From NCBI RefSeq assembly GCF_024758505.1, contig NZ_CP077970.1, positions 930,001 through 994,000 of the forward strand: a DNA stretch of 64,000 nucleotides, written 5' to 3'. Origin of the DNA: Bradyrhizobium arachidis (GTDB lineage: Bacteria; Pseudomonadota; Alphaproteobacteria; Rhizobiales; Xanthobacteraceae). A program made the position numbers and the translations under genes. The notes under the pieces were generated by a model. That model did not search any database and was not told where the DNA came from. It worked only from the letters and a program-made list of their open reading frames with translations. The first letter of the stretch is position 1; every line of letters starts with the position of its first letter. Below, one piece after another: positions 1 to 64,000 of this stretch.

Positions 1-27
1 CCGACCGGCGCGGTGCTGGTGTACTGA
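1..27 (+). CDS. 3' end of a truncated upstream gene (tentative)
   Basis: Reading frame 1 gives a short tail ending PTGAVLVY followed by TGA. It is probably the C-terminus of a gene that begins before the window. Too little is present to assign a family, and the call rests only on an open frame at the window edge. Confidence 0.3.
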   Translation, partial: PTGAVLVY

Positions 28-154
28 GTTAGGAGAAGAGGGCGCAGAGGCGTCGTGCCGGCCCGGCGAAAGAATCGGACGGGAAGGGCGCAGCTTGCCC
101 ACCCCATGCCATCATTGCCAGCTTAGTCGTATCCTGGCGAAGGGGACGCCGGGG

Positions 155-430
155 ATGCCGCTGACGCGCGACAAGATCATAGGTCATGACATCGAACGCC
201 TCGCGTTCCGCTTCACCATGCTGAACGATGGCGAGACCGTGGATTGCCAGATCAGCGATGCCGCGATGGATGACCTCGCCGGCATGAAAGGCACCGAGAC
301 CAGCGCCCGGCAGGCGCAGTTCCTGTCGCTGCGCGAAACCATCGAGCGGATCGCCTCGGATCTCTACGACGAAGCTCCGCGCTTCAAGGGCTACGTCGTG
401 CGGATTTTTACGAAGCATCTGGGAAGATAG
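155..430 (+). CDS. DUF1488 family protein
   Basis: This is a small soluble protein of about 91 residues when started at the internal ATG that gives MPLTRDKI. That start fits the usual 85-95 residue length of DUF1488 proteins; an upstream ATG at 95 would add an unconserved 20-residue leader. The pattern of an early 'F' strand (RLAFRFTMLNDGETVDCQIS) followed by a helical C-terminal half is typical of the family, which is common in Rhizobiales. The function of the family is unknown. The gene stands alone, with no clear operon partner. Confidence 0.65.
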   Translation: MPLTRDKIIGHDIERLAFRFTMLNDGETVDCQISDAAMDDLAGMKGTETSARQAQFLSLRETIERIASDLYDEAPRFKGYVVRIFTKHLGR

Positions 431-554
431 CCGGACAAGCCCGCAACTTGCGATGGCTTCGAAAGGGTTCATTAAGGGCAGCCTGTAGTTGCATTGGATG
501 GTGGCGGCGCGGCGTGAGACTATGCCTCGCAGTAGCCCAGGCCTTAACTCTCGC

Positions 555-1328
555 ATGACCAGACGATCCATATTGCTGTTCGTAGCCGTCACCCTGCTGG
601 CCGGAAACCTGGTGTATGCGCACCTCGCCGGGCCAAGCGCCTTTGCGCGCGATTTCGATCAGAACATCGCGCGCTTTCCGTTGGCTGCATCGATTGCACG
701 CAGCGATCCAAATCTCAGAGATGTCTTCCTGCGGCGGACTGAAGAGGCTTTCAACGAGAGCGGATGGCGCGCCGCCAAAGGTGCGCTCAATATGATTCTT
801 GCGGCCGAGATGGAAGTCTATGCCGACGATGAGCACATCAATGCGGTAGGCCGTGCGGAATTGGCGGCTCTCCTGAAGCTCGCGAGCAATCCGTTGGCTT
901 GCAAGTCCTATCTGTTGGCCGGGTTTGAGCGCGGTGAATTTCGAGAAGCAACGCAAGAGTTTGCGGATCTTGCGTCGGCACATGGGGCAGCGATCAAAAA
1001 CGGCTTCGAGCGCAAGACGAATGGTGTTGCCAGGACACAGGCGAGCGACGCGGAGATCATCGCGATCGAACGGCAATTGAGTCTGGGACCATTCGCGGAA
1101 CTCACCCGGCAGGAGCTCGGGGCTCAGGCAAAATATCTCGCCGGAAACCCTGATCGCATGTGCAGTGCGGCCATCAAGAAGCAGCTCAATCTGCTTTCAG
1201 GCGACAGTCATGACGCTGCTCACGCTTCGCGCATACGCAGAGCCGGGTCGGACAGGATTGATATTGCCGCGGTTCTCGTGAAGCTGTGTCGGGAGCCCGG
1301 CAACGGCTTGTCTTGCGATGGCCCGTGA
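555..1328 (+). CDS. hypothetical membrane-anchored or secreted protein
   Basis: I do not recognise the family. The ATG at 555 gives a classical signal or anchor sequence: MTRRS followed by the hydrophobic run ILLFVAVTLLAGNLVYA. The remaining roughly 230 residues look soluble and helical, with a few cysteines (LACKSY, DRMCSA, KLCREP). An earlier in-frame ATG at 489 would place unlikely arginine-rich sequence ahead of the signal. Just after the stop, near 1350-1380, lies a fragment of a common Bradyrhizobium intergenic repeat (GGCCGGGACAAGCCCCG), so the last residues may be close to repeat-derived sequence. Confidence 0.55.
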   Translation: MTRRSILLFVAVTLLAGNLVYAHLAGPSAFARDFDQNIARFPLAASIARSDPNLRDVFLRRTEEAFNESGWRAAKGALNMILAAEMEVYADDEHINAVGRAELAALLKLASNPLACKSYLLAGFERGEFREATQEFADLASAHGAAIKNGFERKTNGVARTQASDAEIIAIERQLSLGPFAELTRQELGAQAKYLAGNPDRMCSAAIKKQLNLLSGDSHDAAHASRIRRAGSDRIDIAAVLVKLCREPGNGLSCDGP

Positions 1329-1393
1329 CGCCAATCCCGAGCCGACCTCGTGGATGGCCGGGACAAGCCCCGCCATGACGATGCAGCCGGAGT

Positions 1394-1876
1394 TCACCCC
1401 TCCAAATTCCTCAGCAACAGCTTCAGCGCCGTTCCGGCAAACACCTGCATGTTCGCAAGCCTGTCATTGCTGCCGGTCTCCAGCGTGATCACTTCGGATG
1501 CGCCGCCGGCGACCGCCATGCAGCTATGGCCGGCGGCGTCGCCGTAGCGGTTTCCGGTCGGGCCTGTCGCTCCCGTTTCCGACAGGCCCCAGACGGTGCC
1601 GAAGCGGCTGCGCATCTGTTCGGCGAGCAGTTTTGCGTAGGGCTCCGACGAGGATCGAAAGCCCTTCATTCCTTCGTCGGAAATATCCATCAGCACGCGC
1701 CGGGCATCGCGGGTATAGACCACCGCGCCGCCGAGGAAGTACGCGGAGGCACCGGGCACAGCGAGCAGGCTCGCCGCGATCAATCCGCCGGACGAGGATT
1801 CTGCGACCGCAATGGTTTCCTTGCGCGCGATCAGCCTGGCCGCGACTTGTTCCGCAATGCCAACGAGCTCTTTCAT
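1394..1876 (-). CDS. CinA C-terminal domain protein (nicotinamide-nucleotide amidase type)
   Basis: The 160-residue protein corresponds to the stand-alone CinA-C/PncC domain, which deamidates nicotinamide mononucleotide in the pyridine-nucleotide salvage cycle. The N-terminal VAESSSGGLIAASLL segment, the ...GAVVYTRDARR... stretch and the SETGATGPTG segment match family motifs. The start MKELVGIAEQ is preceded by an AGGAAGAGG ribosome site, which decides against the upstream ATG at 1909. A late region (NRYGDAAGHSCMAVAG) corresponds to the variant 'G-x-x-x-x-a' strand of this subfamily. It lies tail-to-tail with the preceding hypothetical gene and divergent from the amidohydrolase operon. Confidence 0.8.
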   Translation of the reverse strand: MKELVGIAEQVAARLIARKETIAVAESSSGGLIAASLLAVPGASAYFLGGAVVYTRDARRVLMDISDEGMKGFRSSSEPYAKLLAEQMRSRFGTVWGLSETGATGPTGNRYGDAAGHSCMAVAGGASEVITLETGSNDRLANMQVFAGTALKLLLRNLEG

Positions 1877-2019
1877 GATGCCTCTTCCTTGCCTGTAACC
1901 GAGTTGCACCTTCCTAGCATATGAGACGGGCGGGGACCCACGTTGCAGGCGCCGGCCGGGCCTGCTTCAATGTGGCAACAACCAGCGCGCCACGTGCGGC
2001 CTGCGCAAGAGGAAACGTC

Positions 2020-3105
2020 ATGACGTCCCTGATCGCCGGCGGCGTGGATTGCGACGTGCATCCGGCCGTCCCGCATCTCACCAGCTTGCTGCCGTATCTC
2101 AATGACTACTGGCGCGACCAGGTGACGACGCGCGGGATGGTTGATCTGGTTTCGCAGTCCTATCCAGCCAACTCGCCGATCACGGCGCGCCCGGATTGGC
2201 GGCCCGAGCAAGGCAAGCCGGGCGAGCACCTCGAAGATGTGCGGCGCCACGTGCTCGATCCCTTCCAGCTCTCCTATGCGATCTGCAATCCGCTCTACGG
2301 CGTGCAGATGGTATTTTCGGAGGACATGGCGGATGCCTTCTGCCGCGCGTTGAACGACTGGCTGGCGAAGGAATGGCTCGAGCGCGACCCGCGGCTGCGC
2401 GGCTCGATCGTCATTTCCGTGCAGAGCATCGAGAAGGCCGTTGCCGAGATCGAGCGTTGCGCGAAAGACCCGCGCTTCGTCCAGGTGCTGATGCTTGTCA
2501 TGGGCGACACGCCGCTTGGCAAGCGCGCGCTCTGGCCGATCTACGAAGCCGCGGAGCGGCTGGAACTGCCGATCGGCGTCCACGCCGGTTCCGCCTATCA
2601 CAATCCGCCGACTGCGGTGGGCTGGGGTTCCTATCACATCGAGGACTATGTCGGCCAAGCCCAGGCGTTCCAAACCCAGCTCACCAGCCTGATTGTGGAA
2701 GGCGTATTCGTGCGCCATCCGCGCCTGAAGATGGTGATGCTGGAATCCGGCTTCACGTGGCTGCCGCCCTATCTCTGGCGGCTGCACAAGTTCTGGCGCG
2801 GGGTGCGGATGGAGACGCCATGGGTCGACCGCGCGCCGCTGGAAATTGTGCGCAGCAACATCCGTTTTTCGTTGCAGCCGGTCGACGCGCCGCCGGATTC
2901 GGGAACGTTAAATCGCCTGTTTGATCATATGCAGTCCGACGAATTAGTCCTATTCTCCACCGACTATCCGCACTGGCAATTCGACGGCCAGGACGCGCTG
3001 CCCGAAGGTCTCACCCCTGATCTCGTGCGCAAGATCATGATCGATAATCCGCACGCGACCTATCCCCGCCTGAAAGAACGCCCTCCCAAGGAGGCAAGGC
3101 CATGA
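2020..3105 (+). CDS. amidohydrolase 2 family metal-dependent hydrolase/decarboxylase (first of pair)
   Basis: A 361-residue TIM-barrel amidohydrolase (PF04909). Visible metal-site elements are the N-terminal D12-V-H14, the strand-5 histidine in GVHAGS, the ESGF strand and the strand-8 aspartate in FSTDYPHW. The family includes aromatic-acid decarboxylases and hydrolases of ring-cleavage products; the substrate here is unknown. The ATG at 2020 has an AGGAAAC ribosome site, so the 33-residue upstream extension is unlikely. Its stop overlaps the start of the next gene (ATGA), so the two are translationally coupled. The two encoded proteins are clearly paralogous and may form a hetero-oligomer. 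Confidence 0.85.
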   Translation: MTSLIAGGVDCDVHPAVPHLTSLLPYLNDYWRDQVTTRGMVDLVSQSYPANSPITARPDWRPEQGKPGEHLEDVRRHVLDPFQLSYAICNPLYGVQMVFSEDMADAFCRALNDWLAKEWLERDPRLRGSIVISVQSIEKAVAEIERCAKDPRFVQVLMLVMGDTPLGKRALWPIYEAAERLELPIGVHAGSAYHNPPTAVGWGSYHIEDYVGQAQAFQTQLTSLIVEGVFVRHPRLKMVMLESGFTWLPPYLWRLHKFWRGVRMETPWVDRAPLEIVRSNIRFSLQPVDAPPDSGTLNRLFDHMQSDELVLFSTDYPHWQFDGQDALPEGLTPDLVRKIMIDNPHATYPRLKERPPKEARP

Positions 3106-4211
3106 ACGTCCAATTCCGCGAACGAACGGAATCCGCTTCTCCCCTCACCACCACGACCGCGATCGCGGACTGCGACATCCACCCGGCACGCGCGAACAGA
3201 ACCGAGCTCTATCCCTATCTCGCCAAACGCTGGCAGCATCATCTCGAAGTCTACGGCGTGCACGCCTACCAGGGCATGATGGAAGGCCCGCCCTATCCAA
3301 AGGCCCAGCCCAACGCATCGCGCCGCGATGCCTATCCGCCGGAAGGCGGCCCGCAGGGTTCTTCACTGTCCTTCATGCAGAAGCAGCTTCTCGATCCCAA
3401 CAACGTGCAGCTCGGCGTGCTCAATCCGCTCAACAGCGGGCAGGGGATCCGCAATCACGAGCTCTCCGCCGCGCTCTGCTCCGCCATCAACGACTGGCAG
3501 ATCGACAAATGGACCAGCAAGGACAAGCGGCTGAAGGCCTCGATCGTCGTCGGCAATGAGGATGGCATGACGGCGGCCGCCGAAATCCGCGAGCGCGCCG
3601 GCGACAAGAATTTTGTCCAGGTGCTGCTGCTGAGCCGCAATGTCGAGCCGCTGGGACAGCGTCGCTACTGGCCGATCTATCAGGCTGCTGAAGAGGCGGG
3701 GCTGCCGGTCGGCGTCCACGCCTTCGGCTTCGGCGGCAACCCGATCACGCCGTCGGGCTGGCCGTCCTACTACATCGAGGAGATGGTCGGACATTCGCAG
3801 TGCCAGCAATCTGCGTTGGCGAGCCTCGTGCTCGAAGGCGTGTTCGAACGCTTCCCGAAACTGAAGATGGTGATGATCGAGGCCGGCTTTGGCTGGGCGC
3901 CGTCGCTGGCCTGGCGGCTCGACAAGGCCTGGCAGCGCCTGCGCAGCGAGGTGCCGCATGTAAAGCGGCCGCCGTCCGAATATATCCGCGAGCAGGTGTG
4001 GTGGACCACGCAGCCGATGGAGGATCCGGAACGTCGCGAGGATCTGTTCGACGTCATCAAATGGATCGGCTGGGACCGGCTCTTGTTCGCGACCGACTAT
4101 CCGCATTGGGATTACGACGAGCCATCGCGCGTGCTGCCGGCCGGTGTCAGCGAAGCCAATCGCGCGGCGTTCTATCTCGGCAACGCGCAGAAGCTGTACG
4201 GCGTGTCCTGA
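3102..4211 (+). CDS. amidohydrolase 2 family protein (second of pair)
   Basis: A 369-residue paralogue of the preceding protein with the same architecture: D25-I-H27 near the N-terminus, GVHAFGFGG at strand 5, IEAGFGW, and FATDYPHWDYD at strand 8. The paralogues share PIYEAAE/PIYQAAE, the VEGVF/LEGVF helix and the YLW/LAWRL helix, consistent with an old tandem duplication. It overlaps its upstream neighbour by 4 bases, and its stop overlaps the start of the Rieske gene. The three genes therefore form a tight operon, presumably one pathway for an aromatic or cyclic acid. Confidence 0.85.
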   Translation: MNVQFRERTESASPLTTTTAIADCDIHPARANRTELYPYLAKRWQHHLEVYGVHAYQGMMEGPPYPKAQPNASRRDAYPPEGGPQGSSLSFMQKQLLDPNNVQLGVLNPLNSGQGIRNHELSAALCSAINDWQIDKWTSKDKRLKASIVVGNEDGMTAAAEIRERAGDKNFVQVLLLSRNVEPLGQRRYWPIYQAAEEAGLPVGVHAFGFGGNPITPSGWPSYYIEEMVGHSQCQQSALASLVLEGVFERFPKLKMVMIEAGFGWAPSLAWRLDKAWQRLRSEVPHVKRPPSEYIREQVWWTTQPMEDPERREDLFDVIKWIGWDRLLFATDYPHWDYDEPSRVLPAGVSEANRAAFYLGNAQKLYGVS

Positions 4212-4624
4212 TGGCGCGGCATGTGATTGCCCCGGTGGACGAACTGCCGCCGGGCACGCGAAAATTCCTGGAGATCGAGGGCCGGCCGATCGCGGTCTTC
4301 AACATCAAGGGCGAATACTTTGGCCTGCTCAATCGCTGCCCGCATCAGGGCGCGGCGCTGTGCGAGGGCCCGCTGATCGGTCTCGCGCAATCCAAAACTC
4401 CCGGCGAGATCGAATACACAAAACTCGGCGAGATCATCCGCTGCCCCTGGCACGGCTGGGAGTTCGACGTCCGCACCGGCCAGTCCTACTGCGACCCCCG
4501 CCGCTTCCGCGTGAAGGCGTATCCCGCGCATGTCGAGCCGGGTGCGAGCGTGGTGAAGGGTCCGTATGTCGCGGAGACGATTCCCGTTACGGTCGAGAGC
4601 GACTACGTCGTGGTGGAGCTGTAG
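4211..4624 (+). CDS. Rieske [2Fe-2S] ferredoxin-type protein
   Basis: A 137-residue soluble Rieske protein. The cluster ligands are visible as C43-P-H45 (in NRCPHQGAALC) and C78-PW-H81 (in RCPWHGWEF), the standard CxH/CxxH pair. There is no oxygenase catalytic domain, so it should act as an electron carrier or as a small subunit of an enzyme. It starts within the stop of the second amidohydrolase (TGATG) and is therefore co-translated. A partnership between a Rieske protein and amidohydrolases is unusual; no reductase gene is nearby. Confidence 0.85.
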   Translation: MARHVIAPVDELPPGTRKFLEIEGRPIAVFNIKGEYFGLLNRCPHQGAALCEGPLIGLAQSKTPGEIEYTKLGEIIRCPWHGWEFDVRTGQSYCDPRRFRVKAYPAHVEPGASVVKGPYVAETIPVTVESDYVVVEL

Positions 4625-4633
4625 CTTCTCCAC

Positions 4634-4797
4634 TTACCCTCCCCTGGAGGGGGAGGGTCGATCGCGCGAAGCGCGAGCGGGGTGGGGTGATCTCTCCACA
4701 CGGGCTGCGTTCGTCGCGGAGGGACCGTCACCCCACCCCGACTCACATTTTCGCTGCGCTCAATGTGAGCCGACCCTCCCCCTCCAGGGGAGGGTAA
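4634..4797. repeat. TTACCCTCC palindrome, short non-coding form
   Basis: An approximately 164-bp interrupted palindrome. The left arm runs TTACCCTCCCCTGGAGGG... through ...GGTGGGGTGA, and the right arm mirrors it from TCACCCCACC to the TAA end. The centre is only about 40 bases. The same family recurs at 24445-24601 (short form), at 32297-32814 (carrying a DUF559 gene) and at 57340-57360 (minimal form). It lies between the Rieske operon and a convergent LysR gene, where it could also act as a transcription terminator. Confidence 0.85.
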
Positions 4798-4856
4798 AGA
4801 CACGGCGACGAATGCGAACGACGCGCTCGGAAGCTTCGTAGGCTCAACGCCTTGCG

Positions 4857-5756
4857 TCACGCTTTAGTCTGCGCCGCCGCGACCACCCAATCCCTGAAAG
4901 CAGCGAGCTTCGGCGCGTCGCGGCGGCCCTCGGGTGAGACCAGGTAGAAGCCGGCATCGGTCGGCAGCGCGATGCGGAAGGGGACCACGAGGCGGCCCTT
5001 GGCGATGTCGTCCTGCACATAGGCGGTGCGGCCCATCGCAACGCCGATGCCGTCGATCGCGGCCTGGACGGTCATGAAGATCATGTCGAAGGTGATGCCG
5101 GGTTGCCTCGCGATGTTGCTCGGCAGGCCGGCCGCCGTCAGCCACAGCCGCCAGTCGTCGCTGTTGGCGTTGGAGGTGTGCAGGAGCACGTGGTCCTTGA
5201 GGTCTTCCGGGCAGCGCAGCGGCTTGTCGCCGCGCAGAAGGCCCGGGCTGCACACGGGAAACAGCTCGTCCGCCATCAGCCAGTCGGCGCGCACGCCCGG
5301 CCACTGGCCGCGGCCGTAGCGAATGCCGGCATCGACATTGTCGCGCTGGAAATCGATCAGGCTGGTCGAGGTGGTGATGCGCACGTCGATGCCGGGATGC
5401 GCCTCCTGGAAGTCGGTGAGCCGCGGCAGCAGCCATTTTGCGGCAAGCGAAGCCAGCGTCGAGACGGTCAGCACCTTGTCGTCGTCCTTGCGCAGCAGGC
5501 GGTCGGTCGCAAGCCTGAGGTCGTTGAACGCGGCGCGCACCCCCGGCAGGTAGTCGCGCGCCTCCGCCGTCAGCGCCAGCGCCCGGTTCTGCCGGACGAA
5601 CAGGCGGATGCCGAGCTCCTCCTCCAGCCGGCGGATCTGATGGCTGATCGCGGTCTGCGTCACGTTCAACTCGGCTGCGGCCAGCGTGAAGCTCAGATGG
5701 CGGGCGGCGGCCTCAAAGGCCCGTAAACCGTTCAGCGAAGGCAGTCTGGAGGTCAT
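4857..5756 (-). CDS. LysR-family transcriptional regulator (GcvA/VtlR-like)
   Basis: A 299-residue LysR protein. The N-terminal winged helix-turn-helix (residues about 6-65: LNGLRAFEAAARHLSF...LNVTQTAISHQIRRLEEELG) is followed by a periplasmic-binding-like effector domain. The SLNGLRAFEAAARH opening is typical of the GcvA/VtlR/LsrB branch. It is divergent from a DUF1127 gene; in Brucella and Agrobacterium the LysR regulator VtlR controls small DUF1127 proteins, which suggests the same link here (inference). A GCATGA/TCATGC dyad lies in the shared intergenic region. Confidence 0.85.
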   Translation of the reverse strand: MTSRLPSLNGLRAFEAAARHLSFTLAAAELNVTQTAISHQIRRLEEELGIRLFVRQNRALALTAEARDYLPGVRAAFNDLRLATDRLLRKDDDKVLTVSTLASLAAKWLLPRLTDFQEAHPGIDVRITTSTSLIDFQRDNVDAGIRYGRGQWPGVRADWLMADELFPVCSPGLLRGDKPLRCPEDLKDHVLLHTSNANSDDWRLWLTAAGLPSNIARQPGITFDMIFMTVQAAIDGIGVAMGRTAYVQDDIAKGRLVVPFRIALPTDAGFYLVSPEGRRDAPKLAAFRDWVVAAAQTKA

Positions 5757-5780
5757 TTGGCAGCAGGATTGTCAGCATAT

Positions 5781-5799
5781 GCATGAGTTTATTTCATGC
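5781..5799. promoter_or_regulatory. probable LysR operator
   Basis: A perfect dyad with arms GCATGA and TCATGC around a 7-base spacer. It lies 25 bases upstream of the lysR start and about 80 bases upstream of the DUF1127 gene, the usual position for a divergent LysR binding site. Confidence 0.45.
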
Positions 5800-5878
5800 G
5801 AATAGGTACAAATTGTCGTTTGTGGAAGGCTTTGCGCAGGCAGATATTAGCATCCAACGTTAGCTCGAGGAGCTGAAA

Positions 5879-6094
5879 ATGTCTACGTACACCACCCATT
5901 CGATGACAAATCATCATGCGCTAGGAAGTGCGCAGAGGCTGCTCTACCAGATCGGCGACACCCTCCACGTCTGGCACGAGCGCTACCGCACGCGGCGCGA
6001 GCTTGCCAACTGGACCAGCCGCGATCTCCAGGACATCGGCCTCTCCTGGAGTGACATTGCCTACGAAGCCGACAAACCCTTCTGGCGGGCCTGA
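5879..6094 (+). CDS. DUF1127 (YjiS-like) small protein
   Basis: A 71-residue protein. The C-terminal half (WHERYRTRRELANWTSRDLQDIGLSWSDIAYEADKPFWR) is the DUF1127 arginine-rich motif with the conserved L-x-D-I-G-L segment. Such proteins are implicated in phosphate, carbon or envelope regulation and may contact RNA, but no biochemical role is settled. A GAGGAGCTG ribosome site lies just upstream. It is divergent from a LysR gene and followed by a strong hairpin terminator, so it is probably transcribed alone under LysR control. Confidence 0.85.
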   Translation: MSTYTTHSMTNHHALGSAQRLLYQIGDTLHVWHERYRTRRELANWTSRDLQDIGLSWSDIAYEADKPFWRA

Positions 6095-6105
6095 TTGGCC
6101 GCCCG

Positions 6106-6146
6106 GCCGGCGCCGCCTGATCAGGGGCGCCGGCGGTCCTTTTTTT
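6106..6146 (+). terminator. Rho-independent terminator after DUF1127 gene
   Basis: A GC-rich stem (GCCGGCGCC paired with GGCGCCGGC) is followed by a run of seven T residues at 6140-6146. It ends the DUF1127 transcript; some read-through into the GNAT gene is possible. Confidence 0.8.
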
Positions 6147-6161
6147 CCGCGGGAGCGTGTC

Positions 6162-6785
6162 ATGAGCACCCTTCGCCTGGATGACCTGAAGCAATATTCC
6201 GACAGCTTGCGCACCCGTCACGGCGAACCGCTGACGCTGCGCTTTGTCGAGCCACGCGACACCGAAGAGCTGCAGCACTACTTCCGCTCGCTCTCGACCC
6301 GCTCGCGCTACAACCGCTTTTTCGGTGCGATCAGCGAACTGCCGAAGGGGCTGCTGCACGACTTCCTCCAGATCGGCGACCGCGAGCGTTTTAGCGTCGT
6401 CGCGACCATGATGGTCGACGGTTTTGAGACCATCGTCGGCGAAGTGCGCTACGCCTTCCACGCCGAGACCTCGACGGTCGAATTCGGCCTGTCGGTCGAC
6501 GACCGCTGGCAGGGCCACGGCATCGGCTCGGCGCTGTTGAAGAATCTCGAATGCCGCGCCGCCGCGTTCGGCGCCGAACATCTCTACGGCGACACGCTGC
6601 GCTCCAACGAGACGATGATCTCGCTCGCGGGCAAGTCCGGCTTCGCCTTCATCAACCATCCGGACGACTGGAAGCTTGTCCGCTTCGACAAGCAGATCGC
6701 CACAGCGCCGAAGGAGATTCCCTGCGCGAGCTGGCGTCTCGCCGCCCTTTCCCGTCAGGCCGCCAGCCCCTCAGCCTCGGCCTGA
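6162..6785 (+). CDS. GNAT-family N-acetyltransferase
   Basis: A 207-residue acetyltransferase. The acetyl-CoA binding motif A is seen as VDDRWQGHGIGSALLKNLECRA (Q/RxxGxG/A), followed by the SNETMISLAGKSGF helix typical of GNAT proteins. The N-terminal LTLRFVEPRDTEELQHYFRSLSTRSRYNRFF resembles the GNAT domain fused to acetyl-CoA synthetase-like proteins that acetylate enzymes, so protein lysine acetylation is one possibility. The ATG at 6162 follows GGGAG. It is preceded and followed by terminators and is therefore a single-gene unit. Confidence 0.8.
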   Translation: MSTLRLDDLKQYSDSLRTRHGEPLTLRFVEPRDTEELQHYFRSLSTRSRYNRFFGAISELPKGLLHDFLQIGDRERFSVVATMMVDGFETIVGEVRYAFHAETSTVEFGLSVDDRWQGHGIGSALLKNLECRAAAFGAEHLYGDTLRSNETMISLAGKSGFAFINHPDDWKLVRFDKQIATAPKEIPCASWRLAALSRQAASPSASA

Positions 6786-6793
6786 ACTACTCG

Positions 6794-6832
6794 AGGCCCG
6801 GCTCCGCTGATGCAGAGCTGGGCTTTCTTTTT
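6794..6832 (+). terminator. terminator after GNAT gene
   Basis: An 11-bp stem with two G-T pairs (AGGCCCGGCTC paired with GAGCTGGGCTT) around a 10-base loop runs into TTTCTTTTT. It lies between convergent genes and overlaps the last bases of the hydratase gene on the other strand. Confidence 0.75.
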
Positions 6833-7661
6833 ACTTCCCCGTGAAGTTCGGCTTGCGCTTGTCGATGAAGGCCTGCACGGCCTCCTTGTGATCGGCGGTC
6901 GTGGTCAGGCGGATCAACCGCTCGGCCTCGTGGTCTCGGGCGGTCTCGAAGTCGAACAGCAGCGCCTCGTCGAGATTGTCCTTCATGTAGCGCAGCGCCA
7001 GCCGCGGACCCTCGGCGAGCGACTTTGCCAGCGCAAAAGTTTCCGCCTGCAGCCTGTCGTCGGGCACAACGCGGTTGACCAGCCCGATCGCCTCGCACCT
7101 GTTGGCATCGACCTTGTCACCGGTGAACATCAATTCGCGCGCTCGTGAGGTGCCGACGAGGCGCGTCAGCAGCCAGGCGATGCCATAGTCGCCGCTCAGC
7201 GCGACGCGGGCGTAGCCGGTCGAGATGAAGGCCGATTGCGCGGCGATGCGGATGTCGCAGGCCATCGCGATCGCAAGGCCCGCGCCGACCGCCGGACCAG
7301 GCAATGCCGCAATCGTCGGCTTGCGCACTGCGACCAGCGCGCCCGTCAACAGGCGCTGCCGCTCCTGGAGATCGGCGACCTTTGCATCGAACGGCATCTC
7401 GAACTTCGCCTTGTCGCGATGCGCGCCCATGCCCTTGACGTTGCCGCCGGCGCAAAAGGCCTGGCCGGCGCCGGTGATCAGCAGCGCGCCGATGGTGGGA
7501 TCCTCGCCGCAGGTGCGGATCATCGTGCGCAGCGCCGGCGTGAGGTTGTCCGACAGCGCGTTGCGCGCCTCCGGCCGGTTCAGCGTGATGACCGCGACGC
7601 GGTCGCGGATGGCGCAGAGGAGCTCGTTGGTGCCGGTGTCGATGGTGGTTTCCGTGGTCAT
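6831..7661 (-). CDS. enoyl-CoA hydratase/isomerase family protein
   Basis: A 276-residue crotonase-fold protein. The oxyanion-hole motifs are visible as ITGAGQAFCAGGNVKGM and LPGPAVGAGLAIAMACDIRIA. The second catalytic acid region reads GDYGIAWLLTRLVG. It probably hydrates or isomerises an acyl-CoA in beta-oxidation. The start at 7661 follows a GGGGAGCGAG ribosome site. The reading frame stays open upstream only because IS110 copy A is inserted about 30 bases before the ATG; that extension is IS sequence and not protein. The insertion must have replaced the native promoter region. Confidence 0.85.
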   Translation of the reverse strand: MTTETTIDTGTNELLCAIRDRVAVITLNRPEARNALSDNLTPALRTMIRTCGEDPTIGALLITGAGQAFCAGGNVKGMGAHRDKAKFEMPFDAKVADLQERQRLLTGALVAVRKPTIAALPGPAVGAGLAIAMACDIRIAAQSAFISTGYARVALSGDYGIAWLLTRLVGTSRARELMFTGDKVDANRCEAIGLVNRVVPDDRLQAETFALAKSLAEGPRLALRYMKDNLDEALLFDFETARDHEAERLIRLTTTADHKEAVQAFIDKRKPNFTGK

Positions 7662-7893
7662 CTCGCTCCCCGTTATTTTGTTTGGTCTCGTAGCAACCAT
7701 TAAATGGCGGCTGTGCTTTACGCCGTTTGGATCGTCGGCGTCTGTCATGATGACGCCGTGCTCGCGTCCGTCAAGGCGTGGCCTGGCGGCAGATCGCGTG
7801 AAGTTGGGGCAAACGACGGCCATCCTTGACGGACGCTGCGCGCGACGTCGTGAGGGGCCGTAGGTCGGGACGAAGAAACGCGTCCCGGTCGAA

Positions 7894-8862
7894 CTAAGAA
7901 ACAGAGAATGATCCCGCCGGCGGTTCGCCGCACCATGGCGTGCCGCGAGCAACCACCGTGTTGGCGAAGATGAGCATCTTCCTGGCGCAGGCAACGAGCG
8001 CGCGCTTGTGTTCCTTTCCGGCTGCGGTCAGCCTCCGGTAGAGCTGGATGAGCTGCGGATTCCATCGAAACGATGCAGCCAGTGAAGCGGTATAAAGGGC
8101 GCGACGCAGCCGCTTTCGTCCGCCCTCGATATGCCGAACACCGACCTGGTCGCCGCTGTCGTCGTCATAGGGCGCAAGGCCGGCGAGAGCGACAGCTTGC
8201 TCCCGCGTGATCCGGCCGATCTCAGGCAGACGCACCAGGATGGCAACGGCGGTCGGCAGCCCGATGCCGGCGACGCTGTTGATCAGCGCGAGCCTCCTGG
8301 CAAGGTCGGGATGCTTGCAGATCGAGGCGACCAGAGCCTTGAGTGCGGCCTTCTCACGTTGCTCCAGGCGAGCGATATCCTCGTGCCAGAGCTGGTTAAT
8401 CCTCACATTGCGGCAGCTCTCGATCCTGTTCTTGAGGCGCGCGATATCCTCGCCGATCTGATCGATCATGGTCAGTTGCTCGGCGAACGGCAGCAACCGA
8501 GGATCGGGAGCGGCATGGATCTTCCGCACCGCTGCGGTGCAGGCTGCGATAAGAGCGGCATCGATCTTATCGTTCTTGGCCCGCTGCAAGTGGAATTTGG
8601 CATAAGCCCGGACCTGGGCCGGCTGGAACACCACAACCACAAACCGCTTGCGCCGCAGTTCGGCGACGACCGGCTGTTCGTAACCGCCGCTCGCCTCGAT
8701 GCCAATGCGTTTGACGCGATGCTGTCGCAGCCACGCCGACAAAGCCTCGTGACCTTCCGACGTGTTCTCCACCTGCAGCGGCTCGCGGCGGCCTTCGATC
8801 GCCACATCAAGCTTCCGTTTGCCGGTATCGATACCGGCACAGATCGTGATATGCTTGACCAT
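7894..8862 (-). CDS. IS110-family DEDD transposase (bridge recombinase), copy A
   Basis: A 322-residue protein identical to the copy B product. The N-terminal RuvC-like DEDD domain shows D12 (AGIDTGK), E56 (IGIEASGGYE), and D98 and D101 (KNDKIDAALIA). The C-terminal Tnp20-type domain has the helix-hairpin-helix-like INSVAGIGLPTAVAIL and the conserved SG at S236 (YDDDSGDQVG), the expected catalytic serine of this family. The gene fills the element between a 209-base leader and a roughly 200-base tail. It is transcribed towards the hydratase gene. Confidence 0.95.
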   Translation of the reverse strand: MVKHITICAGIDTGKRKLDVAIEGRREPLQVENTSEGHEALSAWLRQHRVKRIGIEASGGYEQPVVAELRRKRFVVVVFQPAQVRAYAKFHLQRAKNDKIDAALIAACTAAVRKIHAAPDPRLLPFAEQLTMIDQIGEDIARLKNRIESCRNVRINQLWHEDIARLEQREKAALKALVASICKHPDLARRLALINSVAGIGLPTAVAILVRLPEIGRITREQAVALAGLAPYDDDSGDQVGVRHIEGGRKRLRRALYTASLAASFRWNPQLIQLYRRLTAAGKEHKRALVACARKMLIFANTVVARGTPWCGEPPAGSFSVS

Positions 8863-8864
8863 CT

Positions 8865-9041
8865 TCGTCGATCCCTCCCTTGTTATGCGAACCTAAAGTT
8901 CGTTCAACCATTCGGGTCCCGATGAAGTGCCGGTCGCGATCTCGCTACGTCAGACAGCCCTCAAGGCTTCGATGGGTACCGATCCGATCGAACGGCGGCC
9001 CAGCTCGGGCGGCCACCCGGGCTGGGCCATTCCTCACGGAA
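8865..9041 (-). ncRNA. predicted bridge RNA of IS110 copy A
   Basis: Base-for-base counterpart of the RNA described at 18514-18690. On this strand the left target guide is at 8971-8977, the right target guide at 8945-8949, the left donor guide at 8905-8912 and the right donor guide at 8879-8883. The ends are approximate, set from the predicted promoter and the transposase start. Confidence 0.7.
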
Positions 9042-9072
9042 CGGCTCAATATAAGCGATCGGGCTAATACAA

Positions 9073-9210
9073 GGGTGGGTTAGCGAAGCGGCGGCGCAAA
9101 GCGCAGTCCGCTGGCGTAACCCACCACTTCTGTCACCGCGGATAGTAAAGAGGTGGGTTACGCCGCGCCGACTGCGCTTCGCGCGGCAGCGGGGCTAACC
9201 CACCCTACGG
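9073..9210. repeat. GGTGGGTTA-type REP palindrome, left end occupied by IS110
   Basis: A palindrome with outer arms GGGTGGGTTAGC and GCTAACCCACCCTACG, and inner arms GGCGTAACCCACC and GGTGGGTTACGCC. The family recurs at 18369-18483, 28652-28774 and 31409-31523. Here the first bases of the intact unit (CGT before AGGGTGGG) are missing because IS110 copy A is inserted at the CT core; they are found on the far side of the IS. Confidence 0.9.
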
Positions 9211-9219
9211 TCGTCATCT

Positions 9220-9921
9220 TCAAAACTTCTCCACCCAGGGCCGCAGCTCCATCTCCCAGGCCCAGGCGCTACGCGGCTGCTGCAGCACGTTCCAATAGCT
9301 CGCGGCGATCGCATCGGGATCGAGCATCGAATCCGGCCGGTCCGCCGGTTCGGCGCGCGCAGCACTGCGGATGCCGCCGTCGATGACGAAATGCGCGACA
9401 TGAATGCCCTGCGGCGACAGCTCGCGCGCCATGCTCTGCGCCAGCCCGCGCAGCGCGAATTTCCCCATCGCGAACGGCGCCGATTGCGCATAGCCCTTGA
9501 CGCTCGCCGAGGCGCCCGTGAACAGGATCGCGCCGTGCTTGTTCGGCAGCATGCGCTGGGCGGCCTGCTGCGCCACCAGAAAGCCGCCGTAAGCGCTGAC
9601 CGCAATCGCCTGCGCGACGTCGGCCGGCACCAGCTCGACGAACGGCCCGCGGCTCCTTCCGCTGGCGTTGTAGATCACGAGGTCGGGCGTGCCGATCTCG
9701 CGCTCGACGATGCCGAACAGGCGCTCCACGTCCTCGGGCTGGGTGGCGTCGCAGGCATAGGCGCGGGCGCCAGTCTCGCCGCAGAGCGCGCCGAGCTTCT
9801 CGACCTTGCGAGCGGCGAGCGCCACGCGCAGGCCCTGCCGCGAGAGCAGCCGCGTCAGCGACGCGCTCAATCCTTCGCCGGCGCCGACGATCAGCGCGAT
9901 GTTGTATTTCGGGTGTTCCAT
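9220..9921 (-). CDS. short-chain dehydrogenase/reductase-like protein lacking the catalytic Tyr
   Basis: A 233-residue Rossmann protein. The cofactor loop is IVGAGEGLSASL rather than the classical TGxxxGIG, and NAS (YNASG) stands for the NAG motif. In the active-site helix the expected YxxxK reads F150-A-M-G-K154, so the catalytic tyrosine is phenylalanine, while serines S138/S140 are retained. It may be a non-classical reductase, a CoA-substrate SDR or a regulatory protein. The start MEHPKYN has a GAGGATCGCCCT leader. The gene was probably upstream of the hydratase before IS110 and a REP came between them. Confidence 0.7.
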   Translation of the reverse strand: MEHPKYNIALIVGAGEGLSASLTRLLSRQGLRVALAARKVEKLGALCGETGARAYACDATQPEDVERLFGIVEREIGTPDLVIYNASGRSRGPFVELVPADVAQAIAVSAYGGFLVAQQAAQRMLPNKHGAILFTGASASVKGYAQSAPFAMGKFALRGLAQSMARELSPQGIHVAHFVIDGGIRSAARAEPADRPDSMLDPDAIAASYWNVLQQPRSAWAWEMELRPWVEKF

Positions 9922-10169
9922 AGGGCGATCCTCAGAGGACAGGAGCAGCGCATCTATGCACGGATAGGGCGGACAACCAGAAGTGACGTCAAAGCAGGTC
10001 GATCACAATTCCGCAGAGCGAGCCCGGTCCGTCTCTGAGCTCATGCCGCCCTGAAAATTTGCAGGCTTTATCCAGCCCCTCGCCTGGAGCATGATCCACA
10101 TCATCCAAAGCGGCAAGCGGTAAACCGCGCAGCCGCGAATGCCGCGGGACGGAAACGACGAGGTCGACC
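9922..10169. other. divergent intergenic region
   Basis: 248 bases between two divergent genes. It should hold the promoters of the SDR-like gene and the acyl-CoA dehydrogenase. No clear dyad, sigma70 box or small gene stands out. Confidence 0.4.
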
Positions 10170-11954
10170 ATGCACAAGCCCAACGGATCGCATCAGACGG
10201 GTGCGCTCGCCAATCAGCCGGGCCTGCTTGCACCCGACACCACGGGAATGAACTTTTACCGAGCCGATCCTGCGTTGACGGACCTGTTGCGCATCCATCT
10301 GCCCGATCAACTCTTCTGTCACATCGAGCCGCATCTGGATCGGCTCGGCGAGCTTGCCGGCGGCCATCTCGACGAGTGCGCGCGGCTCGCCGACCGGCAC
10401 ACGCCAGTGCTGCATCAGCGCGACAAGTTCGGCCGCGACGTGCAGTGGATCGAATATCATCCGGCCTATCGCGAGCTGGAGAAGGCTGCGTTCGGCGAGT
10501 TCGGCATTCACGCGCTGTCGATCCGCAAGGGCATCATGGGCTGGCCGGACAAATACCCGGTCGTCGCAAAACACGCCTTCACCTTCCTGTTCAACCAGAC
10601 CGAATTCGGCATGGGCTGCCCGATCAACGTCACCGACGGCTGCGCAAAGCTGTTGGCGAATTTCGGCAGCGAGGCGCTGAAGGCAAAGTATCTCGACGGC
10701 CTGACGTCGACCGACATGAGCAAGCTGACCCAGGGCGGCCAGTTCATGACCGAGAAGGAAGGCGGCTCCGACGTCGGCACGCTCACCTCCACGGCAGTGC
10801 AGGAGGGCGTCCATTGGCGGCTCTATGGTGAAAAATGGTTCTGCTCGAACGCCGACGCAAAAGTCGTGATGCTGCTCGCGCGCCCCGAAGGCGCCGGCCC
10901 CGGCACGCGCGGTGTCGGCCTGTTCCTGATGCCGCGCTTCCTCGACGACGGCTCGCAAAACCACTACCGAATCGTGCGTCTCAAGGACAAGCTCGGCACC
11001 CGCTCAATGGCCTCGGGCGAGATCAAGCTGGAAGGCGCGATCGCCTACGCCGTCGGCAAGCTCGATCGCGGGTTTGTGCAAATGGCCGAGATGGTGAACT
11101 CCTCGCGGCTGTCCAACGGCGTCAAGTCCACCGCCTTGATGCGCCGCGCCTATCATGATGCGATGACGGTTGCGAAGAACCGCGTCGTGTTCGGCAGTCG
11201 CATCCTCGATCTGCCGCTCGGGCGGCGGCAGATGATGAAGATCATGCTGCCGGTCGAGCAGGCGCTGTCGATGAGCTTTCTCACCGCCGACGCGCTCGAC
11301 CGCGCCGAGGCCGGCAGCCAGGATGCAGCCGCACTGCTGCGCATCCTGACCCCGACGCTGAAGTTCCGCGCCACGCGCGACGCGCGCAAGGTCTGCGGCG
11401 ATGCGCTCGAGATGCGCGGCGGCATCGGCTACATCGAGGAATTCGCCACCGCGCGTCTGCTGCGCGACGCCCATCTCGGCTCGGTCTGGGAGGGCACCGG
11501 CAACATCGTCGCGATCGATGCACTGAGGCGCGCGGTCGGCCGCCACGGCGCGGAATCCGCGCTCGCCGCCGACCTGCATGCGAGGCTCGACGACAGCCCC
11601 ACCGTGCCGCAGGCGTGGCGTGACCGCCTGCGCGATCTCACCGATCGTGCGGTCGGCTTCGCGCGCGAGGTCGCGAGCCGCGCCGACAACGAAGCCGATG
11701 CGCGGCGCGCCACCAGCGTGCTCTATCATGTCGCAAGCGCCGTCGCGCTCGCCTGGGAAGCCGATCGCATCTATGCGATGCGCGGCGATGCGCGCAGGCT
11801 GTTGCTGTCGCGTCTGGTGATCGACCACCGGGTGTCCGTCGGCGATCCGTTCCGGCTCACGGAAAATGCCGCGCAGCAGACCATCGCATCCCTGCTGCTC
11901 GGCGAGCGCGATGCCAAAATGGCCGAGGTTGGCGAATTGGCTCTGGCAGCGTAG
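10170..11954 (+). CDS. acyl-CoA dehydrogenase, AidB-like
   Basis: A 594-residue flavoprotein, longer than the roughly 380 residues of classical acyl-CoA dehydrogenases and close to the AidB/ACAD11-like branch. Visible features are the FAD-binding middle region (FMTEKEGGSDVGTLTSTA), the LGTRSMASGEI strand, and the C-terminal MRGGIGYIEEFATARLLRDAHLGSVWEGTGNI segment, in which the EGTGNI motif and the upstream helix place the active site. An additional C-terminal helical extension follows (to residue 594). It probably oxidises an acyl-CoA or serves in alkylation protection; the context with an alcohol dehydrogenase favours metabolism. Confidence 0.8.
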   Translation: MHKPNGSHQTGALANQPGLLAPDTTGMNFYRADPALTDLLRIHLPDQLFCHIEPHLDRLGELAGGHLDECARLADRHTPVLHQRDKFGRDVQWIEYHPAYRELEKAAFGEFGIHALSIRKGIMGWPDKYPVVAKHAFTFLFNQTEFGMGCPINVTDGCAKLLANFGSEALKAKYLDGLTSTDMSKLTQGGQFMTEKEGGSDVGTLTSTAVQEGVHWRLYGEKWFCSNADAKVVMLLARPEGAGPGTRGVGLFLMPRFLDDGSQNHYRIVRLKDKLGTRSMASGEIKLEGAIAYAVGKLDRGFVQMAEMVNSSRLSNGVKSTALMRRAYHDAMTVAKNRVVFGSRILDLPLGRRQMMKIMLPVEQALSMSFLTADALDRAEAGSQDAAALLRILTPTLKFRATRDARKVCGDALEMRGGIGYIEEFATARLLRDAHLGSVWEGTGNIVAIDALRRAVGRHGAESALAADLHARLDDSPTVPQAWRDRLRDLTDRAVGFAREVASRADNEADARRATSVLYHVASAVALAWEADRIYAMRGDARRLLLSRLVIDHRVSVGDPFRLTENAAQQTIASLLLGERDAKMAEVGELALAA

Positions 11955-11998
11955 GCTGCACACTACGTCTGCACAAAAAAAGCCACAGGGAGTGCTCG

Positions 11999-13087
11999 AT
12001 GAAGGCCGCCGTCCTCTATGAAGTCAACAAGCCGCTGGTCATCGAGGATGTCAGCCTGCCAAAGCCCGGCCCGCGTGAGGTCTTGATCCGCACGTCCGTC
12101 GCCGGCCTCTGCCACTCCGACCTGCACTTCATGGAAGGCCTCTATCCACATCCGCTGCCCGCGGTGCTCGGCCATGAATCGGCCGGCGTGGTCGAGCAGG
12201 TCGGCTCCGACGTCACTTACGTGAAGCCGGGCGATCACGTCGTCACTTGCCTCTCGGTGTTCTGCGGCACCTGCGACAATTGCACGACCGGACGTACCGT
12301 GCTCTGCACCGACACGACGGTGAAGATGCTGCCCGGCGCTTCCAACCGTATGCAATGGTCGCGCTCGGAGAAGCTGCATCAATTCCTCAACCTCTCGTCC
12401 TTCGCTGAGCAGATGCTGGTTCACGAGAACGCCATCGTCAAAATCAAGAAGGAAATGCCGCTCGATCTCGCCGCTCTGATCGGCTGCGGCGTCATCACCG
12501 GCTATGGCGCCGTCGTCAACACCGCAAAAGTCACGGCCGGCGAGAGCGTGGCGGTGATCGGCTGCGGCGGCGTCGGCATGGCCGCGATCAACGGCGCGCA
12601 GATCGCCGGCGCCGGCCGCATCATCGCGATCGACACCAATCCCGCAAAACTGCAGCTCGCGACCAAGTTAGGGGCGACCGACGTCGTCGATCCCCGCAAT
12701 GGCGACGTGATCCAGCAGGTGCGCGAGCTCACCGGCGGCGGCGTGCATCACTCCTTCGAGGTGCTCGGCCGGAAAGAGACGGCAGAGCAGGCCTTTGGCA
12801 TGCTGGCGCCCGGCGGCACCGCCACCATCGTCGGCATGATCCCGTTCGGCCAGAAGATCGAGCTGCACGGTTTCGACTTCCTGCGCGAGCGCAAGATCCA
12901 GGGCTCGTCGATGGGCTCGAACCATTTTCGCGTCGACATGCCGCGCCTGGTCGACTTCTACCTGCGCGGCCGGCTGCATCTGGAGGACTGGATCTCGGCC
13001 AAGCTGAAACTGTCGGAGATCAACGAAGGCTTTGCCAACATGAAGGCTGGCAAGACGCTGCGCAGCGTGATCGTATTCGATAGCTAG
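11999..13087 (+). CDS. zinc-dependent class III-type alcohol dehydrogenase
   Basis: A 362-residue medium-chain dehydrogenase. Catalytic zinc ligands are C38, H59 (GHES) and C163 (GCGVITG). The structural zinc lobe shows C89, C92, C95 and C103. The NAD-binding motif GCGGVG lies at about 188-193, followed by an acidic D212, pointing to NAD rather than NADP. It oxidises an alcohol or a glutathione/mycothiol-type adduct, or acts on an aldehyde. It starts 44 bases after the acyl-CoA dehydrogenase and is likely co-transcribed. GGGAG precedes the ATG. Confidence 0.87.
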   Translation: MKAAVLYEVNKPLVIEDVSLPKPGPREVLIRTSVAGLCHSDLHFMEGLYPHPLPAVLGHESAGVVEQVGSDVTYVKPGDHVVTCLSVFCGTCDNCTTGRTVLCTDTTVKMLPGASNRMQWSRSEKLHQFLNLSSFAEQMLVHENAIVKIKKEMPLDLAALIGCGVITGYGAVVNTAKVTAGESVAVIGCGGVGMAAINGAQIAGAGRIIAIDTNPAKLQLATKLGATDVVDPRNGDVIQQVRELTGGGVHHSFEVLGRKETAEQAFGMLAPGGTATIVGMIPFGQKIELHGFDFLRERKIQGSSMGSNHFRVDMPRLVDFYLRGRLHLEDWISAKLKLSEINEGFANMKAGKTLRSVIVFDS

Positions 13088-13143
13088 CACCAGCGACGGT
13101 GTCATCGCTCGCGCGAGCGGGCACCTCGCAGCCCAGAACTCAG

Positions 13144-13248
13144 GTGTCATCGCCCGGCTTGACCGGGCGATCCAGTATTCCAGAGGCGGCGAGTGATACG
13201 GAAAGGCCGCGGCGTACTGGATGCCCCGGTCAAGCCGGGGCATGACAG
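13144..13248. repeat. dispersed palindromic repeat (GCCCGGCTTGACCGGGC type)
   Basis: Outer arms GTCATCGCCCGGCTTGACCG and CGGTCAAGCCGGGGCATGAC flank ATCCAGTA/TACTGGAT inner arms. A second member is at 15372-15473. Widespread in Bradyrhizobium intergenic DNA. Confidence 0.75.
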
Positions 13249-13261
13249 CCGAGAGTGTGGC

Positions 13262-13615
13262 TTACCGCGACACATGCGCTGATACCGCGAGCCATTTTCC
13301 GTCCTGCTTCGCCCAGCAATCCGTATAGCGGCCGGTCGCCTGCTGGCCATCGGCCGTGGTGTAGCTGGTCGCGGCGTGGATGATGGCGAAGTCACCGAGG
13401 ATGCGGATCACCACGTCATGCGCATGCAGATTGCGGATCGCGATCGGCCGCGCCGTCTGCTCGAGGAACGCAGCGCGATCGACCAGTGTCTTGTCGGGAT
13501 TGGAGCAATAAAACTCCGGTGCGAGGATCTCGTCGAAGCGCTTGACGTCGCAGTTCTGCACGGAGGCGACGTAGTCGCGATTGAGCGCGGTGAGCTCTTC
13601 GAGGTCCTTGTTCAT
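13262..13615 (-). CDS. SnoaL/DUF4440-like NTF2-fold protein
   Basis: A 117-residue protein with the NTF2-like cone fold of the DUF4440/SnoaL group: an N-terminal helix (LEELTALNRDYVASVQNCD), the FDEILAPEFYCSNPDKTLVDRAAFL loop, and strands ending RYTDCWAKQDGKWLAVSAHVSR. Family members are small hydrolases, isomerases or ligand-binding proteins, so no reaction can be assigned. The start at 13615 follows GGAGGAAACA, which rejects a repeat-derived upstream extension (MASRFRVRAS...). Repeats lie on both sides. Confidence 0.75.
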   Translation of the reverse strand: MNKDLEELTALNRDYVASVQNCDVKRFDEILAPEFYCSNPDKTLVDRAAFLEQTARPIAIRNLHAHDVVIRILGDFAIIHAATSYTTADGQQATGRYTDCWAKQDGKWLAVSAHVSR

Positions 13616-13703
13616 TGTTTCCTCCCGTTCGTCATTCCCCATTGCGCAAGTGCGCAATGGGGCGCGCGACGCGCGAACCCGGAATCTCGAAGCCATCTTG
13701 CTC

Positions 13704-13792
13704 CGTCATTGCGAGGAGCCCTTGCGACGAAGCAATCCAGACTATTGCCGCGGATGCATTCCTGGATTGCTTCGCTTCGCTCGCAATGACGG
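13704..13792. repeat. dispersed palindromic repeat (CGTCATTGCGAGGAGC type)
   Basis: Arms CGTCATTGCGAGGAGC...GCAATCCAG and CTGGATTGC...CGCAATGACG. A partial copy of another repeat (GTCATTCCCC...GCGCGAACCCGGAATC) immediately precedes it at about 13631-13690. Confidence 0.75.
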
Positions 13793-13798
13793 GAAGCA

Positions 13799-15271
13799 CT
13801 AGTCATCGAACATTGGCGGCGGCACGAACCCGCCGAACTCTTGCTCGATCAACTCCGCGAGCTTCAGCGGCGTACGGTCTTCCAGGAACGGGCCGACGAT
13901 CTGCACGCCAAGCGGCAGGCCCTGCTTCGACAGCCCGAGCGGCACGGCCGTTGCCGGCAGGCCAGGCAGCGTCGCGATGCCGGGCCAGGCGAGCTGGTCG
14001 GAGTAAGGATAGTCCTTGCCGTCGATATTGATGCGCCGATCGTCCTGTTCCGGGCTGTGATCGTGCGGATAGGCCGGTGTCGGCATGATCGGACAGATCA
14101 CCGCATCGAAACTCCCAAACAACGCGCGCCACTGCGCGCGCAGGCCGATGCGGGCGCCGGCATCGAGGATCCAGGCGCGGTGGCTCGCGGTGATGCCGCG
14201 CAGGCGCTCGGCGCCAAGGCTCCTGTCGTCGGCTGAAAGCTGGCTCACGCCTGCCTGCGCGCCGGCATAGACGTCGGGCAGGAAGAATGCGCCGAGGAAG
14301 CCGAGCAGCATGCGCGAATAGAGACGCGAGGTGACCGCAAAGTCCGGCAATAGCGGGCTTTCGCGTGCAACCGTGACGCCGACGCGGGTGAGGCCGGCCG
14401 CGAGCTTCTCGATGCTGCCGCGGACGTCCTCGTCGGTCGGCAGCAGCGGGTGGCTGTCGATGACGAGTACCCTGAAATCCCTCAGCGCTTGATGGCGCGT
14501 GGCTGGCAGTTCAAGGCGGTAGGCGACTCCGCCTTCGAACGGGTCGGGCCCGGCCATCACGTCGAGCAGCAAGGTGAGATCCGCGGCGGTGCGCGCCATC
14601 GGCCCGATGACGGCGAGGTCGTCGACGCGGGGGAGCGCTGGAAATGGCGGCGGGGTCTCGCCGCGCGCAGCGCAGAGATTGAGGGTCGGCTTGTGCGCGA
14701 AGACGCCACAATGAAAGGCCGGCGTGCGCAGCGAGCCGCCGATGTCCGAGCCCGTCGCGAGCGCGCAATAGCCGGCCGCAAGCGAAGCCGACGATCCGCC
14801 GGATGAACCGCCCGGCGTGCGGCCGAGATCGAAAGGATTGTTGGTCGTGCCGTAGATGTCGTTGTAGCTCTGCCAGTCGGCAAGTCCCACCGGCACGTTG
14901 GTCTTGCCGAGAATCACGCCGCCGGCGTCCTTGATCCGCGTCACGGGAAGCGCGTCTTCCGCCGGCTTGAAATTTTTCTGCGGCGGGTAGCCCCAGGTCG
15001 TCGGCAGGCCCGCGATGTTGAAGGATTCCTTGATTGCTATGGGAAGGCCGAGCAGCGGCTTCCGCTCGCCGCGTCCGATCGCGGCATCGGCCTCGCGCGC
15101 GGCTGCGAGCGCCCGGTCGAAATCGCGCACGCAGACCGCATTGATCTTGCCGTCGTGGCGCTCGATACGGCCGATGGCGTCCTCGGTCAGCTCGACCGAG
15201 GAAACCTTTTTGGCGTTCAGCGCGGCCGACAGTTCGACTGCGCTCGCAAAACTCCATTTCGATTTGGCCAC
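13799..15271 (-). CDS. amidase signature family amidase
   Basis: A 490-residue amidase. The Ser-cisSer-Lys triad is visible as K81 (IAIKES), S156 (in PGGSSGG) and S180 (in GSDIGGS). Family members hydrolyse carboxamides to acids and ammonia; the substrate is not predictable, and GatA function is unlikely because GatB/GatC are absent. The C-terminal block (WPGIATLPGLPATAVPLG...GLPLGVQIVGPFLEDRTPL) is typical of bacterial general amidases. It is transcribed alone, towards a repeat cluster. Confidence 0.88.
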   Translation of the reverse strand: MAKSKWSFASAVELSAALNAKKVSSVELTEDAIGRIERHDGKINAVCVRDFDRALAAAREADAAIGRGERKPLLGLPIAIKESFNIAGLPTTWGYPPQKNFKPAEDALPVTRIKDAGGVILGKTNVPVGLADWQSYNDIYGTTNNPFDLGRTPGGSSGGSSASLAAGYCALATGSDIGGSLRTPAFHCGVFAHKPTLNLCAARGETPPPFPALPRVDDLAVIGPMARTAADLTLLLDVMAGPDPFEGGVAYRLELPATRHQALRDFRVLVIDSHPLLPTDEDVRGSIEKLAAGLTRVGVTVARESPLLPDFAVTSRLYSRMLLGFLGAFFLPDVYAGAQAGVSQLSADDRSLGAERLRGITASHRAWILDAGARIGLRAQWRALFGSFDAVICPIMPTPAYPHDHSPEQDDRRINIDGKDYPYSDQLAWPGIATLPGLPATAVPLGLSKQGLPLGVQIVGPFLEDRTPLKLAELIEQEFGGFVPPPMFDD

Positions 15272-15371
15272 GGCATTCTCCTGCTCTCGTTGGAAGGATG
15301 ATGCTCAGTTTGGCCGGAAGTCGCAACTGGCGTTTGACAGCGGTTGATGTGCAACGAAAACAAAGGTGGTG

Positions 15372-15473
15372 GTCATCGCCCGGCTTGACCGGGCGATCCA
15401 GTACGCCGCGGCCTCTCGATTCGACAGCGCTGTCTCTGGAATACTGGATCGCCCGCTTTCGCGGGCGATGACA
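15372..15473. repeat. dispersed palindromic repeat (GCCCGGCTTGACCGGGC type)
   Basis: The second member of the family seen at 13144-13248. The right arm here reads CGCCCGCTTTCGCGGGCGATGAC. It separates the convergent ends of mbfA and the amidase promoter region. Confidence 0.75.
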
Positions 15474-15493
15474 CGGAGTGTGTGCGAAGACCT

Positions 15494-16465
15494 CTACGCC
15501 GCCCCGATCAATATGCCCACCGCGAGAACGATGGCCCCGCCCAGCACGATCTGGAACACGGCCTGCAGGAACGGCGTGTCCATGTAGCGCGCGCGGATAT
15601 AGGCGATCGCCCAGAGCTCGAAGAACACGACGATGCAGGCAATGGCGGTCGCGATCCAGAATGCGTTGGCCCAGGTGTCGGGCACCAGGTATGGCATGGT
15701 ATGGCCGAGCCCGCCGAGCGTCGTCATCAGGCCGCAGGTGATGCCGCGCAGCCAGGGTGAGCCGCGGCCGGTGAGCGAGCCGTCGTCGGACAGCGCTTCC
15801 GCAAAGCCCATGCTGATGCCGGCACCGATCGAGGCTGCGAGGCCAACCAGAAACGTCTGCCAGTTCTGATGCGTGGCAAAGGCGGCTGCGAACAGCGGCG
15901 CCAGCGTCGAAACCGATCCGTCCATGAGGCCGGCGAGACCGGGCTGCACGTACTGCAGCACGAACATGCGCCGCCGCGTGCGATCTTCCTCGGCGCGTAC
16001 ATCGGGCTTGAGGATTTCGCCGGTGAGTTTCACGGCGAGATTCTCGTGATGCTTCTCTTCCTCCGCGAGATCGCCGAGCAGCCGGCGCACGCCGACGTCC
16101 TCGGCTTGATCGGCGGCGCGCGCGTAGAAGCGCTCAGCCTCCAGCTCCATCGTCTCGACCTCCTTGCGGATGGTGTCGAGCGGCAGGTTCTTGGTCAGCC
16201 AGATCGGGCGGCGTTTCAGGAAACCCTTGACGTCGTCGCGTCGGATCGGCGGCAGATGCGGGCCGAAGCGCTGCTCGTAGAGTTGCAGCAGGCGATGCCG
16301 GTGGCCGCGCTCCTCCTCGGCCATCTCCTCGAAGATTCTTGCCGAGTCCGGATAGCGCTCCCTGAGATCCTCCGCGAAGGTCATGTAGATGCGGCTGTCC
16401 TCCTCCTCGGAGGCAATCGCCACCGCCAGCACCTCGCGCTCGGTCAGATCGGCAAAGTTCTTCAC
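15494..16465 (-). CDS. mbfA: membrane-bound ferritin-like iron exporter MbfA
   Basis: A 323-residue protein with an N-terminal rubrerythrin-type diiron four-helix domain (carboxylate/histidine motifs [45 protein letters not shown]) and a C-terminal VIT1/CCC1-like domain with several membrane helices ([21 protein letters not shown] onwards). In Bradyrhizobium japonicum MbfA exports iron and protects against iron and peroxide stress, and its gene is controlled by Irr. An Irr-type dyad lies 16 bases upstream of the start, as expected for a repressor site. Confidence 0.93.
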
Positions 16466-16480
16466 GCGCGTCTCACATAA

Positions 16481-16497
16481 TTTAGAATGGTTCTAAA
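16481..16497. promoter_or_regulatory. iron control element (Irr box) of mbfA
   Basis: A perfect dyad of TTTAGAA and TTCTAAA around TGG. It matches the Irr iron-control-element pattern of Rhizobiales. Being so close to the mbfA start, it should repress mbfA when iron is low. Confidence 0.85.
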
Positions 16498-16527
16498 CTA
16501 TACAGGACACGCGGTTGCCGGGTCAAA

Positions 16528-17682
16528 TCATGCCGCCGATGCGTGCGCCCGCGCGAGGAAGTCGAGCAACAGCCGGCTCACCTCGGCCGGCTGCTCCTGT
16601 TGCACCCAATGGCCGGCGCCATCGACGAGATGGCAGCCGAGCATGTTGGTGCACGCAGCTCTCTGCATCGCCTCGAACACGCCGGGGCGCTGATACGTGC
16701 CCCAATCCTGCTTGCCGGAGATGAAGCAGGACGGCACGTCGATGGTGCGGCCGGAAAACAGTTGCAGTTCGTTGTTGAAGACGCCTGTGGTGCCGCAGCG
16801 ATACCATTGCAGCCCGCCCTGGAATCCGGTGCGCGCATACTCGGCGCTGTAGAACGCAAGCTCGCTGTCCGGCAGCCATGTGTTGGCGGCGATCGCGGCA
16901 GCCGAGGGCATCTCCTTCGCCACCGTCTCCGCCATGGTCTCGCCGGCGTCCATCACATAATAGGTCGGCAGCTTGGCCAGCTCACCCGCCGACCAGGATT
17001 TTAGCGGATAGGGCTTGTTGTCGGCCCAATCAGCGCTCTTGTGATGATAGTAGGCGCGCAGGAAATCGTGCACGCCCTGCGGCGCGCGATGCATGTCGGC
17101 GTCGGCCGCGCGTGTCGCATAGTACCATTGGTAATGCTTGCGCGGCCTCGGCAGTGCGGCGAGCTCGCGGTGCACGGGATCGTCGGCTTGCGGCTTGGCC
17201 GGTGCGTCGACCGTGTTGAACGGCAGCGGCGGCGCGCCGCCGAACGGCGCGCTCATCATCACCAGCGAGGCGAATACGTCGGGCCGCATCAGCGCGCACC
17301 AGGTCGCGACCGGGCTGCCAAAATCGTGCCCGACGACATCGACGCTCTTGTAGCCGAACACCGACACCAGCCCGAGCGCATCGCGCACCAGGTTGAACAG
17401 CCTGAAGGGCGCGAGGTCGCCGTCGTAATCCGCCGTCCATCCGGTGGTGCGGCCATAACCGCGCTGGTCCGGCGCGATGATGTGATAGCCGGCCGCAGCC
17501 AGCGCCGGCATCACCTTGCGCCAGGAGAAGGCAAGCTCCGGAAAACCGTGCAGCAGCAGCACGCAACGCCGCCCGCGCGTCTCGAAGCCCGCTTCGAGCA
17601 CGTGCACGCGCAAGCCGTTGATGCCATCGACGTATCGGGAGCGGATGCCGGCGGGCAGGGGGACGGCGGGGAGGGAAGCCAT
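16528..17682 (-). CDS. alpha/beta hydrolase, epoxide hydrolase-like
   Basis: A 384-residue alpha/beta hydrolase. The oxyanion motif HGFPE is at 45-49, the nucleophile D120 sits in VGHDFGS, and the catalytic histidine is near residue 358 in GAGHWVQQE. An aspartate nucleophile with HGFPE is the signature of soluble epoxide hydrolases and fluoroacetate/haloalkane dehalogenase relatives. A long cap domain (about 160-290, with YQWYYATRAADAD and YYVMDAG tyrosines) is consistent with epoxide opening. It is divergent from a small secreted protein. Confidence 0.85.
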   Translation of the reverse strand: MASLPAVPLPAGIRSRYVDGINGLRVHVLEAGFETRGRRCVLLLHGFPELAFSWRKVMPALAAAGYHIIAPDQRGYGRTTGWTADYDGDLAPFRLFNLVRDALGLVSVFGYKSVDVVGHDFGSPVATWCALMRPDVFASLVMMSAPFGGAPPLPFNTVDAPAKPQADDPVHRELAALPRPRKHYQWYYATRAADADMHRAPQGVHDFLRAYYHHKSADWADNKPYPLKSWSAGELAKLPTYYVMDAGETMAETVAKEMPSAAAIAANTWLPDSELAFYSAEYARTGFQGGLQWYRCGTTGVFNNELQLFSGRTIDVPSCFISGKQDWGTYQRPGVFEAMQRAACTNMLGCHLVDGAGHWVQQEQPAEVSRLLLDFLARAHASAA

Positions 17683-17853
17683 GTTGCGGGTGACCTGGAT
17701 TAGCCTTGCCGCACATGCACTGCGCTTGACAGTCCGCCGCGGGATGCCGAATGCTACCTATGCTTGTCTCGGAGGACAACAGCGGAGGTTTCGGATCGCT
17801 GATTTCTCGGGACGGTCGAATGATTGCAACTGGGTTCAAAGGGTGCAGGAAGC

Positions 17854-18360
17854 ATGCATTTGTCGAGGTTTCAAAATCTGAACAGCCGGTTTTCGGGCCT
17901 CTGCGTCATGCTCCTGACCGCAGCTCTCCTTCCTTGCCCTATTGCGCATGCGGTGGAGATGAACGATTTGACGGAGAAATTGCCGCGCGCGTATGTCGGC
18001 GGATTTCAGTGGGATGGCGACGCAGTGGTGCAGAATGTCGTCATCACGTTCGAGTCGGTGCGATCTCTCAACGAACGGAATGCGGAAGCGCTTGGATGTG
18101 GTGTGTACGAAGCCGGCCGCCAGGTGACGAAGATAAAAGTCCGAATGTTCGTCAGGTTGTCCGATCGTCAAGTGGAGATTTTCGAGCGGTCGCCTGAGGG
18201 GATCGCGTCTTTCGAGACCGGTGGTAGCCATCGCGGCACTTTGTCGGAAGACCTTCAGCAAATCGACGCCCAGTGGGTTACAACCGACTCTGGGCGACGG
18301 GGGCAGTTGCATCTGCGCGCGGCGTCATCCGCGACATGCACGCCAGCGACTTCGCTCTGA
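17854..18360 (+). CDS. hypothetical secreted protein
   Basis: A 168-residue protein of unknown family with a clear signal peptide: MHLSRFQNLNSRF, then a hydrophobic core and a likely cleavage after AHA (residues about 30-32). The mature part is beta-rich. Two cysteines (LGCGVYE and SATCTPA) could form a disulfide. The ATG at 17854 has a GCAGGAAGC ribosome site; an ATG 30 bases upstream is less favourable. The gene is followed directly by a REP that carries IS110 copy B. Confidence 0.6.
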   Translation: MHLSRFQNLNSRFSGLCVMLLTAALLPCPIAHAVEMNDLTEKLPRAYVGGFQWDGDAVVQNVVITFESVRSLNERNAEALGCGVYEAGRQVTKIKVRMFVRLSDRQVEIFERSPEGIASFETGGSHRGTLSEDLQQIDAQWVTTDSGRRGQLHLRAASSATCTPATSL

Positions 18361-18368
18361 CCGTTGCG

Positions 18369-18483
18369 CGTAGGGTGGGTTAGCCGAAGGCGTAACCCAC
18401 CGCTTCTCTCACCGCGGAGACCAAAGAGGTGGGTTACGCCTAGCGGATTGCGCTTTGCGCACTCCGCGAAGCTAACCCACCCT
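18369..18483. repeat. GGTGGGTTA-type REP palindrome, right end occupied by IS110
   Basis: The left end is intact (CGTAGGGTGGGTTAGC). The right end reads GCTAACCCACCCT and is cut at the CT core (18482-18483) by IS110 copy B, whose far side resumes with ACGA. Compare the uninterrupted ends at 28774 and 31523. Confidence 0.9.
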
Positions 18484-18501
18484 TGTATTAGCCCGATCGC
18501 T

Positions 18502-18507
18502 TATATT
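18502..18507 (+). promoter_or_regulatory. -10 box of the IS110 circle-junction promoter
   Basis: TATATT lies near the left end. When the ends are joined, the last bases of the element plus the CT core and first T form TTGCTT exactly 17 bases upstream. In the integrated state the -35 is replaced by REP sequence (CACCCT), so the promoter should be strong only in the excised circle. Confidence 0.65.
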
Positions 18508-18513
18508 GAGCCG

Positions 18514-18690
18514 TTCCGTGAGGAATGGCCCAGCCCGGGTGGCCGCCCGAGCTGGGCCGCCGTTCGATCGGATCGGTACCCATCGAAGCCTTGAGGGCTG
18601 TCTGACGTAGCGAGATCGCGACCGGCACTTCATCGGGACCCGAATGGTTGAACGAACTTTAGGTTCGCATAACAAGGGAGGGATCGACGA
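18514..18690 (+). ncRNA. predicted IS110 bridge RNA (target and donor guide RNA)
   Basis: Seen: a 5' stem-loop (GGCCCAGC 18527-18534 with GCTGGGCC 18551-18558). Then a target loop: left guide ACCCATC 18578-18584, apical hairpin AGCC/GGCT 18587-18599, right guide CGTAG 18606-18610. Then a donor loop: left guide AATGGTTG 18643-18650, apical hairpin CGAAC/GTTCG 18653-18667, right guide ACAAG 18672-18676. The target guides match the REP site on either side of CT (one G-U pair), and the donor guides match the element's own two ends. Both left guides stop directly before the core and sit 2 bases from their hairpins. The RNA ends are approximate. Confidence 0.8.
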
Positions 18691-18692
18691 AG

Positions 18693-19661
18693 ATGGTCAA
18701 GCATATCACGATCTGTGCCGGTATCGATACCGGCAAACGGAAGCTTGATGTGGCGATCGAAGGCCGCCGCGAGCCGCTGCAGGTGGAGAACACGTCGGAA
18801 GGTCACGAGGCTTTGTCGGCGTGGCTGCGACAGCATCGCGTCAAACGCATTGGCATCGAGGCGAGCGGCGGTTACGAACAGCCGGTCGTCGCCGAACTGC
18901 GGCGCAAGCGGTTTGTGGTTGTGGTGTTCCAGCCGGCCCAGGTCCGGGCTTATGCCAAATTCCACTTGCAGCGGGCCAAGAACGATAAGATCGATGCCGC
19001 TCTTATCGCAGCCTGCACCGCAGCGGTGCGGAAGATCCATGCCGCTCCCGATCCTCGGTTGCTGCCGTTCGCCGAGCAACTGACCATGATCGATCAGATC
19101 GGCGAGGATATCGCGCGCCTCAAGAACAGGATCGAGAGCTGCCGCAATGTGAGGATTAACCAGCTCTGGCACGAGGATATCGCTCGCCTGGAGCAACGTG
19201 AGAAGGCCGCACTCAAGGCTCTGGTCGCCTCGATCTGCAAGCATCCCGACCTTGCCAGGAGGCTCGCGCTGATCAACAGCGTCGCCGGCATCGGGCTGCC
19301 GACCGCCGTTGCCATCCTGGTGCGTCTGCCTGAGATCGGCCGGATCACGCGGGAGCAAGCTGTCGCTCTCGCCGGCCTTGCGCCCTATGACGACGACAGC
19401 GGCGACCAGGTCGGTGTTCGGCATATCGAGGGCGGACGAAAGCGGCTGCGTCGCGCTCTTTATACCGCTTCACTGGCTGCATCGTTTCGATGGAATCCGC
19501 AGCTCATCCAGCTCTACCGGAGGCTGACCGCAGCCGGAAAGGAACACAAGCGCGCGCTCGTTGCCTGCGCCAGGAAGATGCTCATCTTCGCCAACACGGT
19601 GGTAGCTCGCGGCACGCCATGGTGCGGCGAACCGCCGGCGGGATCATTCTCTGTTTCTTAG
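18693..19661 (+). CDS. IS110-family DEDD transposase (bridge recombinase), copy B
   Basis: 322 residues, identical to the copy A product. The DEDD residues D12, E56, D98 and D101 and the conserved S236 are all intact, so the protein should be active. A GGGAGGGATCGACGAAG leader precedes the ATG; part of the same leader supplies the right donor guide, so translation initiation and guide RNA overlap closely. Confidence 0.95.
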   Translation: MVKHITICAGIDTGKRKLDVAIEGRREPLQVENTSEGHEALSAWLRQHRVKRIGIEASGGYEQPVVAELRRKRFVVVVFQPAQVRAYAKFHLQRAKNDKIDAALIAACTAAVRKIHAAPDPRLLPFAEQLTMIDQIGEDIARLKNRIESCRNVRINQLWHEDIARLEQREKAALKALVASICKHPDLARRLALINSVAGIGLPTAVAILVRLPEIGRITREQAVALAGLAPYDDDSGDQVGVRHIEGGRKRLRRALYTASLAASFRWNPQLIQLYRRLTAAGKEHKRALVACARKMLIFANTVVARGTPWCGEPPAGSFSVS

Positions 19662-19875
19662 TTCGACCGGGACGCGTTTCTTCGTCCCGACCTACGGCCC
19701 CTCACGACGTCGCGCGCAGCGTCCGTCAAGGATGGCCGTCGTTTGCCCCAACTTCACGCGATCTGCCGCCAGGCCACGCCTTGACGGACGCGAGCACGGC
19801 GTCATCATGACAGACGCCGACGACTAAACGGCGTAAAGCACAGCCGCCATTTAATGGTTGCTACGAAGCCACGCC

Positions 19876-21420
19876 CTAAATCTTCACCGCCGTCTTCGGC
19901 CAGTATTTGTCGCGCAGGTGCCGCTTCACCAGCTTGCCGGTGGGCGTGCGCGGCAGCTCGGCTTCGAAATCGATCGAGCGCGGGCACTTGATCGCGGAGA
20001 GGCGCGTCTTGCAGTAGGCGATCAGATCGGCCTCGAGGTCCTTGCCGGCGCGCTTCATGTCGTGCGGCTGCACCACCGCCTTCACCTCTTCGCCCATCTC
20101 CTCGTTCGGTACGCCGAACACGGCGACGTCGGCGACCTCTGGATGCGTGATCAGCACGTCCTCGGTCTCCTGCGGGTAGATGTTCACACCGCCGGAGATG
20201 ATCATGTAGGACTTGCGGTCGGTCAGGAACAGGAAGCCGTCCTGGTCGAGATAGCCGACGTCGCCGAGCGTCGACCAGCCCTTGGCGTTGTAGGCCTTCT
20301 TCGTCTTGTCGGGATCATTGTGATAGGAGAAGACCGGCGCGTCGGCGAAATAGACCGTGCCGATCTCGCCAATGGGGCGCTCCTCGTCGTTCTCGTCCAG
20401 GATCTTGATCTTGCCGACCACGGCGCGGCCGACGCTGCCGCGATGCTCCAGCCACTGCTGCGAGTTGCAGACGGTGACGCCGTTGCCTTCGGAGCCCGCA
20501 TAATACTCGATCAGGATCGGTCCCCACCACTCGATCATCCTGGCCTTGACGTCGACCGGGCAGGGCGCGGCGGCGTGGATTGCGCCCTTCAGCGTGGAGA
20601 CGTTGTAACGGTTGCGGACCTCGTCGGGCAGCTTCAGCATGCGTACGAACATGGTCGGCACGAGCTGCGATTGCGTCACCTTGTATTTCTCGACCAGCTT
20701 CAGAAATTCCTCGGCGTCAAAATGCTCCATGATGATGGAGGTGCCGCCGAGCGTGATCGCCGTCATGTTGAAGCGCAGGGGAGCTGCGTGATAGAGCGGC
20801 GCCGGCGAGAGATAGGTGCTGTCCGAATTCATGCCGCACATGTCGGCGCACAGCACCTTCAGGAACGCGTTCGGCTCGTCGATCGGCTTGCCTTCAAACT
20901 CCTTCTTGACGCCCTTGGGACGGCCGGTCGTGCCCGACGAATACAGCATGTCGTAGCCCGCGACCTCGTCCGCGATCGGCATCGTCGGCTGCGCGGCCGC
21001 CTCCCTGTCGTAGGAGCGGAAGCCGGGCAGCGGCTCGTCCATCATGTAGAAAACGGGTTCGCCCTTTGCGCCCGTGATCAGCCCCTTGATCTGGTCGGCG
21101 CATTTCGGCGTCGTGATCACAACCTTGGCGCCGCAGTCTTTGACGATGTAGTCAATCTCGTCCTGCTTCAGATAGCGGCTGATCGCGGTGTAATAGAGCC
21201 CGCTCCGCTGTGCGGCCCAGCAGATCTCCATGAAGGCGAGCCGGTTCTCCATCAGCAGCGCGATGTGATCCCCCGCCTTCAGGCCCAGCGAGCGGAACAG
21301 GTTCGCGCCCTGGTTCGAGAGCTCGTCGAGCTCGCGATAGGTGATCGCCTTGCCGGTCGATGCCATCTGATAGGCGATCTTGTTCGGTGTGGTGCGCGCG
21401 TAGACGGAGGGGTGAGTCAT
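19876..21420 (-). CDS. acyl-CoA synthetase (AMP-forming)
   Basis: A 514-residue ANL-superfamily ligase. The P-loop motif YSSGTTGRPKGVKK, the YYAGSEGNG motif (A5-like), the STLGDVGYLDQDGFLFLTDRKSYMIISGGVNIYP block with hinge and the C-terminal PRTPTGKLVKR with the catalytic lysine are all visible. It activates a fatty or aromatic acid to its CoA thioester. The ATG at 21420 has GGAGGGGTGAGTC upstream. It follows the thiolase gene on the same strand across a dispersed repeat; IS110 copy B lies just after its stop. Confidence 0.88.
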   Translation of the reverse strand: MTHPSVYARTTPNKIAYQMASTGKAITYRELDELSNQGANLFRSLGLKAGDHIALLMENRLAFMEICWAAQRSGLYYTAISRYLKQDEIDYIVKDCGAKVVITTPKCADQIKGLITGAKGEPVFYMMDEPLPGFRSYDREAAAQPTMPIADEVAGYDMLYSSGTTGRPKGVKKEFEGKPIDEPNAFLKVLCADMCGMNSDSTYLSPAPLYHAAPLRFNMTAITLGGTSIIMEHFDAEEFLKLVEKYKVTQSQLVPTMFVRMLKLPDEVRNRYNVSTLKGAIHAAAPCPVDVKARMIEWWGPILIEYYAGSEGNGVTVCNSQQWLEHRGSVGRAVVGKIKILDENDEERPIGEIGTVYFADAPVFSYHNDPDKTKKAYNAKGWSTLGDVGYLDQDGFLFLTDRKSYMIISGGVNIYPQETEDVLITHPEVADVAVFGVPNEEMGEEVKAVVQPHDMKRAGKDLEADLIAYCKTRLSAIKCPRSIDFEAELPRTPTGKLVKRHLRDKYWPKTAVKI

Positions 21421-21442
21421 GCGAGGTCTCGCAACATATAAG

Positions 21443-21609
21443 GTGTCATCCCGGCCTAGTGCGCAATTGCGCACGGGGGGCCGGGATCCATAACCACAGG
21501 CCTTGGTTGTTGAAACGCGATGGGGCTCCAGTTCGCCATAACCACAAGGCCTGTGGTTATGGGTCCCGGATCGGCGCGCGCTTGAGGCGCGCTTGTCCGG
21601 GACGACACC
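21443..21609. repeat. dispersed palindromic repeat (GTCCCGGATCGGCGCGCGC type)
   Basis: Outer arms GTCATCCCGGCC...GGGATCCATAACCAC and GTGGTTATGGGTCCCGG...GTCCGGGACGACAC. A second member in opposite orientation is at 35481-35630. Confidence 0.7.
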
Positions 21610-21626
21610 GTTAGTGTGGCTGCAGC

Positions 21627-22799
21627 CTACAGCCGCTCCACGATCGTCACATTCGCCATGCCGCCGCCTTCGCACATGGTCTGCAGGCCGTAGCGCTTGC
21701 CGCGCTGCTGGAGCGCGTGGACCAGCGTGGTCATCAGCTTGGTGCCGGAGCCGCCGAGCGGATGGCCGAGCGCAATCGCGCCGCCATTGACGTTGAGTCT
21801 GTTAGGATCGGCGCCGGTGGTCTTGAGCCACGCGGTCGGCACCGAAGCGAAGGCCTCGTTGACCTCGAACAGGTCGATGTCGTCGATCTTCATGCCGGCC
21901 TTCTCCAGCGCCTTGTTGGTGGCGTGCAGCGGGGCGTCGAGCATGATCACGGGATCGCCGCCGGTCATGGTCATGTGATGGATGCGCGCGATCGGTTTTA
22001 CGCCGAGCTGCTTCAATCCGCGCTCGTTGACGACCATGACGCCGGAGGCGCCGTCGCAGATCTGGCTGGCGCTCGCCGCGGTGAGCTTGCCGTTCTCGGC
22101 GATCAGCTTGACGCCCTTGATACCTTCGAGTGTGGCGTCGAAGCGGATGCCTTCGTCGATGTGGTGGGTGTCCTTGGAGCCGTCGGCCCTGACGATCTCG
22201 AGCGGCACGATCTCCTTCCTGAAGTGACCGGCTTGCGTCGCCGCAATCGCGCGCTGGTGGCTGTTGTAGGAATATTCGTCCAGCTCATTCTTGGACAGGC
22301 CGTACTTCTCGGCCATCATCTCGGCGCCGGTGAACTGGCTGAACACGATGTTCGGATAGCGCTGCTCAATGCCGGGGCTCTTGTAATTGCCAAAACCGTT
22401 CTTGGCCGGAAGCTGCGAGGACAGGCCCATCGGCACGCGGGTCATCGATTCCACGCCGGCGGCGATCACCACGTCCATCGCGCCGGACATCACGGCCTGT
22501 GCCGCAAAGTGCAGCGCCTGCTGCGAGGAGCCGCACTGCCGGTCGATCGAGGTGCCCGGCACGCTCTCGGGAAGTTTTGAGGCCATCACCGCGTTGCGCG
22601 CGATGTTGTTCGACTGCTCGCCGACCTGCATCACGCAGCCCATGATGACGTCTTCGACCAGGGCCGGATCGACCTTGGTGCGATCGACCAGCTCATCCAG
22701 CACCTTTGCGGCGAGATCGGCCGGATGCCAGCCGGCGAGGCGGCCCCCCTTGCGCCCGCCCGCGGTCCGCGCAGCGGCGACGATGTAAGCCTCGGCCAT
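21627..22799 (-). CDS. acetyl-CoA C-acyltransferase (thiolase)
   Basis: A 390-residue thiolase. The nucleophile C89 (DRQCGSSQQA), H346 (ALGHPLGGSG) and C376 (MCEGGGM) form the expected active site, and EVNEAFA gives the fourth conserved block. It cleaves 3-ketoacyl-CoA to acetyl-CoA and a shortened acyl-CoA, or condenses acetyl-CoA. It heads a minus-strand unit with the downstream acyl-CoA synthetase and is divergent from a TetR regulator, whose probable operator lies between them. Confidence 0.92.
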   Translation of the reverse strand: MAEAYIVAAARTAGGRKGGRLAGWHPADLAAKVLDELVDRTKVDPALVEDVIMGCVMQVGEQSNNIARNAVMASKLPESVPGTSIDRQCGSSQQALHFAAQAVMSGAMDVVIAAGVESMTRVPMGLSSQLPAKNGFGNYKSPGIEQRYPNIVFSQFTGAEMMAEKYGLSKNELDEYSYNSHQRAIAATQAGHFRKEIVPLEIVRADGSKDTHHIDEGIRFDATLEGIKGVKLIAENGKLTAASASQICDGASGVMVVNERGLKQLGVKPIARIHHMTMTGGDPVIMLDAPLHATNKALEKAGMKIDDIDLFEVNEAFASVPTAWLKTTGADPNRLNVNGGAIALGHPLGGSGTKLMTTLVHALQQRGKRYGLQTMCEGGGMANVTIVERL

Positions 22800-22871
22800 T
22801 TCGGTTTCTCCCTGTTTATTCTGATTGGGGTTGGGTTGTCGGGGGCGGATTTAAGGGGGCGCCCCTCATTT

Positions 22872-22891
22872 AGTCAATCGATCAATTAACT
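22872..22891. promoter_or_regulatory. probable TetR operator
   Basis: A 20-bp imperfect palindrome with halves AGTCAATCGA and TCAATTAACT (8 of 10 positions symmetric). It lies in the thiolase-tetR intergenic region, where it could control both directions. Confidence 0.5.
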
Positions 22892-22951
22892 CTTGTGGTG
22901 AGGCGCTGCTTGCGCTTATCTGCGGCCTCTTTCGGCCAGACAGGGATCTCC

Positions 22952-23611
22952 GTGACTACCAGCGTACCGAACAGGCTCCCGCCAGCGAAGAATTCCACGG
23001 CAGAGAAGCTGCTCGTGGCCGCGAGCGAGCTGATGATCGAACGCTCCTCGATCGAGATTTCGCTCAGCGACATCGCGCAGAAGTCGGGAGCAAACGCTGC
23101 GCTGGTAAAGTACCATTTTGGTAACAAGGACGGGCTGCTGCTGGCGCTGCTCGCGCGCGATGCCGGGACCGAGCTCTCCAATCTCGAATATCTGCTGTCG
23201 CAGCCGATCACGCCGACCGCGAAGCTGAAGCTGCATATCGGCGGCATCATCCGCGCCTACTACCGGTTCCCCTACATGAACCGGCTGATCCACTATCTCC
23301 TGCACGAGACCAATGCGAGTTCCGCCGACGAGGTCTCAAAATTCTTCGTCGCGCCGCTTCTGGATTTTCATCGCCGGCTGCTCGCCGAAGGCGTCAACCG
23401 CGGCGAGTTCCGCCAGACCGATCCGGTGCTGTTCTACACCAGCCTGATCGGCGCCTGCGATCACCTGTTCTTCGGCCGGCACGCGATGTCCCGCGCGACC
23501 GGCGTCGGCCCGGTCACCGATGAAGTCTGCCGGCAATACATCAAGCACATGGAAACGCTGATCTGCGGCGGCATCCTCACGCAAGCCGAGGAGGCCGTCG
23601 CGGCCGGATGA
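22952..23611 (+). CDS. TetR-family transcriptional regulator
   Basis: About 219 residues from a GTG start at 22952, which has AGGGA six bases upstream; another GTG at 22895 gives a longer, less likely form. The N-terminal helix-turn-helix is seen as IERSSIEISLSDIAQKSGANAALVKYHFGNKDGLLLALL. The ligand domain contains HIGGIIRAYYRFPYMNRLIHYLLHE, typical of regulators of acyl-CoA catabolism. It is divergent from the thiolase-ligase unit and upstream of SDR, hydratase and ligase genes, which it probably controls, with an acyl-CoA as likely inducer (inference). Confidence 0.85.
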   Translation: MTTSVPNRLPPAKNSTAEKLLVAASELMIERSSIEISLSDIAQKSGANAALVKYHFGNKDGLLLALLARDAGTELSNLEYLLSQPITPTAKLKLHIGGIIRAYYRFPYMNRLIHYLLHETNASSADEVSKFFVAPLLDFHRRLLAEGVNRGEFRQTDPVLFYTSLIGACDHLFFGRHAMSRATGVGPVTDEVCRQYIKHMETLICGGILTQAEEAVAAG

Positions 23612-23679
23612 TCCGGCCACAACTCCCAAGTCCAGAGAAGAAACGCCCAAGGAAAAGGTCAAGGAAAGGTAACTTAACA

Positions 23680-24438
23680 ATGCAGTTGAAAGATGTAGCC
23701 GTTCTCATCACCGGCGGTGGTTCAGGCCTCGGTGAGGCGACCGCCCGCGCCATGGCCGCCAAGGGCGCCAAGATTGGCGTCATCGACCAGAACAAGGAAA
23801 ACGCCGAGAAGGTCGCCGCCGAAGTGAAGGGCATTGCCCTGCACGCCGACGTCACCTCTGAGGAGCAGATCAAGGCCGCGATCGCGAGGGCGGAAGCCGC
23901 GCACGGCGTCGCCCGCGTGCTGATGAACTGCGCCGGCATCGGCGGCTCGCAGCGCATCGTCGGCCGCGACGGCGTCTACCCGCTCGAAAAGTTCGCGCGC
24001 ATCATCAACGTCAATTTGATCGGCACGTTCAACTGCCTGCGTCTGTTCGCCGAGCGTCTCGCCACGATCGAGCCGATCGGTGAAGAGCGCGGCGTCATCA
24101 TCAACACGGCGTCCGTTGCTGCGTATGAAGGCCAGATCGGCCAGATCGCCTACTCCGCGTCGAAGGGCGGTGTCGTCGGCCTCACCCTGCCGGCCGCGCG
24201 CGACCTCGCGAGCCAAAAAATCCGTGTCAACACCATCGCGCCCGGCCTGTTCTTCACGCCGCTCCTGATGGGTCTGAACGAGGAGGCCCGCAAGAGCCTC
24301 GGCGCCCAGGTGCCGCATCCTTCGCGTCTCGGCGATGCCAAGGAATACGGCGCGCTCGCCGTGCACATGGTCGAGAACGCCATGCTCAACGGCGAAACCA
24401 TCCGCCTCGACGGCGCGATCCGCATGGCGCCAAGGTAA
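23680..24438 (+). CDS. SDR 3-hydroxyacyl-CoA dehydrogenase (HSD17B10-type)
   Basis: A 252-residue short-chain dehydrogenase with a TGGGSGLG cofactor loop, D36 after strand 2 (NAD preference), NCAG, and catalytic S145, Y158 and K162. The [14 protein letters not shown] active-site stretch and the C-terminal [17 protein letters not shown] match type II 3-hydroxyacyl-CoA dehydrogenases, which perform the third step of beta-oxidation. Two ATG-proximal purine-rich stretches (CAAGGAAAGG) act as the ribosome site. A paralogue is at 46850-47611. It follows the TetR gene closely. Confidence 0.9.
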
Positions 24439-24444
24439 TCGCTC

Positions 24445-24601
24445 TTACCCTCCCCTGGAGGGGGAGGGTCGGCGCGAAGCGCCGGGGTGGGGTGATCTCT
24501 CAACACGGGCAGCGTTCGATGTGGAGAGACCTTCACCCCACCCCGTCTCATATTCCGCTGCGCTCAATATGAGCCGACCCTCCCTCTCCAGGGGAGGGTA
24601 A
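24445..24601. repeat. TTACCCTCC palindrome, short non-coding form
   Basis: A 157-bp member of the family at 4634-4797. The left arm (to GGTGGGGTGA) and the right arm (from TCACCCCACC) are conserved. The centre is about 40 bases and non-coding. It lies between the SDR and hydratase genes of a presumed operon. Confidence 0.85.
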
Positions 24602-24637
24602 GAAGGGCACCAACGTTGCGGATGGAGGAAGGCTCGC

Positions 24638-25444
24638 ATGTCCCAACCGCTGCTGATCGAGCACGATGACGGCGTGGACCGGGTAACGCTCAATCGCCCG
24701 GAGAGCCTGAACGCGCTCGATCCCGCGCTGATCGATGCGCTCAACGTCTATTTCCAGGGGCTCCAGCGCAACCGCGACACCCGCGTCGTCGTGCTGCGCG
24801 GCGCCGGCAAGAACTTTTGCGCCGGCCTTGATCTGAAAGCTGCGATGGCGCGCCGCACCAAGCAGCAGGAGCCGCCCGGCATCACGGAGTCCCTGGACTC
24901 GCAGCGGCGCATCGCCGACATCGTGATGCTGATGCGGCGCTGTCCGCAGCCGATCATCTCGCTGGTGCAGGGTGCCGCCGCCGGCGGCGGTTTTGCGCTG
25001 GCGCTCGCCTCCGACATCCGCATCGCGACAAAATCGACGCGGATGAACTGCGCCTTCATCAAGCTCGGCCTCGGCGGCTGCGACATCGGCACCAGCTATT
25101 TCCTGCCGCGCCTCGTCGGCGTGTCCGTGGCCTCGGAACTGATCCTCACCGGCCGCTTCATCGGCGCCGAGCGCGCGCTTGCCGTCGGCCTCGTCTCCGA
25201 GGTCGTCGATGAGGACAAGCTCGAGGCGGCTGCCGAACCTTATGTCGAAGCGATGATGACGGCGTCGCCGACCGGCCTACGCCTCTCCAAGGAATGCCTC
25301 AACATGAGCGTCGATGCGGGGTCGCTGGAAGCTGCGATCGCGATGGAGGATCGCAACCAGGTTCTGTGCAGCCGCTCGGAAGAATTTTCGGAAGGCATCA
25401 GGGCCTTCCTTGAGAAGCGAAAGCCTGTCTATATCAGGCGCTGA
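24638..25444 (+). CDS. enoyl-CoA hydratase/isomerase family protein
   Basis: A 268-residue crotonase. Oxyanion-hole segments are LRGAGKNFCAGLDLKAA and VQGAAAGGGFALALASDIRIA. The region around GLGGCDIGTSYFLPRLVG lacks the classical second Glu of hydratases and carries Asp (CDIG), as in dienoyl-CoA isomerases, so isomerase activity is possible. GGAGGAAGG precedes the ATG. It is followed by a CoA ligase and acyl-CoA dehydrogenases. Confidence 0.85.
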   Translation: MSQPLLIEHDDGVDRVTLNRPESLNALDPALIDALNVYFQGLQRNRDTRVVVLRGAGKNFCAGLDLKAAMARRTKQQEPPGITESLDSQRRIADIVMLMRRCPQPIISLVQGAAAGGGFALALASDIRIATKSTRMNCAFIKLGLGGCDIGTSYFLPRLVGVSVASELILTGRFIGAERALAVGLVSEVVDEDKLEAAAEPYVEAMMTASPTGLRLSKECLNMSVDAGSLEAAIAMEDRNQVLCSRSEEFSEGIRAFLEKRKPVYIRR

Positions 25445-25485
25445 CGACAAGACCCGCAAAGAACAATAATTCCGGGAGACGCAAA

Positions 25486-27357
25486 ATGGGTGGGAATGCG
25501 GCGGCGGTGATGACGAAGCCCGCCTTTCGCAAGGTCGAGTGGATCGCGCGCGACATCGACGTCGAGCGGCGCGCCGACGGCACGGTCGTGTTGAAGTCGC
25601 GCATTCCGCTGCAGGCCTACGAGAAGCATATCCCGGCCTCGCTCGCGAAATGGGCGAAGGAAGCACCCGAGCGCATCTGGCTCGCGCAGCGCGGCGGTCC
25701 TGAGCGCGCGTGGCGGAAAGTTTCCTACGGCGAAGCCAAGCGGATAGTGGATGCGCTGACGCAAGGCCTGCTCAATCTCGGCATCGAGGGGCGTCCCGTC
25801 ACGATCCTCTCCGGCAATTCGATCGAGCATGCGCTGATGACGCAGGCCGCGATGCAGGCGCGCGCGCCGGCAGCGCCGGTGTCGCCGGCCTACTCGCTGA
25901 TGAGCCACGATCACGTCAAGCTGAAATATTTGTTCGACCTGATCAAGCCGGCCGTCGTGATGGTGCAGGACGGCCCGACCTTTGAGAAGGCGGTCAGGGC
26001 GATCGACCTCACCGGCGTCACCGTCGTTCACGTTGTGCGTCCTTGCGACGGCATCAAGAGCGTCAGCTTTGCCGAGCTCGCGGCGACGCCCGTGACGGAG
26101 GATGTCGACGCCTCGATCGCAAAGATCACGCCCGACACCGTCGGCAAGCTGCTGTTCACCTCGGGTTCGACCGGCATGCCCAAAGCCGTCATCAACACGC
26201 AAGCGATGATGTGCGCCAACGCTGCCATGATGATGCAGGTCCGTCCGCGCTCTCCTGACGGCCCCATCGCGACCATGCTCGACTGGATGCCGTGGAACCA
26301 CACCATGGGCGGCAACGCCGCGTTCCATCCGATCCTGGTCGATGGCGGCACGCTCTATATCGACGACGGAAGGCCGATGCCGGGCCAGTTCGAGGAGACG
26401 CTGCGCAATCTGCACGAGATATCGCCGACCTATTACGCCAACGTGCCCGCCGGCTATGCCGCGCTCGCGGCGGCGATGGAGAAAGACGAGGCGCTCTGCC
26501 GCTCCTTTTTCAAGAACCTCTCCATCATGGCCTATGGCGGCGCGCGCCTGCCCGACGATCTCTACGACCGCATGCAGGCGCTCGCGGTGAAGACGACAGG
26601 CGAACGCATCGTGTTCTACACCGGCTGGGGCTCGACCGAGACCGCGCCGACCTCGACCGGCACCTATTGGGACACCGAGCGCGTCGGCCTGATCGGCCTG
26701 CCGTTCCCCGGCGTCGAATTGAAGATGGTGCCGTGCGGCTCGAAATACGAACTGCGCTTGCGCGGCGTCAACGTCACGCCCGGTTACTTTGGCCAGGCCG
26801 AGCTGACCAGGAAGATGTTCGACGAGGAAGGTTATTACTGCATCGGCGACGCCGGCATTTTCGTTGACGACAAGGACCCGGTGCAGGGCATCATCTTCGC
26901 GGGCCGCGTGGTCGAGGATTTCAAGCTCACCACAGGCACCTTCGTCCATGTTGGTTCGCTCCGCACCGACGCGATCGCGGCGGCAACGCCGGTCGTGCAT
27001 GACGCGCTGGTCGCGGGGCAGGACCGTCCGTTCATCGGGCTGCTCGCCTGGCCGAACCTGCACGCCTGCCGTCAGCTCGTCGGCAATCCCGACCTCAGTT
27101 TTGAGGATGCCGTAAAACATCCCGAGGTGATCGCCTGCTTCAGGCGCGGGCTGGAGGCGCACAACAAGGAGTGCGAAGGCGCGTCGAGCCGCATCATCGC
27201 GCGCGCCATGCTGATGGTCGAGCCGCCCTCGATCGACGGCAACGAGCTCACCGACAAGGGCTACATCAATCAGCGCGCCGGCCTCGAGCGCCGCGCTGCC
27301 CTGGTCGAGCGGCTCTATGCCGACAAGCCGGATCAGGATGTGATCGTGCTGAAATGA
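25486..27357 (+). CDS. feruloyl-CoA synthase-like acyl/aryl-CoA ligase
   Basis: A 623-residue ANL ligase with the P-loop LLFTSGSTGMPKAVINT, the aromatic-binding MLDWMPWNHTMGGNAAF segment, FYTGWGSTETAPTS and the EDFKLTTGTFVHVG block that replaces the usual hinge in the feruloyl-CoA synthase branch. The C-terminus ends NELTDKGYINQRAGLERRAALVERLYAD, typical of that branch. It should activate a substituted cinnamic or related acid. A paralogue with the same architecture is at 47637-49520. GGGAG precedes the ATG. Confidence 0.88.
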   Translation: MGGNAAAVMTKPAFRKVEWIARDIDVERRADGTVVLKSRIPLQAYEKHIPASLAKWAKEAPERIWLAQRGGPERAWRKVSYGEAKRIVDALTQGLLNLGIEGRPVTILSGNSIEHALMTQAAMQARAPAAPVSPAYSLMSHDHVKLKYLFDLIKPAVVMVQDGPTFEKAVRAIDLTGVTVVHVVRPCDGIKSVSFAELAATPVTEDVDASIAKITPDTVGKLLFTSGSTGMPKAVINTQAMMCANAAMMMQVRPRSPDGPIATMLDWMPWNHTMGGNAAFHPILVDGGTLYIDDGRPMPGQFEETLRNLHEISPTYYANVPAGYAALAAAMEKDEALCRSFFKNLSIMAYGGARLPDDLYDRMQALAVKTTGERIVFYTGWGSTETAPTSTGTYWDTERVGLIGLPFPGVELKMVPCGSKYELRLRGVNVTPGYFGQAELTRKMFDEEGYYCIGDAGIFVDDKDPVQGIIFAGRVVEDFKLTTGTFVHVGSLRTDAIAAATPVVHDALVAGQDRPFIGLLAWPNLHACRQLVGNPDLSFEDAVKHPEVIACFRRGLEAHNKECEGASSRIIARAMLMVEPPSIDGNELTDKGYINQRAGLERRAALVERLYADKPDQDVIVLK

Positions 27358-27376
27358 ACACGACGCTCTCTCAATT

Positions 27377-27481
27377 CGTCATTCCGGGGCGCGCGCAGCG
27401 CGAGCCCGGAATCCATCGGGCCGCAAAACGCGCGGTAAAATGGATTCCGGGCTCGCGACTTCGTCGCGCCCCGGAATGACG
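27377..27481. repeat. dispersed palindromic repeat (GTCATTCCGGGGCG type)
   Basis: Outer arms CGTCATTCCGGGGCGCG and CGCGCCCCGGAATGACG with inner GAGCCCGGAATCCAT/ATGGATTCCGGGCTC. Other members are at 30041-30132 and 55621-55700. Confidence 0.8.
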
Positions 27482-27514
27482 GTCTCAATGACAACGAATA
27501 AAAGGTAGCCCGCC

Positions 27515-28642
27515 ATGAATTTCGATTTCTCTGACGACCAAAAGCAGCTCCGCGATCAGGCGCGCAAATTCCTCGCTGAAAAATGCTCGCCCAAGGCGGT
27601 GCGTGTCGTGCTCGACGGCAAGGCTCCTTACGACAAGGAGCTCTGGAAGGGCCTCGCCGAGATGGGCTTTCTCGGTGTCGCGATCCCCGAAGAGTTTGGC
27701 GGCGCGGGCGCCGGCCATCTCGAGCTGTGCGTGATCGCCGAGGAGATGGGCCGCGCCAATGCGCCGGTGCCGTTCTCCTCCACCGTTTATCTCGCCGCCG
27801 AAGCGTTGCTGATCGCCGGCAGCGACGCGCAGAAGAAGAAGTGGCTGCCGGCCGTCGCCTCGGGCGAGGCGATCGGCACGCTGGCGCTGTTCGAAGGCAA
27901 GGGCAATCCGTCGCCGAAGAACATCAAGCTCGCCGCGTCAGGCGGCACGCTCACCGGCGTGAAGAAGCCGGTCGCGGACGGCGCGATCGCCGACTTTGCG
28001 GTGGTTGCCGCGCGCACCGGCTCGGGCGGACGCGACGGCGATATCTCGCTGTTCCTGGTTGACCTCAAGGACGGCGGCGTCGAGGTCAAAAACCTCACCA
28101 ATCTCGATCCGACCCGAGGCCAGGCCGAGCTCACCTTCAACAACACCAAGGCCGAGCCGCTGGGCGCGGCTGGTGAAGGCTGGAGCATCCTTTCGCAGGT
28201 GCTGGACCGCGCCGCCGTGCTCTGCGCCTTCGAGCAGGTCGGCGGCTCCGATCGCGCGCTGGAGATGGGGCGCGACTACGCGCTCGACCGTATCGCGTTC
28301 GGCCGTCCGATCGGCTCGTTCCAGGCGGTCAAGCACATGCTCGCCGACATGTATGTGTCGGCGACGCTGGCGCGCTCCAACAGCTATTACGGCGCCTGGG
28401 CGCTCTCGACCAATGCGTCGGAGTTGCCGGAAGCCGCGGCTGCCGCGCGCATCAGCGCGACGCAGGCGTTCCAGCACTGCGCCAAGAACAACATCCAGGT
28501 TCATGGCGGCATGGGGTTCACCTGGGAGTTCGACTGCCACATGTACTACCGCCGCGCCAACGCGATGGCGCTCGGGCTCGGCAGCCTGTCCTACTGGGAA
28601 GACCAGTTGATCGACCGCATGCGCAAGAAGAACGCGGCGTAA
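27515..28642 (+). CDS. acyl-CoA dehydrogenase (small-subunit type)
   Basis: A 375-residue flavin dehydrogenase. The N-terminal helical domain (MNFDFSDDQKQLRDQARKFLAEK) and FGGAGAGHLELCVIAEEMGRANAPVPFSSTVYLAAEALL are typical of pairs in which two acyl-CoA dehydrogenases act together (as in steroid side-chain ACADs). The C-terminal VHGGMGFTWEFDCHMYYRRANA holds the active-site loop, without a Glu in the usual late position. It may need one of the two downstream paralogues as partner. Confidence 0.87.
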   Translation: MNFDFSDDQKQLRDQARKFLAEKCSPKAVRVVLDGKAPYDKELWKGLAEMGFLGVAIPEEFGGAGAGHLELCVIAEEMGRANAPVPFSSTVYLAAEALLIAGSDAQKKKWLPAVASGEAIGTLALFEGKGNPSPKNIKLAASGGTLTGVKKPVADGAIADFAVVAARTGSGGRDGDISLFLVDLKDGGVEVKNLTNLDPTRGQAELTFNNTKAEPLGAAGEGWSILSQVLDRAAVLCAFEQVGGSDRALEMGRDYALDRIAFGRPIGSFQAVKHMLADMYVSATLARSNSYYGAWALSTNASELPEAAAAARISATQAFQHCAKNNIQVHGGMGFTWEFDCHMYYRRANAMALGLGSLSYWEDQLIDRMRKKNAA

Positions 28643-28651
28643 AGATAGGTG

Positions 28652-28774
28652 CGTAGGGTGGGTTAGCCCCGCGGATTGCGCGAAGCGCAAACCGCGAGGC
28701 GTAACCCACCATCGGGCCGCGAACGACAGTTTACAGAAGTGGTGGGTTACGCCTTCGGCTAACCCACCCTACGG
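28652..28774. repeat. GGTGGGTTA-type REP palindrome (uninterrupted)
   Basis: A complete unit from CGTAGGGTGGGTTAGC to GCTAACCCACCCTACG. Both ends carry an unoccupied IS110 target site. It separates the first and second acyl-CoA dehydrogenase genes. Confidence 0.9.
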
Positions 28775-28791
28775 AAGACGAGAGAACCGCA

Positions 28792-30039
28792 ATGAACTTC
28801 GAAGACACCCCGCAGGAAGCCGCGTTCCGCGCCACCGCGCGCGCCTGGATCGCGGCGAATGCGCCCAAGCAATACGAGGAGGAGCTGCGAAAATCCTCGC
28901 TCGGTCGCACGCAACTGAAAAACGCCAACATTCTCGAGGTCGCAAAAGCCTGGCAGAAGAGGAAGGCCGATGCCGGCTGGGCCTGCCTGCACTGGCCCAA
29001 GGAATATGGCGGCCGCGGCTCGTCGCCGATCGAGCGCGTGATCTGGCAGCAGGAAGAGGGTCCGTTCGGAAAGCTCTCCGGCATGTTCATCATCGGCCAC
29101 GGCATGTGCGGGCCGACCATGATGGCGTTCGCGCGCGAGGAGCATAAGCGCACCTATCTGCCGCCGCTCGCCTCGGGCGAAAAGGTCTGGTGCCAGCTGT
29201 TCTCCGAGCCCGCCGGCGGCTCCGACGTCGCAGGGCTGCGCACGCGCGCGGAGAAGGACGGCGACAACTGGGTCATCAACGGCCAGAAGATCTGGACCTC
29301 GGGCGCACATTACTCGGACTACGGCATCCTGCTCACCCGCACCGATCCGACCGTGCCCAAGCACAAGGGCCTCACCATGTTCTTCCTGGACATGAAGAGC
29401 CCCGGCGTCGAGGTGCGGCCGATCAAGCAGGCGAGCGGCGCCTCCGACTTCAACGAGGTCTATTTCACCAACGTGCGTATCCCTGACCATCAGCGCCTCG
29501 GTGAGGTCAATGACGGCTGGAACGTCTCGCTGACCACGCTGATGAACGAGCGCATGTCGATCGGCGCCGGTGTTTCAACCGGTTTTCCGGAGCTGTTCGA
29601 CTATTGCTCCAGCCTGATGTTGGACGATGGTCCCGCGATCGAGGACCGCGCCGTTCGTTCGAAGCTTGCGAACTGGGCGGTGAAGGCGAGCGGTCTGCGC
29701 TACACCAGCATGCGCGCGATCTCGGCGTTGTCGAAGGGCGAGCGTCCCGGTCCGGAAAACTCCATCGGCAAGCTGGTCGCGGGCTCGATGATCCAGGACG
29801 TCGCGACCTATGCGCTCGACCTGCAAGGTGCCGCCGGCGTCGTCAGCGGTCCGGAGGATGCCGAACTCGCCGGCCGCTTCCAGGCCATGCTGCTGCGTGC
29901 GCCCGGCACGCGCGTCGAGGGCGGCACCGACGAGATCATGCGCAACATCATCGCGGAGCGCGTGCTGGGCCTGCCCGGCGATATCCGTGTCGACAAAGAC
30001 GTGCCGTTCAACAAGATCCCGACGAAGGGAAGAGGATAG
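28792..30039 (+). CDS. acyl-CoA dehydrogenase (large-subunit type, tandem paralogue 1)
   Basis: A 415-residue acyl-CoA dehydrogenase: N-terminal helical domain beginning MNFEDTPQEAAFRATARAW, middle FAD domain (WCQLFSEPAGGSDVAGLRTRAEKDGDNWVINGQKIWTSGA) and C-terminal helical domain ending VEGGTDEIMRNIIAERVLGLPGD, with the GTDEI motif near the catalytic helix. It is strongly similar along its full length to the next gene, so the pair arose by duplication. It lies between a REP and another repeat; GGAAGACGAGAGAACCGCA forms the leader. Confidence 0.9.
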   Translation: MNFEDTPQEAAFRATARAWIAANAPKQYEEELRKSSLGRTQLKNANILEVAKAWQKRKADAGWACLHWPKEYGGRGSSPIERVIWQQEEGPFGKLSGMFIIGHGMCGPTMMAFAREEHKRTYLPPLASGEKVWCQLFSEPAGGSDVAGLRTRAEKDGDNWVINGQKIWTSGAHYSDYGILLTRTDPTVPKHKGLTMFFLDMKSPGVEVRPIKQASGASDFNEVYFTNVRIPDHQRLGEVNDGWNVSLTTLMNERMSIGAGVSTGFPELFDYCSSLMLDDGPAIEDRAVRSKLANWAVKASGLRYTSMRAISALSKGERPGPENSIGKLVAGSMIQDVATYALDLQGAAGVVSGPEDAELAGRFQAMLLRAPGTRVEGGTDEIMRNIIAERVLGLPGDIRVDKDVPFNKIPTKGRG

Positions 30040-30040
30040 C

Positions 30041-30132
30041 CGTCATTCCGGGGCGTCGCGCAGCGACGAACCCGGAATCCAGAGATTGTGGTTCGAGATT
30101 CCGGGTTCGCGCGTTGCGCGCCCCGGAATGAC
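30041..30132. repeat. dispersed palindromic repeat (GTCATTCCGGGGCG type)
   Basis: A second member of the family at 27377-27481, with arms CGTCATTCCGGGGCGTCGC and GCGCGCCCCGGAATGACA. It sits between the duplicated acyl-CoA dehydrogenase genes. Confidence 0.8.
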
Positions 30133-30147
30133 AGAAAGGAAGCCGCC

Positions 30148-31392
30148 ATGAATTTCGACGACACCCCGCAGGAAGCCGAATTCCGCGAGACCGCCCGCAA
30201 ATGGGTCGCCGCCAACGCGCCGAAGGAATTTGAGGAGGAGCTGTCAAGATCCTCGCTCGGTCGCATCCGACTCGCCAAGCACGACATGGTCGAGGTCGGC
30301 AAGGCCTGGCAGAAGAAGAAGGCCGAGGGCGGCTGGGCCTGCCTGCACTGGCCGAAGGAATATGGCGGCCGTGGCGCAACCCCGATCGAGCGCGTGATCT
30401 GGCAGCAGGAAGAGGGCGTCTACGGCAAGCTGACGCAGCCGTTCCAGATCGGCGAGGGCATGTGCGGCCCGACCGTAATGGCCTGGGGCAGCGAGGATGC
30501 CAAGCGCCGCTATTTGCCAAAACTTGCGGCAGGCGAAGAAATCTGGTGCCAGCTCTTCTCAGAGCCGTCGGCCGGCTCCGACGTGGCGGGCCTGCGCACG
30601 CGCGCGGAGAAAAAGGGCGACAACTGGGTTGTCAACGGCCAGAAGATCTGGACCTCGGGCGCGCATTATTCCGACTATGGTCTCTTGATCGCGCGCACCG
30701 ATCCGAACGTGCCCAAGCACAAGGGCCTCACCATGTTCTTCCTCGACATGAAGAGCCCTGGCGTCGAAGTGCGGCCGATCAAGCAGGCCAACGGCATGCA
30801 GGAGTTCAACGAGGTCTATTTTACCGACGTCGTGATATCAGACAGCCAGCGGCTTGGCGCCGTCGGCGACGGCTGGAACGTCTCGCTCACCACGCTGATG
30901 AACGAGCGCATGTCGATCGGCTCGCGGCTTGCGACCGGCGTCCCTGAAATGTTCGACTTCTGCTCGAACCTGATGCTCGAGGATGGCCTTGCGATCGACG
31001 ATCCCGCCGTGCGCTCAAAACTCGCGAGCTGGGCAGTGAAGTCGAACGGGCTGAAATACACCAGCTATCGTGCGATCTCGGCGCTGTCGAAGGGCGAGCG
31101 TCCTGGTCCGGAAAACTCCATTGGCAAGCTGGTCTCGGGCATGATGCTGCAGGACATCGCCGCCTACGCCATGGACCTTCAGGGCGCGGCCGGTGTTCTC
31201 ACCGGCATGGACGAGGAAACCGTGCACGGCCAGTTCCAGCAGATGCTGCTATCCTCGCCCTCGATGCGCATCGCCGGCGGCACCGACGAGATCTTGCGCA
31301 ACATCATCGCGGAGCGCGTGCTGGGCCTGCCCGGTGATATCCGAGTCGACAAGGACGTGCCGTACAACAAGATCCCGATCAAGGGACGTTAG
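30148..31392 (+). CDS. acyl-CoA dehydrogenase (large-subunit type, tandem paralogue 2)
   Basis: A 414-residue paralogue of the preceding product. Most blocks are identical or conservative, for example WCQLFSEPSAGSDVAGLRTRAEKKGDNWVVNGQKIWTSGAHYSDYG and GGTDEILRNIIAERVLGLPGDIRVDKDVPYNKI. The start MNFDDTPQE follows AAAGGAAG; an upstream ATG at 30088 lies inside the repeat and is rejected. Differences concentrate in the 120-140 and 360-380 regions, which could alter substrate chain preference. Confidence 0.9.
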   Translation: MNFDDTPQEAEFRETARKWVAANAPKEFEEELSRSSLGRIRLAKHDMVEVGKAWQKKKAEGGWACLHWPKEYGGRGATPIERVIWQQEEGVYGKLTQPFQIGEGMCGPTVMAWGSEDAKRRYLPKLAAGEEIWCQLFSEPSAGSDVAGLRTRAEKKGDNWVVNGQKIWTSGAHYSDYGLLIARTDPNVPKHKGLTMFFLDMKSPGVEVRPIKQANGMQEFNEVYFTDVVISDSQRLGAVGDGWNVSLTTLMNERMSIGSRLATGVPEMFDFCSNLMLEDGLAIDDPAVRSKLASWAVKSNGLKYTSYRAISALSKGERPGPENSIGKLVSGMMLQDIAAYAMDLQGAAGVLTGMDEETVHGQFQQMLLSSPSMRIAGGTDEILRNIIAERVLGLPGDIRVDKDVPYNKIPIKGR

Positions 31393-31408
31393 ACGCAAAT
31401 CGCGGAAT

Positions 31409-31523
31409 CGTAGGGTGGGTTAGCGAAGCGTAACCCACCTCCTTAATTTCCGCGGAGACAGAAGTGGTGGGTTACGCCGAGCGGATTGCGCTTCGCGCGA
31501 CCGCAGGGCTAACCCACCCTACG
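31409..31523. repeat. GGTGGGTTA-type REP palindrome (uninterrupted)
   Basis: A complete unit from CGTAGGGTGGGTTAGC to GCTAACCCACCCTACG with both IS110 target ends free. It shows the pre-insertion state used to define the IS boundaries. Confidence 0.9.
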
Positions 31524-31546
31524 AAGAAAACAACGCGAGCTGATCC

Positions 31547-32245
31547 ATGGACGCAAAAGTCAACCAGAACGACCGCATCGGCGTGCTCGACGAGCTCCTC
31601 AACGAGCGCTACTCCGTTCGCGCCTTCTTAGCCAAGGAGGTCGACCGCGCCACCATCGCGCACGTGCTGACGACGGCGCAGCGCACCGCGTCCTGGTGCA
31701 ACAGCCAGCCCTGGCAGGTGCTGATCGCAAGCGGCGAGGCCAAGGAGCGTTTTCGCAAGGCGATCTACGCGGAAGCAGCCTCCGGCGCCAAGGACGATCA
31801 CGACTTCACGCCGCCACGCGAATATGTCGGCGTCTATCTGGAGCGCCGCCGCGAAAGCGGTTTCCAACTCTACAACACGCTCGGCATCATCAGAGGCGAC
31901 AAGATGGCCTACGCAAAACAGGCGCTGGAGAATTACAATTTCTTCGGCGCGCCGCATGTCGCCGTCATCCATACCAACGAGCCGCTCGGTATCTACGGTG
32001 CGATCGATTGCGGCGCCTATGTCTCAAACTTCATGCTGGCGGCACAGGCGCTCGGGCTCGGCACCATTCCGCAGGCCGCGCTCGCGCGCCATTCCGGCCT
32101 GATCCGTCGTCACTTCAAGCTAGCAGACGACCGCCGCGTCGTCTGCGGCATCTCGTTCGGCTATGCCGACCATGCCCACAAGGTCAACAGCTACCGAACC
32201 TCGCGCGCGAGCGTGGCGGATACCGTGACGTTCTTGGACGAGTGA
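31547..32245 (+). CDS. nitroreductase family protein
   Basis: A 232-residue FMN-dependent nitroreductase-like protein. The N-terminal phosphate-binding RYSVRAFLAKEVDRATIAHVLTTAQRTASWCNSQPWQ is the classical FMN motif, and the C-terminal LGLGTIPQAALARHSGLIRRHF plus GISFGYADHAHKVNSYRTSR complete the fold. It would reduce nitro compounds, quinones or enones with NAD(P)H. It is the last gene of the acyl-CoA cluster, perhaps serving as an enoate or flavin reductase there. Confidence 0.85.
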   Translation: MDAKVNQNDRIGVLDELLNERYSVRAFLAKEVDRATIAHVLTTAQRTASWCNSQPWQVLIASGEAKERFRKAIYAEAASGAKDDHDFTPPREYVGVYLERRRESGFQLYNTLGIIRGDKMAYAKQALENYNFFGAPHVAVIHTNEPLGIYGAIDCGAYVSNFMLAAQALGLGTIPQAALARHSGLIRRHFKLADDRRVVCGISFGYADHAHKVNSYRTSRASVADTVTFLDE

Positions 32246-32296
32246 AGTCGGTCTCGGCAAATCGAGTCTTGCCTGTGACGAACGGCTGCGCTTCAC

Positions 32297-32814
32297 TTAC
32301 CCTCCCCTGGAGGGGGAGGGTCGGCGCGTAGCGCCGGGGTGGGGTGACGGTCTATCTCCGACGGAGGTGCTTCAGAGGAGTAACATCCGCCTGCAAAGAG
32401 CCGTATAATTCAATGTAGATGCGCTCCAGCACACTGGTCATGTTTTCCATGACGTCCGAATTCCAGAAGCGCAGGACGCGATAGCCTTCCTTCTCAAGCC
32501 ATCTTTGCCGCTCGTGGTCACGCGCAGCAGTCTCATCGTCGTTGTGGTGGCCACCGTCGAGTTCGATGATCAGCCGCTTTGCCGGGCAGAAAAAGTCGAC
32601 GACGTAAGGTCCGATCGGCGCCTGCCGTCGAAAATGAGTGCCATCGACAGGAAGCGTCTTCAGTGCGCGCCACAACAGATGTTCATGCGGCGTCGTATTC
32701 GCGCGCAGTTTCTTCGCGGCTGCTCGGCGGATCTTTGTCGAGACCATCTGTGTGGCTTCACCCCACCCCGCCCGCGCTGCGCGCGAGCGACCCTCCCCCT
32801 CCAGGGGAGGGTGA
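32297..32814. mobile_element. TTACCCTCC palindrome carrying a DUF559 nuclease gene
   Basis: The left arm (TTACCCTCCCCTGGAGGG to GGTGGGGTGA, 32297-32347) and the right arm (TCACCCCACC to GGGGAGGGTGA) are the same as in the short copies at 4634 and 24445. The centre, about 40 bases there, is here about 410 bases and consists almost entirely of one DUF559 gene. The gene's stop codon is about 5 bases from the left arm, and the right arm provides its ribosome site. I interpret this as the coding form of a mobile palindrome. Transposition itself is not shown. Confidence 0.7.
32352..32747 (-). CDS. DUF559 (Vsr/PDDEXK-like) endonuclease domain protein
   Basis: A 131-residue DUF559 protein. The N-terminal RRAAAKKLRANTTPHEHLLWRALK is the usual basic lead-in, and the nuclease core shows FRRQAPIGPYVVDFFCPAKRLIIELDGGHH: D51 (VVDF), E62-x-D64 and the HH after it, as in Vsr-like PD-(D/E)XK nucleases. 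The motif ENMTSVLERIY is the usual C-terminal helix. DNA cleavage or nicking is expected; the biological role is unknown. It sits inside the centre of a dispersed palindrome, which provides its GGGGTGAAG ribosome site. Confidence 0.85.
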   Translation of the reverse strand: MVSTKIRRAAAKKLRANTTPHEHLLWRALKTLPVDGTHFRRQAPIGPYVVDFFCPAKRLIIELDGGHHNDDETAARDHERQRWLEKEGYRVLRFWNSDVMENMTSVLERIYIELYGSLQADVTPLKHLRRR

Positions 32815-32846
32815 AGTGAAGCACGCCCAGAAGTAGAGAGCAACAA

Positions 32847-32873
32847 AGCCCCGGCCACCATGCGGCCGGGGCT
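32847..32873 (-). terminator. hairpin terminator of the small secreted protein gene
   Basis: A perfect 10-bp stem (AGCCCCGGCC/GGCCGGGGCT) with a 7-base loop, followed on the minus strand by a T-rich stretch (TTTGTTG). Confidence 0.65.
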
Positions 32874-32893
32874 TCGTTGCAAAAGTCGTCGGA

Positions 32894-33127
32894 TCAGAAC
32901 GCGGTGTAGCCGCAGACGTTCACGAGGCGGACGCGGACGCCGTGACGGGTCTGGACCAGGCGCTCCTGGTAGCAATTGCTGACGCCGGTGTTGATGTAGA
33001 CGCCGCCAAACCCCCAATAGGGATTCCAGTGATGATGGAAGCCGTGGGCGGAGGCCGCGGTGGGGGCGAGGGCGGCAGCGCCGAGCGAACCGGCAGCGAT
33101 CAGTCCAAGAGCAAGCTTACGAAACAT
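32894..33127 (-). CDS. small secreted protein of unknown function
   Basis: A protein of about 77 residues. The signal peptide is MFRKLALGLIAAGSLGAAALAPTAASA, with likely cleavage after ASA. The mature part is rich in His, Trp, Tyr and Gly (HGFHHHWNPYWGFGG) and has two cysteines (SNCYQ, NVCGY) that could pair. Such short GGFH-type exported proteins are common in Bradyrhizobium. The GGAG site lies 7 bases before the ATG at 33127, which favours this start over the ATG at 33133. A hairpin terminator follows. Confidence 0.7.
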   Translation of the reverse strand: MFRKLALGLIAAGSLGAAALAPTAASAHGFHHHWNPYWGFGGVYINTGVSNCYQERLVQTRHGVRVRLVNVCGYTAF

Positions 33128-33263
33128 TTTCATTCTCCAGTGTGGCACGAGGCCGTTGTTGCGTCCCTGCTTCTCGGTCGGCGCGACGGCGTGATGCGTT
33201 CATTCGCGTGGGCAGGAATCGTGTTTCAGGATTGTTTCGTGGGATCGCGCGTGTTGCGCGCCG

Positions 33264-34262
33264 TCAGGCTTTTCGCGCCATCGCGCGGACGGGGCGCTGC
33301 CGATAGCGCGTCGCCATCGCTTGCGTTAACTCTACCATCTTCTCGCGCAGCTCGGCCGGCTCCAGCACTTCGGCCTCCGGCCCGAGGCGCAACAGCTCTG
33401 CGGCAGCATGCCACACGGTCTTGCCAACAGGCACATGCGCGATGCGCCAGCCCTCCGCGTCGACAGCCTCGTCGATGCGCGTGCGCGAGCGCACATAAGG
33501 CTGGCTCAGCGCATCCAGCAGTTTGATGCCAAACGGCGACAGCCGGACTTTCGCGACCTGCGGATGCAGCTCGGCCTCCAGCCGCAGCGTGGCGGCCTGC
33601 CAATAGGCCGCGAGATCGAAATCGGCGGGGCGCTCGACGCGCGCGTCGAGCACGCTGCAATCGAGGATGCGGGCGACGCGATAGGTGCGCACGCTACCGT
33701 CGACAGAACCCGCGAGATACCAGCTGCCGCCCTTCAGCACGAGGCCGAGCGGTGCGACACGCCGCTGCTTCTCGGCCCGCCAGCTCTGATAGCGGATCTT
33801 GATCGGGCTTTCGCGCAGCAGCGCGCCGGCGATGGCGCGCAGATGCTTTGGCTCTTCGGTCTCGCCGAACCAGCCGGGTGCATCGAGATGAAAGCGCTCC
33901 TGCATTCGGCCGGCCGTCTGGCGCAAATTCTGCGGCAGCGCCGCCATCAGCTTGTTCTGCGCCGCCACCATCGCGGCATCGAGGCCGAGCGCGGCCGCCG
34001 GCCCAGGCAAACCGCTAAGGAACAGCGCCTCGGCCTCCGGCGGCGAAAATCCGTTCAGTCGCACCCGGTAGCCGTCGAGCAGGCGATAGCCGCCGTCCGC
34101 GCCGCGATCCGCGTAGACGGGCACGCCTGCCGCCGCGAGCGCATCGACGTCGCGATAGATCGTGCGTACCGACACCTCGCAGGCGTCAGCCAGCTCGGGC
34201 GCAGTGACGCGCCCCCGCGCCTGCAGGGTGGTGAGGATCGACAGCAGCCGGCTCGCACGCAT
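33264..34262 (-). CDS. WYL-domain HTH transcriptional regulator (YafY-type) 1
   Basis: A 332-residue regulator with an N-terminal HTH_11 domain (SRLLSILTTLQARGRVTAPELADACEVSVRTIYRDVDAL), a WYL domain (about 150-230: IRYQSWRAEKQRRVAPLGLVLKGGSWYLAGSVDGSVRTYRVARI) and a WCX C-terminal domain. WYL proteins sense small ligands or nucleic acid. It is divergent from a GST gene, with a perfect 12-bp-arm dyad between them, so it likely controls the GST-DUF6157 unit and itself. Confidence 0.88.
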   Translation of the reverse strand: MRASRLLSILTTLQARGRVTAPELADACEVSVRTIYRDVDALAAAGVPVYADRGADGGYRLLDGYRVRLNGFSPPEAEALFLSGLPGPAAALGLDAAMVAAQNKLMAALPQNLRQTAGRMQERFHLDAPGWFGETEEPKHLRAIAGALLRESPIKIRYQSWRAEKQRRVAPLGLVLKGGSWYLAGSVDGSVRTYRVARILDCSVLDARVERPADFDLAAYWQAATLRLEAELHPQVAKVRLSPFGIKLLDALSQPYVRSRTRIDEAVDAEGWRIAHVPVGKTVWHAAAELLRLGPEAEVLEPAELREKMVELTQAMATRYRQRPVRAMARKA

Positions 34263-34273
34263 GATCCCTTAAA

Positions 34274-34302
34274 CCATACCTGACACAGGATGTCAGGTAT
34301 GG
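34274..34302. promoter_or_regulatory. operator-like dyad between WYL regulator 1 and GST gene
   Basis: Perfect arms CCATACCTGACA and TGTCAGGTATGG around a 5-base spacer (CAGGA). The core TGACA-N5-TGTCA is shared with the dyad at 39924-39944. Confidence 0.7.
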
Positions 34303-34345
34303 GCCGGCATAAGGGGCGCTCGCCGAGATCAAAAGGAGACCGCCG

Positions 34346-34990
34346 ATGACCACGACTGACCGCGTCACCCTCTATTACTCGCCGCAGAGCCGGGCCACCG
34401 GCACGCGGGTGCTGCTGGAGGAACTGGGCGCGCCCTATGATCTCCATGTCCTCAACATGAAGGCGGGCGAGCAGCGCCGGCCCGCCTATCTCTCCGTCAA
34501 TCCGCTCGGCAAGGTGCCGGCGATCCGTCATGGCGACGCGCTGGTCACCGAGCAGGTCGCGATCACGATCTACCTCGCTGATCTGTTCCCGCAAGCCGGC
34601 CTTACGCCCGCGCTGAACGATCCGTTGCGCGGTCCTTATCTGCGCTGGATCGCCTATTACGGCGCCTCGTTCGAGCCGGCCATGATCGACAAGTTCATGC
34701 AGCGCGAGCCCGCGCCGATCACGCAGTCGCCTTATGCCGACTACGATACCATGCTGGGCGCGCTGGAGACGCAGCTCGCCAAAGGCCCCTATCTCCTGGG
34801 CGAGCGGATGACGGCGGCTGACGTTCTCTGGGGCGTCGCCTTCACCTGGACGATGATGTTCGGTATCGTGCCGCGCAAGGATGTTTTTGTGCGCTATGCC
34901 GAGCGCATGGCATCGCGCCCGGCGTATCAGCGCATCAACGCGGACGATGATAAGATGGCGGCGGAACATGCGACTGCGGCTGGCGGCTGA
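34346..34990 (+). CDS. glutathione S-transferase family protein
   Basis: A 214-residue GST. The N-terminal thioredoxin-fold domain has YYSPQSRATGTRVLLEELGAPYDL, the cis-Pro segment NPLGKVPAI and the TEQVAITIYLAD gamma-Glu-binding motif. The all-alpha C-terminal domain has GERMTAADVLWGVA (N-cap box). It conjugates or isomerises electrophiles with glutathione. GGAG precedes the ATG. It is divergent from WYL regulator 1 and overlaps or abuts the DUF6157 gene. Confidence 0.88.
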   Translation: MTTTDRVTLYYSPQSRATGTRVLLEELGAPYDLHVLNMKAGEQRRPAYLSVNPLGKVPAIRHGDALVTEQVAITIYLADLFPQAGLTPALNDPLRGPYLRWIAYYGASFEPAMIDKFMQREPAPITQSPYADYDTMLGALETQLAKGPYLLGERMTAADVLWGVAFTWTMMFGIVPRKDVFVRYAERMASRPAYQRINADDDKMAAEHATAAGG

Positions 34991-35013
34991 TGCATGATGG
35001 CCTGGATGATCAC

Positions 35014-35448
35014 ATGAGCAAGGCGCTGCACACGACGGACTGCTTCGACACCTTCATCCGGGTTGCGGAAGATTGTCCCGCGCGCACCGGCGAGGAGCCG
35101 CCGCCGCGCGCGGGCAACGCGACGGTCGCGGGCCTGCAATATGCGATGATCGCAAGCGCGCCCTATACCTATACGTCCGACGACGTGATTTTTGCGACGT
35201 CGGCGCCCGGCCGAGAGCTTGGCGCCAAGGCGACCAAGCAGGAGAAGAGCGCGGCCCGCGAGGCGTACTTCTCCCGCGGCCAGGCCTGCATGCGCGCCTC
35301 CGGCCTCGGCAAGCGCTTTGGCTGGGGCATTCACGCCGACAGCGAAGGCCGCATCGCGATCTACGCCGTCGACAGCAAGCGCTACCAGGCGCTGGCCAAG
35401 GATCCCAAACTCACCCAGGTCCGCGCGATGCGATCGAAGCGGGCGTAA
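35014..35448 (+). CDS. DUF6157 family protein
   Basis: About 144 residues from MSKALHTTDCFDTFIRVAEDCPA, the conserved opening of DUF6157 proteins, followed by conserved QYAMIASAPYTYTSDDVIFATSA and FSRGQACMRASGLGKRFGWGIHADSEGRIAIY. The function is unknown; the family often accompanies WYL regulators and stress genes. An ATG at 34990 overlapping the GST stop (TGATG) would add 8 residues and translational coupling, and cannot be excluded. Confidence 0.75.
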   Translation: MSKALHTTDCFDTFIRVAEDCPARTGEEPPPRAGNATVAGLQYAMIASAPYTYTSDDVIFATSAPGRELGAKATKQEKSAAREAYFSRGQACMRASGLGKRFGWGIHADSEGRIAIYAVDSKRYQALAKDPKLTQVRAMRSKRA

Positions 35449-35480
35449 GGCGGTCTGCTGAATTTGTGGCGACTGCGCAG

Positions 35481-35630
35481 CGTCACTCTCCCCGGACAAG
35501 CGCGCCTTAAGCGCGCGCCGATCCGGGATCCATACCCACAGGGAGGAGTTTGGCGAAGACTCGTGGCTGTCAACTCGCGCCACAACTTCTCCCTGGGGTT
35601 ATGGGTCCCCGCCTTCGCGGGGACGACACG
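35481..35630. repeat. dispersed palindromic repeat (GTCCCGGATCGGCGCGCGC type)
   Basis: A second member of the family at 21443-21609, with CCCCGGACAAGCGCGCCTTAA and GATCCGGGATCCATACCCACAG arms against GGTTATGGGTCCCCGCC. It separates DUF6157 from the convergent hydratase. Confidence 0.65.
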
Positions 35631-35671
35631 GAGAGTGAGGCGCCAGCGTACGCTCCTGACGGTCGCCGCCC

Positions 35672-36457
35672 TCAAAACCTCGGCGCTCGCTTCTCCGCAA
35701 ACGCTTTGATGCCTTCCTTGATCTCTTCGCCGCGCATGCTCTCGCGGTGACGCTGGTCGGCTGCCGCCTCGTCGAGCTCGCCGCGGGAAAATTCGTTGAT
35801 GGCGCGTTTCATGCCGCGCATCGCCATTGGCGCATTGCCGGCAAGAACCGTCGCAAGCCGGTCGACCTCTTCGTCCAAAAGCTCCTCGGCCACCATGGCG
35901 GTGAGATAGCCGATGCGCAGCATTTCCGGCGCGCTGATCTTTTGCGCGGTCAAGAACAGCTTTTTGGCATTGTCGACGCCGAGCCGCGTCACGTAACGCT
36001 TGATGCCGCTCGTGTAGTAGTGCAGCCCGAGCCGCGCCGCCGGCATGAACATCTCTGATGTGTCGACGCCGATGCGAAAATCACAGGCGAGCGCCAGATC
36101 GGTCGAGCCGCCATAGACCCCGCCATTGAGCCGACAGATCGTCGGCACGCCCAGATCCTCCAGCCGGTTGACCACGACCTCGAAGGCCGAGCCCGCGCTC
36201 TGCTGCTCGCTGGCGCTGACCACGCGTTCGGCGACCGAGTTGAGATCATAGCCCGCCGAGAAGGCGCGTCCCGTGCCGGTCAGCACCAGCACGCGGATCG
36301 CGGGATCAGCCTCGATCCGGTCGAACAGTTTGACGAGTTCGCCGAGGTCTTCTGCCTGAAGCCGGTTGAGATGCCGCGGACGGTTGAGGCGGATGGTGGC
36401 GCGCGCGCCGTCGATGTCGAGCACGGGAGGGCTGGCGGTCTCGGCCGCATCGGACAT
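35672..36457 (-). CDS. enoyl-CoA hydratase/isomerase family protein
   Basis: A 261-residue crotonase-fold protein. The oxyanion-hole motifs are LTGTGRAFSAGYDLNSV and LNGGVYGGSTDLALACDFRIG. The catalytic loop (AARLGLHYYTSGIKRYVTRLG) has no Glu in the standard hydratase position, so another reaction of the superfamily is possible. A GAAACGGAGACGACC leader precedes the ATG. It follows the channel gene in the opposite sense of transcription order (upstream gene on this strand is the channel's 5' side neighbour only by position); no operon is proven. Confidence 0.8.
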   Translation of the reverse strand: MSDAAETASPPVLDIDGARATIRLNRPRHLNRLQAEDLGELVKLFDRIEADPAIRVLVLTGTGRAFSAGYDLNSVAERVVSASEQQSAGSAFEVVVNRLEDLGVPTICRLNGGVYGGSTDLALACDFRIGVDTSEMFMPAARLGLHYYTSGIKRYVTRLGVDNAKKLFLTAQKISAPEMLRIGYLTAMVAEELLDEEVDRLATVLAGNAPMAMRGMKRAINEFSRGELDEAAADQRHRESMRGEEIKEGIKAFAEKRAPRF

Positions 36458-36479
36458 GGTCGTCTCCGTTTCTTAGGTT

Positions 36480-37589
36480 TTATTTGTTTTCCAACGCGCG
36501 CCGCTTCGCCTCGGCATCGATGGTTTCGGCGAGATCGGGATGCCGCGCCATCAGCACGCGGAAATCGACGAGGTCGAGCACCAGCAGCCGCGACACTTTT
36601 GTGGTCGTGACATTCGCGCCGCGGACATTGTTGCCGAGCAGCGCCATCTCGCCGAAGAAGGCGCCTTCGCCAAGCTGCACCTGCTTGCCGGGCAGGTCGA
36701 CCGCGACCTCGCCGGAGGCGATGAAATACATGCAGTCGCCCTGCTGGCCCTTCCTGATGATCATGGTGCGCGCGGGCAGGTCCATGGTGCGCAGCATATG
36801 GGTGACGTCGGCAATCGCGGCCGGCCCGAGCGCCGCAAAGAACGGCACGTTGCTCACTGTCTCCCACGTCTTGAGAAAGTTGTCGCGCCGAGTCTCGGCG
36901 GCAAAACCGGTCGCCAGAATACCGGTCCAGAGACCGAACACGCCGAGGCCTGAAATCATCACCAGCCCTGCGATCAAGCGCCCGAGCGGCGTCACCGGGA
37001 CGACGTCGCCATAGCCGGTCGTGGTCAAGGTCACCACCGCCCACCACAGCGCGGACGGCACGCTGCCAAAGGTCTGCGGCTGCACGTCGTGCTCCAGAAA
37101 GTATTCGGCGACGGAGGCGAGCAGCACCACCATCAGGAAGATCACGAGCACGCTGAGCAGCGGTCCGGATTCCAGCACCAGCACGCGACGGAGTTGGCGC
37201 AGGCCCGGAATGCCCGGCACCACCTTCAGCACCCAGAGCACGCTGAGCAGCCACGCGGTCCTGGGCTCGACACCCACCACCAGGGCAAGCGGGATGGCCA
37301 GCGCGCCGATCGCATCGACGATGCCGCTGGAGGAGAGCAGATAGAGCGGCAGGCGCTGCTGCCCCGCCATATGACGCAGCCGCACGACCCATTCGAACAC
37401 GAAATAGGCGAGGCACACCCACAACACGCCATCGACCCAGCGGTGCGCCGCCTCATAGGCCGGATTGACCGTCAGCAGCACCATGGTCACGACGCCGGCC
37501 GTCATCGCCACATAGGCCGCCCGAGTCATGTTGCGGCCGGCCGTGGCGGCCACAAACCGCGCCAGAACGGAGATCGACGGTTTTGACAT
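36480..37589 (-). CDS. cyclic-nucleotide-gated K+ channel (MloK1-like)
   Basis: A 369-residue channel resembling MloK1 of Mesorhizobium. S1-S4-like helices occupy about 20-140, the pore helix and selectivity filter are at about 180-196 (LTTTGYGD, T189-D195), S6 is at about 203-232, and the cyclic-nucleotide-binding domain covers about 248-360. In the latter, the phosphate-binding cassette FFGEMALL (311-318) is followed by R323, the phosphate-binding arginine. It should conduct potassium when cAMP binds. It has few S4 charges, like MloK1, so voltage sensing is weak. The ATG at 37589 is chosen because upstream sequence is unrelated. Confidence 0.9.
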   Translation of the reverse strand: MSKPSISVLARFVAATAGRNMTRAAYVAMTAGVVTMVLLTVNPAYEAAHRWVDGVLWVCLAYFVFEWVVRLRHMAGQQRLPLYLLSSSGIVDAIGALAIPLALVVGVEPRTAWLLSVLWVLKVVPGIPGLRQLRRVLVLESGPLLSVLVIFLMVVLLASVAEYFLEHDVQPQTFGSVPSALWWAVVTLTTTGYGDVVPVTPLGRLIAGLVMISGLGVFGLWTGILATGFAAETRRDNFLKTWETVSNVPFFAALGPAAIADVTHMLRTMDLPARTMIIRKGQQGDCMYFIASGEVAVDLPGKQVQLGEGAFFGEMALLGNNVRGANVTTTKVSRLLVLDLVDFRVLMARHPDLAETIDAEAKRRALENK

Positions 37590-37800
37590 GCGACGAGGGT
37601 GGCCCGGGCCTTGGGTTGGTGCATCCGTCCCGGTTGGGACGCTTGCGCCAAACTGCCCGTGCCGGCCCGGCCCGTCAACGACCGGTCGTTTCTCGCAGGT
37701 GCGACGGCGGCCGGGTCCTGCCGGGAATCCGGCCCCGATCGGGCAGACGATCACAGACAAGGCAACCGATTTGCCCATCTGTGGGGGACGGGCGAGACCA

Positions 37801-38505
37801 TTATGTTCGGTCCGCGCTCGACGCGCTCTGCTCGTCAACTTGCGTCCGCCACCGCTTGACCAGGTCGCGCCTGCGGCCGGGATAGCGCTCTTTCAAGAGT
37901 TTGATGTGCACGATCCGGTCCGCGCGGAAAGCGCGGAAATCCTTCCGAAGCTCACACCAGCCAGCAATGATGCGCCGAGCTTCGAAGAACCCAAGCATGA
38001 TTGGCCAGATGACGCGCTCCGTCTCGGCTCCCTTGGGGTCGCGATAGGCCATGCGCAGCTTGCGCTGCTCACGCATCGCCTGCCGCAGCATCTGGAGATC
38101 CACGACGGGCGCCTTCGGCGGACGGCGGCTGACATGAAAACTTCGGTCGTCCACCTTGCCCCGCAGTTCCGCGGGAAGTACCGCGACGATCTTGGAGAGT
38201 GCGTTATTCGCGGCAAAGGCAAGCCCTTCGTCCGTCTGCCGCTGCACCCATTGGACGCCGAGCGCCACGGCCTGAATCTCCTCTTCCGAGAACATCAATG
38301 GCGGCAAGAGGAAGCCGGGGCGCAACACATATCCAACGCCCGGCTCCCCTTCGATCTCGGCTCCCAATGCCTGCAAGGCCGCGATGTCGCGATAGACCGT
38401 CCGCAACGACACGCCAGCTTCGCGCGCAAGCTCGCTGCCTGACACGGGGCGCGAATGCCGGCGGAGCATCTGCATGAGATCGAAGAGCCGTTCGCTTTTG
38501 GACAC
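37801..38505 (-). CDS. WYL-domain HTH transcriptional regulator 2
   Basis: A 234-residue regulator with an N-terminal HTH (SERLFDLMQMLRRHSRPVSGSELAREAGVSLRTVYRDIAAL) and a WYL domain (RMAYRDPKGAETERVIWPIMLGFFEARRIIAGWCELRKDFRAFRADRI). It lacks the longer WCX tail of regulator 1. It closely resembles regulator 3 at 43271-43969. A perfect dyad lies 25 bases upstream, suggesting autoregulation. The upstream quinone-oxidoreductase and SnoaL genes on the same strand may form one transcript with it. Confidence 0.88.
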   Translation of the reverse strand: MSKSERLFDLMQMLRRHSRPVSGSELAREAGVSLRTVYRDIAALQALGAEIEGEPGVGYVLRPGFLLPPLMFSEEEIQAVALGVQWVQRQTDEGLAFAANNALSKIVAVLPAELRGKVDDRSFHVSRRPPKAPVVDLQMLRQAMREQRKLRMAYRDPKGAETERVIWPIMLGFFEARRIIAGWCELRKDFRAFRADRIVHIKLLKERYPGRRRDLVKRWRTQVDEQSASSADRT

Positions 38506-38529
38506 GGAAAGCAGCCTAGCACAGGCTCA

Positions 38530-38544
38530 TGCCAAAATTTGGCA
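38530..38544. promoter_or_regulatory. operator-like dyad upstream of WYL regulator 2
   Basis: The perfect palindrome TGCCAAAATTTGGCA (arms TGCCA and TGGCA with 5 bases between). Its form, TGnCA-N5-TGnCA, matches the dyads at 34281 and 39927. Confidence 0.55.
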
Positions 38545-38553
38545 GCAGGCACT

Positions 38554-39486
38554 TCAGGCTATCGCAACCAGCCCCTTGCCGGCGAGCTTCTGGCCTTTCT
38601 CAAGGGCAGTCACGAGCGGGATTGCCCGGTCGAGCGATACCATCTCGCCAATCCGGAGCCGTAGACTTCCGTCGCCTGCCGCCCGCGCGATTCCGTCGAG
38701 GATGTCCGATCGCGGCGAGCAAACAACAGGCTTCAGGCGGCGGCTGAAAAGCGCGCGAAGAAATTTCATGGGCGTCGGATCGATGTCCAGGAACACGCCC
38801 TTGCTGCCCGCGAGGTGCAAGCCCGTGGCCGTTGGCATCACCGCGGCCGTATCGTAGACCACGTCGAACCGATCACGCAGCGCGGAGAAATCCGTTGTGC
38901 GGTAGTCGAAGACGTGCTGCACACCGAGATCGCGCGCTCGCGGCATCGCCTCGGCGCTGCAACTGCCTGAAACCGTCGCGCCACGCAGGCGGGCAATCTG
39001 CACTGCGGCTTCCCCAACCGCGCCGGTACAGCCGTTGATGAAGACAGATTGCCCGCGCTTGACGGCGGCCTTGTCGACGAGGCCGTTCCAGGCCGTGACA
39101 CCGGGAGTTCCGAGGCAGGCCGCTTCCTCGAAAGGCAAATTGTCCGGCTTTTTCGCAAGGAAGGTTTCGTTGGTGACAACGGCTTCACCGAGCGCACCAC
39201 TCTCCTTCAGGCGGGCGAGCCCGAACACGGCATCACCCGGTCTGAAGCGCGTCACGCCAGCGCCGACCGAAATCACCGTCCCGGAAAAGTCGCTTCCCAT
39301 CGCGCGAGGGAAGGCTTTGCCCGTCATCATTTTGAGCGCGCCGCGGCGCACCTTCCAATCGATGGGGTTGATCGCGACGAACTTGACCTTCACCGCGACC
39401 TGACCTTGCCTAGGGGTTTCAAGCTCGAAGGTTTCGAGCCTCATCGTCTCGGGGCCGCCGTACTGGCGGTACTGAATGCGTTTCAC
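38554..39486 (-). CDS. NAD(P)H:quinone oxidoreductase-type medium-chain dehydrogenase
   Basis: A 310-residue zinc-free MDR protein. The N-terminal GroES-like part contains GSDFSGTVISVGAGVTRFRPGDAVFG; the Rossmann part contains SVFINGCTGAVGEAAVQIARLRGATVSG. No zinc-ligand set is present. It probably reduces quinones or enones with NADPH. The SnoaL-like gene is just upstream on the same strand (about 21 bases), and a WYL regulator follows, so this is a small stress or detoxification unit. Confidence 0.85.
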   Translation of the reverse strand: MKRIQYRQYGGPETMRLETFELETPRQGQVAVKVKFVAINPIDWKVRRGALKMMTGKAFPRAMGSDFSGTVISVGAGVTRFRPGDAVFGLARLKESGALGEAVVTNETFLAKKPDNLPFEEAACLGTPGVTAWNGLVDKAAVKRGQSVFINGCTGAVGEAAVQIARLRGATVSGSCSAEAMPRARDLGVQHVFDYRTTDFSALRDRFDVVYDTAAVMPTATGLHLAGSKGVFLDIDPTPMKFLRALFSRRLKPVVCSPRSDILDGIARAAGDGSLRLRIGEMVSLDRAIPLVTALEKGQKLAGKGLVAIA

Positions 39487-39507
39487 AAATGCACTCCATC
39501 GACGAGG

Positions 39508-39882
39508 TTAGTGAGGCTGCACCGTCGCCATGTAGGCGGCGAACGGCGTTGCGTCGTAGATCACGTCGGTCGAGGCAATCTTGCCGTTCTTGACCTTGAT
39601 GAGTTCGGCAACGATGGAGTTCGGAACGGGGTGGGTTTCCGCGTTGTAGACGATGACGGCCTGCACATCGTCACCGTAAGCGGCGAGAACCGTGATCTTC
39701 TTGATCATGCGGGCGAAGCCGGCGTGGAATCCGCGGAATGCCTCCGTACCCGCGATGCGTCCGATCGGCGATGTGCACACGACATTGTCGGCCGCGTTCG
39801 AGATGATCGCCTCGACATCCTTGTTCACGATGGCCTCGACGTAGGTGCGGGCGATCGCAAGCGCTGTGCGTTCAGTCATCAT
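39508..39882 (-). CDS. SnoaL-like NTF2-fold protein
   Basis: About 124 residues with an N-terminal helix (TALAIARTYVEAIVNKDVEAIISNAADNVVCTSPIGRIAGTEAFRGFHAGF) and C-terminal strands (SIVAELIKVKNGKIASTDVIYDATPFAAYM), the SnoaL/NTF2 cone fold. The start is set by AAAGGAACC just upstream of two ATG codons at 39882 and 39879. It heads the oxidoreductase-WYL unit; a TGACA-N5-TGTCA dyad lies in its promoter. Confidence 0.75.
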   Translation of the reverse strand: MMTERTALAIARTYVEAIVNKDVEAIISNAADNVVCTSPIGRIAGTEAFRGFHAGFARMIKKITVLAAYGDDVQAVIVYNAETHPVPNSIVAELIKVKNGKIASTDVIYDATPFAAYMATVQPH

Positions 39883-39923
39883 GGTTCCTTTCATCGGGAT
39901 GATGAGCTGACGCTAGCGCATGG

Positions 39924-39944
39924 TACTGACAGATTTTGTCAGTA
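39924..39944. promoter_or_regulatory. operator-like dyad upstream of the SnoaL-oxidoreductase unit
   Basis: Perfect arms TACTGACA and TGTCAGTA around GATTT. It shares TGACA-N5-TGTCA with the GST promoter dyad at 34274-34302 and lies about 40 bases before the SnoaL-like start. Confidence 0.65.
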
Positions 39945-40091
39945 TTATGTAAGGTATTGAAATTACTTATTTTTGTGACGCGACGCGCCGGGTGCAGACT
40001 CTCTCCATTCAGGGAGCCTCTCTGCGGAGACACCCCGCCGGCTACTTTGCATGGGGTTGTTTTCGATGTTTGGTGGGCGGCCGACGCAGGC

Positions 40092-41564
40092 TCAGGCGCT
40101 TTGGGCCGTCTTCACCACCACGACATTGGTGTCGTCATTGGGCAGGGTCGCCTTGTCGCCGTCGACCTGTCGCTTGTCGCCATCGCCGGCGTGTCGTCTT
40201 TCGACATCGCCGGCGTGTCGCTTGAGATAGTCACGGCGCATGCCGATCTCGTCGCGGACGAACTCGTAGCCGAGCTTGAACGTATCGAGGCCGTCGGTAC
40301 TTATCGAGCCGTCTCGCAAGCCCACGATCGCGCCGCGCAGAATGCCCTCGAGCTCCTCCTGGAGGCATTCGAGCTCATCCAGTGAATGGGCATGCTCGAT
40401 GCGTTCGCCGATATCGAGGATGGCGGTGGAGAGCTGGCCGGCCCTTTCGGGGGCGATGCGCGTGACCTTGGCGTAGATCGCCGCGAAGATCGAACCGATG
40501 ACGCTGAGCGCGCCGGCGCCCAGATACATCATGTCGCTGTACTTATCCATGAACGACTTGGTGTCGTCATTGATGTAGTCGGCGGCGCCCTGATGCGCCA
40601 TCACGTAGGCGTCCTTGTCGACGGAGGCCGGCTCGATCCGCGTCGCAAAGCCGTTGTCGAGCCCGAGCTCGGACTTGTTCTCATAGATGATGCGGGCCAG
40701 CTCGCCGGCCGAGGTCAGCGACATCCGCGACTGCGTGACCAGCAGCCATTCGAGGCCGATGGTTTCGAGATCGTCGTCGGGGATCTCAGGCGAGGCCGAC
40801 AGCGTGCCGGCCGTCAGCGTCTCGTCGTAGATGCCGGGGATCTTGCGCGCCAGCGCCTTGGACTCGTCGATGGCGTTCAGTGTGAAGCCGCCGCGCTTGG
40901 CGACCTGCTCATAGGCCTTGTCCCTGACAGCCCTCGAGGCATGGACGATGGCGATCACGGCACCGTAGCCACCGGGCGAAAACAGCTTGTCCAGCGGCAT
41001 GCCCTGCGGCGCCATCTGGATCTTAGCCGCTGCCTCCGAGCCCTCGGGGGCGTCGAGCATGGTGCGCACGAAGGCAAGCGAACTGTCGCTCTCGGCCACG
41101 ACAGCGACCTTTTTCTTCTTCAGCTCGGCGAGCGACTTGATCTTCTTGTTGCCGGGGCCGAGCAATAGCACGAGGTCGTGCTCGAGAATCGCCAGCGTCC
41201 GCGCCCGCGAGGGCACCTTGTTGTCGGTCCGCACGATGGCGAGATCGGCCTGCTTGCGGTCGAATTGGGCAAGCGCCTTGGCATTGTCTGGATTGTTGAC
41301 GATCTTCAGGCGGAAGCGCGACGTGTTGTTCTTCAGGACGTCGGCGAGCTTGGCCGCGAAGCGCGCCTGGTCGCTGTTGGCGTCGCCGACCGCAAAGGTC
41401 AGCGTCTCCGAATTCCTGAGCAGGGTTCGGCCGCTCCAGACGGTAACCAGCGACAGGATCAGGGTCAGCACGACGTACAGCACGACCTGCTGCTGGTTGG
41501 TCTTGATCACCTTGGGCCGCGATGGGGGCTGGTCGTTGGCGGGCATGGGGCCTTCAGCACTCAT
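40092..41564 (-). CDS. TAXI-family solute-binding protein with membrane anchors
   Basis: A 490-residue protein. One N-terminal membrane helix (VVLYVVLTLILSLVTVW, about 27-43) leads into a TAXI/TRAP-type binding domain (LTFAVGDANSDQARFAAKLADVL...KVAVVAESDSSLAFVRTML...), followed by a second helix (MMYLGAGALSVIGSIFAAIYAKV, about 340-365) and a cytoplasmic tail with an acidic coiled region. The last part has a short repeat (KRHAGDVERRHAGDGDKRQVDGDK region). No TRAP permease gene is adjacent, so it may be a sensor or stand-alone binding protein. Confidence 0.8.
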   Translation of the reverse strand: MSAEGPMPANDQPPSRPKVIKTNQQQVVLYVVLTLILSLVTVWSGRTLLRNSETLTFAVGDANSDQARFAAKLADVLKNNTSRFRLKIVNNPDNAKALAQFDRKQADLAIVRTDNKVPSRARTLAILEHDLVLLLGPGNKKIKSLAELKKKKVAVVAESDSSLAFVRTMLDAPEGSEAAAKIQMAPQGMPLDKLFSPGGYGAVIAIVHASRAVRDKAYEQVAKRGGFTLNAIDESKALARKIPGIYDETLTAGTLSASPEIPDDDLETIGLEWLLVTQSRMSLTSAGELARIIYENKSELGLDNGFATRIEPASVDKDAYVMAHQGAADYINDDTKSFMDKYSDMMYLGAGALSVIGSIFAAIYAKVTRIAPERAGQLSTAILDIGERIEHAHSLDELECLQEELEGILRGAIVGLRDGSISTDGLDTFKLGYEFVRDEIGMRRDYLKRHAGDVERRHAGDGDKRQVDGDKATLPNDDTNVVVVKTAQSA

Positions 41565-41935
41565 GGCAGCACTGACCTTATCCGGTTGCCGGGCGGCGGC
41601 ATTGGCGAAACCACCAGTGCGGGCGCCGGAAAAAATCGTAAACGCCTGAAAAAAGAACGATAATCTCTACCTGCGGATGATAGCTGTCTGGCCGCAGAAT
41701 GCAAATTTCGAGCCGGGAGTAACGTTACCGCGACCCAGCGCGGCGTTTTGCCCGGCTATCGCCGTTCGGCCACAGTCTGCGAATTTTCCGGTTCCCCCCG
41801 GATGCAATCCGACGCGGGAGATGTCATAAAAGATAGACCTCGGCGATCCGGCCGGGTCCAAGAAGAAGTTGCGCTGAACGCTCCATTATTTCCGTTTCCA
41901 CGTCATGAGGGCGTCCAGCTTTGTCGTTTCCATCC
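41565..41935. other. divergent intergenic region
   Basis: 371 bases between divergent genes. It contains a perfect 10-bp palindrome GTAACGTTAC at 41719-41728 and AT-richer stretches near 41640-41670 and 41825-41900 that could hold promoters. No convincing small gene or RNA is seen. Confidence 0.4.
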
Positions 41936-42322
41936 ATGTCATCGGCGGTTCCGGTCGACGCGCTCATTGGTTGGATGGTGCTGCTCACGGTCAAGCACAT
42001 CATCGCCGACTTCGTGCTGCAAAATTCCTGGATGGCGCACGGCAAGGACCAGAAGACCGGCTGGGCGCTGCCGCTGCTCACGCACTGCCTGATTCATCTT
42101 GCGGTTGCGCTGCCGCTGATCCTGATCGTCGCGCCGCGCTTCTGGTTCGTGGCCTTCATCGACTTCGCCATCCACATCACGGTCGATCGCGCCAAGGGGC
42201 TGGTGTCAGCCAATCTCGGCGTCAACCAGGAGCACCCCTGGTTCTGGACCGTGATCGGCGTCGACCAGGCGCTGCACCACCTCACGGGTTTTGGCCTCTC
42301 CATCTTCATGGCAGCCAACTGA
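41936..42322 (+). CDS. DUF3307 family membrane protein
   Basis: About 128 residues with three to four hydrophobic segments (ALIGWMVLLTVKHIIADFVLQ; LPLLTHCLIHLAVALPLILIVA; RFWFVAFIDFAIHITVDRAKG; C-terminal LHHLTGFGLSIFMAA). The H-x(3)-D and H-x-x-x-D pairs (KHIIAD, IHITVD) and the DQALHH motif are characteristic of DUF3307 and could bind metal. The function is unknown. The ATG at 41936 is preferred to a TTG at 41921. Confidence 0.8.
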   Translation: MSSAVPVDALIGWMVLLTVKHIIADFVLQNSWMAHGKDQKTGWALPLLTHCLIHLAVALPLILIVAPRFWFVAFIDFAIHITVDRAKGLVSANLGVNQEHPWFWTVIGVDQALHHLTGFGLSIFMAAN

Positions 42323-42438
42323 CGCGGGCCGCGCTGATTCGCGGCAAAGGCGCAAGGACCCCGGAAGACTACCGGCCGGCGTGGTTAACCCTTCATTAGA
42401 GAATTGCGCGGCATCTTCCCGGTAGAGGGAGAACTGCA

Positions 42439-42849
42439 ATGTTTTCAAGCCGCGACGCTTACGAAAGCGATTTTTGCCCGGTCCGCGACGAGCTTCTTGG
42501 CGAGATGTATCGCGCCAGTGAGGGCGGCCTGCCGAGGCTGGTTGAGAGTGTTTCCCCCGACGCACGCGCGCGCCTGGCGCTGTTCTGCTATCGCCGCAGC
42601 CATCTCCACTCGCTGGCGGTCGCGATTGCCGCAAGCTGCAGCGAGCGCGACCTGGTCGATATCGGCGGCCGTGTCGGCTCGACTCTCTACGCGCTGTCGC
42701 GCGAGCGCACGACGAAGGCGACGCCGTCGCTGTCGGGCGGCCGCAAGCCGATCACGCTGTCGACAAAACCGCTCTCGGTACTCGCGCCGCTCGAGGACGA
42801 TCTCGACGACGCGCTCGACGGCGATCTGGTCGAAGCCGTTCCGGCCTGA
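42439..42849 (+). CDS. conserved hypothetical protein
   Basis: 136 residues; family not recognised. The N-terminal half is helical (YESDFCPVRDELLGEMYRASEGGLPRLVESVSPDARARLALFCYRRSHLHSLAVAIAASCSERDLVDIGG), and the C-terminal part is low-complexity with PITLSTKPLSVLAPLEDDLDDALDGDLVEA, an acidic tail. It is soluble with no signal peptide. GAGGGAGAACTGCA gives a good ribosome site. It is followed by a dispersed repeat and a bidirectional terminator. Confidence 0.65.
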   Translation: MFSSRDAYESDFCPVRDELLGEMYRASEGGLPRLVESVSPDARARLALFCYRRSHLHSLAVAIAASCSERDLVDIGGRVGSTLYALSRERTTKATPSLSGGRKPITLSTKPLSVLAPLEDDLDDALDGDLVEAVPA

Positions 42850-42857
42850 GAACCAGA

Positions 42858-42901
42858 GCGTTTTCAAGCGAAGTGGACACCGGTTCGCGTTAAGAAAACG
42901 C
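42858..42901. repeat. Bradyrhizobium dispersed repeat (GCGTTTTCAAGCGAAGTGG type)
   Basis: Arms GCGTTTTC and GAAAACGC flank AAGCGAAGTGGACACCGG. From memory this is one of the most frequent intergenic repeats of Bradyrhizobium; only one copy is in this window. Confidence 0.6.
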
Positions 42902-42915
42902 GTCAATACAAGAAT

Positions 42916-42954
42916 CTAAAGCCCCGTTCCGATCCCATCGGAATGGGGCTTTAG
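42916..42954. terminator. bidirectional terminator between convergent genes
   Basis: A long stem (CTAAAGCCCCGTTCCGAT with ATCGGAATGGGGCTTTAG) with a 3-base loop and A/T-rich ends. It separates the hypothetical gene from the YkgJ gene, whose stop codon lies inside it. Confidence 0.8.
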
Positions 42955-43265
42955 ATTACAGGCAGTCCAAACTTCCGCCGCGCCATCGCGCATTCCGCGT
43001 CGCCCGGCATGCAGGTGCGGCACACCTCGGGCCGGACCGTGTAGATGCCGCACGACGTCGAATCACCGATCTTGCCTTGCAGGGCCGAGCAGCGGTCACC
43101 ATCGCAGCGCATGCCGGATTGCCGTTCGTTGACGAAGGCTACCGGGATTTTTTCCAGCTCCTCGTCGCTCTCGATCGAAAAACGCGGCCAGTTCGCCGAA
43201 TAGGCGCAGCAGGCTCCGCAGCCCTGGCAGAGCGTCGAGAGATCGGTCGTGGCGTTGTGATCCAT
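42951..43265 (-). CDS. YkgJ-family cysteine-cluster protein
   Basis: A 104-residue protein with many cysteines arranged C-x2-C-x3-C (CQGCGACC), then RCDGDRCSAL, TSCGIYTVRPEVCRTC and GDAEC, the zinc- or iron-binding YkgJ pattern. The RPEVCRTC block is diagnostic. It may be a metal chaperone or part of an Fe-S protein. It starts 5 bases after the stop of WYL regulator 3 and is therefore in an operon with it. Confidence 0.88.
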   Translation of the reverse strand: MDHNATTDLSTLCQGCGACCAYSANWPRFSIESDEELEKIPVAFVNERQSGMRCDGDRCSALQGKIGDSTSCGIYTVRPEVCRTCMPGDAECAMARRKFGLPVI

Positions 43266-43270
43266 GCTGT

Positions 43271-43969
43271 TCACGTGTCCTTCGGCGGACCCCAGACCAG
43301 GCTCTGGCGCCACTTTGCGCGCAGCACGTCGCGCCTTTCAGGATATTTCTCGTCGAGATAGGTGGCATCGACGACGCGATCGGTGCGGAAGCTGCGGAAA
43401 TCGCTGCGCAGCTCGCACCAGGCCGCGAGCAGGCGCACCGCTTCGAGATAGCCAACCGCGATCGGCCAGATCGTGCGCTGGCTGTCACGGCCCTGCTCGT
43501 CGCGATAGCGCAGCGTGATCTTCTTGCCCTCATGGATCTGCGTGCGCGTGCGCACCATGTCCATGCGGTCGGGCTCCCTGTTCCAGCTCGGCCGCGCGCG
43601 GCTGGCAGGCTCCAGCACAAACGGGCGCAACCGCTCCGGCACGGTGTCCGCGATCTTGGCCATCAAATCTTCCGCGGCACGCGCCAGCGCCGTATCGGCG
43701 TGGCCTGCGACCCATTGCGCGCCGAGCACCGCGGCCTCGATCTCGTCGGGCGTCAGCATCAAGGGCGGCAGGTCAAAACCCTTTTCCAGGATGTAGCCCA
43801 TGCCGGCTTCGCCGCGGATCGGCACGCGCTGGCCGATCAGCGTGGCGATATCGCGATAGACGGTGCGCTTGGACGTCTCGAGCTCGGCCGCGATCGCGTC
43901 CGCGGTCAAAGGCTTACGGCTGCGTCGTAGCACCTGGATGATCTGAAACAGCCGGTCGGCGCGTCTCAT
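43271..43969 (-). CDS. WYL-domain HTH transcriptional regulator 3
   Basis: A 232-residue regulator similar to regulator 2 over its length: N-terminal HTH (ADRLFQIIQVLRRSRKPLTADAIAAELETSKRTVYRDIATL) and WYL domain (TLRYRDEQGRDSQRTIWPIAVGYLEAVRLLAAWCELRSDFRSFRTDRV). The shared blocks ...GYILEKGFDLPPLML... and ...YVLRPGFLLPPLMF... show recent paralogy. An imperfect dyad lies about 45 bases upstream. It is divergent from a small gene and a GST gene. Confidence 0.88.
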   Translation of the reverse strand: MRRADRLFQIIQVLRRSRKPLTADAIAAELETSKRTVYRDIATLIGQRVPIRGEAGMGYILEKGFDLPPLMLTPDEIEAAVLGAQWVAGHADTALARAAEDLMAKIADTVPERLRPFVLEPASRARPSWNREPDRMDMVRTRTQIHEGKKITLRYRDEQGRDSQRTIWPIAVGYLEAVRLLAAWCELRSDFRSFRTDRVVDATYLDEKYPERRDVLRAKWRQSLVWGPPKDT

Positions 43970-44013
43970 GACGATTCTCTTTTCGGCAGTGGCTCAAAAT
44001 CTGTCGCGCTGAT

Positions 44014-44033
44014 GCTGACAGGATGTTGGCAGC
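44014..44033. promoter_or_regulatory. operator-like dyad upstream of WYL regulator 3
   Basis: Imperfect arms GCTGACA and TGGCAGC with a 6-base spacer (GGATGT). It resembles the TGnCA dyads of the other two WYL modules except for the spacer length. Confidence 0.45.
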
Positions 44034-44081
44034 AGGGGGGTTCTATACCGGGACAACGCTTCGAATGAAGAGGATTTGTCC

Positions 44082-44333
44082 ATGTTCACTCCCATCCATC
44101 TCGGCATGGCCGGCCCACTGGGGCGGGCGCATCTCTGGGCGCTGGGGCGCCTTGTCTCGTTCGATCTCACGGTCGTCGACCTCCGTTTGGCGCTGATTGC
44201 GCTTGTGACGCGTTCGCTGGTCCAGGCGTCCAACGCCCTGGTCCGTCACGTCATGGGCCGCGCCTGGAAGGGGGCCCGGTCCGCAAACGATATCACGGCT
44301 GCTGCCACCATGGTGGCAGCAGCCTGGCGCTAG
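44082..44333 (+). CDS. small hypothetical protein
   Basis: 83 residues from an ATG at 44082 with GAAGAGGA 7 bases before it. The middle (FDLTVVDLRLALIALVTRSLVQASNALVRHVM) is amphipathic and may form a helix at the membrane; the C-terminus is alanine-rich. I recognise no family. It lies between WYL regulator 3 and a GST gene, the position of a target gene, but coding status is uncertain. Confidence 0.4.
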   Translation: MFTPIHLGMAGPLGRAHLWALGRLVSFDLTVVDLRLALIALVTRSLVQASNALVRHVMGRAWKGARSANDITAAATMVAAAWR

Positions 44334-44368
44334 GTTCCAATGCAGCCTTCGAGGATCAGGAGAGCAGA

Positions 44369-45097
44369 ATGATCACGCTTTATGGCTTCGGCACCGGGTT
44401 TGGCTTGCCGGAAATCAGCCCCTTCGTCACCAAGACGGAGGTGCAGTTGAAGATGGCAGGACTGCCCTATCGCAAGGAGCGAGCGATGCCCCCCGCCTCG
44501 CCGAAGGGGCAGCTGCCGTTCATCGACGATGACGGGGAGGCTGTCGCCGACTCCACCTTCATCCGCGCCCATATCGAGCGCCGCTACGGTTTCGATTTCG
44601 ACGCCGGCCTGTCGCTGGCCGAGCGCGCGCAGGCATGGGCTTTCGAGCGCATGATCGAGCATCACGTCTATTGGGGCCTGGTCGGCGCGCGCTGGGTCGA
44701 TCCCGTCAATTTCGCGAAGGGCCCGTCGCACTTCTTCGACGGCGCGCCGGAGCACAGCCGCGAGAAGCTGCGCGAGGATGCGCAATTCCGCGTCGCCGAA
44801 AATTATCTCCTCAGCGGTCTCGGCCGCCACGGACCAGATGACGACGTCGAGCTCGCGGTGCGCTCGCTGTTCGCGCTGTCGGTCCAGCTCGGCAACAAAT
44901 CCTACCTGATGGGTGAAAAACCCGCCGGTGTCGATGCCACCGCCTTCGGCGCGCTCGCAGGGATACTGACCCCGTTTTTCGAATCGAAGCTGCGCGAACG
45001 CGCCGAGGAGTTCGCCAACCTCACGGCCTATGTCGACCGCATGATGGGCGAGTACTATCCGGAATTCGCCTGGACCAAGCTGCGGCAGGCGGCCTGA
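44369..45097 (+). CDS. glutathione S-transferase family protein (metaxin/FAXC-like)
   Basis: A 242-residue GST-like protein. The N-terminal domain (MITLYGFGTGFGLPEISPFVTKTEVQLKMAGLPYRKERAMPPASPKGQLPFIDDDGEAVADSTFIRAHIE) lacks a clear catalytic Cys/Ser/Tyr in the usual spot and resembles the Tom37/FAXC branch, with the SPKGQLPFI cis-Pro motif and the ADS segment. The C-terminal helical domain ends YVDRMMGEYYPEFAW. It is probably regulated by WYL regulator 3. Stop, then a strong hairpin terminator. Confidence 0.85.
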   Translation: MITLYGFGTGFGLPEISPFVTKTEVQLKMAGLPYRKERAMPPASPKGQLPFIDDDGEAVADSTFIRAHIERRYGFDFDAGLSLAERAQAWAFERMIEHHVYWGLVGARWVDPVNFAKGPSHFFDGAPEHSREKLREDAQFRVAENYLLSGLGRHGPDDDVELAVRSLFALSVQLGNKSYLMGEKPAGVDATAFGALAGILTPFFESKLRERAEEFANLTAYVDRMMGEYYPEFAWTKLRQAA

Positions 45098-45125
45098 GCG
45101 AGTCGCGCGGATTGTGCAAAAGAAA

Positions 45126-45150
45126 AGAGCCGGCCCGAGGGGCCGGCTCT
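45126..45150. terminator. strong hairpin terminator
   Basis: A perfect 11-bp stem (AGAGCCGGCCC/GGGCCGGCTCT) with a 3-base loop between the convergent GST and ABC binding-protein genes. A short A/T-rich stretch lies on the left side only (AGAAA), so it suits the minus-strand transcript better. Confidence 0.75.
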
Positions 45151-45173
45151 GATCGTTTCAGGCTCTCGCCGCG

Positions 45174-46325
45174 TTACCTGACGAGCTTGTACTTGCCGTC
45201 CTTCACCGTCAGCAGGATGCGCGAGCGCTCATCGAGCCCGTAGCGATCCTTTTCGGTGAAGTTGTAGACGCCCTGGCTCGCCGCCAATTCCTTTTCGCTG
45301 AGCAGGGCCTGGCGGATCGCTTCGCGGAATTCCGGCGTGCCGGGCTTTGCCGTCTTCAGCGCCGTCGGAATGATGCGCTTCAGGATCTCGAAGGCGTCGT
45401 AGGAATGGCCGGCGAACTGGCTGCGGCTGTTCGGGCCGTACTTGGCTTCATAGGCCGTATTGAGCGCAAGGCCGGGCTTCTTGGTCGCCGCTTCGTCCGG
45501 CTGGTCTTCCGGATCCATCACCGGACCCGACGCCATCAGCACGCCTTCGGCAGCCTTCCCCGCGATGCGGATGAAGTCCATGCTGGCCGCGCCGTGGGTC
45601 TGGTAGATCAGGCCCTGATAGCCGCGCTCGCGCAGCTCGGTCTGCGGCAGCGCCGCCGCGGTGCCGGAGGCGCCGACCAGAATCGCGTCGGGATTGGCAG
45701 CGACGAGTTTTAGCACCTGTCCGGTCACCGAGGTGTCGGGACGCGCGAAGCGCTCCTCGTCGACGATGGTCATGCCCATCGGCACGGCCTGCGCCTTCAA
45801 ATCGTTGAACCAGAGGTCGCCATAGGAGTCGGAGTAGCCGATATAGCCAAGGGTCTTGATGCCCTTCGACTTCATGTGATCGTACAGCACCTTGCCGACG
45901 ATCGGAATCGGCTGCGGCATCGCCACCGACCACTTCATGCGTTCCGGTGTGATCGGGAAGGGCGCCAGACCGAAGTGCGGAATGCCGGCTTCGTTGGCGA
46001 CGTTCGACACCGCGATCGTCGGCGGCGTCAGCGCCGAGCCCATGATGATGTCGGCCTTGGATTCGGTGACGAAGCGCCGCGCATTGGTGGTCGCGGTGGT
46101 CGGGTCGCCGCCGTCATCGAGCACGATCACCTTCAGCGGCACGCCGCCGATTTCCTTCGGCACGAATTCCAGCGCGTTGCGCTCGGGAATGCCGAGCGCG
46201 GCACCCGGGCCGGTCGTGGTGGTGGTGATGCCGATGGTGACCTCGGCGGTCTGGCTAAGCGCGGACAGCGCCGGCAGCGCGAGCGAAGCCGCCGCGATCG
46301 CGGCCGTCAGATAAAACCGTTTCAT
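45174..46325 (-). CDS. ABC transporter substrate-binding protein (Leu/Ile/Val-type, HAAT family)
   Basis: A 383-residue periplasmic protein with signal peptide MKRFYLTAAIAAASLALPALSALSQ. The mature part is a type I PBP (EVTIGITTTTTGPGAALGIPERNALEFV...ATTNARRFVTESKADIIMGSALTPPTIAVSNVANEAGIPHFG). The ATG at 46325 has GGAGG eight bases upstream. It is the last gene of the CoA-ligase operon. It has no permease beside it, whereas the liv genes at 57-61 kb lack a binding protein, so the two may work together. Confidence 0.88.
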   Translation of the reverse strand: MKRFYLTAAIAAASLALPALSALSQTAEVTIGITTTTTGPGAALGIPERNALEFVPKEIGGVPLKVIVLDDGGDPTTATTNARRFVTESKADIIMGSALTPPTIAVSNVANEAGIPHFGLAPFPITPERMKWSVAMPQPIPIVGKVLYDHMKSKGIKTLGYIGYSDSYGDLWFNDLKAQAVPMGMTIVDEERFARPDTSVTGQVLKLVAANPDAILVGASGTAAALPQTELRERGYQGLIYQTHGAASMDFIRIAGKAAEGVLMASGPVMDPEDQPDEAATKKPGLALNTAYEAKYGPNSRSQFAGHSYDAFEILKRIIPTALKTAKPGTPEFREAIRQALLSEKELAASQGVYNFTEKDRYGLDERSRILLTVKDGKYKLVR

Positions 46326-46418
46326 CAAATTTCCTCCCTGGGTGTGTTTGTTTGAAAGCAGAAATCGAGCGGGAATTCAGCCCCGTCTTTGGATGGTGCG
46401 GCGATTTAGCTCCCCGAT

Positions 46419-46838
46419 CTAATTGCCTATGAATTTGGCTACCATTTCCGCAGGAAACGGTGCCGATTTCAATTTGTCGGGGTTAACGGGATCGCGGCCG
46501 ACCAGCACGCGGGTCTCGAAGCCCTCGATCGCCAGCGCCTCGCCCTTGTAGACGTTGTGCTTCACCTCGAAGCTCGAGCGCTTGATGCTCTCGATCTTCG
46601 TTTCGATGGTGATCCAGTCGCCATAGGTCGAAGGGATGTAGAATTTTGCCCGCGTGTCGACCATGGGGATGCCGACCAGCCCGTACTTCTTGACCAGGTC
46701 CTGCTTGGAGAACCCGGCCACCTCGAACAGTGTCGACGTCGAATCGTCGAACATCGCGAAATAGCGTGGGTAATAGACGATGTTGGCGGGGTCGCAGTCG
46801 CCCCACTGGATCTGGACGTCGCGCCTGTGAACGAACAT
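46419..46838 (-). CDS. acyl-CoA thioesterase (4-hydroxybenzoyl-CoA thioesterase type)
   Basis: A 139-residue hotdog-fold protein. The active-site helix reads VQIQWGDCDPANIVYYPRYFAMFDDS, with D16 at the position of the catalytic aspartate of Pseudomonas 4-HBT (GDCDPAGIVFYPNYF). It would release an aromatic or fatty acid from CoA. It is 11 bases from the SDR gene upstream and part of the ligase operon, perhaps to recover CoA or to hydrolyse a pathway product. Confidence 0.87.
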   Translation of the reverse strand: MFVHRRDVQIQWGDCDPANIVYYPRYFAMFDDSTSTLFEVAGFSKQDLVKKYGLVGIPMVDTRAKFYIPSTYGDWITIETKIESIKRSSFEVKHNVYKGEALAIEGFETRVLVGRDPVNPDKLKSAPFPAEMVAKFIGN

Positions 46839-46849
46839 GCTGACCTTGC

Positions 46850-47611
46850 TTACTTCGGCGCCATGCGCAGCGAGCCGTCGAGCCGGACCACTTCGCCGTT
46901 CAGATACGCGTTCTCGACCATGTGCAGCGCCAGGGCTGCGAACTCATTGGCATCGCCGAGCCGGCGCGGGAAGGGGATCGCGGCGGCAAGCGAATCCTGC
47001 GCTTCCTGCGGCAAATTGGCGAGCAGCGGCGTCAGGAACAGGCCGGGCGCGATGGTGAGGACGCGGACGCCGAACTGCGCGAGCTCGCGCGCGATCGGCA
47101 GCGTCATGCCGACGATGCCGCCCTTGGAGGCCGAATAGGCCGACTGGCCGATCTGGCCGTCATAGGCTGCGACGGAGGCGGTGTTGATGATGACGCCGCG
47201 CTCGCCGCTTGCTTGCGGCTCGAGCTTCGACATCTCGGTCGCGGCCAGTCGCAGCATGTTGAAGGTGCCGATCAGATTGACCTTGATCACCTTGTCGAAA
47301 TCGCCGAGCGCCATCGGACCGTCGCGGCCGACGACACGCTTGGCAACGCCGATGCCGGCGCAGTTGACCAGCACGCGGGCCGGGCCGTGAGCCTTTGCGG
47401 CAGCCGCAACGGCGGCCTCGGCCGACGCGGCATCGGACACGTCGCAAGCCACGGCGACGCCCTTGATCTCGGCGGCGACGGTTTCCGCGAGTTTTGCATT
47501 GAGGTCGCACACCGCGACCTTGGCGCCTTGCGCTGCCAGCCTGCGCGCGGTCGCCGCGCCCAGTCCCGATGCGCCGCCGGTGACGATGGCTGCCTGATCC
47601 TTCAACAACAT
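46850..47611 (-). CDS. SDR 3-hydroxyacyl-CoA dehydrogenase (HSD17B10-type)
   Basis: A 253-residue paralogue of the 23680-24438 product. TGGASGLG, D36 after strand 2, NCAG, S146, Y159 and K163 are present, with the shared [30 protein letters not shown] block and C-terminal [18 protein letters not shown]. It probably oxidises the beta-hydroxyacyl-CoA formed by the operon's hydratase. GGAGAAAGCC precedes the ATG. Confidence 0.9.
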
Positions 47612-47636
47612 GGCTTTCTCCTTTGGCGGTATCTAT

Positions 47637-49520
47637 TTAGCCGACCGTTATCACGCGGTCCGATGGGTTTGCAGCATAGAGCTCGTCGATCAAGGCGGCG
47701 CGATGTTCGAGCACGGCGCGCTGATTGATCGAGCCCTTGTCGGTGACTTCGCCCTTGTCGATCGAGAGCGGTGCATCCAGCAGGATCGCGCGCGTGATCC
47801 GCGTGGATGAACCGGTCGCGGTGCCGAGGAAGCTGGTAAGGCGTTCGCGGAAGGCTTCGCGGATCAGCCGGTCGCGGGCGGTGACGACGAGGTCGTCGGC
47901 CGGCAGCGTCGGGTTGACCAGGCGGCAGCCGTCGAGATCGAGCAGGACGAGCGCGGAGATCTCATCGCGGTTGATGCCGGCGATCACGACGTCGCGCACC
48001 AGCGGCGCGCAGGCCGCGACGAAGCGCGCACGCAGGGGGCCGACGCTGACCCAGGTGCCGCTGGCGAGCTTGAAATCCTCGCTGACGCGGCCGTCGAAAT
48101 CGAAGCCGGCGTTGAAATCATCGGGATCGGCAGGCTTGAGCGCATCGCCGAGCTTGTAAAAACCTTCCTCATCGAACGACTTTGCGGTGATCTCGGGCTG
48201 CCGCCAGTAGCCGGGCATGACGTTCGGCCCCTTGGCGCGCACTTCCATCTTGCCGTTGTTCGGAACGAGTTTTGCGTCGTTGCCCGACACCGGAAGTCCG
48301 ACATGTCCGGAGCGGCTGGTGTGCGGATTGACCGACATGAAGAATGGCGCGGTCTCGGTGGCTCCGAGACCCGTCAGCATCGGCACGCGGTAGCCTTTCT
48401 CTTTCACCGCGAGCTCGTCGAGGCTGTTCCAGACGAAGGGCGACAGCGCCGCGCCCGAGAAGAACATCGCGTGCAGCCGGTCGAAGAATTTTGCGCGCAG
48501 GCCCTGGTCGTCGCGCAAGTACGGCAGCAGCGACTCGTAGCCCTTGGGGACGTTGAAGTAGACGGTCGGCGAAATCTCCTGGAGATTGCGCACCGTCTCC
48601 TCGATGCCACCCGGCACCGGCTTGCCGGCGTCGAGATACATCGAGCCGCCGTTGTAGAGCGTCAGGCCGATATTGTGGTTGCCGCCAAAAGTGTGATTCC
48701 AGGGCAGCCAGTCGATGATGACGGGCGGCTCGTCCTTCAGGAAGGCCAGCGTCTCGCGCAGCATCACCTGGTTGGCGCAGATCATGCGCTGGGTGTTGAT
48801 GACGGCTTTTGGGTTTCCGGTCGAGCCCGACGTCAGCAGGAATTTGGCGATCGTGTCCGGGCCGATCTTGCCGTGGACGTCGTCGAGCGCGGGATGGATC
48901 GGCGTCGCCATGAGATCGGCGAGCAGCGTGACGTCACGTCCCGCCACCGTACCGTAGGACGCGGCGATCTCGGTGCCGAGTGAGACGTTGGCGGCGAGCG
49001 CGTCGGAAAACTTGTCGGCGTCCTCGGCGAAGACGAGGCCGGGCGTCAACAGATTCATAAGATAGGCGAGCTTGCCGTAGTCCTTCGAGACCAGCGAATA
49101 GGCCGGCGAGACCGGGCAGAACGGCACGCCGGCGTAGAACGCGCCGAAGGCGAGCAACGCGTGGTCGATCGAATTGCCGGAGAGGATGACGACGGGCCGC
49201 TCTGCGGAGAGCCCGCGCTGGATCAGGCCGGAGGCGATGTGCCTGGAGGAGGCGAGCAGCTCGGCATAGGTGATCTTGCGCCAGCCGCGGCCGCCTTCGC
49301 GCTCGGCCATGAAGACGCGGTCCGGCGTGGTCGCCGCCCAGTGATGCAGGCGGTCGGTAAGGCGGACCGGATAGTCGCCGATCGGCTGTTTCGGCCTGAG
49401 ATAGATCGTGCCGTCGTCGCGCCGCTCGACATTGACGGCCGGCGTGCCGAACGAGATCGGCCGCAGCGGGGCGGTGCTGGCGCCGCGGTCTGATGCAGAG
49501 GCGGACGACTGGGCGCTCAT
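47637..49520 (-). CDS. feruloyl-CoA synthase-like acyl/aryl-CoA ligase
   Basis: A 627-residue paralogue of the 25486-27357 product. The motifs LLTSGSTGNPKAVINT, IIDWLPWNHTFGGNHNIG, GLGATETAPF and EDFKLASGTWVSVGPLRA are seen, and the C-terminus ends GEVTDKGSINQRAVLEHRAALIDELYA. The PWNHTFGGNHN aromatic segment fits hydroxycinnamate activation. It overlaps the upstream hydratase by 4 bases (ATGA). Together with that hydratase it resembles the feruloyl/coumaroyl-CoA ligase-hydratase pair that CouR controls in Rhodopseudomonas. Confidence 0.9.
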   Translation of the reverse strand: MSAQSSASASDRGASTAPLRPISFGTPAVNVERRDDGTIYLRPKQPIGDYPVRLTDRLHHWAATTPDRVFMAEREGGRGWRKITYAELLASSRHIASGLIQRGLSAERPVVILSGNSIDHALLAFGAFYAGVPFCPVSPAYSLVSKDYGKLAYLMNLLTPGLVFAEDADKFSDALAANVSLGTEIAASYGTVAGRDVTLLADLMATPIHPALDDVHGKIGPDTIAKFLLTSGSTGNPKAVINTQRMICANQVMLRETLAFLKDEPPVIIDWLPWNHTFGGNHNIGLTLYNGGSMYLDAGKPVPGGIEETVRNLQEISPTVYFNVPKGYESLLPYLRDDQGLRAKFFDRLHAMFFSGAALSPFVWNSLDELAVKEKGYRVPMLTGLGATETAPFFMSVNPHTSRSGHVGLPVSGNDAKLVPNNGKMEVRAKGPNVMPGYWRQPEITAKSFDEEGFYKLGDALKPADPDDFNAGFDFDGRVSEDFKLASGTWVSVGPLRARFVAACAPLVRDVVIAGINRDEISALVLLDLDGCRLVNPTLPADDLVVTARDRLIREAFRERLTSFLGTATGSSTRITRAILLDAPLSIDKGEVTDKGSINQRAVLEHRAALIDELYAANPSDRVITVG

Positions 49521-50326
49521 GATTTGGGCTTCACCTTGGCGGTCTTGTGCTCAAGAAACTCGCGGATGCGGCGCTTGGCTTCCTTGTCGCTCTGCGCCAC
49601 CGTCGCCATCAGCGATTCCATCAACAGGCCGGTCTGCGGATTGGCCTCCGCGATCATCGGCAGCGCCTGGAGTACGGCGAAATTGGTCAGCGGCGCGTTG
49701 GAGGCGATGCGCTGGGCGAGCTCCAGCGCCTTGGGCAGTGAGCCATCAGCCTCGGTCAGATATTGCGAGAAGCCGTAGGAGGCGCCCTCGGTCGCGGAAT
49801 AGACGCGGCCCGTCAGCATCATGTCCATCATGCGCGCGACGCCGATCAGGCGCGGCAGCCGCACCGAGCCGCCGCCACCGACGAAGATGCCGCGCTGGCC
49901 TTCCGGCAGCGCGAAATAGGTCGAGGGCTCGGCGACGCGGATATGGGCGGCGCAGGCGAGCTCCAGCCCGCCGCCGATCACGGCGCCCTTCAGCGCGGCA
50001 ATGACGGGCACGCGGCTGTACTGGATGCGGTCGAAGACCCGGTGCCACATCTGGGAGTGCAACAGGCCGCCGGTGGCGTCATGGTCCTGCAATTCGGAGA
50101 GATCGAGGCCGGAGGAGAAATGGTCGCCGATGCCATGGATGACCACCGCCCCGATGTCCGCAGGCAGCGTCGCAAAGCAGTCGCCGATCTCAAGGATGAT
50201 GCCGTCATTGAGTGCGTTGCGCTTGGCCGGCCGGTTCAGGCCCACGGTCAAGACCTTGTCCGCCCTCTCGATTTTGAGCAGCCCGGAGGCACCCGCAGTC
50301 GCGGTATCGGCGTTTCCCTGTGTCAT
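49517..50326 (-). CDS. enoyl-CoA hydratase/isomerase family protein
   Basis: A 269-residue crotonase. The oxyanion-hole motifs are VIHGIGDHFSSGLDLSEL and LKGAVIGGGLELACAAHIRVA. The catalytic loop GQRGIFVGGGGSVRLPRLIG has no second Glu, so dehydration or isomerisation chemistry is open. It is the first gene of the ligase operon and lies just downstream of a GTTAT/ATAAC dyad, so it carries the operon promoter. Confidence 0.88.
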   Translation of the reverse strand: MTQGNADTATAGASGLLKIERADKVLTVGLNRPAKRNALNDGIILEIGDCFATLPADIGAVVIHGIGDHFSSGLDLSELQDHDATGGLLHSQMWHRVFDRIQYSRVPVIAALKGAVIGGGLELACAAHIRVAEPSTYFALPEGQRGIFVGGGGSVRLPRLIGVARMMDMMLTGRVYSATEGASYGFSQYLTEADGSLPKALELAQRIASNAPLTNFAVLQALPMIAEANPQTGLLMESLMATVAQSDKEAKRRIREFLEHKTAKVKPKS

Positions 50327-50345
50327 TTGCGTCCTTTTCAGAATA

Positions 50346-50360
50346 GTTATGTTCTATAAC
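50346..50360. promoter_or_regulatory. probable MarR operator of the ligase operon
   Basis: A 15-bp site with arms GTTAT and ATAAC around GTTCT, 20 bases before the hydratase start. Read on the minus strand (GTTATAGAACATAAC), it matches 12 of 15 positions with GTTATGGACCATATC in the liv/MarR intergenic region (about 60999-61013). Confidence 0.55.
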
Positions 50361-50452
50361 GAATTTTGGAGGAGTCAATACGGGGCTTGGTTCCGCCGCT
50401 CCCCATGAGGCGGCGACGGCCGCGCCGGCGCTCGGGCCGCGACTTCCTGTCG

Positions 50453-51133
50453 CTAGCCCATCGCCACTCCGTCGCCCTTGGCCCCGTGCTCCCGCTGGTC
50501 AAGCCACAGCGTGCCGAGCGCAAACGCCAGCCAGCCGAAATCGTAGGCAAAACCCATGATCAGGACGACCCAGCCGGGAAGCGGTCCGACGGCGGCGCGG
50601 TCGACGAATTCCGCGAGGCTCACTGCCGGCGTCGGATGGATTGCAATCTTGCCGTAATAGGCGGCCGCCTGGATGACGAGAATCCAAACGTAGTTGCGGC
50701 GCAGCCGCCGCCCCGCGGCGCGGACGAACGAAATGTGATGACGGGGCGCGGTGTAGTCGCGCGCAAGAAGTGCCTGCCAGCTGTCGTCATGCGCCTCGCC
50801 CGTGAACATCGGGGCGTAGAAATTCTTCTCCAGCCAGCGAGCGCGGGCACGCCAGACGTTGAAATAGCGATACCGCCGCGCCTCCATCGCGAGGAACGCG
50901 GCGACCAGCAGGCCGACGAGCACGAGCGGCAGGGGCGACGCCCCCGGACTCGAAAAGGTCGTCGACAGAGCGATACCCATCGTGACGATCGACCAGTTGG
51001 TCGTGTTGTCGAGCCGCGTTCGCCAGATCGTCGAGCGATAGACCTCGCCGCGGTAGAGATGGGCGATGGCGCCCATTTCGGCAGGATCGAAGCTGTGTCG
51101 CGGGCTTGAGTCGCTGGAAGCCAAAGGGGACAT
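50453..51133 (-). CDS. DUF2270 family membrane protein
   Basis: 226 residues from the ATG at 51133, which is better placed than one 63 bases upstream. A cytoplasmic N-terminus (FDPAEMGAIAHLYRGEVYRSTIWRTRLDNTTNW) precedes two membrane segments near residues 50-90, a long soluble stretch with RYRYFNVWRARARWLEKNFYAPMF, and two C-terminal membrane segments (about 165-210). The EVYR/RLDNTTNW pattern matches DUF2270. The function is unknown. Confidence 0.8.
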   Translation of the reverse strand: MSPLASSDSSPRHSFDPAEMGAIAHLYRGEVYRSTIWRTRLDNTTNWSIVTMGIALSTTFSSPGASPLPLVLVGLLVAAFLAMEARRYRYFNVWRARARWLEKNFYAPMFTGEAHDDSWQALLARDYTAPRHHISFVRAAGRRLRRNYVWILVIQAAAYYGKIAIHPTPAVSLAEFVDRAAVGPLPGWVVLIMGFAYDFGWLAFALGTLWLDQREHGAKGDGVAMG

Positions 51134-51212
51134 GGTGGCACTCCCGTGGTCTGCGCAACCTTGCGCAAGACACATCCTGAACCGGGTCGGCCCCATGTCA
51201 AAGGCGCATTTC

Positions 51213-51674
51213 TCACATCACCTGATGCACATCGATCACGACGCGATCGGCGTGCCGCGCTGCGGACGCCACGAAGATGTGCTCCATCAGCCAGCGATAT
51301 TTTTCGTGCCCGGTCTCAAACTTCGGAGTGGTGCGGAAATAGATCAGCTTTGGATCGACCGGCTCGCCGCGCTTGAGCTTTTGCAGCAGATCCACCGGGC
51401 CGAAGCGCATGCCCTTGTTCTCGACATAGACGGTGGCGCCGTCGTCGGTCTCGAAGGCGTATTTGGCCTCCAGCTCGATCAGCTCGTTGGGACGGATGAT
51501 CTGGAAGTCGGCGCCGAACGGCAGCACCTTGCCGTTGACCGCGCCCTTCACCTCGCCGCCGATGATCGGGATGATGCGGCGGACGCCAGTGCCGATGTCG
51601 CCGGCGCTGGTGACATCGCCGATCCTGGCGGTGATGGTGAAGACGTACTTGGTCTCAAGCGTCGGCGTGCTCAT
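51213..51674 (-). CDS. DUF3237 family protein
   Basis: A 153-residue beta-barrel-like protein with conserved GGEVKGAVNGKVLPFGADFQIIRPNELIELEAKYAFETDDGATVYVENKGMRFGP, the DUF3237 core. It follows DctM by 10 bases in the TRAP operon, suggesting a role with the TRAP substrate. No catalytic residues are assignable. Confidence 0.82.
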   Translation of the reverse strand: MSTPTLETKYVFTITARIGDVTSAGDIGTGVRRIIPIIGGEVKGAVNGKVLPFGADFQIIRPNELIELEAKYAFETDDGATVYVENKGMRFGPVDLLQKLKRGEPVDPKLIYFRTTPKFETGHEKYRWLMEHIFVASAARHADRVVIDVHQVM

Positions 51675-51684
51675 CGCGTCACCT

Positions 51685-53001
51685 CTACTGCATCATCCGC
51701 GTCGGCAGCCAGGTCGCGAGCAGCGGGAAGGCGATCAGGATGATGAGGCGGATGAGGTCGGTGACCACGAAGGGGATGACGCCCTTGAAGATGGTGGAGA
51801 AGGAGACGTCCTTCACCACGCTCTTGATGACAAAGACGTTCATGCCGACCGGCGGGTGAATCAGGCCGAGCTCGACCGTCATCACGATGATGACGCCGAA
51901 CCAGATCGGGTCGAAGCCGAGATGCGTGATCACGGGGAAGATGATCGGCACGGTGAGGATGATCATCGCCATGGCATCCATCAGGCATCCCAGCACGAGA
52001 TACATCACCATGATCAGCGCCAGCACGCCGTAGGAGCCGAGGCCGAGGCCGGTGAGGAATTCCGTGACCTTCTGCGGGGTCTGCGTCACCGTCAGGAAGT
52101 AGCCGAAGATCAGCGCACCGATCAGCACGGTGAACACGGCCGCCGCCGTGCGCGTCGCCTGCAGCAGCGAAGCCAGGATCTTTTCCTTATCCAGCCGTCC
52201 GGTGAGCACGCCGATGATGAAGGCGCCGGCGGCGCCGACACCGCCGGCTTCCGTCGGCGTGAAGCGCGGCAGATAGGGCAGGCCGTAGAGACCGCCGATG
52301 ACGAAGAGGAACAGCAGCACTGGCGCCCAGATGTCCTTCAATCCGGCAAAGCGCTCGCCCCATGGCAGCTTCTTGCCCTTTGGCAGGAAGTCGGGACGGA
52401 GATAGCCGATTAGGCCGATGGTGATCATGTACATGGTCATCGCCAGCAGGCCCGGGATGATGCCGGCGATGAAGAGCTTTCCGATGTCCTGCTCGGTGAT
52501 GATGCCGTAGACCGCGAGCACGGTGGAGGGCGGCAGCATCGCGCCCAGTGTACCGCCGGCCGCAATCACGCCGGTGGCGAAGGATTGCGGATAGCCGAAA
52601 CGCCGCATCTCTGGATAGGCGACCGCGGAGAAGGTGGCGGCGGTCGCCACCGACGAGCCACAGATCGCGGCAAAGCCGCCGCAGGCGCCGACGGTGGCAA
52701 TGCCAAGGCCGCCGCGCAGATGCCCGACAAAGCCGTTGGCAGCACGGAACAGCTCGCGGCTCATGCCGGAATGGCTGACGAAGGAACCCATCAGCAGGAA
52801 CATCGGGATGACGCCAAAGGTGTAGTCGGTGACCGTGCGCATCGAGGTCTGGCCGACCAGCTTCAGTGCCGCCGTCCCGTTGACGAGATAGGCGAAGCCG
52901 GTGACGCCGACGAGGCCCATGGCCATGCCGACGGGCACGCGCAGCAACATCAGGACGAAAAGGGAAACGAAGCCGATTACGGCGACGGCATCGGTGCTCA
53001 T
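51685..53001 (-). CDS. TRAP transporter large permease (DctM type)
   Basis: A 438-residue integral membrane protein with about 12 hydrophobic segments. The typical SVATAATFSAVAYPEM (G-S-S-V-A) loop and GTLGAMLPPSTVLAVYGIITEQDIGKLFIAGIIPGL are visible. It is the secondary-transport subunit that takes up a carboxylate with sodium. It follows the small subunit by 2 bases in the order DctP-DctQ-DctM-DUF3237. Confidence 0.93.
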   Translation of the reverse strand: MSTDAVAVIGFVSLFVLMLLRVPVGMAMGLVGVTGFAYLVNGTAALKLVGQTSMRTVTDYTFGVIPMFLLMGSFVSHSGMSRELFRAANGFVGHLRGGLGIATVGACGGFAAICGSSVATAATFSAVAYPEMRRFGYPQSFATGVIAAGGTLGAMLPPSTVLAVYGIITEQDIGKLFIAGIIPGLLAMTMYMITIGLIGYLRPDFLPKGKKLPWGERFAGLKDIWAPVLLFLFVIGGLYGLPYLPRFTPTEAGGVGAAGAFIIGVLTGRLDKEKILASLLQATRTAAAVFTVLIGALIFGYFLTVTQTPQKVTEFLTGLGLGSYGVLALIMVMYLVLGCLMDAMAMIILTVPIIFPVITHLGFDPIWFGVIIVMTVELGLIHPPVGMNVFVIKSVVKDVSFSTIFKGVIPFVVTDLIRLIILIAFPLLATWLPTRMMQ

Positions 53002-53003
53002 GT

Positions 53004-53513
53004 CTACTCCGTCGCCTTGAATTTTGGATCGTGCATGTCTTCGGGATGGAAGATCAGCCGGTAGGTTCGGATCGCGATCAGCAGCACGGCGGAGACGTCG
53101 CCGATCCAGGCGATCGCGAAGAACGGCCAGGTCGGCATATGCATGTCGAAGGTCAGGACGTTGTCGTTATAGGTGCCGCGTACCTTGTCGAACAACGTCC
53201 AGGTCTGCACGGTGACGACGAACAGCAGCACCAGCGTTGCGAACACGTCGATCCAGCGTTGGTAGCGTGGTCCGACATTGCCCCAGACCAGGTCGACCGT
53301 GATGTGGGTGCCGCGATAGGAGGTTGCCGCGATGCCCCAGAAGATCAGGATGCCGAGCAGCATGCGGCCGATGTCGAAGGAATCGGGGATCGAATAATTC
53401 AGCGTGTTGCGCAGGAGGACAGAGACGAAGATGTCGAGCGCGACAAGGCCGACGAAGCCGGCGGCGATCCATTCGATCGTATCGATGATGCGATCCATCC
53501 AGGCGCGCTTCAT
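53004..53513 (-). CDS. TRAP transporter small permease (DctQ type)
   Basis: A 169-residue protein with four hydrophobic segments (IEWIAAGFVGLVALDIFVSVLLR; SFDIGRMLLGILIFWGIAAT; WIDVFATLVLLFVVTVQTWTLF; FFAIAWIGDVSAVLLIAIRTY). It is the usual partner of DctM. A large repeat lies between this gene and DctP. Confidence 0.9.
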   Translation of the reverse strand: MKRAWMDRIIDTIEWIAAGFVGLVALDIFVSVLLRNTLNYSIPDSFDIGRMLLGILIFWGIAATSYRGTHITVDLVWGNVGPRYQRWIDVFATLVLLFVVTVQTWTLFDKVRGTYNDNVLTFDMHMPTWPFFAIAWIGDVSAVLLIAIRTYRLIFHPEDMHDPKFKATE

Positions 53514-53566
53514 GGGAGTGTCCTGTGGTGTGACGTCACTTGTTTGATCGCGGTGCCACCGCGCAC

Positions 53567-53745
53567 TTCACCTCGCCCCGCTTGCGGGGAGAGGTCGAAA
53601 TTCAAGCGGAGCTTGAATTTCGGGTGAAAGGGACTCTCCGCGAGTCAAGCTGCCGCCATCGTTGCGGAGGCAGCCCCTCACCCCAACCCTCTCGGCGCGA
53701 GCGAAGCTCGTCGCGGCCCCGTAAGAACGGGGAGATGGGGAAGAA
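53567..53745. repeat. dispersed palindromic repeat (CCTCGCCCCGCTTGCGGGG type)
   Basis: CACCTCGCCCCGCTTGCGGG and GAGGTCGAAATTCAAGCG on the left, CTCACCCCAACCCTCTC and ...CGGGGAGA(T)GGGG on the right. It is inserted in the TRAP operon between DctP and DctQ. Confidence 0.65.
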
Positions 53746-53768
53746 GAGCTTGCCCCGATACCGTCACG

Positions 53769-54791
53769 CTACTCAGCGAGCGCGTTGTACTTCTTCAGCG
53801 AGTCCTTCAGCTCGGTCAGCGCCGCACCCGGATCGCCGCCGTTCTTCTTGACGCCGTCGCCCCAGGTCTTGACCAGCGGCTCGGCGGCCTTCTTCCACTG
53901 CGCGGTCTGCTCCGGTGTCAGCTTGTAGACTTCGTGACCGGATTCCGCCTTGATCTTCTCGATACCGGCATCCTCGAACTTGCCCCAGTGTTCGCCGACG
54001 ACACCCGCCATTTCGGTCGAGCAGTTCTTGTCGATCGCCGCCTTCTGCTTGTCGGACATCGCGTTGTACTTGTCCTTGTTCATCACGAAGACGAAGGTCG
54101 TGACGTAGAGCGGCGCCTCCATGTCGTACTTCGTCACCTTGTCGATGCCGAACAGAAGCAGCGAGCCCCAGGGGAAGGTGACGCCGTCGGCGACGCCGCG
54201 CTCGATGATGTCGCGCACTTCCGGCGCGGACGACTGCACGTTGGTGCCGCCGAGCGAGGTCACGAAGTTCGCCATGGTGGCGTGCGCCGGGCGGATCTTC
54301 ATGCCCTTCACGTCCTCGGGCACCACGATCTTCTTGGTGCGGGAGTGGAAGGAGGACGGCGAGTGGACGAAGGCGAGGCAGTATTTGACGTCCTTCATCT
54401 CCTTCTCGGCATATTTGCGGTACCAGGCGTCGAGCCCCGCCGAGCCGCCCTTCGCGTCGGAGATCAGGAACGGCAGTTCGCCGGCACCTACGATCGGGAA
54501 ACGGCCGGGCTGATAGCCGGGATTGACATAGGTGACGTCGGCGATGCCGTCGCGGGCCATGTCGTAATGGTCAAAAGCCTTGCCGAGCTGCTGCGCCGGG
54601 AAAACCTTGCCCTTGATGGTGCCGCCGGAGTCCTTTTCCACCGCAGCCGCCCAGTCTTCCAGCGATTTCTGCAGCGGGTGCGAGGCCGGCACCCAATGCG
54701 AGATCTTCAGCTCGAAGGTCTTGTCCTGCCCGAACGCAGGCGTCACGCTGGCGGCCACCAGCAACGCCAACCACGCTTTCCTCATCGACAT
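53769..54791 (-). CDS. TRAP transporter substrate-binding protein (DctP type)
   Basis: A 340-residue periplasmic protein with signal peptide MSMRKAWLALLVAASVTPAFGQD. The mature part (FELKISHWVPASHPLQKSLEDWAAAVEKDSGGTIKGKVFPAQQLGKAFDHYDMARDGIADVTYVNPGYQPGRFP) is a DctP-type binding domain, with the conserved arginine region VKGMKIRPAHATM that binds carboxylates. A MarR-like site lies about 47-63 bases upstream of its start. Confidence 0.9.
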   Translation of the reverse strand: MSMRKAWLALLVAASVTPAFGQDKTFELKISHWVPASHPLQKSLEDWAAAVEKDSGGTIKGKVFPAQQLGKAFDHYDMARDGIADVTYVNPGYQPGRFPIVGAGELPFLISDAKGGSAGLDAWYRKYAEKEMKDVKYCLAFVHSPSSFHSRTKKIVVPEDVKGMKIRPAHATMANFVTSLGGTNVQSSAPEVRDIIERGVADGVTFPWGSLLLFGIDKVTKYDMEAPLYVTTFVFVMNKDKYNAMSDKQKAAIDKNCSTEMAGVVGEHWGKFEDAGIEKIKAESGHEVYKLTPEQTAQWKKAAEPLVKTWGDGVKKNGGDPGAALTELKDSLKKYNALAE

Positions 54792-55195
54792 CTCTCCCTT
54801 TCAAGTGAGCGCAGGCTTCGTTGGCCCGGTCTCGTTAGTTAACATGTTATATAATTGGAGCGTTTGTTCAAGCCGGAACAGGCGGCCCGCGCCCTTAACC
54901 CGGCACCGATTTTTCGCGAGGCGGCGAACTGCTCTCCCTCTGCCCAAACGTTATGGGTCATAAGTATCGCGGGCGGATGATGGCGACAAGCGAACCGATG
55001 GATGCAGGCGCGCCAGGCGGTGCGACAAAAGTCGCAACCCCTGGTCACCCGCGCGTAACCTGCGCTGTTCGGTATGCGCACAGCGGTCGGGCCGATTTCA
55101 AACGTCCGCGCAAATCCCGTTTAAAACTTTGTAGGTGATGAACTCGTCACGTCGTTGGCGTTCAATGGCTGCAATCAAGTCAACGCGAGCGACAG
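54792..55195. other. divergent intergenic region
   Basis: 404 bases between divergent DctP and PaaI-like genes. It contains the MarR-like AACATGTTATATAA site at 54841-54854 near the DctP side. The rest has no clear gene; a 16-residue ORF and hairpins are too weak to call. Confidence 0.4.
54838..54854. promoter_or_regulatory. MarR-like operator of the TRAP operon (weak)
   Basis: On the minus strand TTATATAACATGTT aligns with TTATAGAACATAAC of the ligase operon promoter (TTATA-AACAT shared). The AACATGTT part is palindromic. It is weaker than the other two sites. Confidence 0.35.
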
Positions 55196-55747
55196 ATGAC
55201 GCACACCGACATCCCCGACGGTTTTGAGCCGCATTTCCGCAAGAGTCCGCTCACCGATCCCTGGGAGCCGCTGTATTCGAAACGCACCGAAAGAGCCGTC
55301 GTCATGGGATTGCGGTTGGGAAGGCCGCACACCAACGCCCGTGGGTTGATCCATGGCGGCCTGATCGCTGCGCTTTCAGACAATGCGATGGGCTATAGCT
55401 GCGCGCAGGCGACGGGCTGGGCGACGTCGTTCGTGACGATCTCGCTCGCAGTCGATTTCATCGGCTCGGCCGAGATCGGCCAGTGGCTCGCGGTCGAGAG
55501 CGAGGTGATCAAGACCGGCAGTACGATCTGCTTCGCGCAGAGCCTGATCAAGGCCGACGACGTCGTGATCGCGCGCGCCAACGGCACGTTTCGCGTGGTG
55601 CCGAAGAAAGGGGTAACGCTGTCGTTCCGGGGCTCGCGAAGCGAGAACCCGGAACCTCGAGATTCCGGGTTCGATGCTTCGCATCGCCCCGGAATGACGG
55701 CAGCTACCCGAACTTCCACTCCGTGCTCTCCACCACGAGATCGATGA
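55196..55747 (+). CDS. PaaI-type hotdog thioesterase with repeat-derived C-terminus
   Basis: 183 residues. The N-terminal 140 residues are a PaaI/acyl-CoA thioesterase hotdog: RTERAVVMGLRLGRPHTNARGLIHGGLIAALSDNAMGYSCAQATG has the catalytic N/D region (ARGLIHGGL...SDNAMGY), and SLAVDFIGSAEIGQWLAVESEVIKTGSTICFAQSLI follows. Residues from about 142 (LSFRGSRSENPEPRDSGF...) are encoded by a dispersed palindrome at 55621-55700, so the natural end near FRVVPKK has been extended. The tail overlaps the LysR gene's end by about 44 bases. Confidence 0.8.
   Translation: MTHTDIPDGFEPHFRKSPLTDPWEPLYSKRTERAVVMGLRLGRPHTNARGLIHGGLIAALSDNAMGYSCAQATGWATSFVTISLAVDFIGSAEIGQWLAVESEVIKTGSTICFAQSLIKADDVVIARANGTFRVVPKKGVTLSFRGSRSENPEPRDSGFDASHRPGMTAATRTSTPCSPPRDR
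55621..55700. repeat. dispersed palindromic repeat inside a coding end
   Basis: GTCGTTCCGGGGCTCGCG and CGCCCCGGAATGACG arms with inner CCCGGAACCTCGAGATTCCGGG. It is the same family as 27377-27481, but here it lies within the PaaI-like gene. Confidence 0.8.
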
Positions 55748-56588
55748 ACGCCCGCACCTTGGCCGAGAGCAGGCGCGAGGTCGGATAGACCACGTGGATC
55801 GGCAGCGCCGGCTGCTCGAATCTGGCGAGCACGATCTTCAGCCGCCCGCGCTTCAGTCCGTCGGCCGCCTGGTAAGCCAGCACGCGCGTCACGCCGCCGC
55901 CGGCATCGGCATGTTGCAACACCGCGTCGGCACTGTTCGAGATGAAGCGCGCGACGGGTGTAACCTCGATGTCACGGCCATCCTGCACGAAGCGCCAGTT
56001 GCTTGCGGGGCCGAACTGGAGCGTCTGGTGTTGAAGCAGCGCGCCCGGTGTCTTCGGCTCGCCGTGGCGCTTCAGATAATCGGGTGAGGCCACCACGATC
56101 CGCCGCATCTCGCCGACCTGGCGCGCGACCAGCGAGGAATCGGCGAGATGGCCGATTCTAACGGCGACATCGACGGCGTCCTCGACGAGGTTGACGAGAT
56201 GATCCGACAGCCGCAGCTCGCCGGTGACGTCGGGATAGCGCTTGAGGTAGGCCGACATCACCGGGCCGACATGGAGCCGGCCAAAACCCAGCGGTGCGGA
56301 GACCACGAGCCGCCCGCTCGGCCGGTTGCGCTCCTGCTGGGCGGAGCTATCGGCCTCCTCGACATCGGCGAGGATCCGCCTGGCGCGCTCGAGATAGCGC
56401 GTGCCGACGTCGGTGAGCGTCACCTGCCGCGTGGTCCGCTGCAGCAGCCGCGCACCGAGATGCTCTTCCAGCGCGGCGATCGTCCGCGTCACGGCCGAAG
56501 GCGACAGCCGCAGCTTGCGCGCCGCCGGCGCAAAGCCGCTGAGATCGGCGACGGTGACGAAGACCTGCATGGCGTCGAGACGGTCCAT
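55704..56588 (-). CDS. LysR-family transcriptional regulator
   Basis: A 294-residue LysR protein: HTH (DRLDAMQVFVTVADLSGFAPAARKLRLSPSAVTRTIAALEEHLGARLLQRTTRQVTLTDVG) and an effector domain of the type often linked to the PNPOx or oxidoreductase next door. The ATG at 56588 is preferred because the upstream 46 residues are not conserved and contain the operator. It is divergent from the PNPOx-like gene and overlaps the PaaI gene's end. Confidence 0.85.
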   Translation of the reverse strand: MDRLDAMQVFVTVADLSGFAPAARKLRLSPSAVTRTIAALEEHLGARLLQRTTRQVTLTDVGTRYLERARRILADVEEADSSAQQERNRPSGRLVVSAPLGFGRLHVGPVMSAYLKRYPDVTGELRLSDHLVNLVEDAVDVAVRIGHLADSSLVARQVGEMRRIVVASPDYLKRHGEPKTPGALLQHQTLQFGPASNWRFVQDGRDIEVTPVARFISNSADAVLQHADAGGGVTRVLAYQAADGLKRGRLKIVLARFEQPALPIHVVYPTSRLLSAKVRAFIDLVVESTEWKFG

Positions 56589-56594
56589 GGCATT

Positions 56595-56611
56595 ATTGCA
56601 TATATCGCAAT
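56595..56611. promoter_or_regulatory. probable LysR operator
   Basis: The perfect dyad ATTGC-N7-GCAAT, 6 bases before the LysR start. It is placed for autorepression and for control of the divergent PNPOx-like gene. Confidence 0.55.
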
Positions 56612-56709
56612 GATGAAGTGTCAAGATGGCAGATTGTTTTAAGACCGAGAGGGAGCATCTTAGGTGCCGAAAGACGCGAAATCGCGCCGGAGTTTCAGGA
56701 GAAGGTCCG

Positions 56710-57333
56710 ATGAATTCAGGGCTCACCTATGCCAGCGATGTCGCCTTCACGCCCGCGGTGAAGGCCATTCAAGCGCGAAAGGGCTCGCGCGAGGCCTATG
56801 CCGATGCCGAGCAGCGCGGCTGGCGCACCGAGGTCGACGAAAACCTCGCCGCGTTCCTGGCCGATGCCAACAGCTTTTATCTCGCCACCGCCTCGGCCGA
56901 CGGCCAGCCCTATATCCAGCATCGCGGCGGACCAAAGGGTTTTCTGAAGGTGCTGGACAAGACCACGCTCGCCTTCGCCGACTATGCCGGCAACCGGCAA
57001 TACCTCACGCAAGGCAACCTCTCGGAGAACCCCAAGGCCTACATCTTCGTGATGGACTACGCCCATCGCCGCCGCGTGAAGATCTGGGGCGAGGCGCGCG
57101 CGGTCGAGGATGATCCGGCCCTGGTGCAGTCGCTGTTTCCAAGGGGTTACAAGGCGAGGCCGGAGCAGGTCGTCGTGTTCAAGATTTTGGCCTGGGACAC
57201 CAACTGCCCGCAGCACATCCCGCAGAAATTTGACGCAGCGGATGTCGCGGCAGCGCTGGCGGCGAGGGATCAGCGGATCGCGGAGTTGGAGGCAGAGGTT
57301 GCAGCGCTGAAGGGAGAGAAGGGGGTGACCTAG
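56710..57333 (+). CDS. pyridoxamine 5'-phosphate oxidase-family (PNPOx-like) protein
   Basis: A 207-residue split-barrel flavin protein. FYLATASADGQPYIQHRGGPKGFLKVLDKTTLAFADYAGNRQYLTQGNLSENPKAYIFVMDYAHRRRVKIWGEARAVEDD is the FMN-binding PNPOx fold; the C-terminal part (AADVAAALAARDQRIAELEAEVAALKGEKG) is a coiled coil. Such proteins are flavin or F420/haem binding and not vitamin B6 oxidases. The ATG at 56710 follows GGAGAAGG. It is divergent from a LysR gene. Confidence 0.82.
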   Translation: MNSGLTYASDVAFTPAVKAIQARKGSREAYADAEQRGWRTEVDENLAAFLADANSFYLATASADGQPYIQHRGGPKGFLKVLDKTTLAFADYAGNRQYLTQGNLSENPKAYIFVMDYAHRRRVKIWGEARAVEDDPALVQSLFPRGYKARPEQVVVFKILAWDTNCPQHIPQKFDAADVAAALAARDQRIAELEAEVAALKGEKGVT

Positions 57334-57339
57334 CTCTTC

Positions 57340-57360
57340 TTACCCTCCAGGGGAGGGTAA
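57340..57360. repeat. minimal TTACCCTCC palindrome (21 bp)
   Basis: A perfect TTACCCTCC-AGG-GGAGGGTAA palindrome. It corresponds to the outermost ends of the longer elements at 4634 and 24445 with the interior removed, and may be an excision scar or the minimal target. Confidence 0.7.
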
Positions 57361-57365
57361 GGGCG

Positions 57366-58097
57366 TCACAACGCGCTTGCGGCTTCGTGCTGGAAACCGA
57401 GATAGCTCGCCGCTACCCGCTCGTTGGCGGCGATATCGGCGGCCTTGCCGCTGAGCACGAATTCGCCAAGCTCCATCACATAGGCGTGGTCGGCGATTTT
57501 CAGCGCGGCCTGTGCGTTCTGCTCGACCAGCAGCACGGACACGCCGCTCGCACGTAGCTCGGTGACGATACGAAAAATATCGGCGACGATGATCGGCGCG
57601 AGGCCCAGGCTCGGCTCGTCCAGCATCAGCAGTTTTGGCGCGCCCATCAGCGCGCGGCCCATTGCGAGCATCTGCTGCTCGCCGCCGGACAGCGTGCCGG
57701 CGAGCTGCTTGCGCCGCTCCTTCAGGCGCGGAAACAGGCTGTAGACCCGCTCCATCGAGGATCTCATCTGCGCCTTGGCGATGCGGAATGCGCCGAGCTC
57801 GAGATTGTCCTCGACATTCATCGTGACGAACAATTCGCGGTGCTCCGGGACCAAGCCGAGGCCCATCGCGACGCGGTCCTCGATCTCGTACCGGGCGAGA
57901 TCTTGCCCTGCAAAGGCGACGCGGCCCTTCAGCGGCAGGACGCCCATGATGGCCGAGAGCAGCGTGGTCTTGCCGGCGCCGTTGGCGCCGACGATGGTGA
58001 CGATCTCGTTCGCGCCGACCTCAAGCGAGACCGAGCGGACCGCCTCGACCTTGCCGTATGCGACATGCGCGTCGGTGACTGACAACAGCGCGCTCAT
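57366..58097 (-). CDS. livF: branched-chain amino acid-type ABC transporter ATPase LivF
   Basis: A 243-residue ABC ATPase. Walker A (GANGAGKTT), the signature (LSGGEQQMLAMGRALM), Walker B (LLMLDEPSLGLAP) and the switch histidine region are present. It acts with LivG-type ATPase and LivH/LivM permeases to import branched-chain amino acids or aromatic acids. Its start overlaps the stop of the fused LivM-LivG gene (ATGA). Confidence 0.92.
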   Translation of the reverse strand: MSALLSVTDAHVAYGKVEAVRSVSLEVGANEIVTIVGANGAGKTTLLSAIMGVLPLKGRVAFAGQDLARYEIEDRVAMGLGLVPEHRELFVTMNVEDNLELGAFRIAKAQMRSSMERVYSLFPRLKERRKQLAGTLSGGEQQMLAMGRALMGAPKLLMLDEPSLGLAPIIVADIFRIVTELRASGVSVLLVEQNAQAALKIADHAYVMELGEFVLSGKAADIAANERVAASYLGFQHEAASAL

Positions 58098-59863
58098 GCC
58101 GCGACTCCGAGATAGGCCTTGATCACTTCGGGATTGGTCTTGATCGTCGCCGGCGTTCCCTCGGCGATCTTGGTGCCGAAATCGAGCACCACGATGCGGT
58201 CGGCAAGGTTCATGACGAAACCCATGTCGTGCTCGACCAGCAGCACGCTCATGCCGCCGTCGCGCAGCTCACGCAGCAGTTTTGCGAGCTGCTGCTTTTC
58301 CATGTGGCGAAGGCCCGCGGCAGGCTCGTCGAGCAGGAGCAGCATCGGATCGACGCAGAGTGCACGCGCGATCTCGACGATGCGCTGCTGTCCGAGCGAC
58401 AGCGAGCCGGCGAGCTGATGCATCTGCTCGCCGAGGCCGACGCGCTCGATCTGCCGCGCGGCTTCCGCGAGCAGCTTTGCCTCATCGGCGCGGTCGAGCC
58501 GCAGCATCGAGGAGATCGGCCCCGAATGTCCGCGCAGATGCGCTCCGATCGCGACGTTCTCCAGCACGGTCATGTCGGGCACCAGCTTCACATGCTGGAA
58601 GGTTCTGCTGATGCCGAGCTTCACGATCTCCTGCGGCGGGGCGTTGTCGACTTTCCTGCCGAGCACCGAGATCGAGCCTGCGGTGGCGCTGAGCACGCCG
58701 GTGATCAGGTTGAAGGTCGTGCTCTTGCCGGCGCCGTTCGGCCCGATCAGCGCGACGATCTCGCGGGCCTGGACGTCGAAGGAGACGTTGTTGACCGCGA
58801 TTACGCCGCCGAACTGCTTTCGCGCCTTGTCCACCTGGAGCAGGATGTCGGACTCGCCGGTCGCTCGCTCGCGCGCCGGGAGCTTTAGCGAGGTGTCGGG
58901 CTTCTTGCCATTGGTCTTCTGCGGCAGGAACGACATCAGCCAGGGCCAGAGGCCTCCGGGCGCGAGCTGGAGCAGGAGCACCAGCATGATGCCGAACACG
59001 ATGGTCTCGACCTGTCCCGAGCCGTGCACGATCAGCGGCAGATAGCTCTGGAGCACCTCTTTCAGGATCACGACGATCGCAGCGCCGAGCACGCCGCCCC
59101 AGACATAGCCGGCGCCGCCGACAACGGCGATGAAGAGATATTCGATGCCGGCCTGCGCGCCGAACGGCGTCGGGTTCACCGCGCGCTGCATGTGCGCGTA
59201 GAGCCAGCCGGAGAGGCCGGCCAGTACGGCGGCATGGATGAACACGAGAAGCTTTGCGCGCGGGGTGTGCACGCCAAAGGCTTCGGCGGCGACATGGCCG
59301 CGCCGGAGCGCACGGATGGCGCGGCCGGTGCGGGAATCCAGGAGGTTCACCGTCACCAGCGCCGAGAGGATCACCGCAATCCAGACCGCATAGTAGATCG
59401 AACCCGGATCGAGCATCTTGAACGATCCGATCGACAGCGGCGGGATCGCCGAGATGCCGTCGTTTCTTCCCAAAAACTCCAGCTTGCTGAAGAGGTAGAA
59501 CAGGCCGAGCCCCCAGGCGAGCGTGCCGAGCGGCAGATAGTGGCCGGAGAGGCGGACCGTGATCAGGCCGAGCAGCACCGCCAGCAGTCCGCTGACGACC
59601 AGCGACAGCGGCAGCGTCAGCCAGGGCGAGAGGCCGTAGGCCGTCGACAGCACCGCCGTGGTGTAGGCGCCAAAACCGACGAACGCGGCCTGCCCGAATG
59701 AGGTGAGGCCGCCGACGCCGGTGAGCAGCACCAGCCCCATCGCGACCAGCGCGGCAAGGCCGATATTGTCGAGCAGCACAATCCAGAACGGCGGCACGCC
59801 CGGAACGAACGGGATCGCCGCCATCAGAGCTGCGAAGATGAGAATGGGAAGCCGGTCTTTCAT
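58094..59863 (-). CDS. fused ABC permease-ATPase (LivM-LivG)
   Basis: A 589-residue fusion. Residues 1-about 310 are the LivM permease (about 10 hydrophobic segments, ending [19 protein letters not shown]). A linker ([28 protein letters not shown]) leads to an ABC ATPase at about 345-589 with Walker [10 protein letters not shown], signature [15 protein letters not shown] and Walker [12 protein letters not shown]. In most bacteria LivM and LivG are separate. It is followed by LivF and preceded by LivH (6 bases). Confidence 0.9.
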
Positions 59864-59869
59864 CGCGCG

Positions 59870-60910
59870 TCAGTCCTTCTCTTCCTCGACCGCGGGAGCT
59901 GCGAGCGAGCGCAGCAGCAGCACGGGGATCAGCAGCATGAAGACGATGACCTCCTTGTAATTGCTGGCATAGAAGGACGAGAACGCCTCGACGATGCCGA
60001 CGAACAGCGCGGCGACCGCGGTCAGCGGATAGCTGACCAGCCCGCCGATGATCGCCGCGACAAAGCCTTTCAGGCCGATCAGGAAGCCGCTGTCGTAGTA
60101 GAGGGTCGTGATCGGAACGATCAAAATGCCCGACAGCGCGCCGATGACGGAGGCGAGCAGGAAGGCGATCTGCCCCGACAGCGAGGTGCGGATGCCTGCA
60201 AGCCGCGCGCCGAGCCGGTTAACGGCGGTGGCGCGCAGCGCCTTGCCGTAGCGCGTCCAGCCGAAGAACAGCCAGAGGCCGACGATGAAGGCGATTGTGA
60301 TGCCGTAGACGGTGATGCTCTGGCCGGTGAAGCGCAGCGAGCCCGCGGTGAACGCGGTCGACAGCACGGCGGGTCCGCGCTGGCCTTCGGCGCCGAAGAA
60401 CAAGAGCCCCAGTCCCTGCAGCGCCAGGTGCACGCCGACCGATGCGATCAGCAGCACCAGCACCGAGGTGTGCGCGAGCGGTTGGAACACGATGCGATAG
60501 AGATAGACGCCGATCATCGCGACGATCACCAGCGACAGCGCCATGCTGACCGCCACCGGCGCCTTCTGACCGGCATAGGAGAGCGTCAGGGCCAGCACGA
60601 TTGCCGGCAGCACGACGTTGGCTGCAAGGCTGCGGGCGACCAGCCTGCCGTGCAGCGCCTTGCGCGCCGCGAACAGATCGAGCGCGAAGGCCACAATGCC
60701 CATGGCGAGCGCCAGCTTCGCCGTGCCCGGCATCTGGCCGGAGGCGAGCGAGGCATAGGTCAGCGCCCCATAGGTGACGAATTCGCCTTGTGGAATGAGG
60801 ATTACGCGGGTGACGGCAAATACCAGCACCAGCGCCAATCCGAGCAGCGCGTAGATCGCGCCATTGGTGATGCCGTCCTGCACCAGGAACAGCATGATGG
60901 TCGTGTTCAA
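59870..60910 (-). CDS. livH: branched-chain amino acid-type ABC permease LivH
   Basis: A permease of about 346 residues with multiple hydrophobic segments: MLFLVQDGITNGAIYALLGLALVLVFAVTRVILIPQGEFVTYGALTYA is the typical LivH opening, and KALRATAVNRLGARLAGI contains the EAA-like loop. The TTG at 60910 (LNTTIMLF) has GGGGGAG eight bases before it; the ATG at 60895 is an alternative. It is the first gene of the liv operon and is divergent from the MarR regulator. Confidence 0.88.
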   Translation of the reverse strand: MNTTIMLFLVQDGITNGAIYALLGLALVLVFAVTRVILIPQGEFVTYGALTYASLASGQMPGTAKLALAMGIVAFALDLFAARKALHGRLVARSLAANVVLPAIVLALTLSYAGQKAPVAVSMALSLVIVAMIGVYLYRIVFQPLAHTSVLVLLIASVGVHLALQGLGLLFFGAEGQRGPAVLSTAFTAGSLRFTGQSITVYGITIAFIVGLWLFFGWTRYGKALRATAVNRLGARLAGIRTSLSGQIAFLLASVIGALSGILIVPITTLYYDSGFLIGLKGFVAAIIGGLVSYPLTAVAALFVGIVEAFSSFYASNYKEVIVFMLLIPVLLLRSLAAPAVEEEKD

Positions 60911-60995
60911 GCCGGACGCTCCCCCTCGATGTCCGGACCGGCACCGCCTTTCGCGGTGGATGGTCCGTTCACAGCCATTGAAATTCGCTGACGAT

Positions 60996-61025
60996 ATTTG
61001 ATATGGTCCATAACAATTATCAAAT
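60996..61025. promoter_or_regulatory. probable MarR operator region of the liv operon and marR
   Basis: Arms ATTTGATA (60996-61003) and TATCAAAT (61018-61025) enclose the smaller palindrome TATGGTCCATA (61002-61012). The inner part reads ATATGGTCCATAAC, close to TTATGTTCTATAAC at 50347-50360. It lies between livH (start 60910) and marR (start 61087). Confidence 0.6.
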
Positions 61026-61086
61026 ATAACATCAAGGGCGGCGGAACGACCCAGCCCCAATTTAGCGGGATTGCGAGCACCAGGCG

Positions 61087-61596
61087 ATGACCGTTTCAAA
61101 AACCGTTGAAAAGTCAGCGGAAGTGACCAAGTCGCGCAAGGACGCCGGGGACAACCCGGCCGAGGCGCTGCACCTTGGCGAGCTTTCCGAGCAACTCGGC
61201 TACGTGCTCAAGCGTGCCCAGCTCAAGGTGTTCGAGAACTTCCTGCGCTGCGTCGCCTCGCTACAGCTTACGCCGGCGCAGTTCTCCGTGCTGCTGCTGG
61301 TCGAGCAGAACCCGGGCCGTAACCAGACCGAGATCGCCTCCACGCTCGGCATCCTGCGCCCGAACTTCGTGGCGATGCTCGACAATCTGGAGAGCCGCGA
61401 CCTCTGCGCCCGGATCCGCTCCACCAACGACCGCCGCTCGCACATCCTGGTGCTGACCGACAAGGGCAAGGCCGTGCTGACCCGCGCGAAAAAGCTCGTC
61501 GCCACCAAGCACGAGGCGCGCCTCAACGAGGTGCTCGGGGCGGCCAACCGCGAAGCCCTGATCGCAATGCTTTCGAAGATCGCGAACGAGTTTTGA
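61087..61596 (+). CDS. MarR-family transcriptional regulator (CouR-like)
   Basis: A 169-residue winged-helix regulator. After an N-terminal tail of about 25 residues, ALHLGELSEQLGYVLKRAQLKVFENFLRCVASLQLTPAQFSVLLLVEQNPGRNQTEIASTLGILRPNFVAMLDNLESRDLCARIRSTNDRRSHILVLTDKG shows the MarR core with recognition helix and wing. Family members such as CouR bind hydroxycinnamoyl-CoA and release DNA. It is divergent from the liv operon; the shared motif with the ligase operon suggests it controls both. Confidence 0.85.
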   Translation: MTVSKTVEKSAEVTKSRKDAGDNPAEALHLGELSEQLGYVLKRAQLKVFENFLRCVASLQLTPAQFSVLLLVEQNPGRNQTEIASTLGILRPNFVAMLDNLESRDLCARIRSTNDRRSHILVLTDKGKAVLTRAKKLVATKHEARLNEVLGAANREALIAMLSKIANEF

Positions 61597-61605
61597 GCCG
61601 GAGGA

Positions 61606-63720
61606 TCAGGCCGCGGCGAAGCGGTCGAGCACGGCAGGCGCTTCGGTCGACAGGAACTTGCGCTCGATCTCCGCGGCCGGCAGCGGGCGGCTGAACAGGA
61701 AGCCCTGGACCTCGGTGCACCCTTCGGCCGCGATGCGATCGAGCTGCTCGCGCGTCTCAACGCCTTCCGCCGTCGTCCCCATCCCCATTCCATTCGCGAG
61801 CGCAGCAATGGCGCGAACGATATTGAGAGAACTGGCGTCGGTTGCGATGTCGCGGATGAAGGAACGATCGATCTTGATCTTGTCGAAAGGAAAGCACTGC
61901 AGATAGGTCAGCGACGAATAGCCGGTGCCGAAATCGTCCATGGCGATCCGGATGCCCAGCGCGCGTAGCCGGTGCAGCATGGCGAGCGTTCCATTTTTGT
62001 CGTGGAGCAGGACGCTCTCGGTGATCTCGATCTCCAGGCGTCGCGCGTCCAGGCCGGACGCCGCCAGCGCTCCCACAATGACCTCGGCGAGGCCGGGATG
62101 ATGGAATTGGGCGGCGGAGATGTTGACCGCGATATGCAGTCGGTCTGGCCACCGGCTCGCGGTCATGCAGGCCTGTCGGATGACCCATTCGCCGATCGGC
62201 ACGATCAGGCCGATCTCCTCGGCAAGCGGAATGAAGCTATTCGGCGGGATCAGGCCGCGCTGCGGATGCCGCCAGCGGATCAGGGCCTCGACGCCGCTGA
62301 TCTCGCCGGTCTCGGTCTGCACCAGCGGCTGGTAGTGAAGCTCGAATTCGCCTGCGGCGAGCGCCTTGCGCAAATCGAGCTCGAGCGCGCGGCGGTTCTG
62401 CACTTGCTCGTCCATCGCGGGCTCGAAGAAGCGGTAGGTGCCGCGGCCCTCGCTCTTGGCCTGGTAGAGCGCCAGATCGGCATTGCGTAGCGCCTGCTCG
62501 GGCGTTGCTCCGTCGCCCGGCGCGATCGCAAGCCCAATGCTCGCGCCGGCGATCGTCTGCTGTCCGTCGATGTCGAACGGCAGGTTCATCTGCCTGATGA
62601 TGCGCTCGGCGAGGGCACTTGCGTCGTTGCGATCGTCGATCGGAGTCTGCAGGACGATGAATTCGTCGCCGCCCATCCGGGCAATCGTATCGCCCGGGCG
62701 AACGAGCTTGCGCAGGCGCTCGCTGACGGCCTTGAGAAGCGCGTCGCCGGCATGATGCCCCAGCGTATCGTTGACCGACTTGAACTTGTCGAGATCGATG
62801 TGATGGATGGCGAAGGTCGCGCCGGCCGCGAAGGCCTGCTCCAGGCGCTGGCCGAGCAAGGTGCGATTGGCAAGGTCGGTAAGGGCGTCATGATGCGCCA
62901 TATGGGCGATCTGGAGCTCCGCGTGCCGTTGCTCGGTGATGTCCTCGTGGGTCGCCACCCAGCCCAGGTCGGGCATGGGCCGATGACGGATCTTGAAGGT
63001 GCGCCCGTTCCTCATCTCGACGATGCTGTCAGTCGGCTCCGCCGAGATCGCGATGTCGGTGCGCCATTTGACATACTCGTCCCGGGTCATCGCGGGAACG
63101 CTGCCGACAGCGAAGCGCAGTTCGAGAATCTCCCATAGCGACGTGCCGGGTCGAACGCGCTCCGGCGGCAGGCCGTACATATCGACATATCGCGTGTTGC
63201 AGACGATCAGTCGATGATTGCCGTCGAAGAAGCACAGGCCCTGCGACATGTTGTTGATGGCGCTGTCGAACTGCAGGTTGCGCTCCGTGAGCCGCGCGCT
63301 GAGCTCCTCGCGTTCGGTGATGTCCTCGTGGGTGGCCATACCGCCGCCGCCGGGAAGTGGACGAATGCTGTAGGCGATGATCCGACCATCCGCGAATTCC
63401 TGCACGGTCCGCTCGCTGACGATCTCTCCCTCGGTCCGCTTGCGGATATAGGCGTTCGCCTCGTCGCGGGTCTTCAATCCGAGTTTCAGCCGATGCTGGA
63501 TCAGGTTCCTGGTCGGTGTGCCCGGACGCACGTCCTCCGGCGACAGGGCATACATCTGCATGTAGCGCTGGTTGCAGTAGATGACCTTGCGGTCCGCGCC
63601 GAACAGGACGATGCCGAGCGACAGATTGTTGACGGCCTGCTCGAGCAGCCCGCCCAAAAGGAGGGGGTCAAGCGGACCGAGCGAATCAGTGTCGGCGACC
63701 TGCTTGTCACGGTCGTCCAT
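61606..63720 (-). CDS. PAS-PAS-GGDEF-EAL dual c-di-GMP enzyme
   Basis: A 704-residue cytoplasmic protein. Two PAS_7-type domains (about 25-138 and 145-268, each ending ATHEDIT) precede a GGDEF domain (intact G350-G-D-E-F354, with an I-site R341-P-G-D344 five residues before) and an EAL domain (E478-A-L480, with later NISAAQF, E-x-T-E and DDFGTGYSSL motifs). Both catalytic sites look intact, so it could make and degrade c-di-GMP; the I-site suggests feedback. No signal peptide or membrane segments are evident, so the PAS domains must sense a cytoplasmic signal. It is transcribed alone. Confidence 0.92.
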   Translation of the reverse strand: MDDRDKQVADTDSLGPLDPLLLGGLLEQAVNNLSLGIVLFGADRKVIYCNQRYMQMYALSPEDVRPGTPTRNLIQHRLKLGLKTRDEANAYIRKRTEGEIVSERTVQEFADGRIIAYSIRPLPGGGGMATHEDITEREELSARLTERNLQFDSAINNMSQGLCFFDGNHRLIVCNTRYVDMYGLPPERVRPGTSLWEILELRFAVGSVPAMTRDEYVKWRTDIAISAEPTDSIVEMRNGRTFKIRHRPMPDLGWVATHEDITEQRHAELQIAHMAHHDALTDLANRTLLGQRLEQAFAAGATFAIHHIDLDKFKSVNDTLGHHAGDALLKAVSERLRKLVRPGDTIARMGGDEFIVLQTPIDDRNDASALAERIIRQMNLPFDIDGQQTIAGASIGLAIAPGDGATPEQALRNADLALYQAKSEGRGTYRFFEPAMDEQVQNRRALELDLRKALAAGEFELHYQPLVQTETGEISGVEALIRWRHPQRGLIPPNSFIPLAEEIGLIVPIGEWVIRQACMTASRWPDRLHIAVNISAAQFHHPGLAEVIVGALAASGLDARRLEIEITESVLLHDKNGTLAMLHRLRALGIRIAMDDFGTGYSSLTYLQCFPFDKIKIDRSFIRDIATDASSLNIVRAIAALANGMGMGTTAEGVETREQLDRIAAEGCTEVQGFLFSRPLPAAEIERKFLSTEAPAVLDRFAAA

Positions 63721-64000
63721 GGATCGTTTGCCCCCCCTTCAGCGCCGGCGCCATTAGAGCAGAGGCCGCTGAATCAACTCCATGATCTGGCGCGGCTGCC
63801 GGGCAGGTTTCCTGAAGTGCAGCGAATATCGGGTTAAAGCGCGCCGGACTCGGTGGGCCGGTCGCAAAGGCGCCGCGCGCGAGTTTCTGATGTGCAATGC
63901 AGCATTAGTGATGCTTGATACATCACTTTAGATGTATTAAGCTTGGTAAATCATTGGAATTGCCACGGAGATCCCGTCCCGTGATCACTGCTGCGCAACT
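63721..64000. other. upstream region with an orphan operator-like dyad
   Basis: 280 bases upstream of the c-di-GMP enzyme gene, up to the window edge. It contains a 28-bp dyad at 63914-63941 with arms CTTGATACATC and GATGTATTAAG (10 of 11 symmetric) and an overlapping AGTGATG/CATCACT pair at 63907-63927. A GTG near 63986 could begin another gene beyond the window. Confidence 0.5.

Follow-up and report, generated by a model that had tools for sequence, protein, structure and literature searches.

A predicted IS621-type bridge RNA in the leader of a Bradyrhizobium IS110-group element found in GTAG-type REPs

The window analysed here, a stretch of Bradyrhizobium DNA of 64,000 nucleotides, contains an IS110-group insertion sequence whose leader very probably encodes an IS621-type bridge RNA that guides insertion into GTAG-type REPs. 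The ends of the element, its core, its guides, their agreement with the insertion sites of many relatives, the fold and the promoter geometry are all established from sequence, and the sequence by itself makes a complete bridge RNA readable, in an element that is no more than a distant relative of IS621. The conclusion stands because the evidence on the left guide and the evidence on the right guide of a more distant subgroup both hold.

The element and the RNA of its leader

The element spans 1377 bp (18484..19860, + strand) and is flanked by two CT cores (18482..18483 and 19861..19862, both +). Its ends are common to the 11 matches in the 9.43-Mb genome wherever they are present; ten of these are full copies, and one is a 174-bp left-end fragment at an ACCCATC site from which the gene is absent (L011, G000:C1:3804006-3804179). 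The second copy within the window lies at 7694..9071 on the - strand, and its 209-base leader is identical to that of the copy at 18484-19860, which bears out the claim of the earlier note that both copies have the same RNA. The gene (18693..19661, +) encodes a 322-aa recombinase that belongs to the IS110 family by its DEDD_Tnp_IS110 and Transposase_20 domains (PF01548, 68.8 bits against a curated cut-off of 29; PF02371, 57.2 bits against 21.3). The protein match runs without stops in all ten full copies, and its D, E, D, D and S residues align with the catalytic residues of IS621, using the residue numbers in PMC11208158 with a presumed chain offset of 2. By sequence, the relatives of the recombinase in the PDB are IS621 (E 5.5e-29, 104.7 bits) and ISCro4. 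The guides lie upstream of the gene in the 209-base leader, as in the IS110 group and not IS1111, in a search that covered the leader.

A -10-like TATATT (18502..18507, +) lies 17 bp from a TTGCTT that is present only in the circle, where 19858-19862 would be joined to 18484; the predicted circle junction of the element ends reads TTTAATGGTTG-CT-TGTATTAG. Of the 34 distinct end pairs of the group with at least 45% identity, 32 have TAnnnT in this position, the exceptions being L022 and L154, and the same junction-promoter arrangement is reported for IS621 in PMC11208158. By analogy with IS621, circularisation would join the ends into a promoter from which the leader would be transcribed.

Two successive loops of the leader carry the guides, all on the + strand. 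In the target loop, the left guide is ACCCATC (18578..18584) and the right guide is CGTAG (18606..18610), which reads CTACG, core included, and contains the REP tetranucleotide GTAG. In the donor loop, the left guide ATGGTTG (18644..18650) is identical to the final 7 bases of the element, and the right guide is AT-A-ACAAG (18669..18676), of which ACAAG reads CTTGT, the core plus the left end, and the outer AT part is putative. Each loop has an apical hairpin, AGCC/GGCT in the target loop (18587..18599, +, arms 18587-18590 and 18596-18599; helix 5, 85.8% of cells paired) and CGAAC/GTTCG in the donor loop (18653..18667, +, arms 18653-18657 and 18663-18667; helix 7, 100% of cells paired). The earlier note had quoted ACCCATC, CGTAG, AATGGTTG (18643-18650), ACAAG (18672-18676) and both hairpins, and the letters agree in every case. 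It had also given the left donor guide as eight bases; the place is right, but it is the seven bases ATGGTTG, not eight, that are kept in relatives. The eighth base varies among A, G, C and T, and the element end stays A in the listed leaders, G086 apart. As reported for IS621, the right donor guide probably extends further with an interruption, so that AT-x-ACAAG faces CTTGTAT.

The first loop fits the target, with the left guide matching the bottom strand and the right guide the top strand, and the second fits the joined element ends (ATGGTTG, ACAAG), though these ends hardly vary. In the proposed mechanism, ACCCATC would pair to the left of the core, with the bottom strand, and CGTAG would bind the top strand across the core and right side, a pairing that would select the outer foot of GTAG-type REPs; ATGGTTG and AT-x-ACAAG would pair with the joined ends of the element, and the recombinase, in an RNA-protein complex like that of IS621, would exchange strands at CT. 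The core dinucleotide takes part in the pairing of the right guides and not in that of the left guides, which end before the core and are followed by GA (target) and AA (donor) instead of CT. In some relatives at 53-57% identity the left guide does continue with CT. We regard the lack of core pairing in left guides as a variant trait; guides with CT cores are picked in the Methods of PMC11208160, which implies that other kinds exist. Two candidate handshake guides, CG (18611-18612) and GG (18677-18678), can pair if G-U is allowed, and their first bases are invariant in the listed leaders.

Among 20000 dinucleotide shuffles of the leader, ACCCATC appeared in 0.9%, CGTAG in 19%, ATGGTTG in 1.0% and ACAAG in 5.6%, so that the two 5-mers, frequent as they are in shuffled leaders, mean little alone, and no single one of the four would be convincing. 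All four guides together occurred in none of the 20000, and chance was rejected as the source of the guide matches on this ground. The four-guide set, above all its agreement with the sites of relatives, is far beyond chance.

The extent of the bridge RNA given by a covariance model is 18513..18692 (+), with a putative 5' end. The RNA of the window has a folding energy of -78.1 kcal/mol (z -2.96), and a fold on 29 leaders has 46 pairs in 7 helices with 97.0% of cells paired. Compensatory changes support it: two-sided changes are found at 14 of the 46 pairs against 7.9 in shuffles, and in 69 cells against 17.6. The structure is partly our own choice, because RNAalifold favoured a hairpin that buries part of the right guide, and we replaced it by hand with AGCC/GGCT, the weakest of the helices at 85.8%, leaving the guides unpaired.

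The covariance model, built on the 29 leaders with the guide columns unpaired, matched the two copies in the window at 201 bits, of which one is among the sequences of the model, and reached 118.7 bits on two elements with 46% identity. It also matched all 20 loci (19 distinct leaders) of a subgroup at 35-39% identity, none of which was used in building it, at 24-45 bits. For six of these 20 the evidence is the place and strand of the match and not its score, because they score below 32 bits and false matches reach 29-32 bits; the latter are antisense matches in the window at 18425-18572 (-) and 8983-9088 (+), over the REP and the 5' hairpin. The earlier note had named such a model as the check on its guides, and in the held-out loci the model placed them as claimed: in 15 of 20, its left-guide columns agree with the left flank of the same locus at 6 or 7 of 7 positions, its right-guide columns fit the own site in 16 of 20, and neither mean over the 20 was reached in 20000 shuffles. 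L072 and L188 were misaligned by the model at the guide columns. None of seven more distant IS110 loci (L031-L036, L043) was matched. A search of the window against Rfam at the gathering score returned 0 matches, and an Rfam family annotation for the leader RNA was dropped.

Insertion sites and their occupancy in the genome

The insertion lies in an inverted, BIME-like pair of GTAG-type REPs (18369..18483, +), in the outer foot of the second REP, with the foot of the first (18369-18380) intact; the palindromes start with CGTAGGGTGGGT. At locus L214 of another genome (G005) the REP pair is uninterrupted and reads GCTAACCCACC-CT-ACGAA with a single CT. The gene on the right is the same, with 91% identity along the stretch, and the one on the left looks different, so that the two sites are likely, though not certainly, orthologous. 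GTAG REP families in Bradyrhizobium are described in PMC3733652, to which we liken ours by description and not letter by letter, and REPs starting with GTAG in PMC2817692.

Among the 11 matches in the genome, the left flank is ACCCATC, identical to the guide, in six and ACCCACC, with one G-U wobble, in five, and CT comes next in all of them. The right flank is CTACG, with which the right guide pairs, in nine of ten; the sole full copy with CTGCT instead is L001 (G000:C1:6740197-6741573). The perfect partner of the guide is a second REP family, and the window copies therefore belong to the wobble class. The match of the left target guide to the REP described in the earlier note thus holds as a pairing with one G-U wobble, while the perfect target is that second family. 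Ten different left flanks are found among the copies.

We counted the intact sites of three classes in the genome, a perfect one (ACCCATCCTACG), a wobble one (ACCCACCCTACG) and one with a further mismatch (GCCCACCCTACG). There are 5, 87 and 28 such sites, and 6, 5 and 0 insertions, respectively. Perfect and wobble sites differ in occupancy (Fisher p 1.2e-4; 0.003 when only insertions with a CTACG right flank are counted), and wobble and mismatch sites do not differ significantly (5 vs 87, 0 vs 28; p 0.59). This order of occupancy fits a graded tolerance of site mismatch without proving wobble preference as its cause, because more ACCCATC sites may have been present at the time of insertion and because the reverse mismatch is seen in one of the five ACCCACC-guided insertions.

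Guides and sites among relatives

Of 203 loci collected, 191 had a protein match; 7 without a 5' end and 4 without a motif left end were removed, merging duplicates gave 143, and leaving out L063 (masked bases) and L032 (31% identity) gave 141 insertions with 59 distinct leaders, most from Bradyrhizobium. Protein identity is at least 50% for 97 of them, 46% for 3 and below 45% for 41. The ends of seven rows (L149-L152, L154, L156, L160) were set by hand, and the fourth copy of G243 (L158, merged with L156) and the gene-less fragment L011 stand outside the 141. Searching the order (297 genomes) and the class (385 genomes) at E up to 1e-60 added one more genome with relatives.

The guides of these relatives vary with their own sites, as the earlier note had predicted. 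Across 33 distinct regions the left guide agrees with its own 7-base flank at a mean of 6.36 of 7 positions, against 4.60 (sd 0.19) when reshuffled, and across 28 distinct regions the right guide agrees with its own site at 4.68 of 5, against 3.47 (sd 0.17); in neither case did any of 20000 shuffles score as high, with the regions being related sequences and not independent events. Wrong-loop and wrong-strand controls were flat, with 19481, 2290 and 16036 of 20000 shuffles as high. At the best loop offset, all seven left positions are matched in 100 of the 141 insertions, and in 120 with G-U allowed. The left guide holds in both subgroups (6.44 vs 5.39 at identities of at least 50%, 6.29 vs 4.85 below 45%; 0 of 20000 each). 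The test of the right guide is modest in the group of at least 45% identity (4.65 vs 4.30, 171 of 20000 as high) because the right flank hardly varies there, and is strong below 45%, in the 35-39% subgroup (6.09 of 7 vs 4.48, 0 of 20000). Support for the right guide in the window's subgroup thus comes mainly by analogy from the more distant elements. Because the element ends hardly vary, covariation on the donor side is weak (a value reached in 235 of 20000 shuffles, with 4 distinct left-donor probes and 1 right-donor probe); a matched change was found in G009, where the left end is TGTC, not TGTA, and the RNA has AGACAAG where others have ATxACAAG. Phylogeny-corrected pair tests, which are underpowered, gave 4 independent pairs at position 1, of which 3.7 go the same way and none opposite (p 0.125), and 3 pairs at position 6, of which 2.2 go the same way and 0.1 opposite.

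A G+C-rich hairpin was rejected as the left-target peak. In a first scan on one alignment it had scored 4.80 (40 leaders) against 4.64 (59 leaders) for the guide because the 35-39% subgroup was misaligned in the guide region; the scan was redone inside the loop region, by subgroup with the constant stretch masked, and with the covariance model.

In the group of at least 50% identity, 58 of 59 GCCCACC guides are at GCCCACC sites, and the remaining site has one junction base missing. ACCCATC guides occur 19 times at ACCCATC, 7 times at ACCCACC and once at a poor site; of the ACCCACC guides, 4 are at ACCCACC and 1 is at ACCCATC, and rarer guides make up the remaining 6 insertions. Among distant elements, CTCCCCG, CTCTGGT, CTCTCAT, CTGAG and CTTCC sites go with a complementary right guide. 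The exceptions are an ACCCACC guide in an ACCCATC site, which gives a C-A mismatch and no wobble (L013), a GCCACCC guide in a GCCCACC site (L014), a poor site at 4 of 7 (L062), and the G243 elements, in which the right guide fits well and the left guide reaches only 4-5 of 7 without a shift.

Some of these loci have features of their own. In one insertion of G121 (L057 / L092) a C is missing between GCCCAC and the core, by a junction slip or a later loss. In L022, from a Novosphingobium MAG (57% identity), the right guide CTCAG fits a CTGAG flank, and the left flank CCTGCTC is by eye the foot of a short hairpin. The 35-39% identity loci (L164-L203, L029, L030, L071-L073) form a second Bradyrhizobium IS110 subgroup with varied left guides, right guides of up to 7 bases, such as CGGGGAG for CTCCCCG sites, and right flanks that do not start with CTAC.

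We weighed these data against three other explanations. The recombinase itself might recognise the REP palindrome; the leader would then be a regulatory 5' region of the usual kind, with matches that arose by chance. Many sites do sit at the foot of a palindrome (judged by eye and uncounted; none was seen at L062, L113 and L135), and for the REP-targeting elements IS1397 and ISKpn1 of the IS3 family the authors of PMC1525189 point to the transposase. We nevertheless consider this highly improbable: an element whose protein is 93% identical to that of the window (G128) uses another REP family and has its guide changed to match, and the guide-site agreement goes beyond 20000 shuffles even for letters as different as CTCCCCG, CTCTCAT, CTGAG and CTTCC. 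Protein-only target choice was rejected on the G128 guide change and the shuffle tests.

Capture of the host flank by the element could also produce a likeness between guide and flank, and the left guide and flank share only 7-8 bases. We give this almost no credence, however, as the right guides are reverse complements of the flank, not copies, at a fixed place in a conserved fold, and one guide is found with two site classes in one genome at rates ordered by pairing strength. It is likewise improbable that the bridge RNA is real but that every copy in this genome is dead. One match is indeed a mere left fragment (L011), but the ten full copies keep the protein match free of stops, have the D, E, D, D and S residues aligned with IS621 and occupy ten different left flanks. 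Insertion guided by a bridge RNA is thus the reading that we retain.

Under RNA guidance the relatives form a natural retargeting series. A protein tree was built from 32 rows, 29 of them distinct; in its best form it requires 7 changes among the three guide classes, against a minimum of 2 and a shuffled mean of 12.0, and the well-supported branches force at least 4 changes for the GCCCACC guide class. Targets mostly change alongside; 5 of the 32 rows have a majority target that differs from their guide. Natural redirection between relatives is already known (PMC11187229); together with the graded occupancy of perfect, wobble and mismatch sites in one genome, the series provides field data on how far mismatches are tolerated, for comparison with reporter assays. 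The guide class is not predicted by how many ACCCATC sites a host has: six ACCCATC-guided genomes are not richer in ACCCATCCTACG sites than 14 GCCCACC-guided ones (medians 6.5 and 9.5, p 0.30), in a comparison that counted ACCCATCCTACG sites only and left out genomes with partial copies as well as G024, G066 and G176, the last of which has elements of both kinds.

Known systems, the GTAG tag and RAYT genes

IS621 of E. coli, also of the IS110 group, shares with this element the leader position, the order of target loop then donor loop, the guide polarity and the CT core, as well as the junction promoter, the interrupted right donor guide and the REP targets (PMC11208160, PMC11208158). Its bridge RNA has 177 nt, against about 180 here. 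The protein is only distantly related (104.7 bits), and the IS621 papers include the core in left guides, whereas here both left guides stop before it, with GA and AA next. Unlike IS621, the element here can use two REP families with one guide via a G-U wobble. The IS621-type layout that the earlier note had recognised is therefore found in loop order, guide polarity and fold, and not in the core pairing of the left guides. Three traits seem to us worth reporting: the absence of core pairing from the left guides, the use of two REP families through a wobble, and the GTAG reading set out below.

The seekRNA elements ISEc21 (IS110) and ISEc11 (IS1111) also have an RNA from a non-coding region, a stretch for each target strand and natural redirection (PMC11187229). 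They differ in their targets and, for ISEc11, in family, and their RNAs are set beside this one by description only. REP-specific insertion is reported for ISPpu9, ISPpu10, ISPa11 and ISRm19 of the IS110 family, in 7/7, 7/7, 6/6 and 4/4 copies (PMC1525189); the paper predates guide RNAs, and the likeness is in the insertion site, not the leader.

GTAG is part of the right guide CGTAG, and its AG is complementary to the CT core. In the case of IS621, the reported pairing of G77-G80 with tC11-tC8, with core C8 T9 and then A10 (PMC11208158), leads us to infer a right guide of GUAG. We lean towards a split reading, in which right guide and core would be fixed on the GTAG that REPs share and the left guide would read the family-specific stem, so that one or two changes would switch family and the U of the left guide would let one RNA use two families via G-U, at a lower rate per site. 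No paper stating a link between the GTAG tag and core plus right guide was found among those listed by full-text searches of an open-access library. If general, the identity of the REP GTAG tag with the IS110 core plus right guide would help explain the presence of several IS110 elements in REPs.

The REPs themselves have GTAG at the 5' end of the palindrome, and those of two families are found in inverted copies around RAYT genes, the marks of RAYT-associated REPs of the GTAG type. In the window's genome, a Y1_Tnp gene (L236, G000:C1:8018377-8018712; PF01797, 30.7 bits, cut-off 23) has inverted GCCCACC REPs on both sides, a RAYT arrangement, and this RAYT-like gene is a likely source of one REP family used by IS110 elements of the genus. 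Among 21 RAYT loci, 20 of whose regions were hand-picked, partly because the genomes carry the elements, 12 have GCCCACC REPs, 6 have ACCCATC, 2 have others, and none were found at 1. In 17 of the 18 with GCCCACC or ACCCATC REPs, these lie inverted on both sides. Because 18 of the 21 loci carry them, the two main left-guide classes correspond to two of the REP families that accompany RAYT genes in the genus. ACCCACC REPs, which form the window's sites and are the commonest of the three site types in its genome, flank none of the RAYT genes at the 21 loci.

Two further Y1_Tnp genes in the same genome (L234, G000:C1:1156382-1156741; L235, G000:C1:1753995-1754345) are without adjoining CCCACCCTACG-type REPs. 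The frame next to these genes resembles, by eye, what we take to be an IS605-type second gene.
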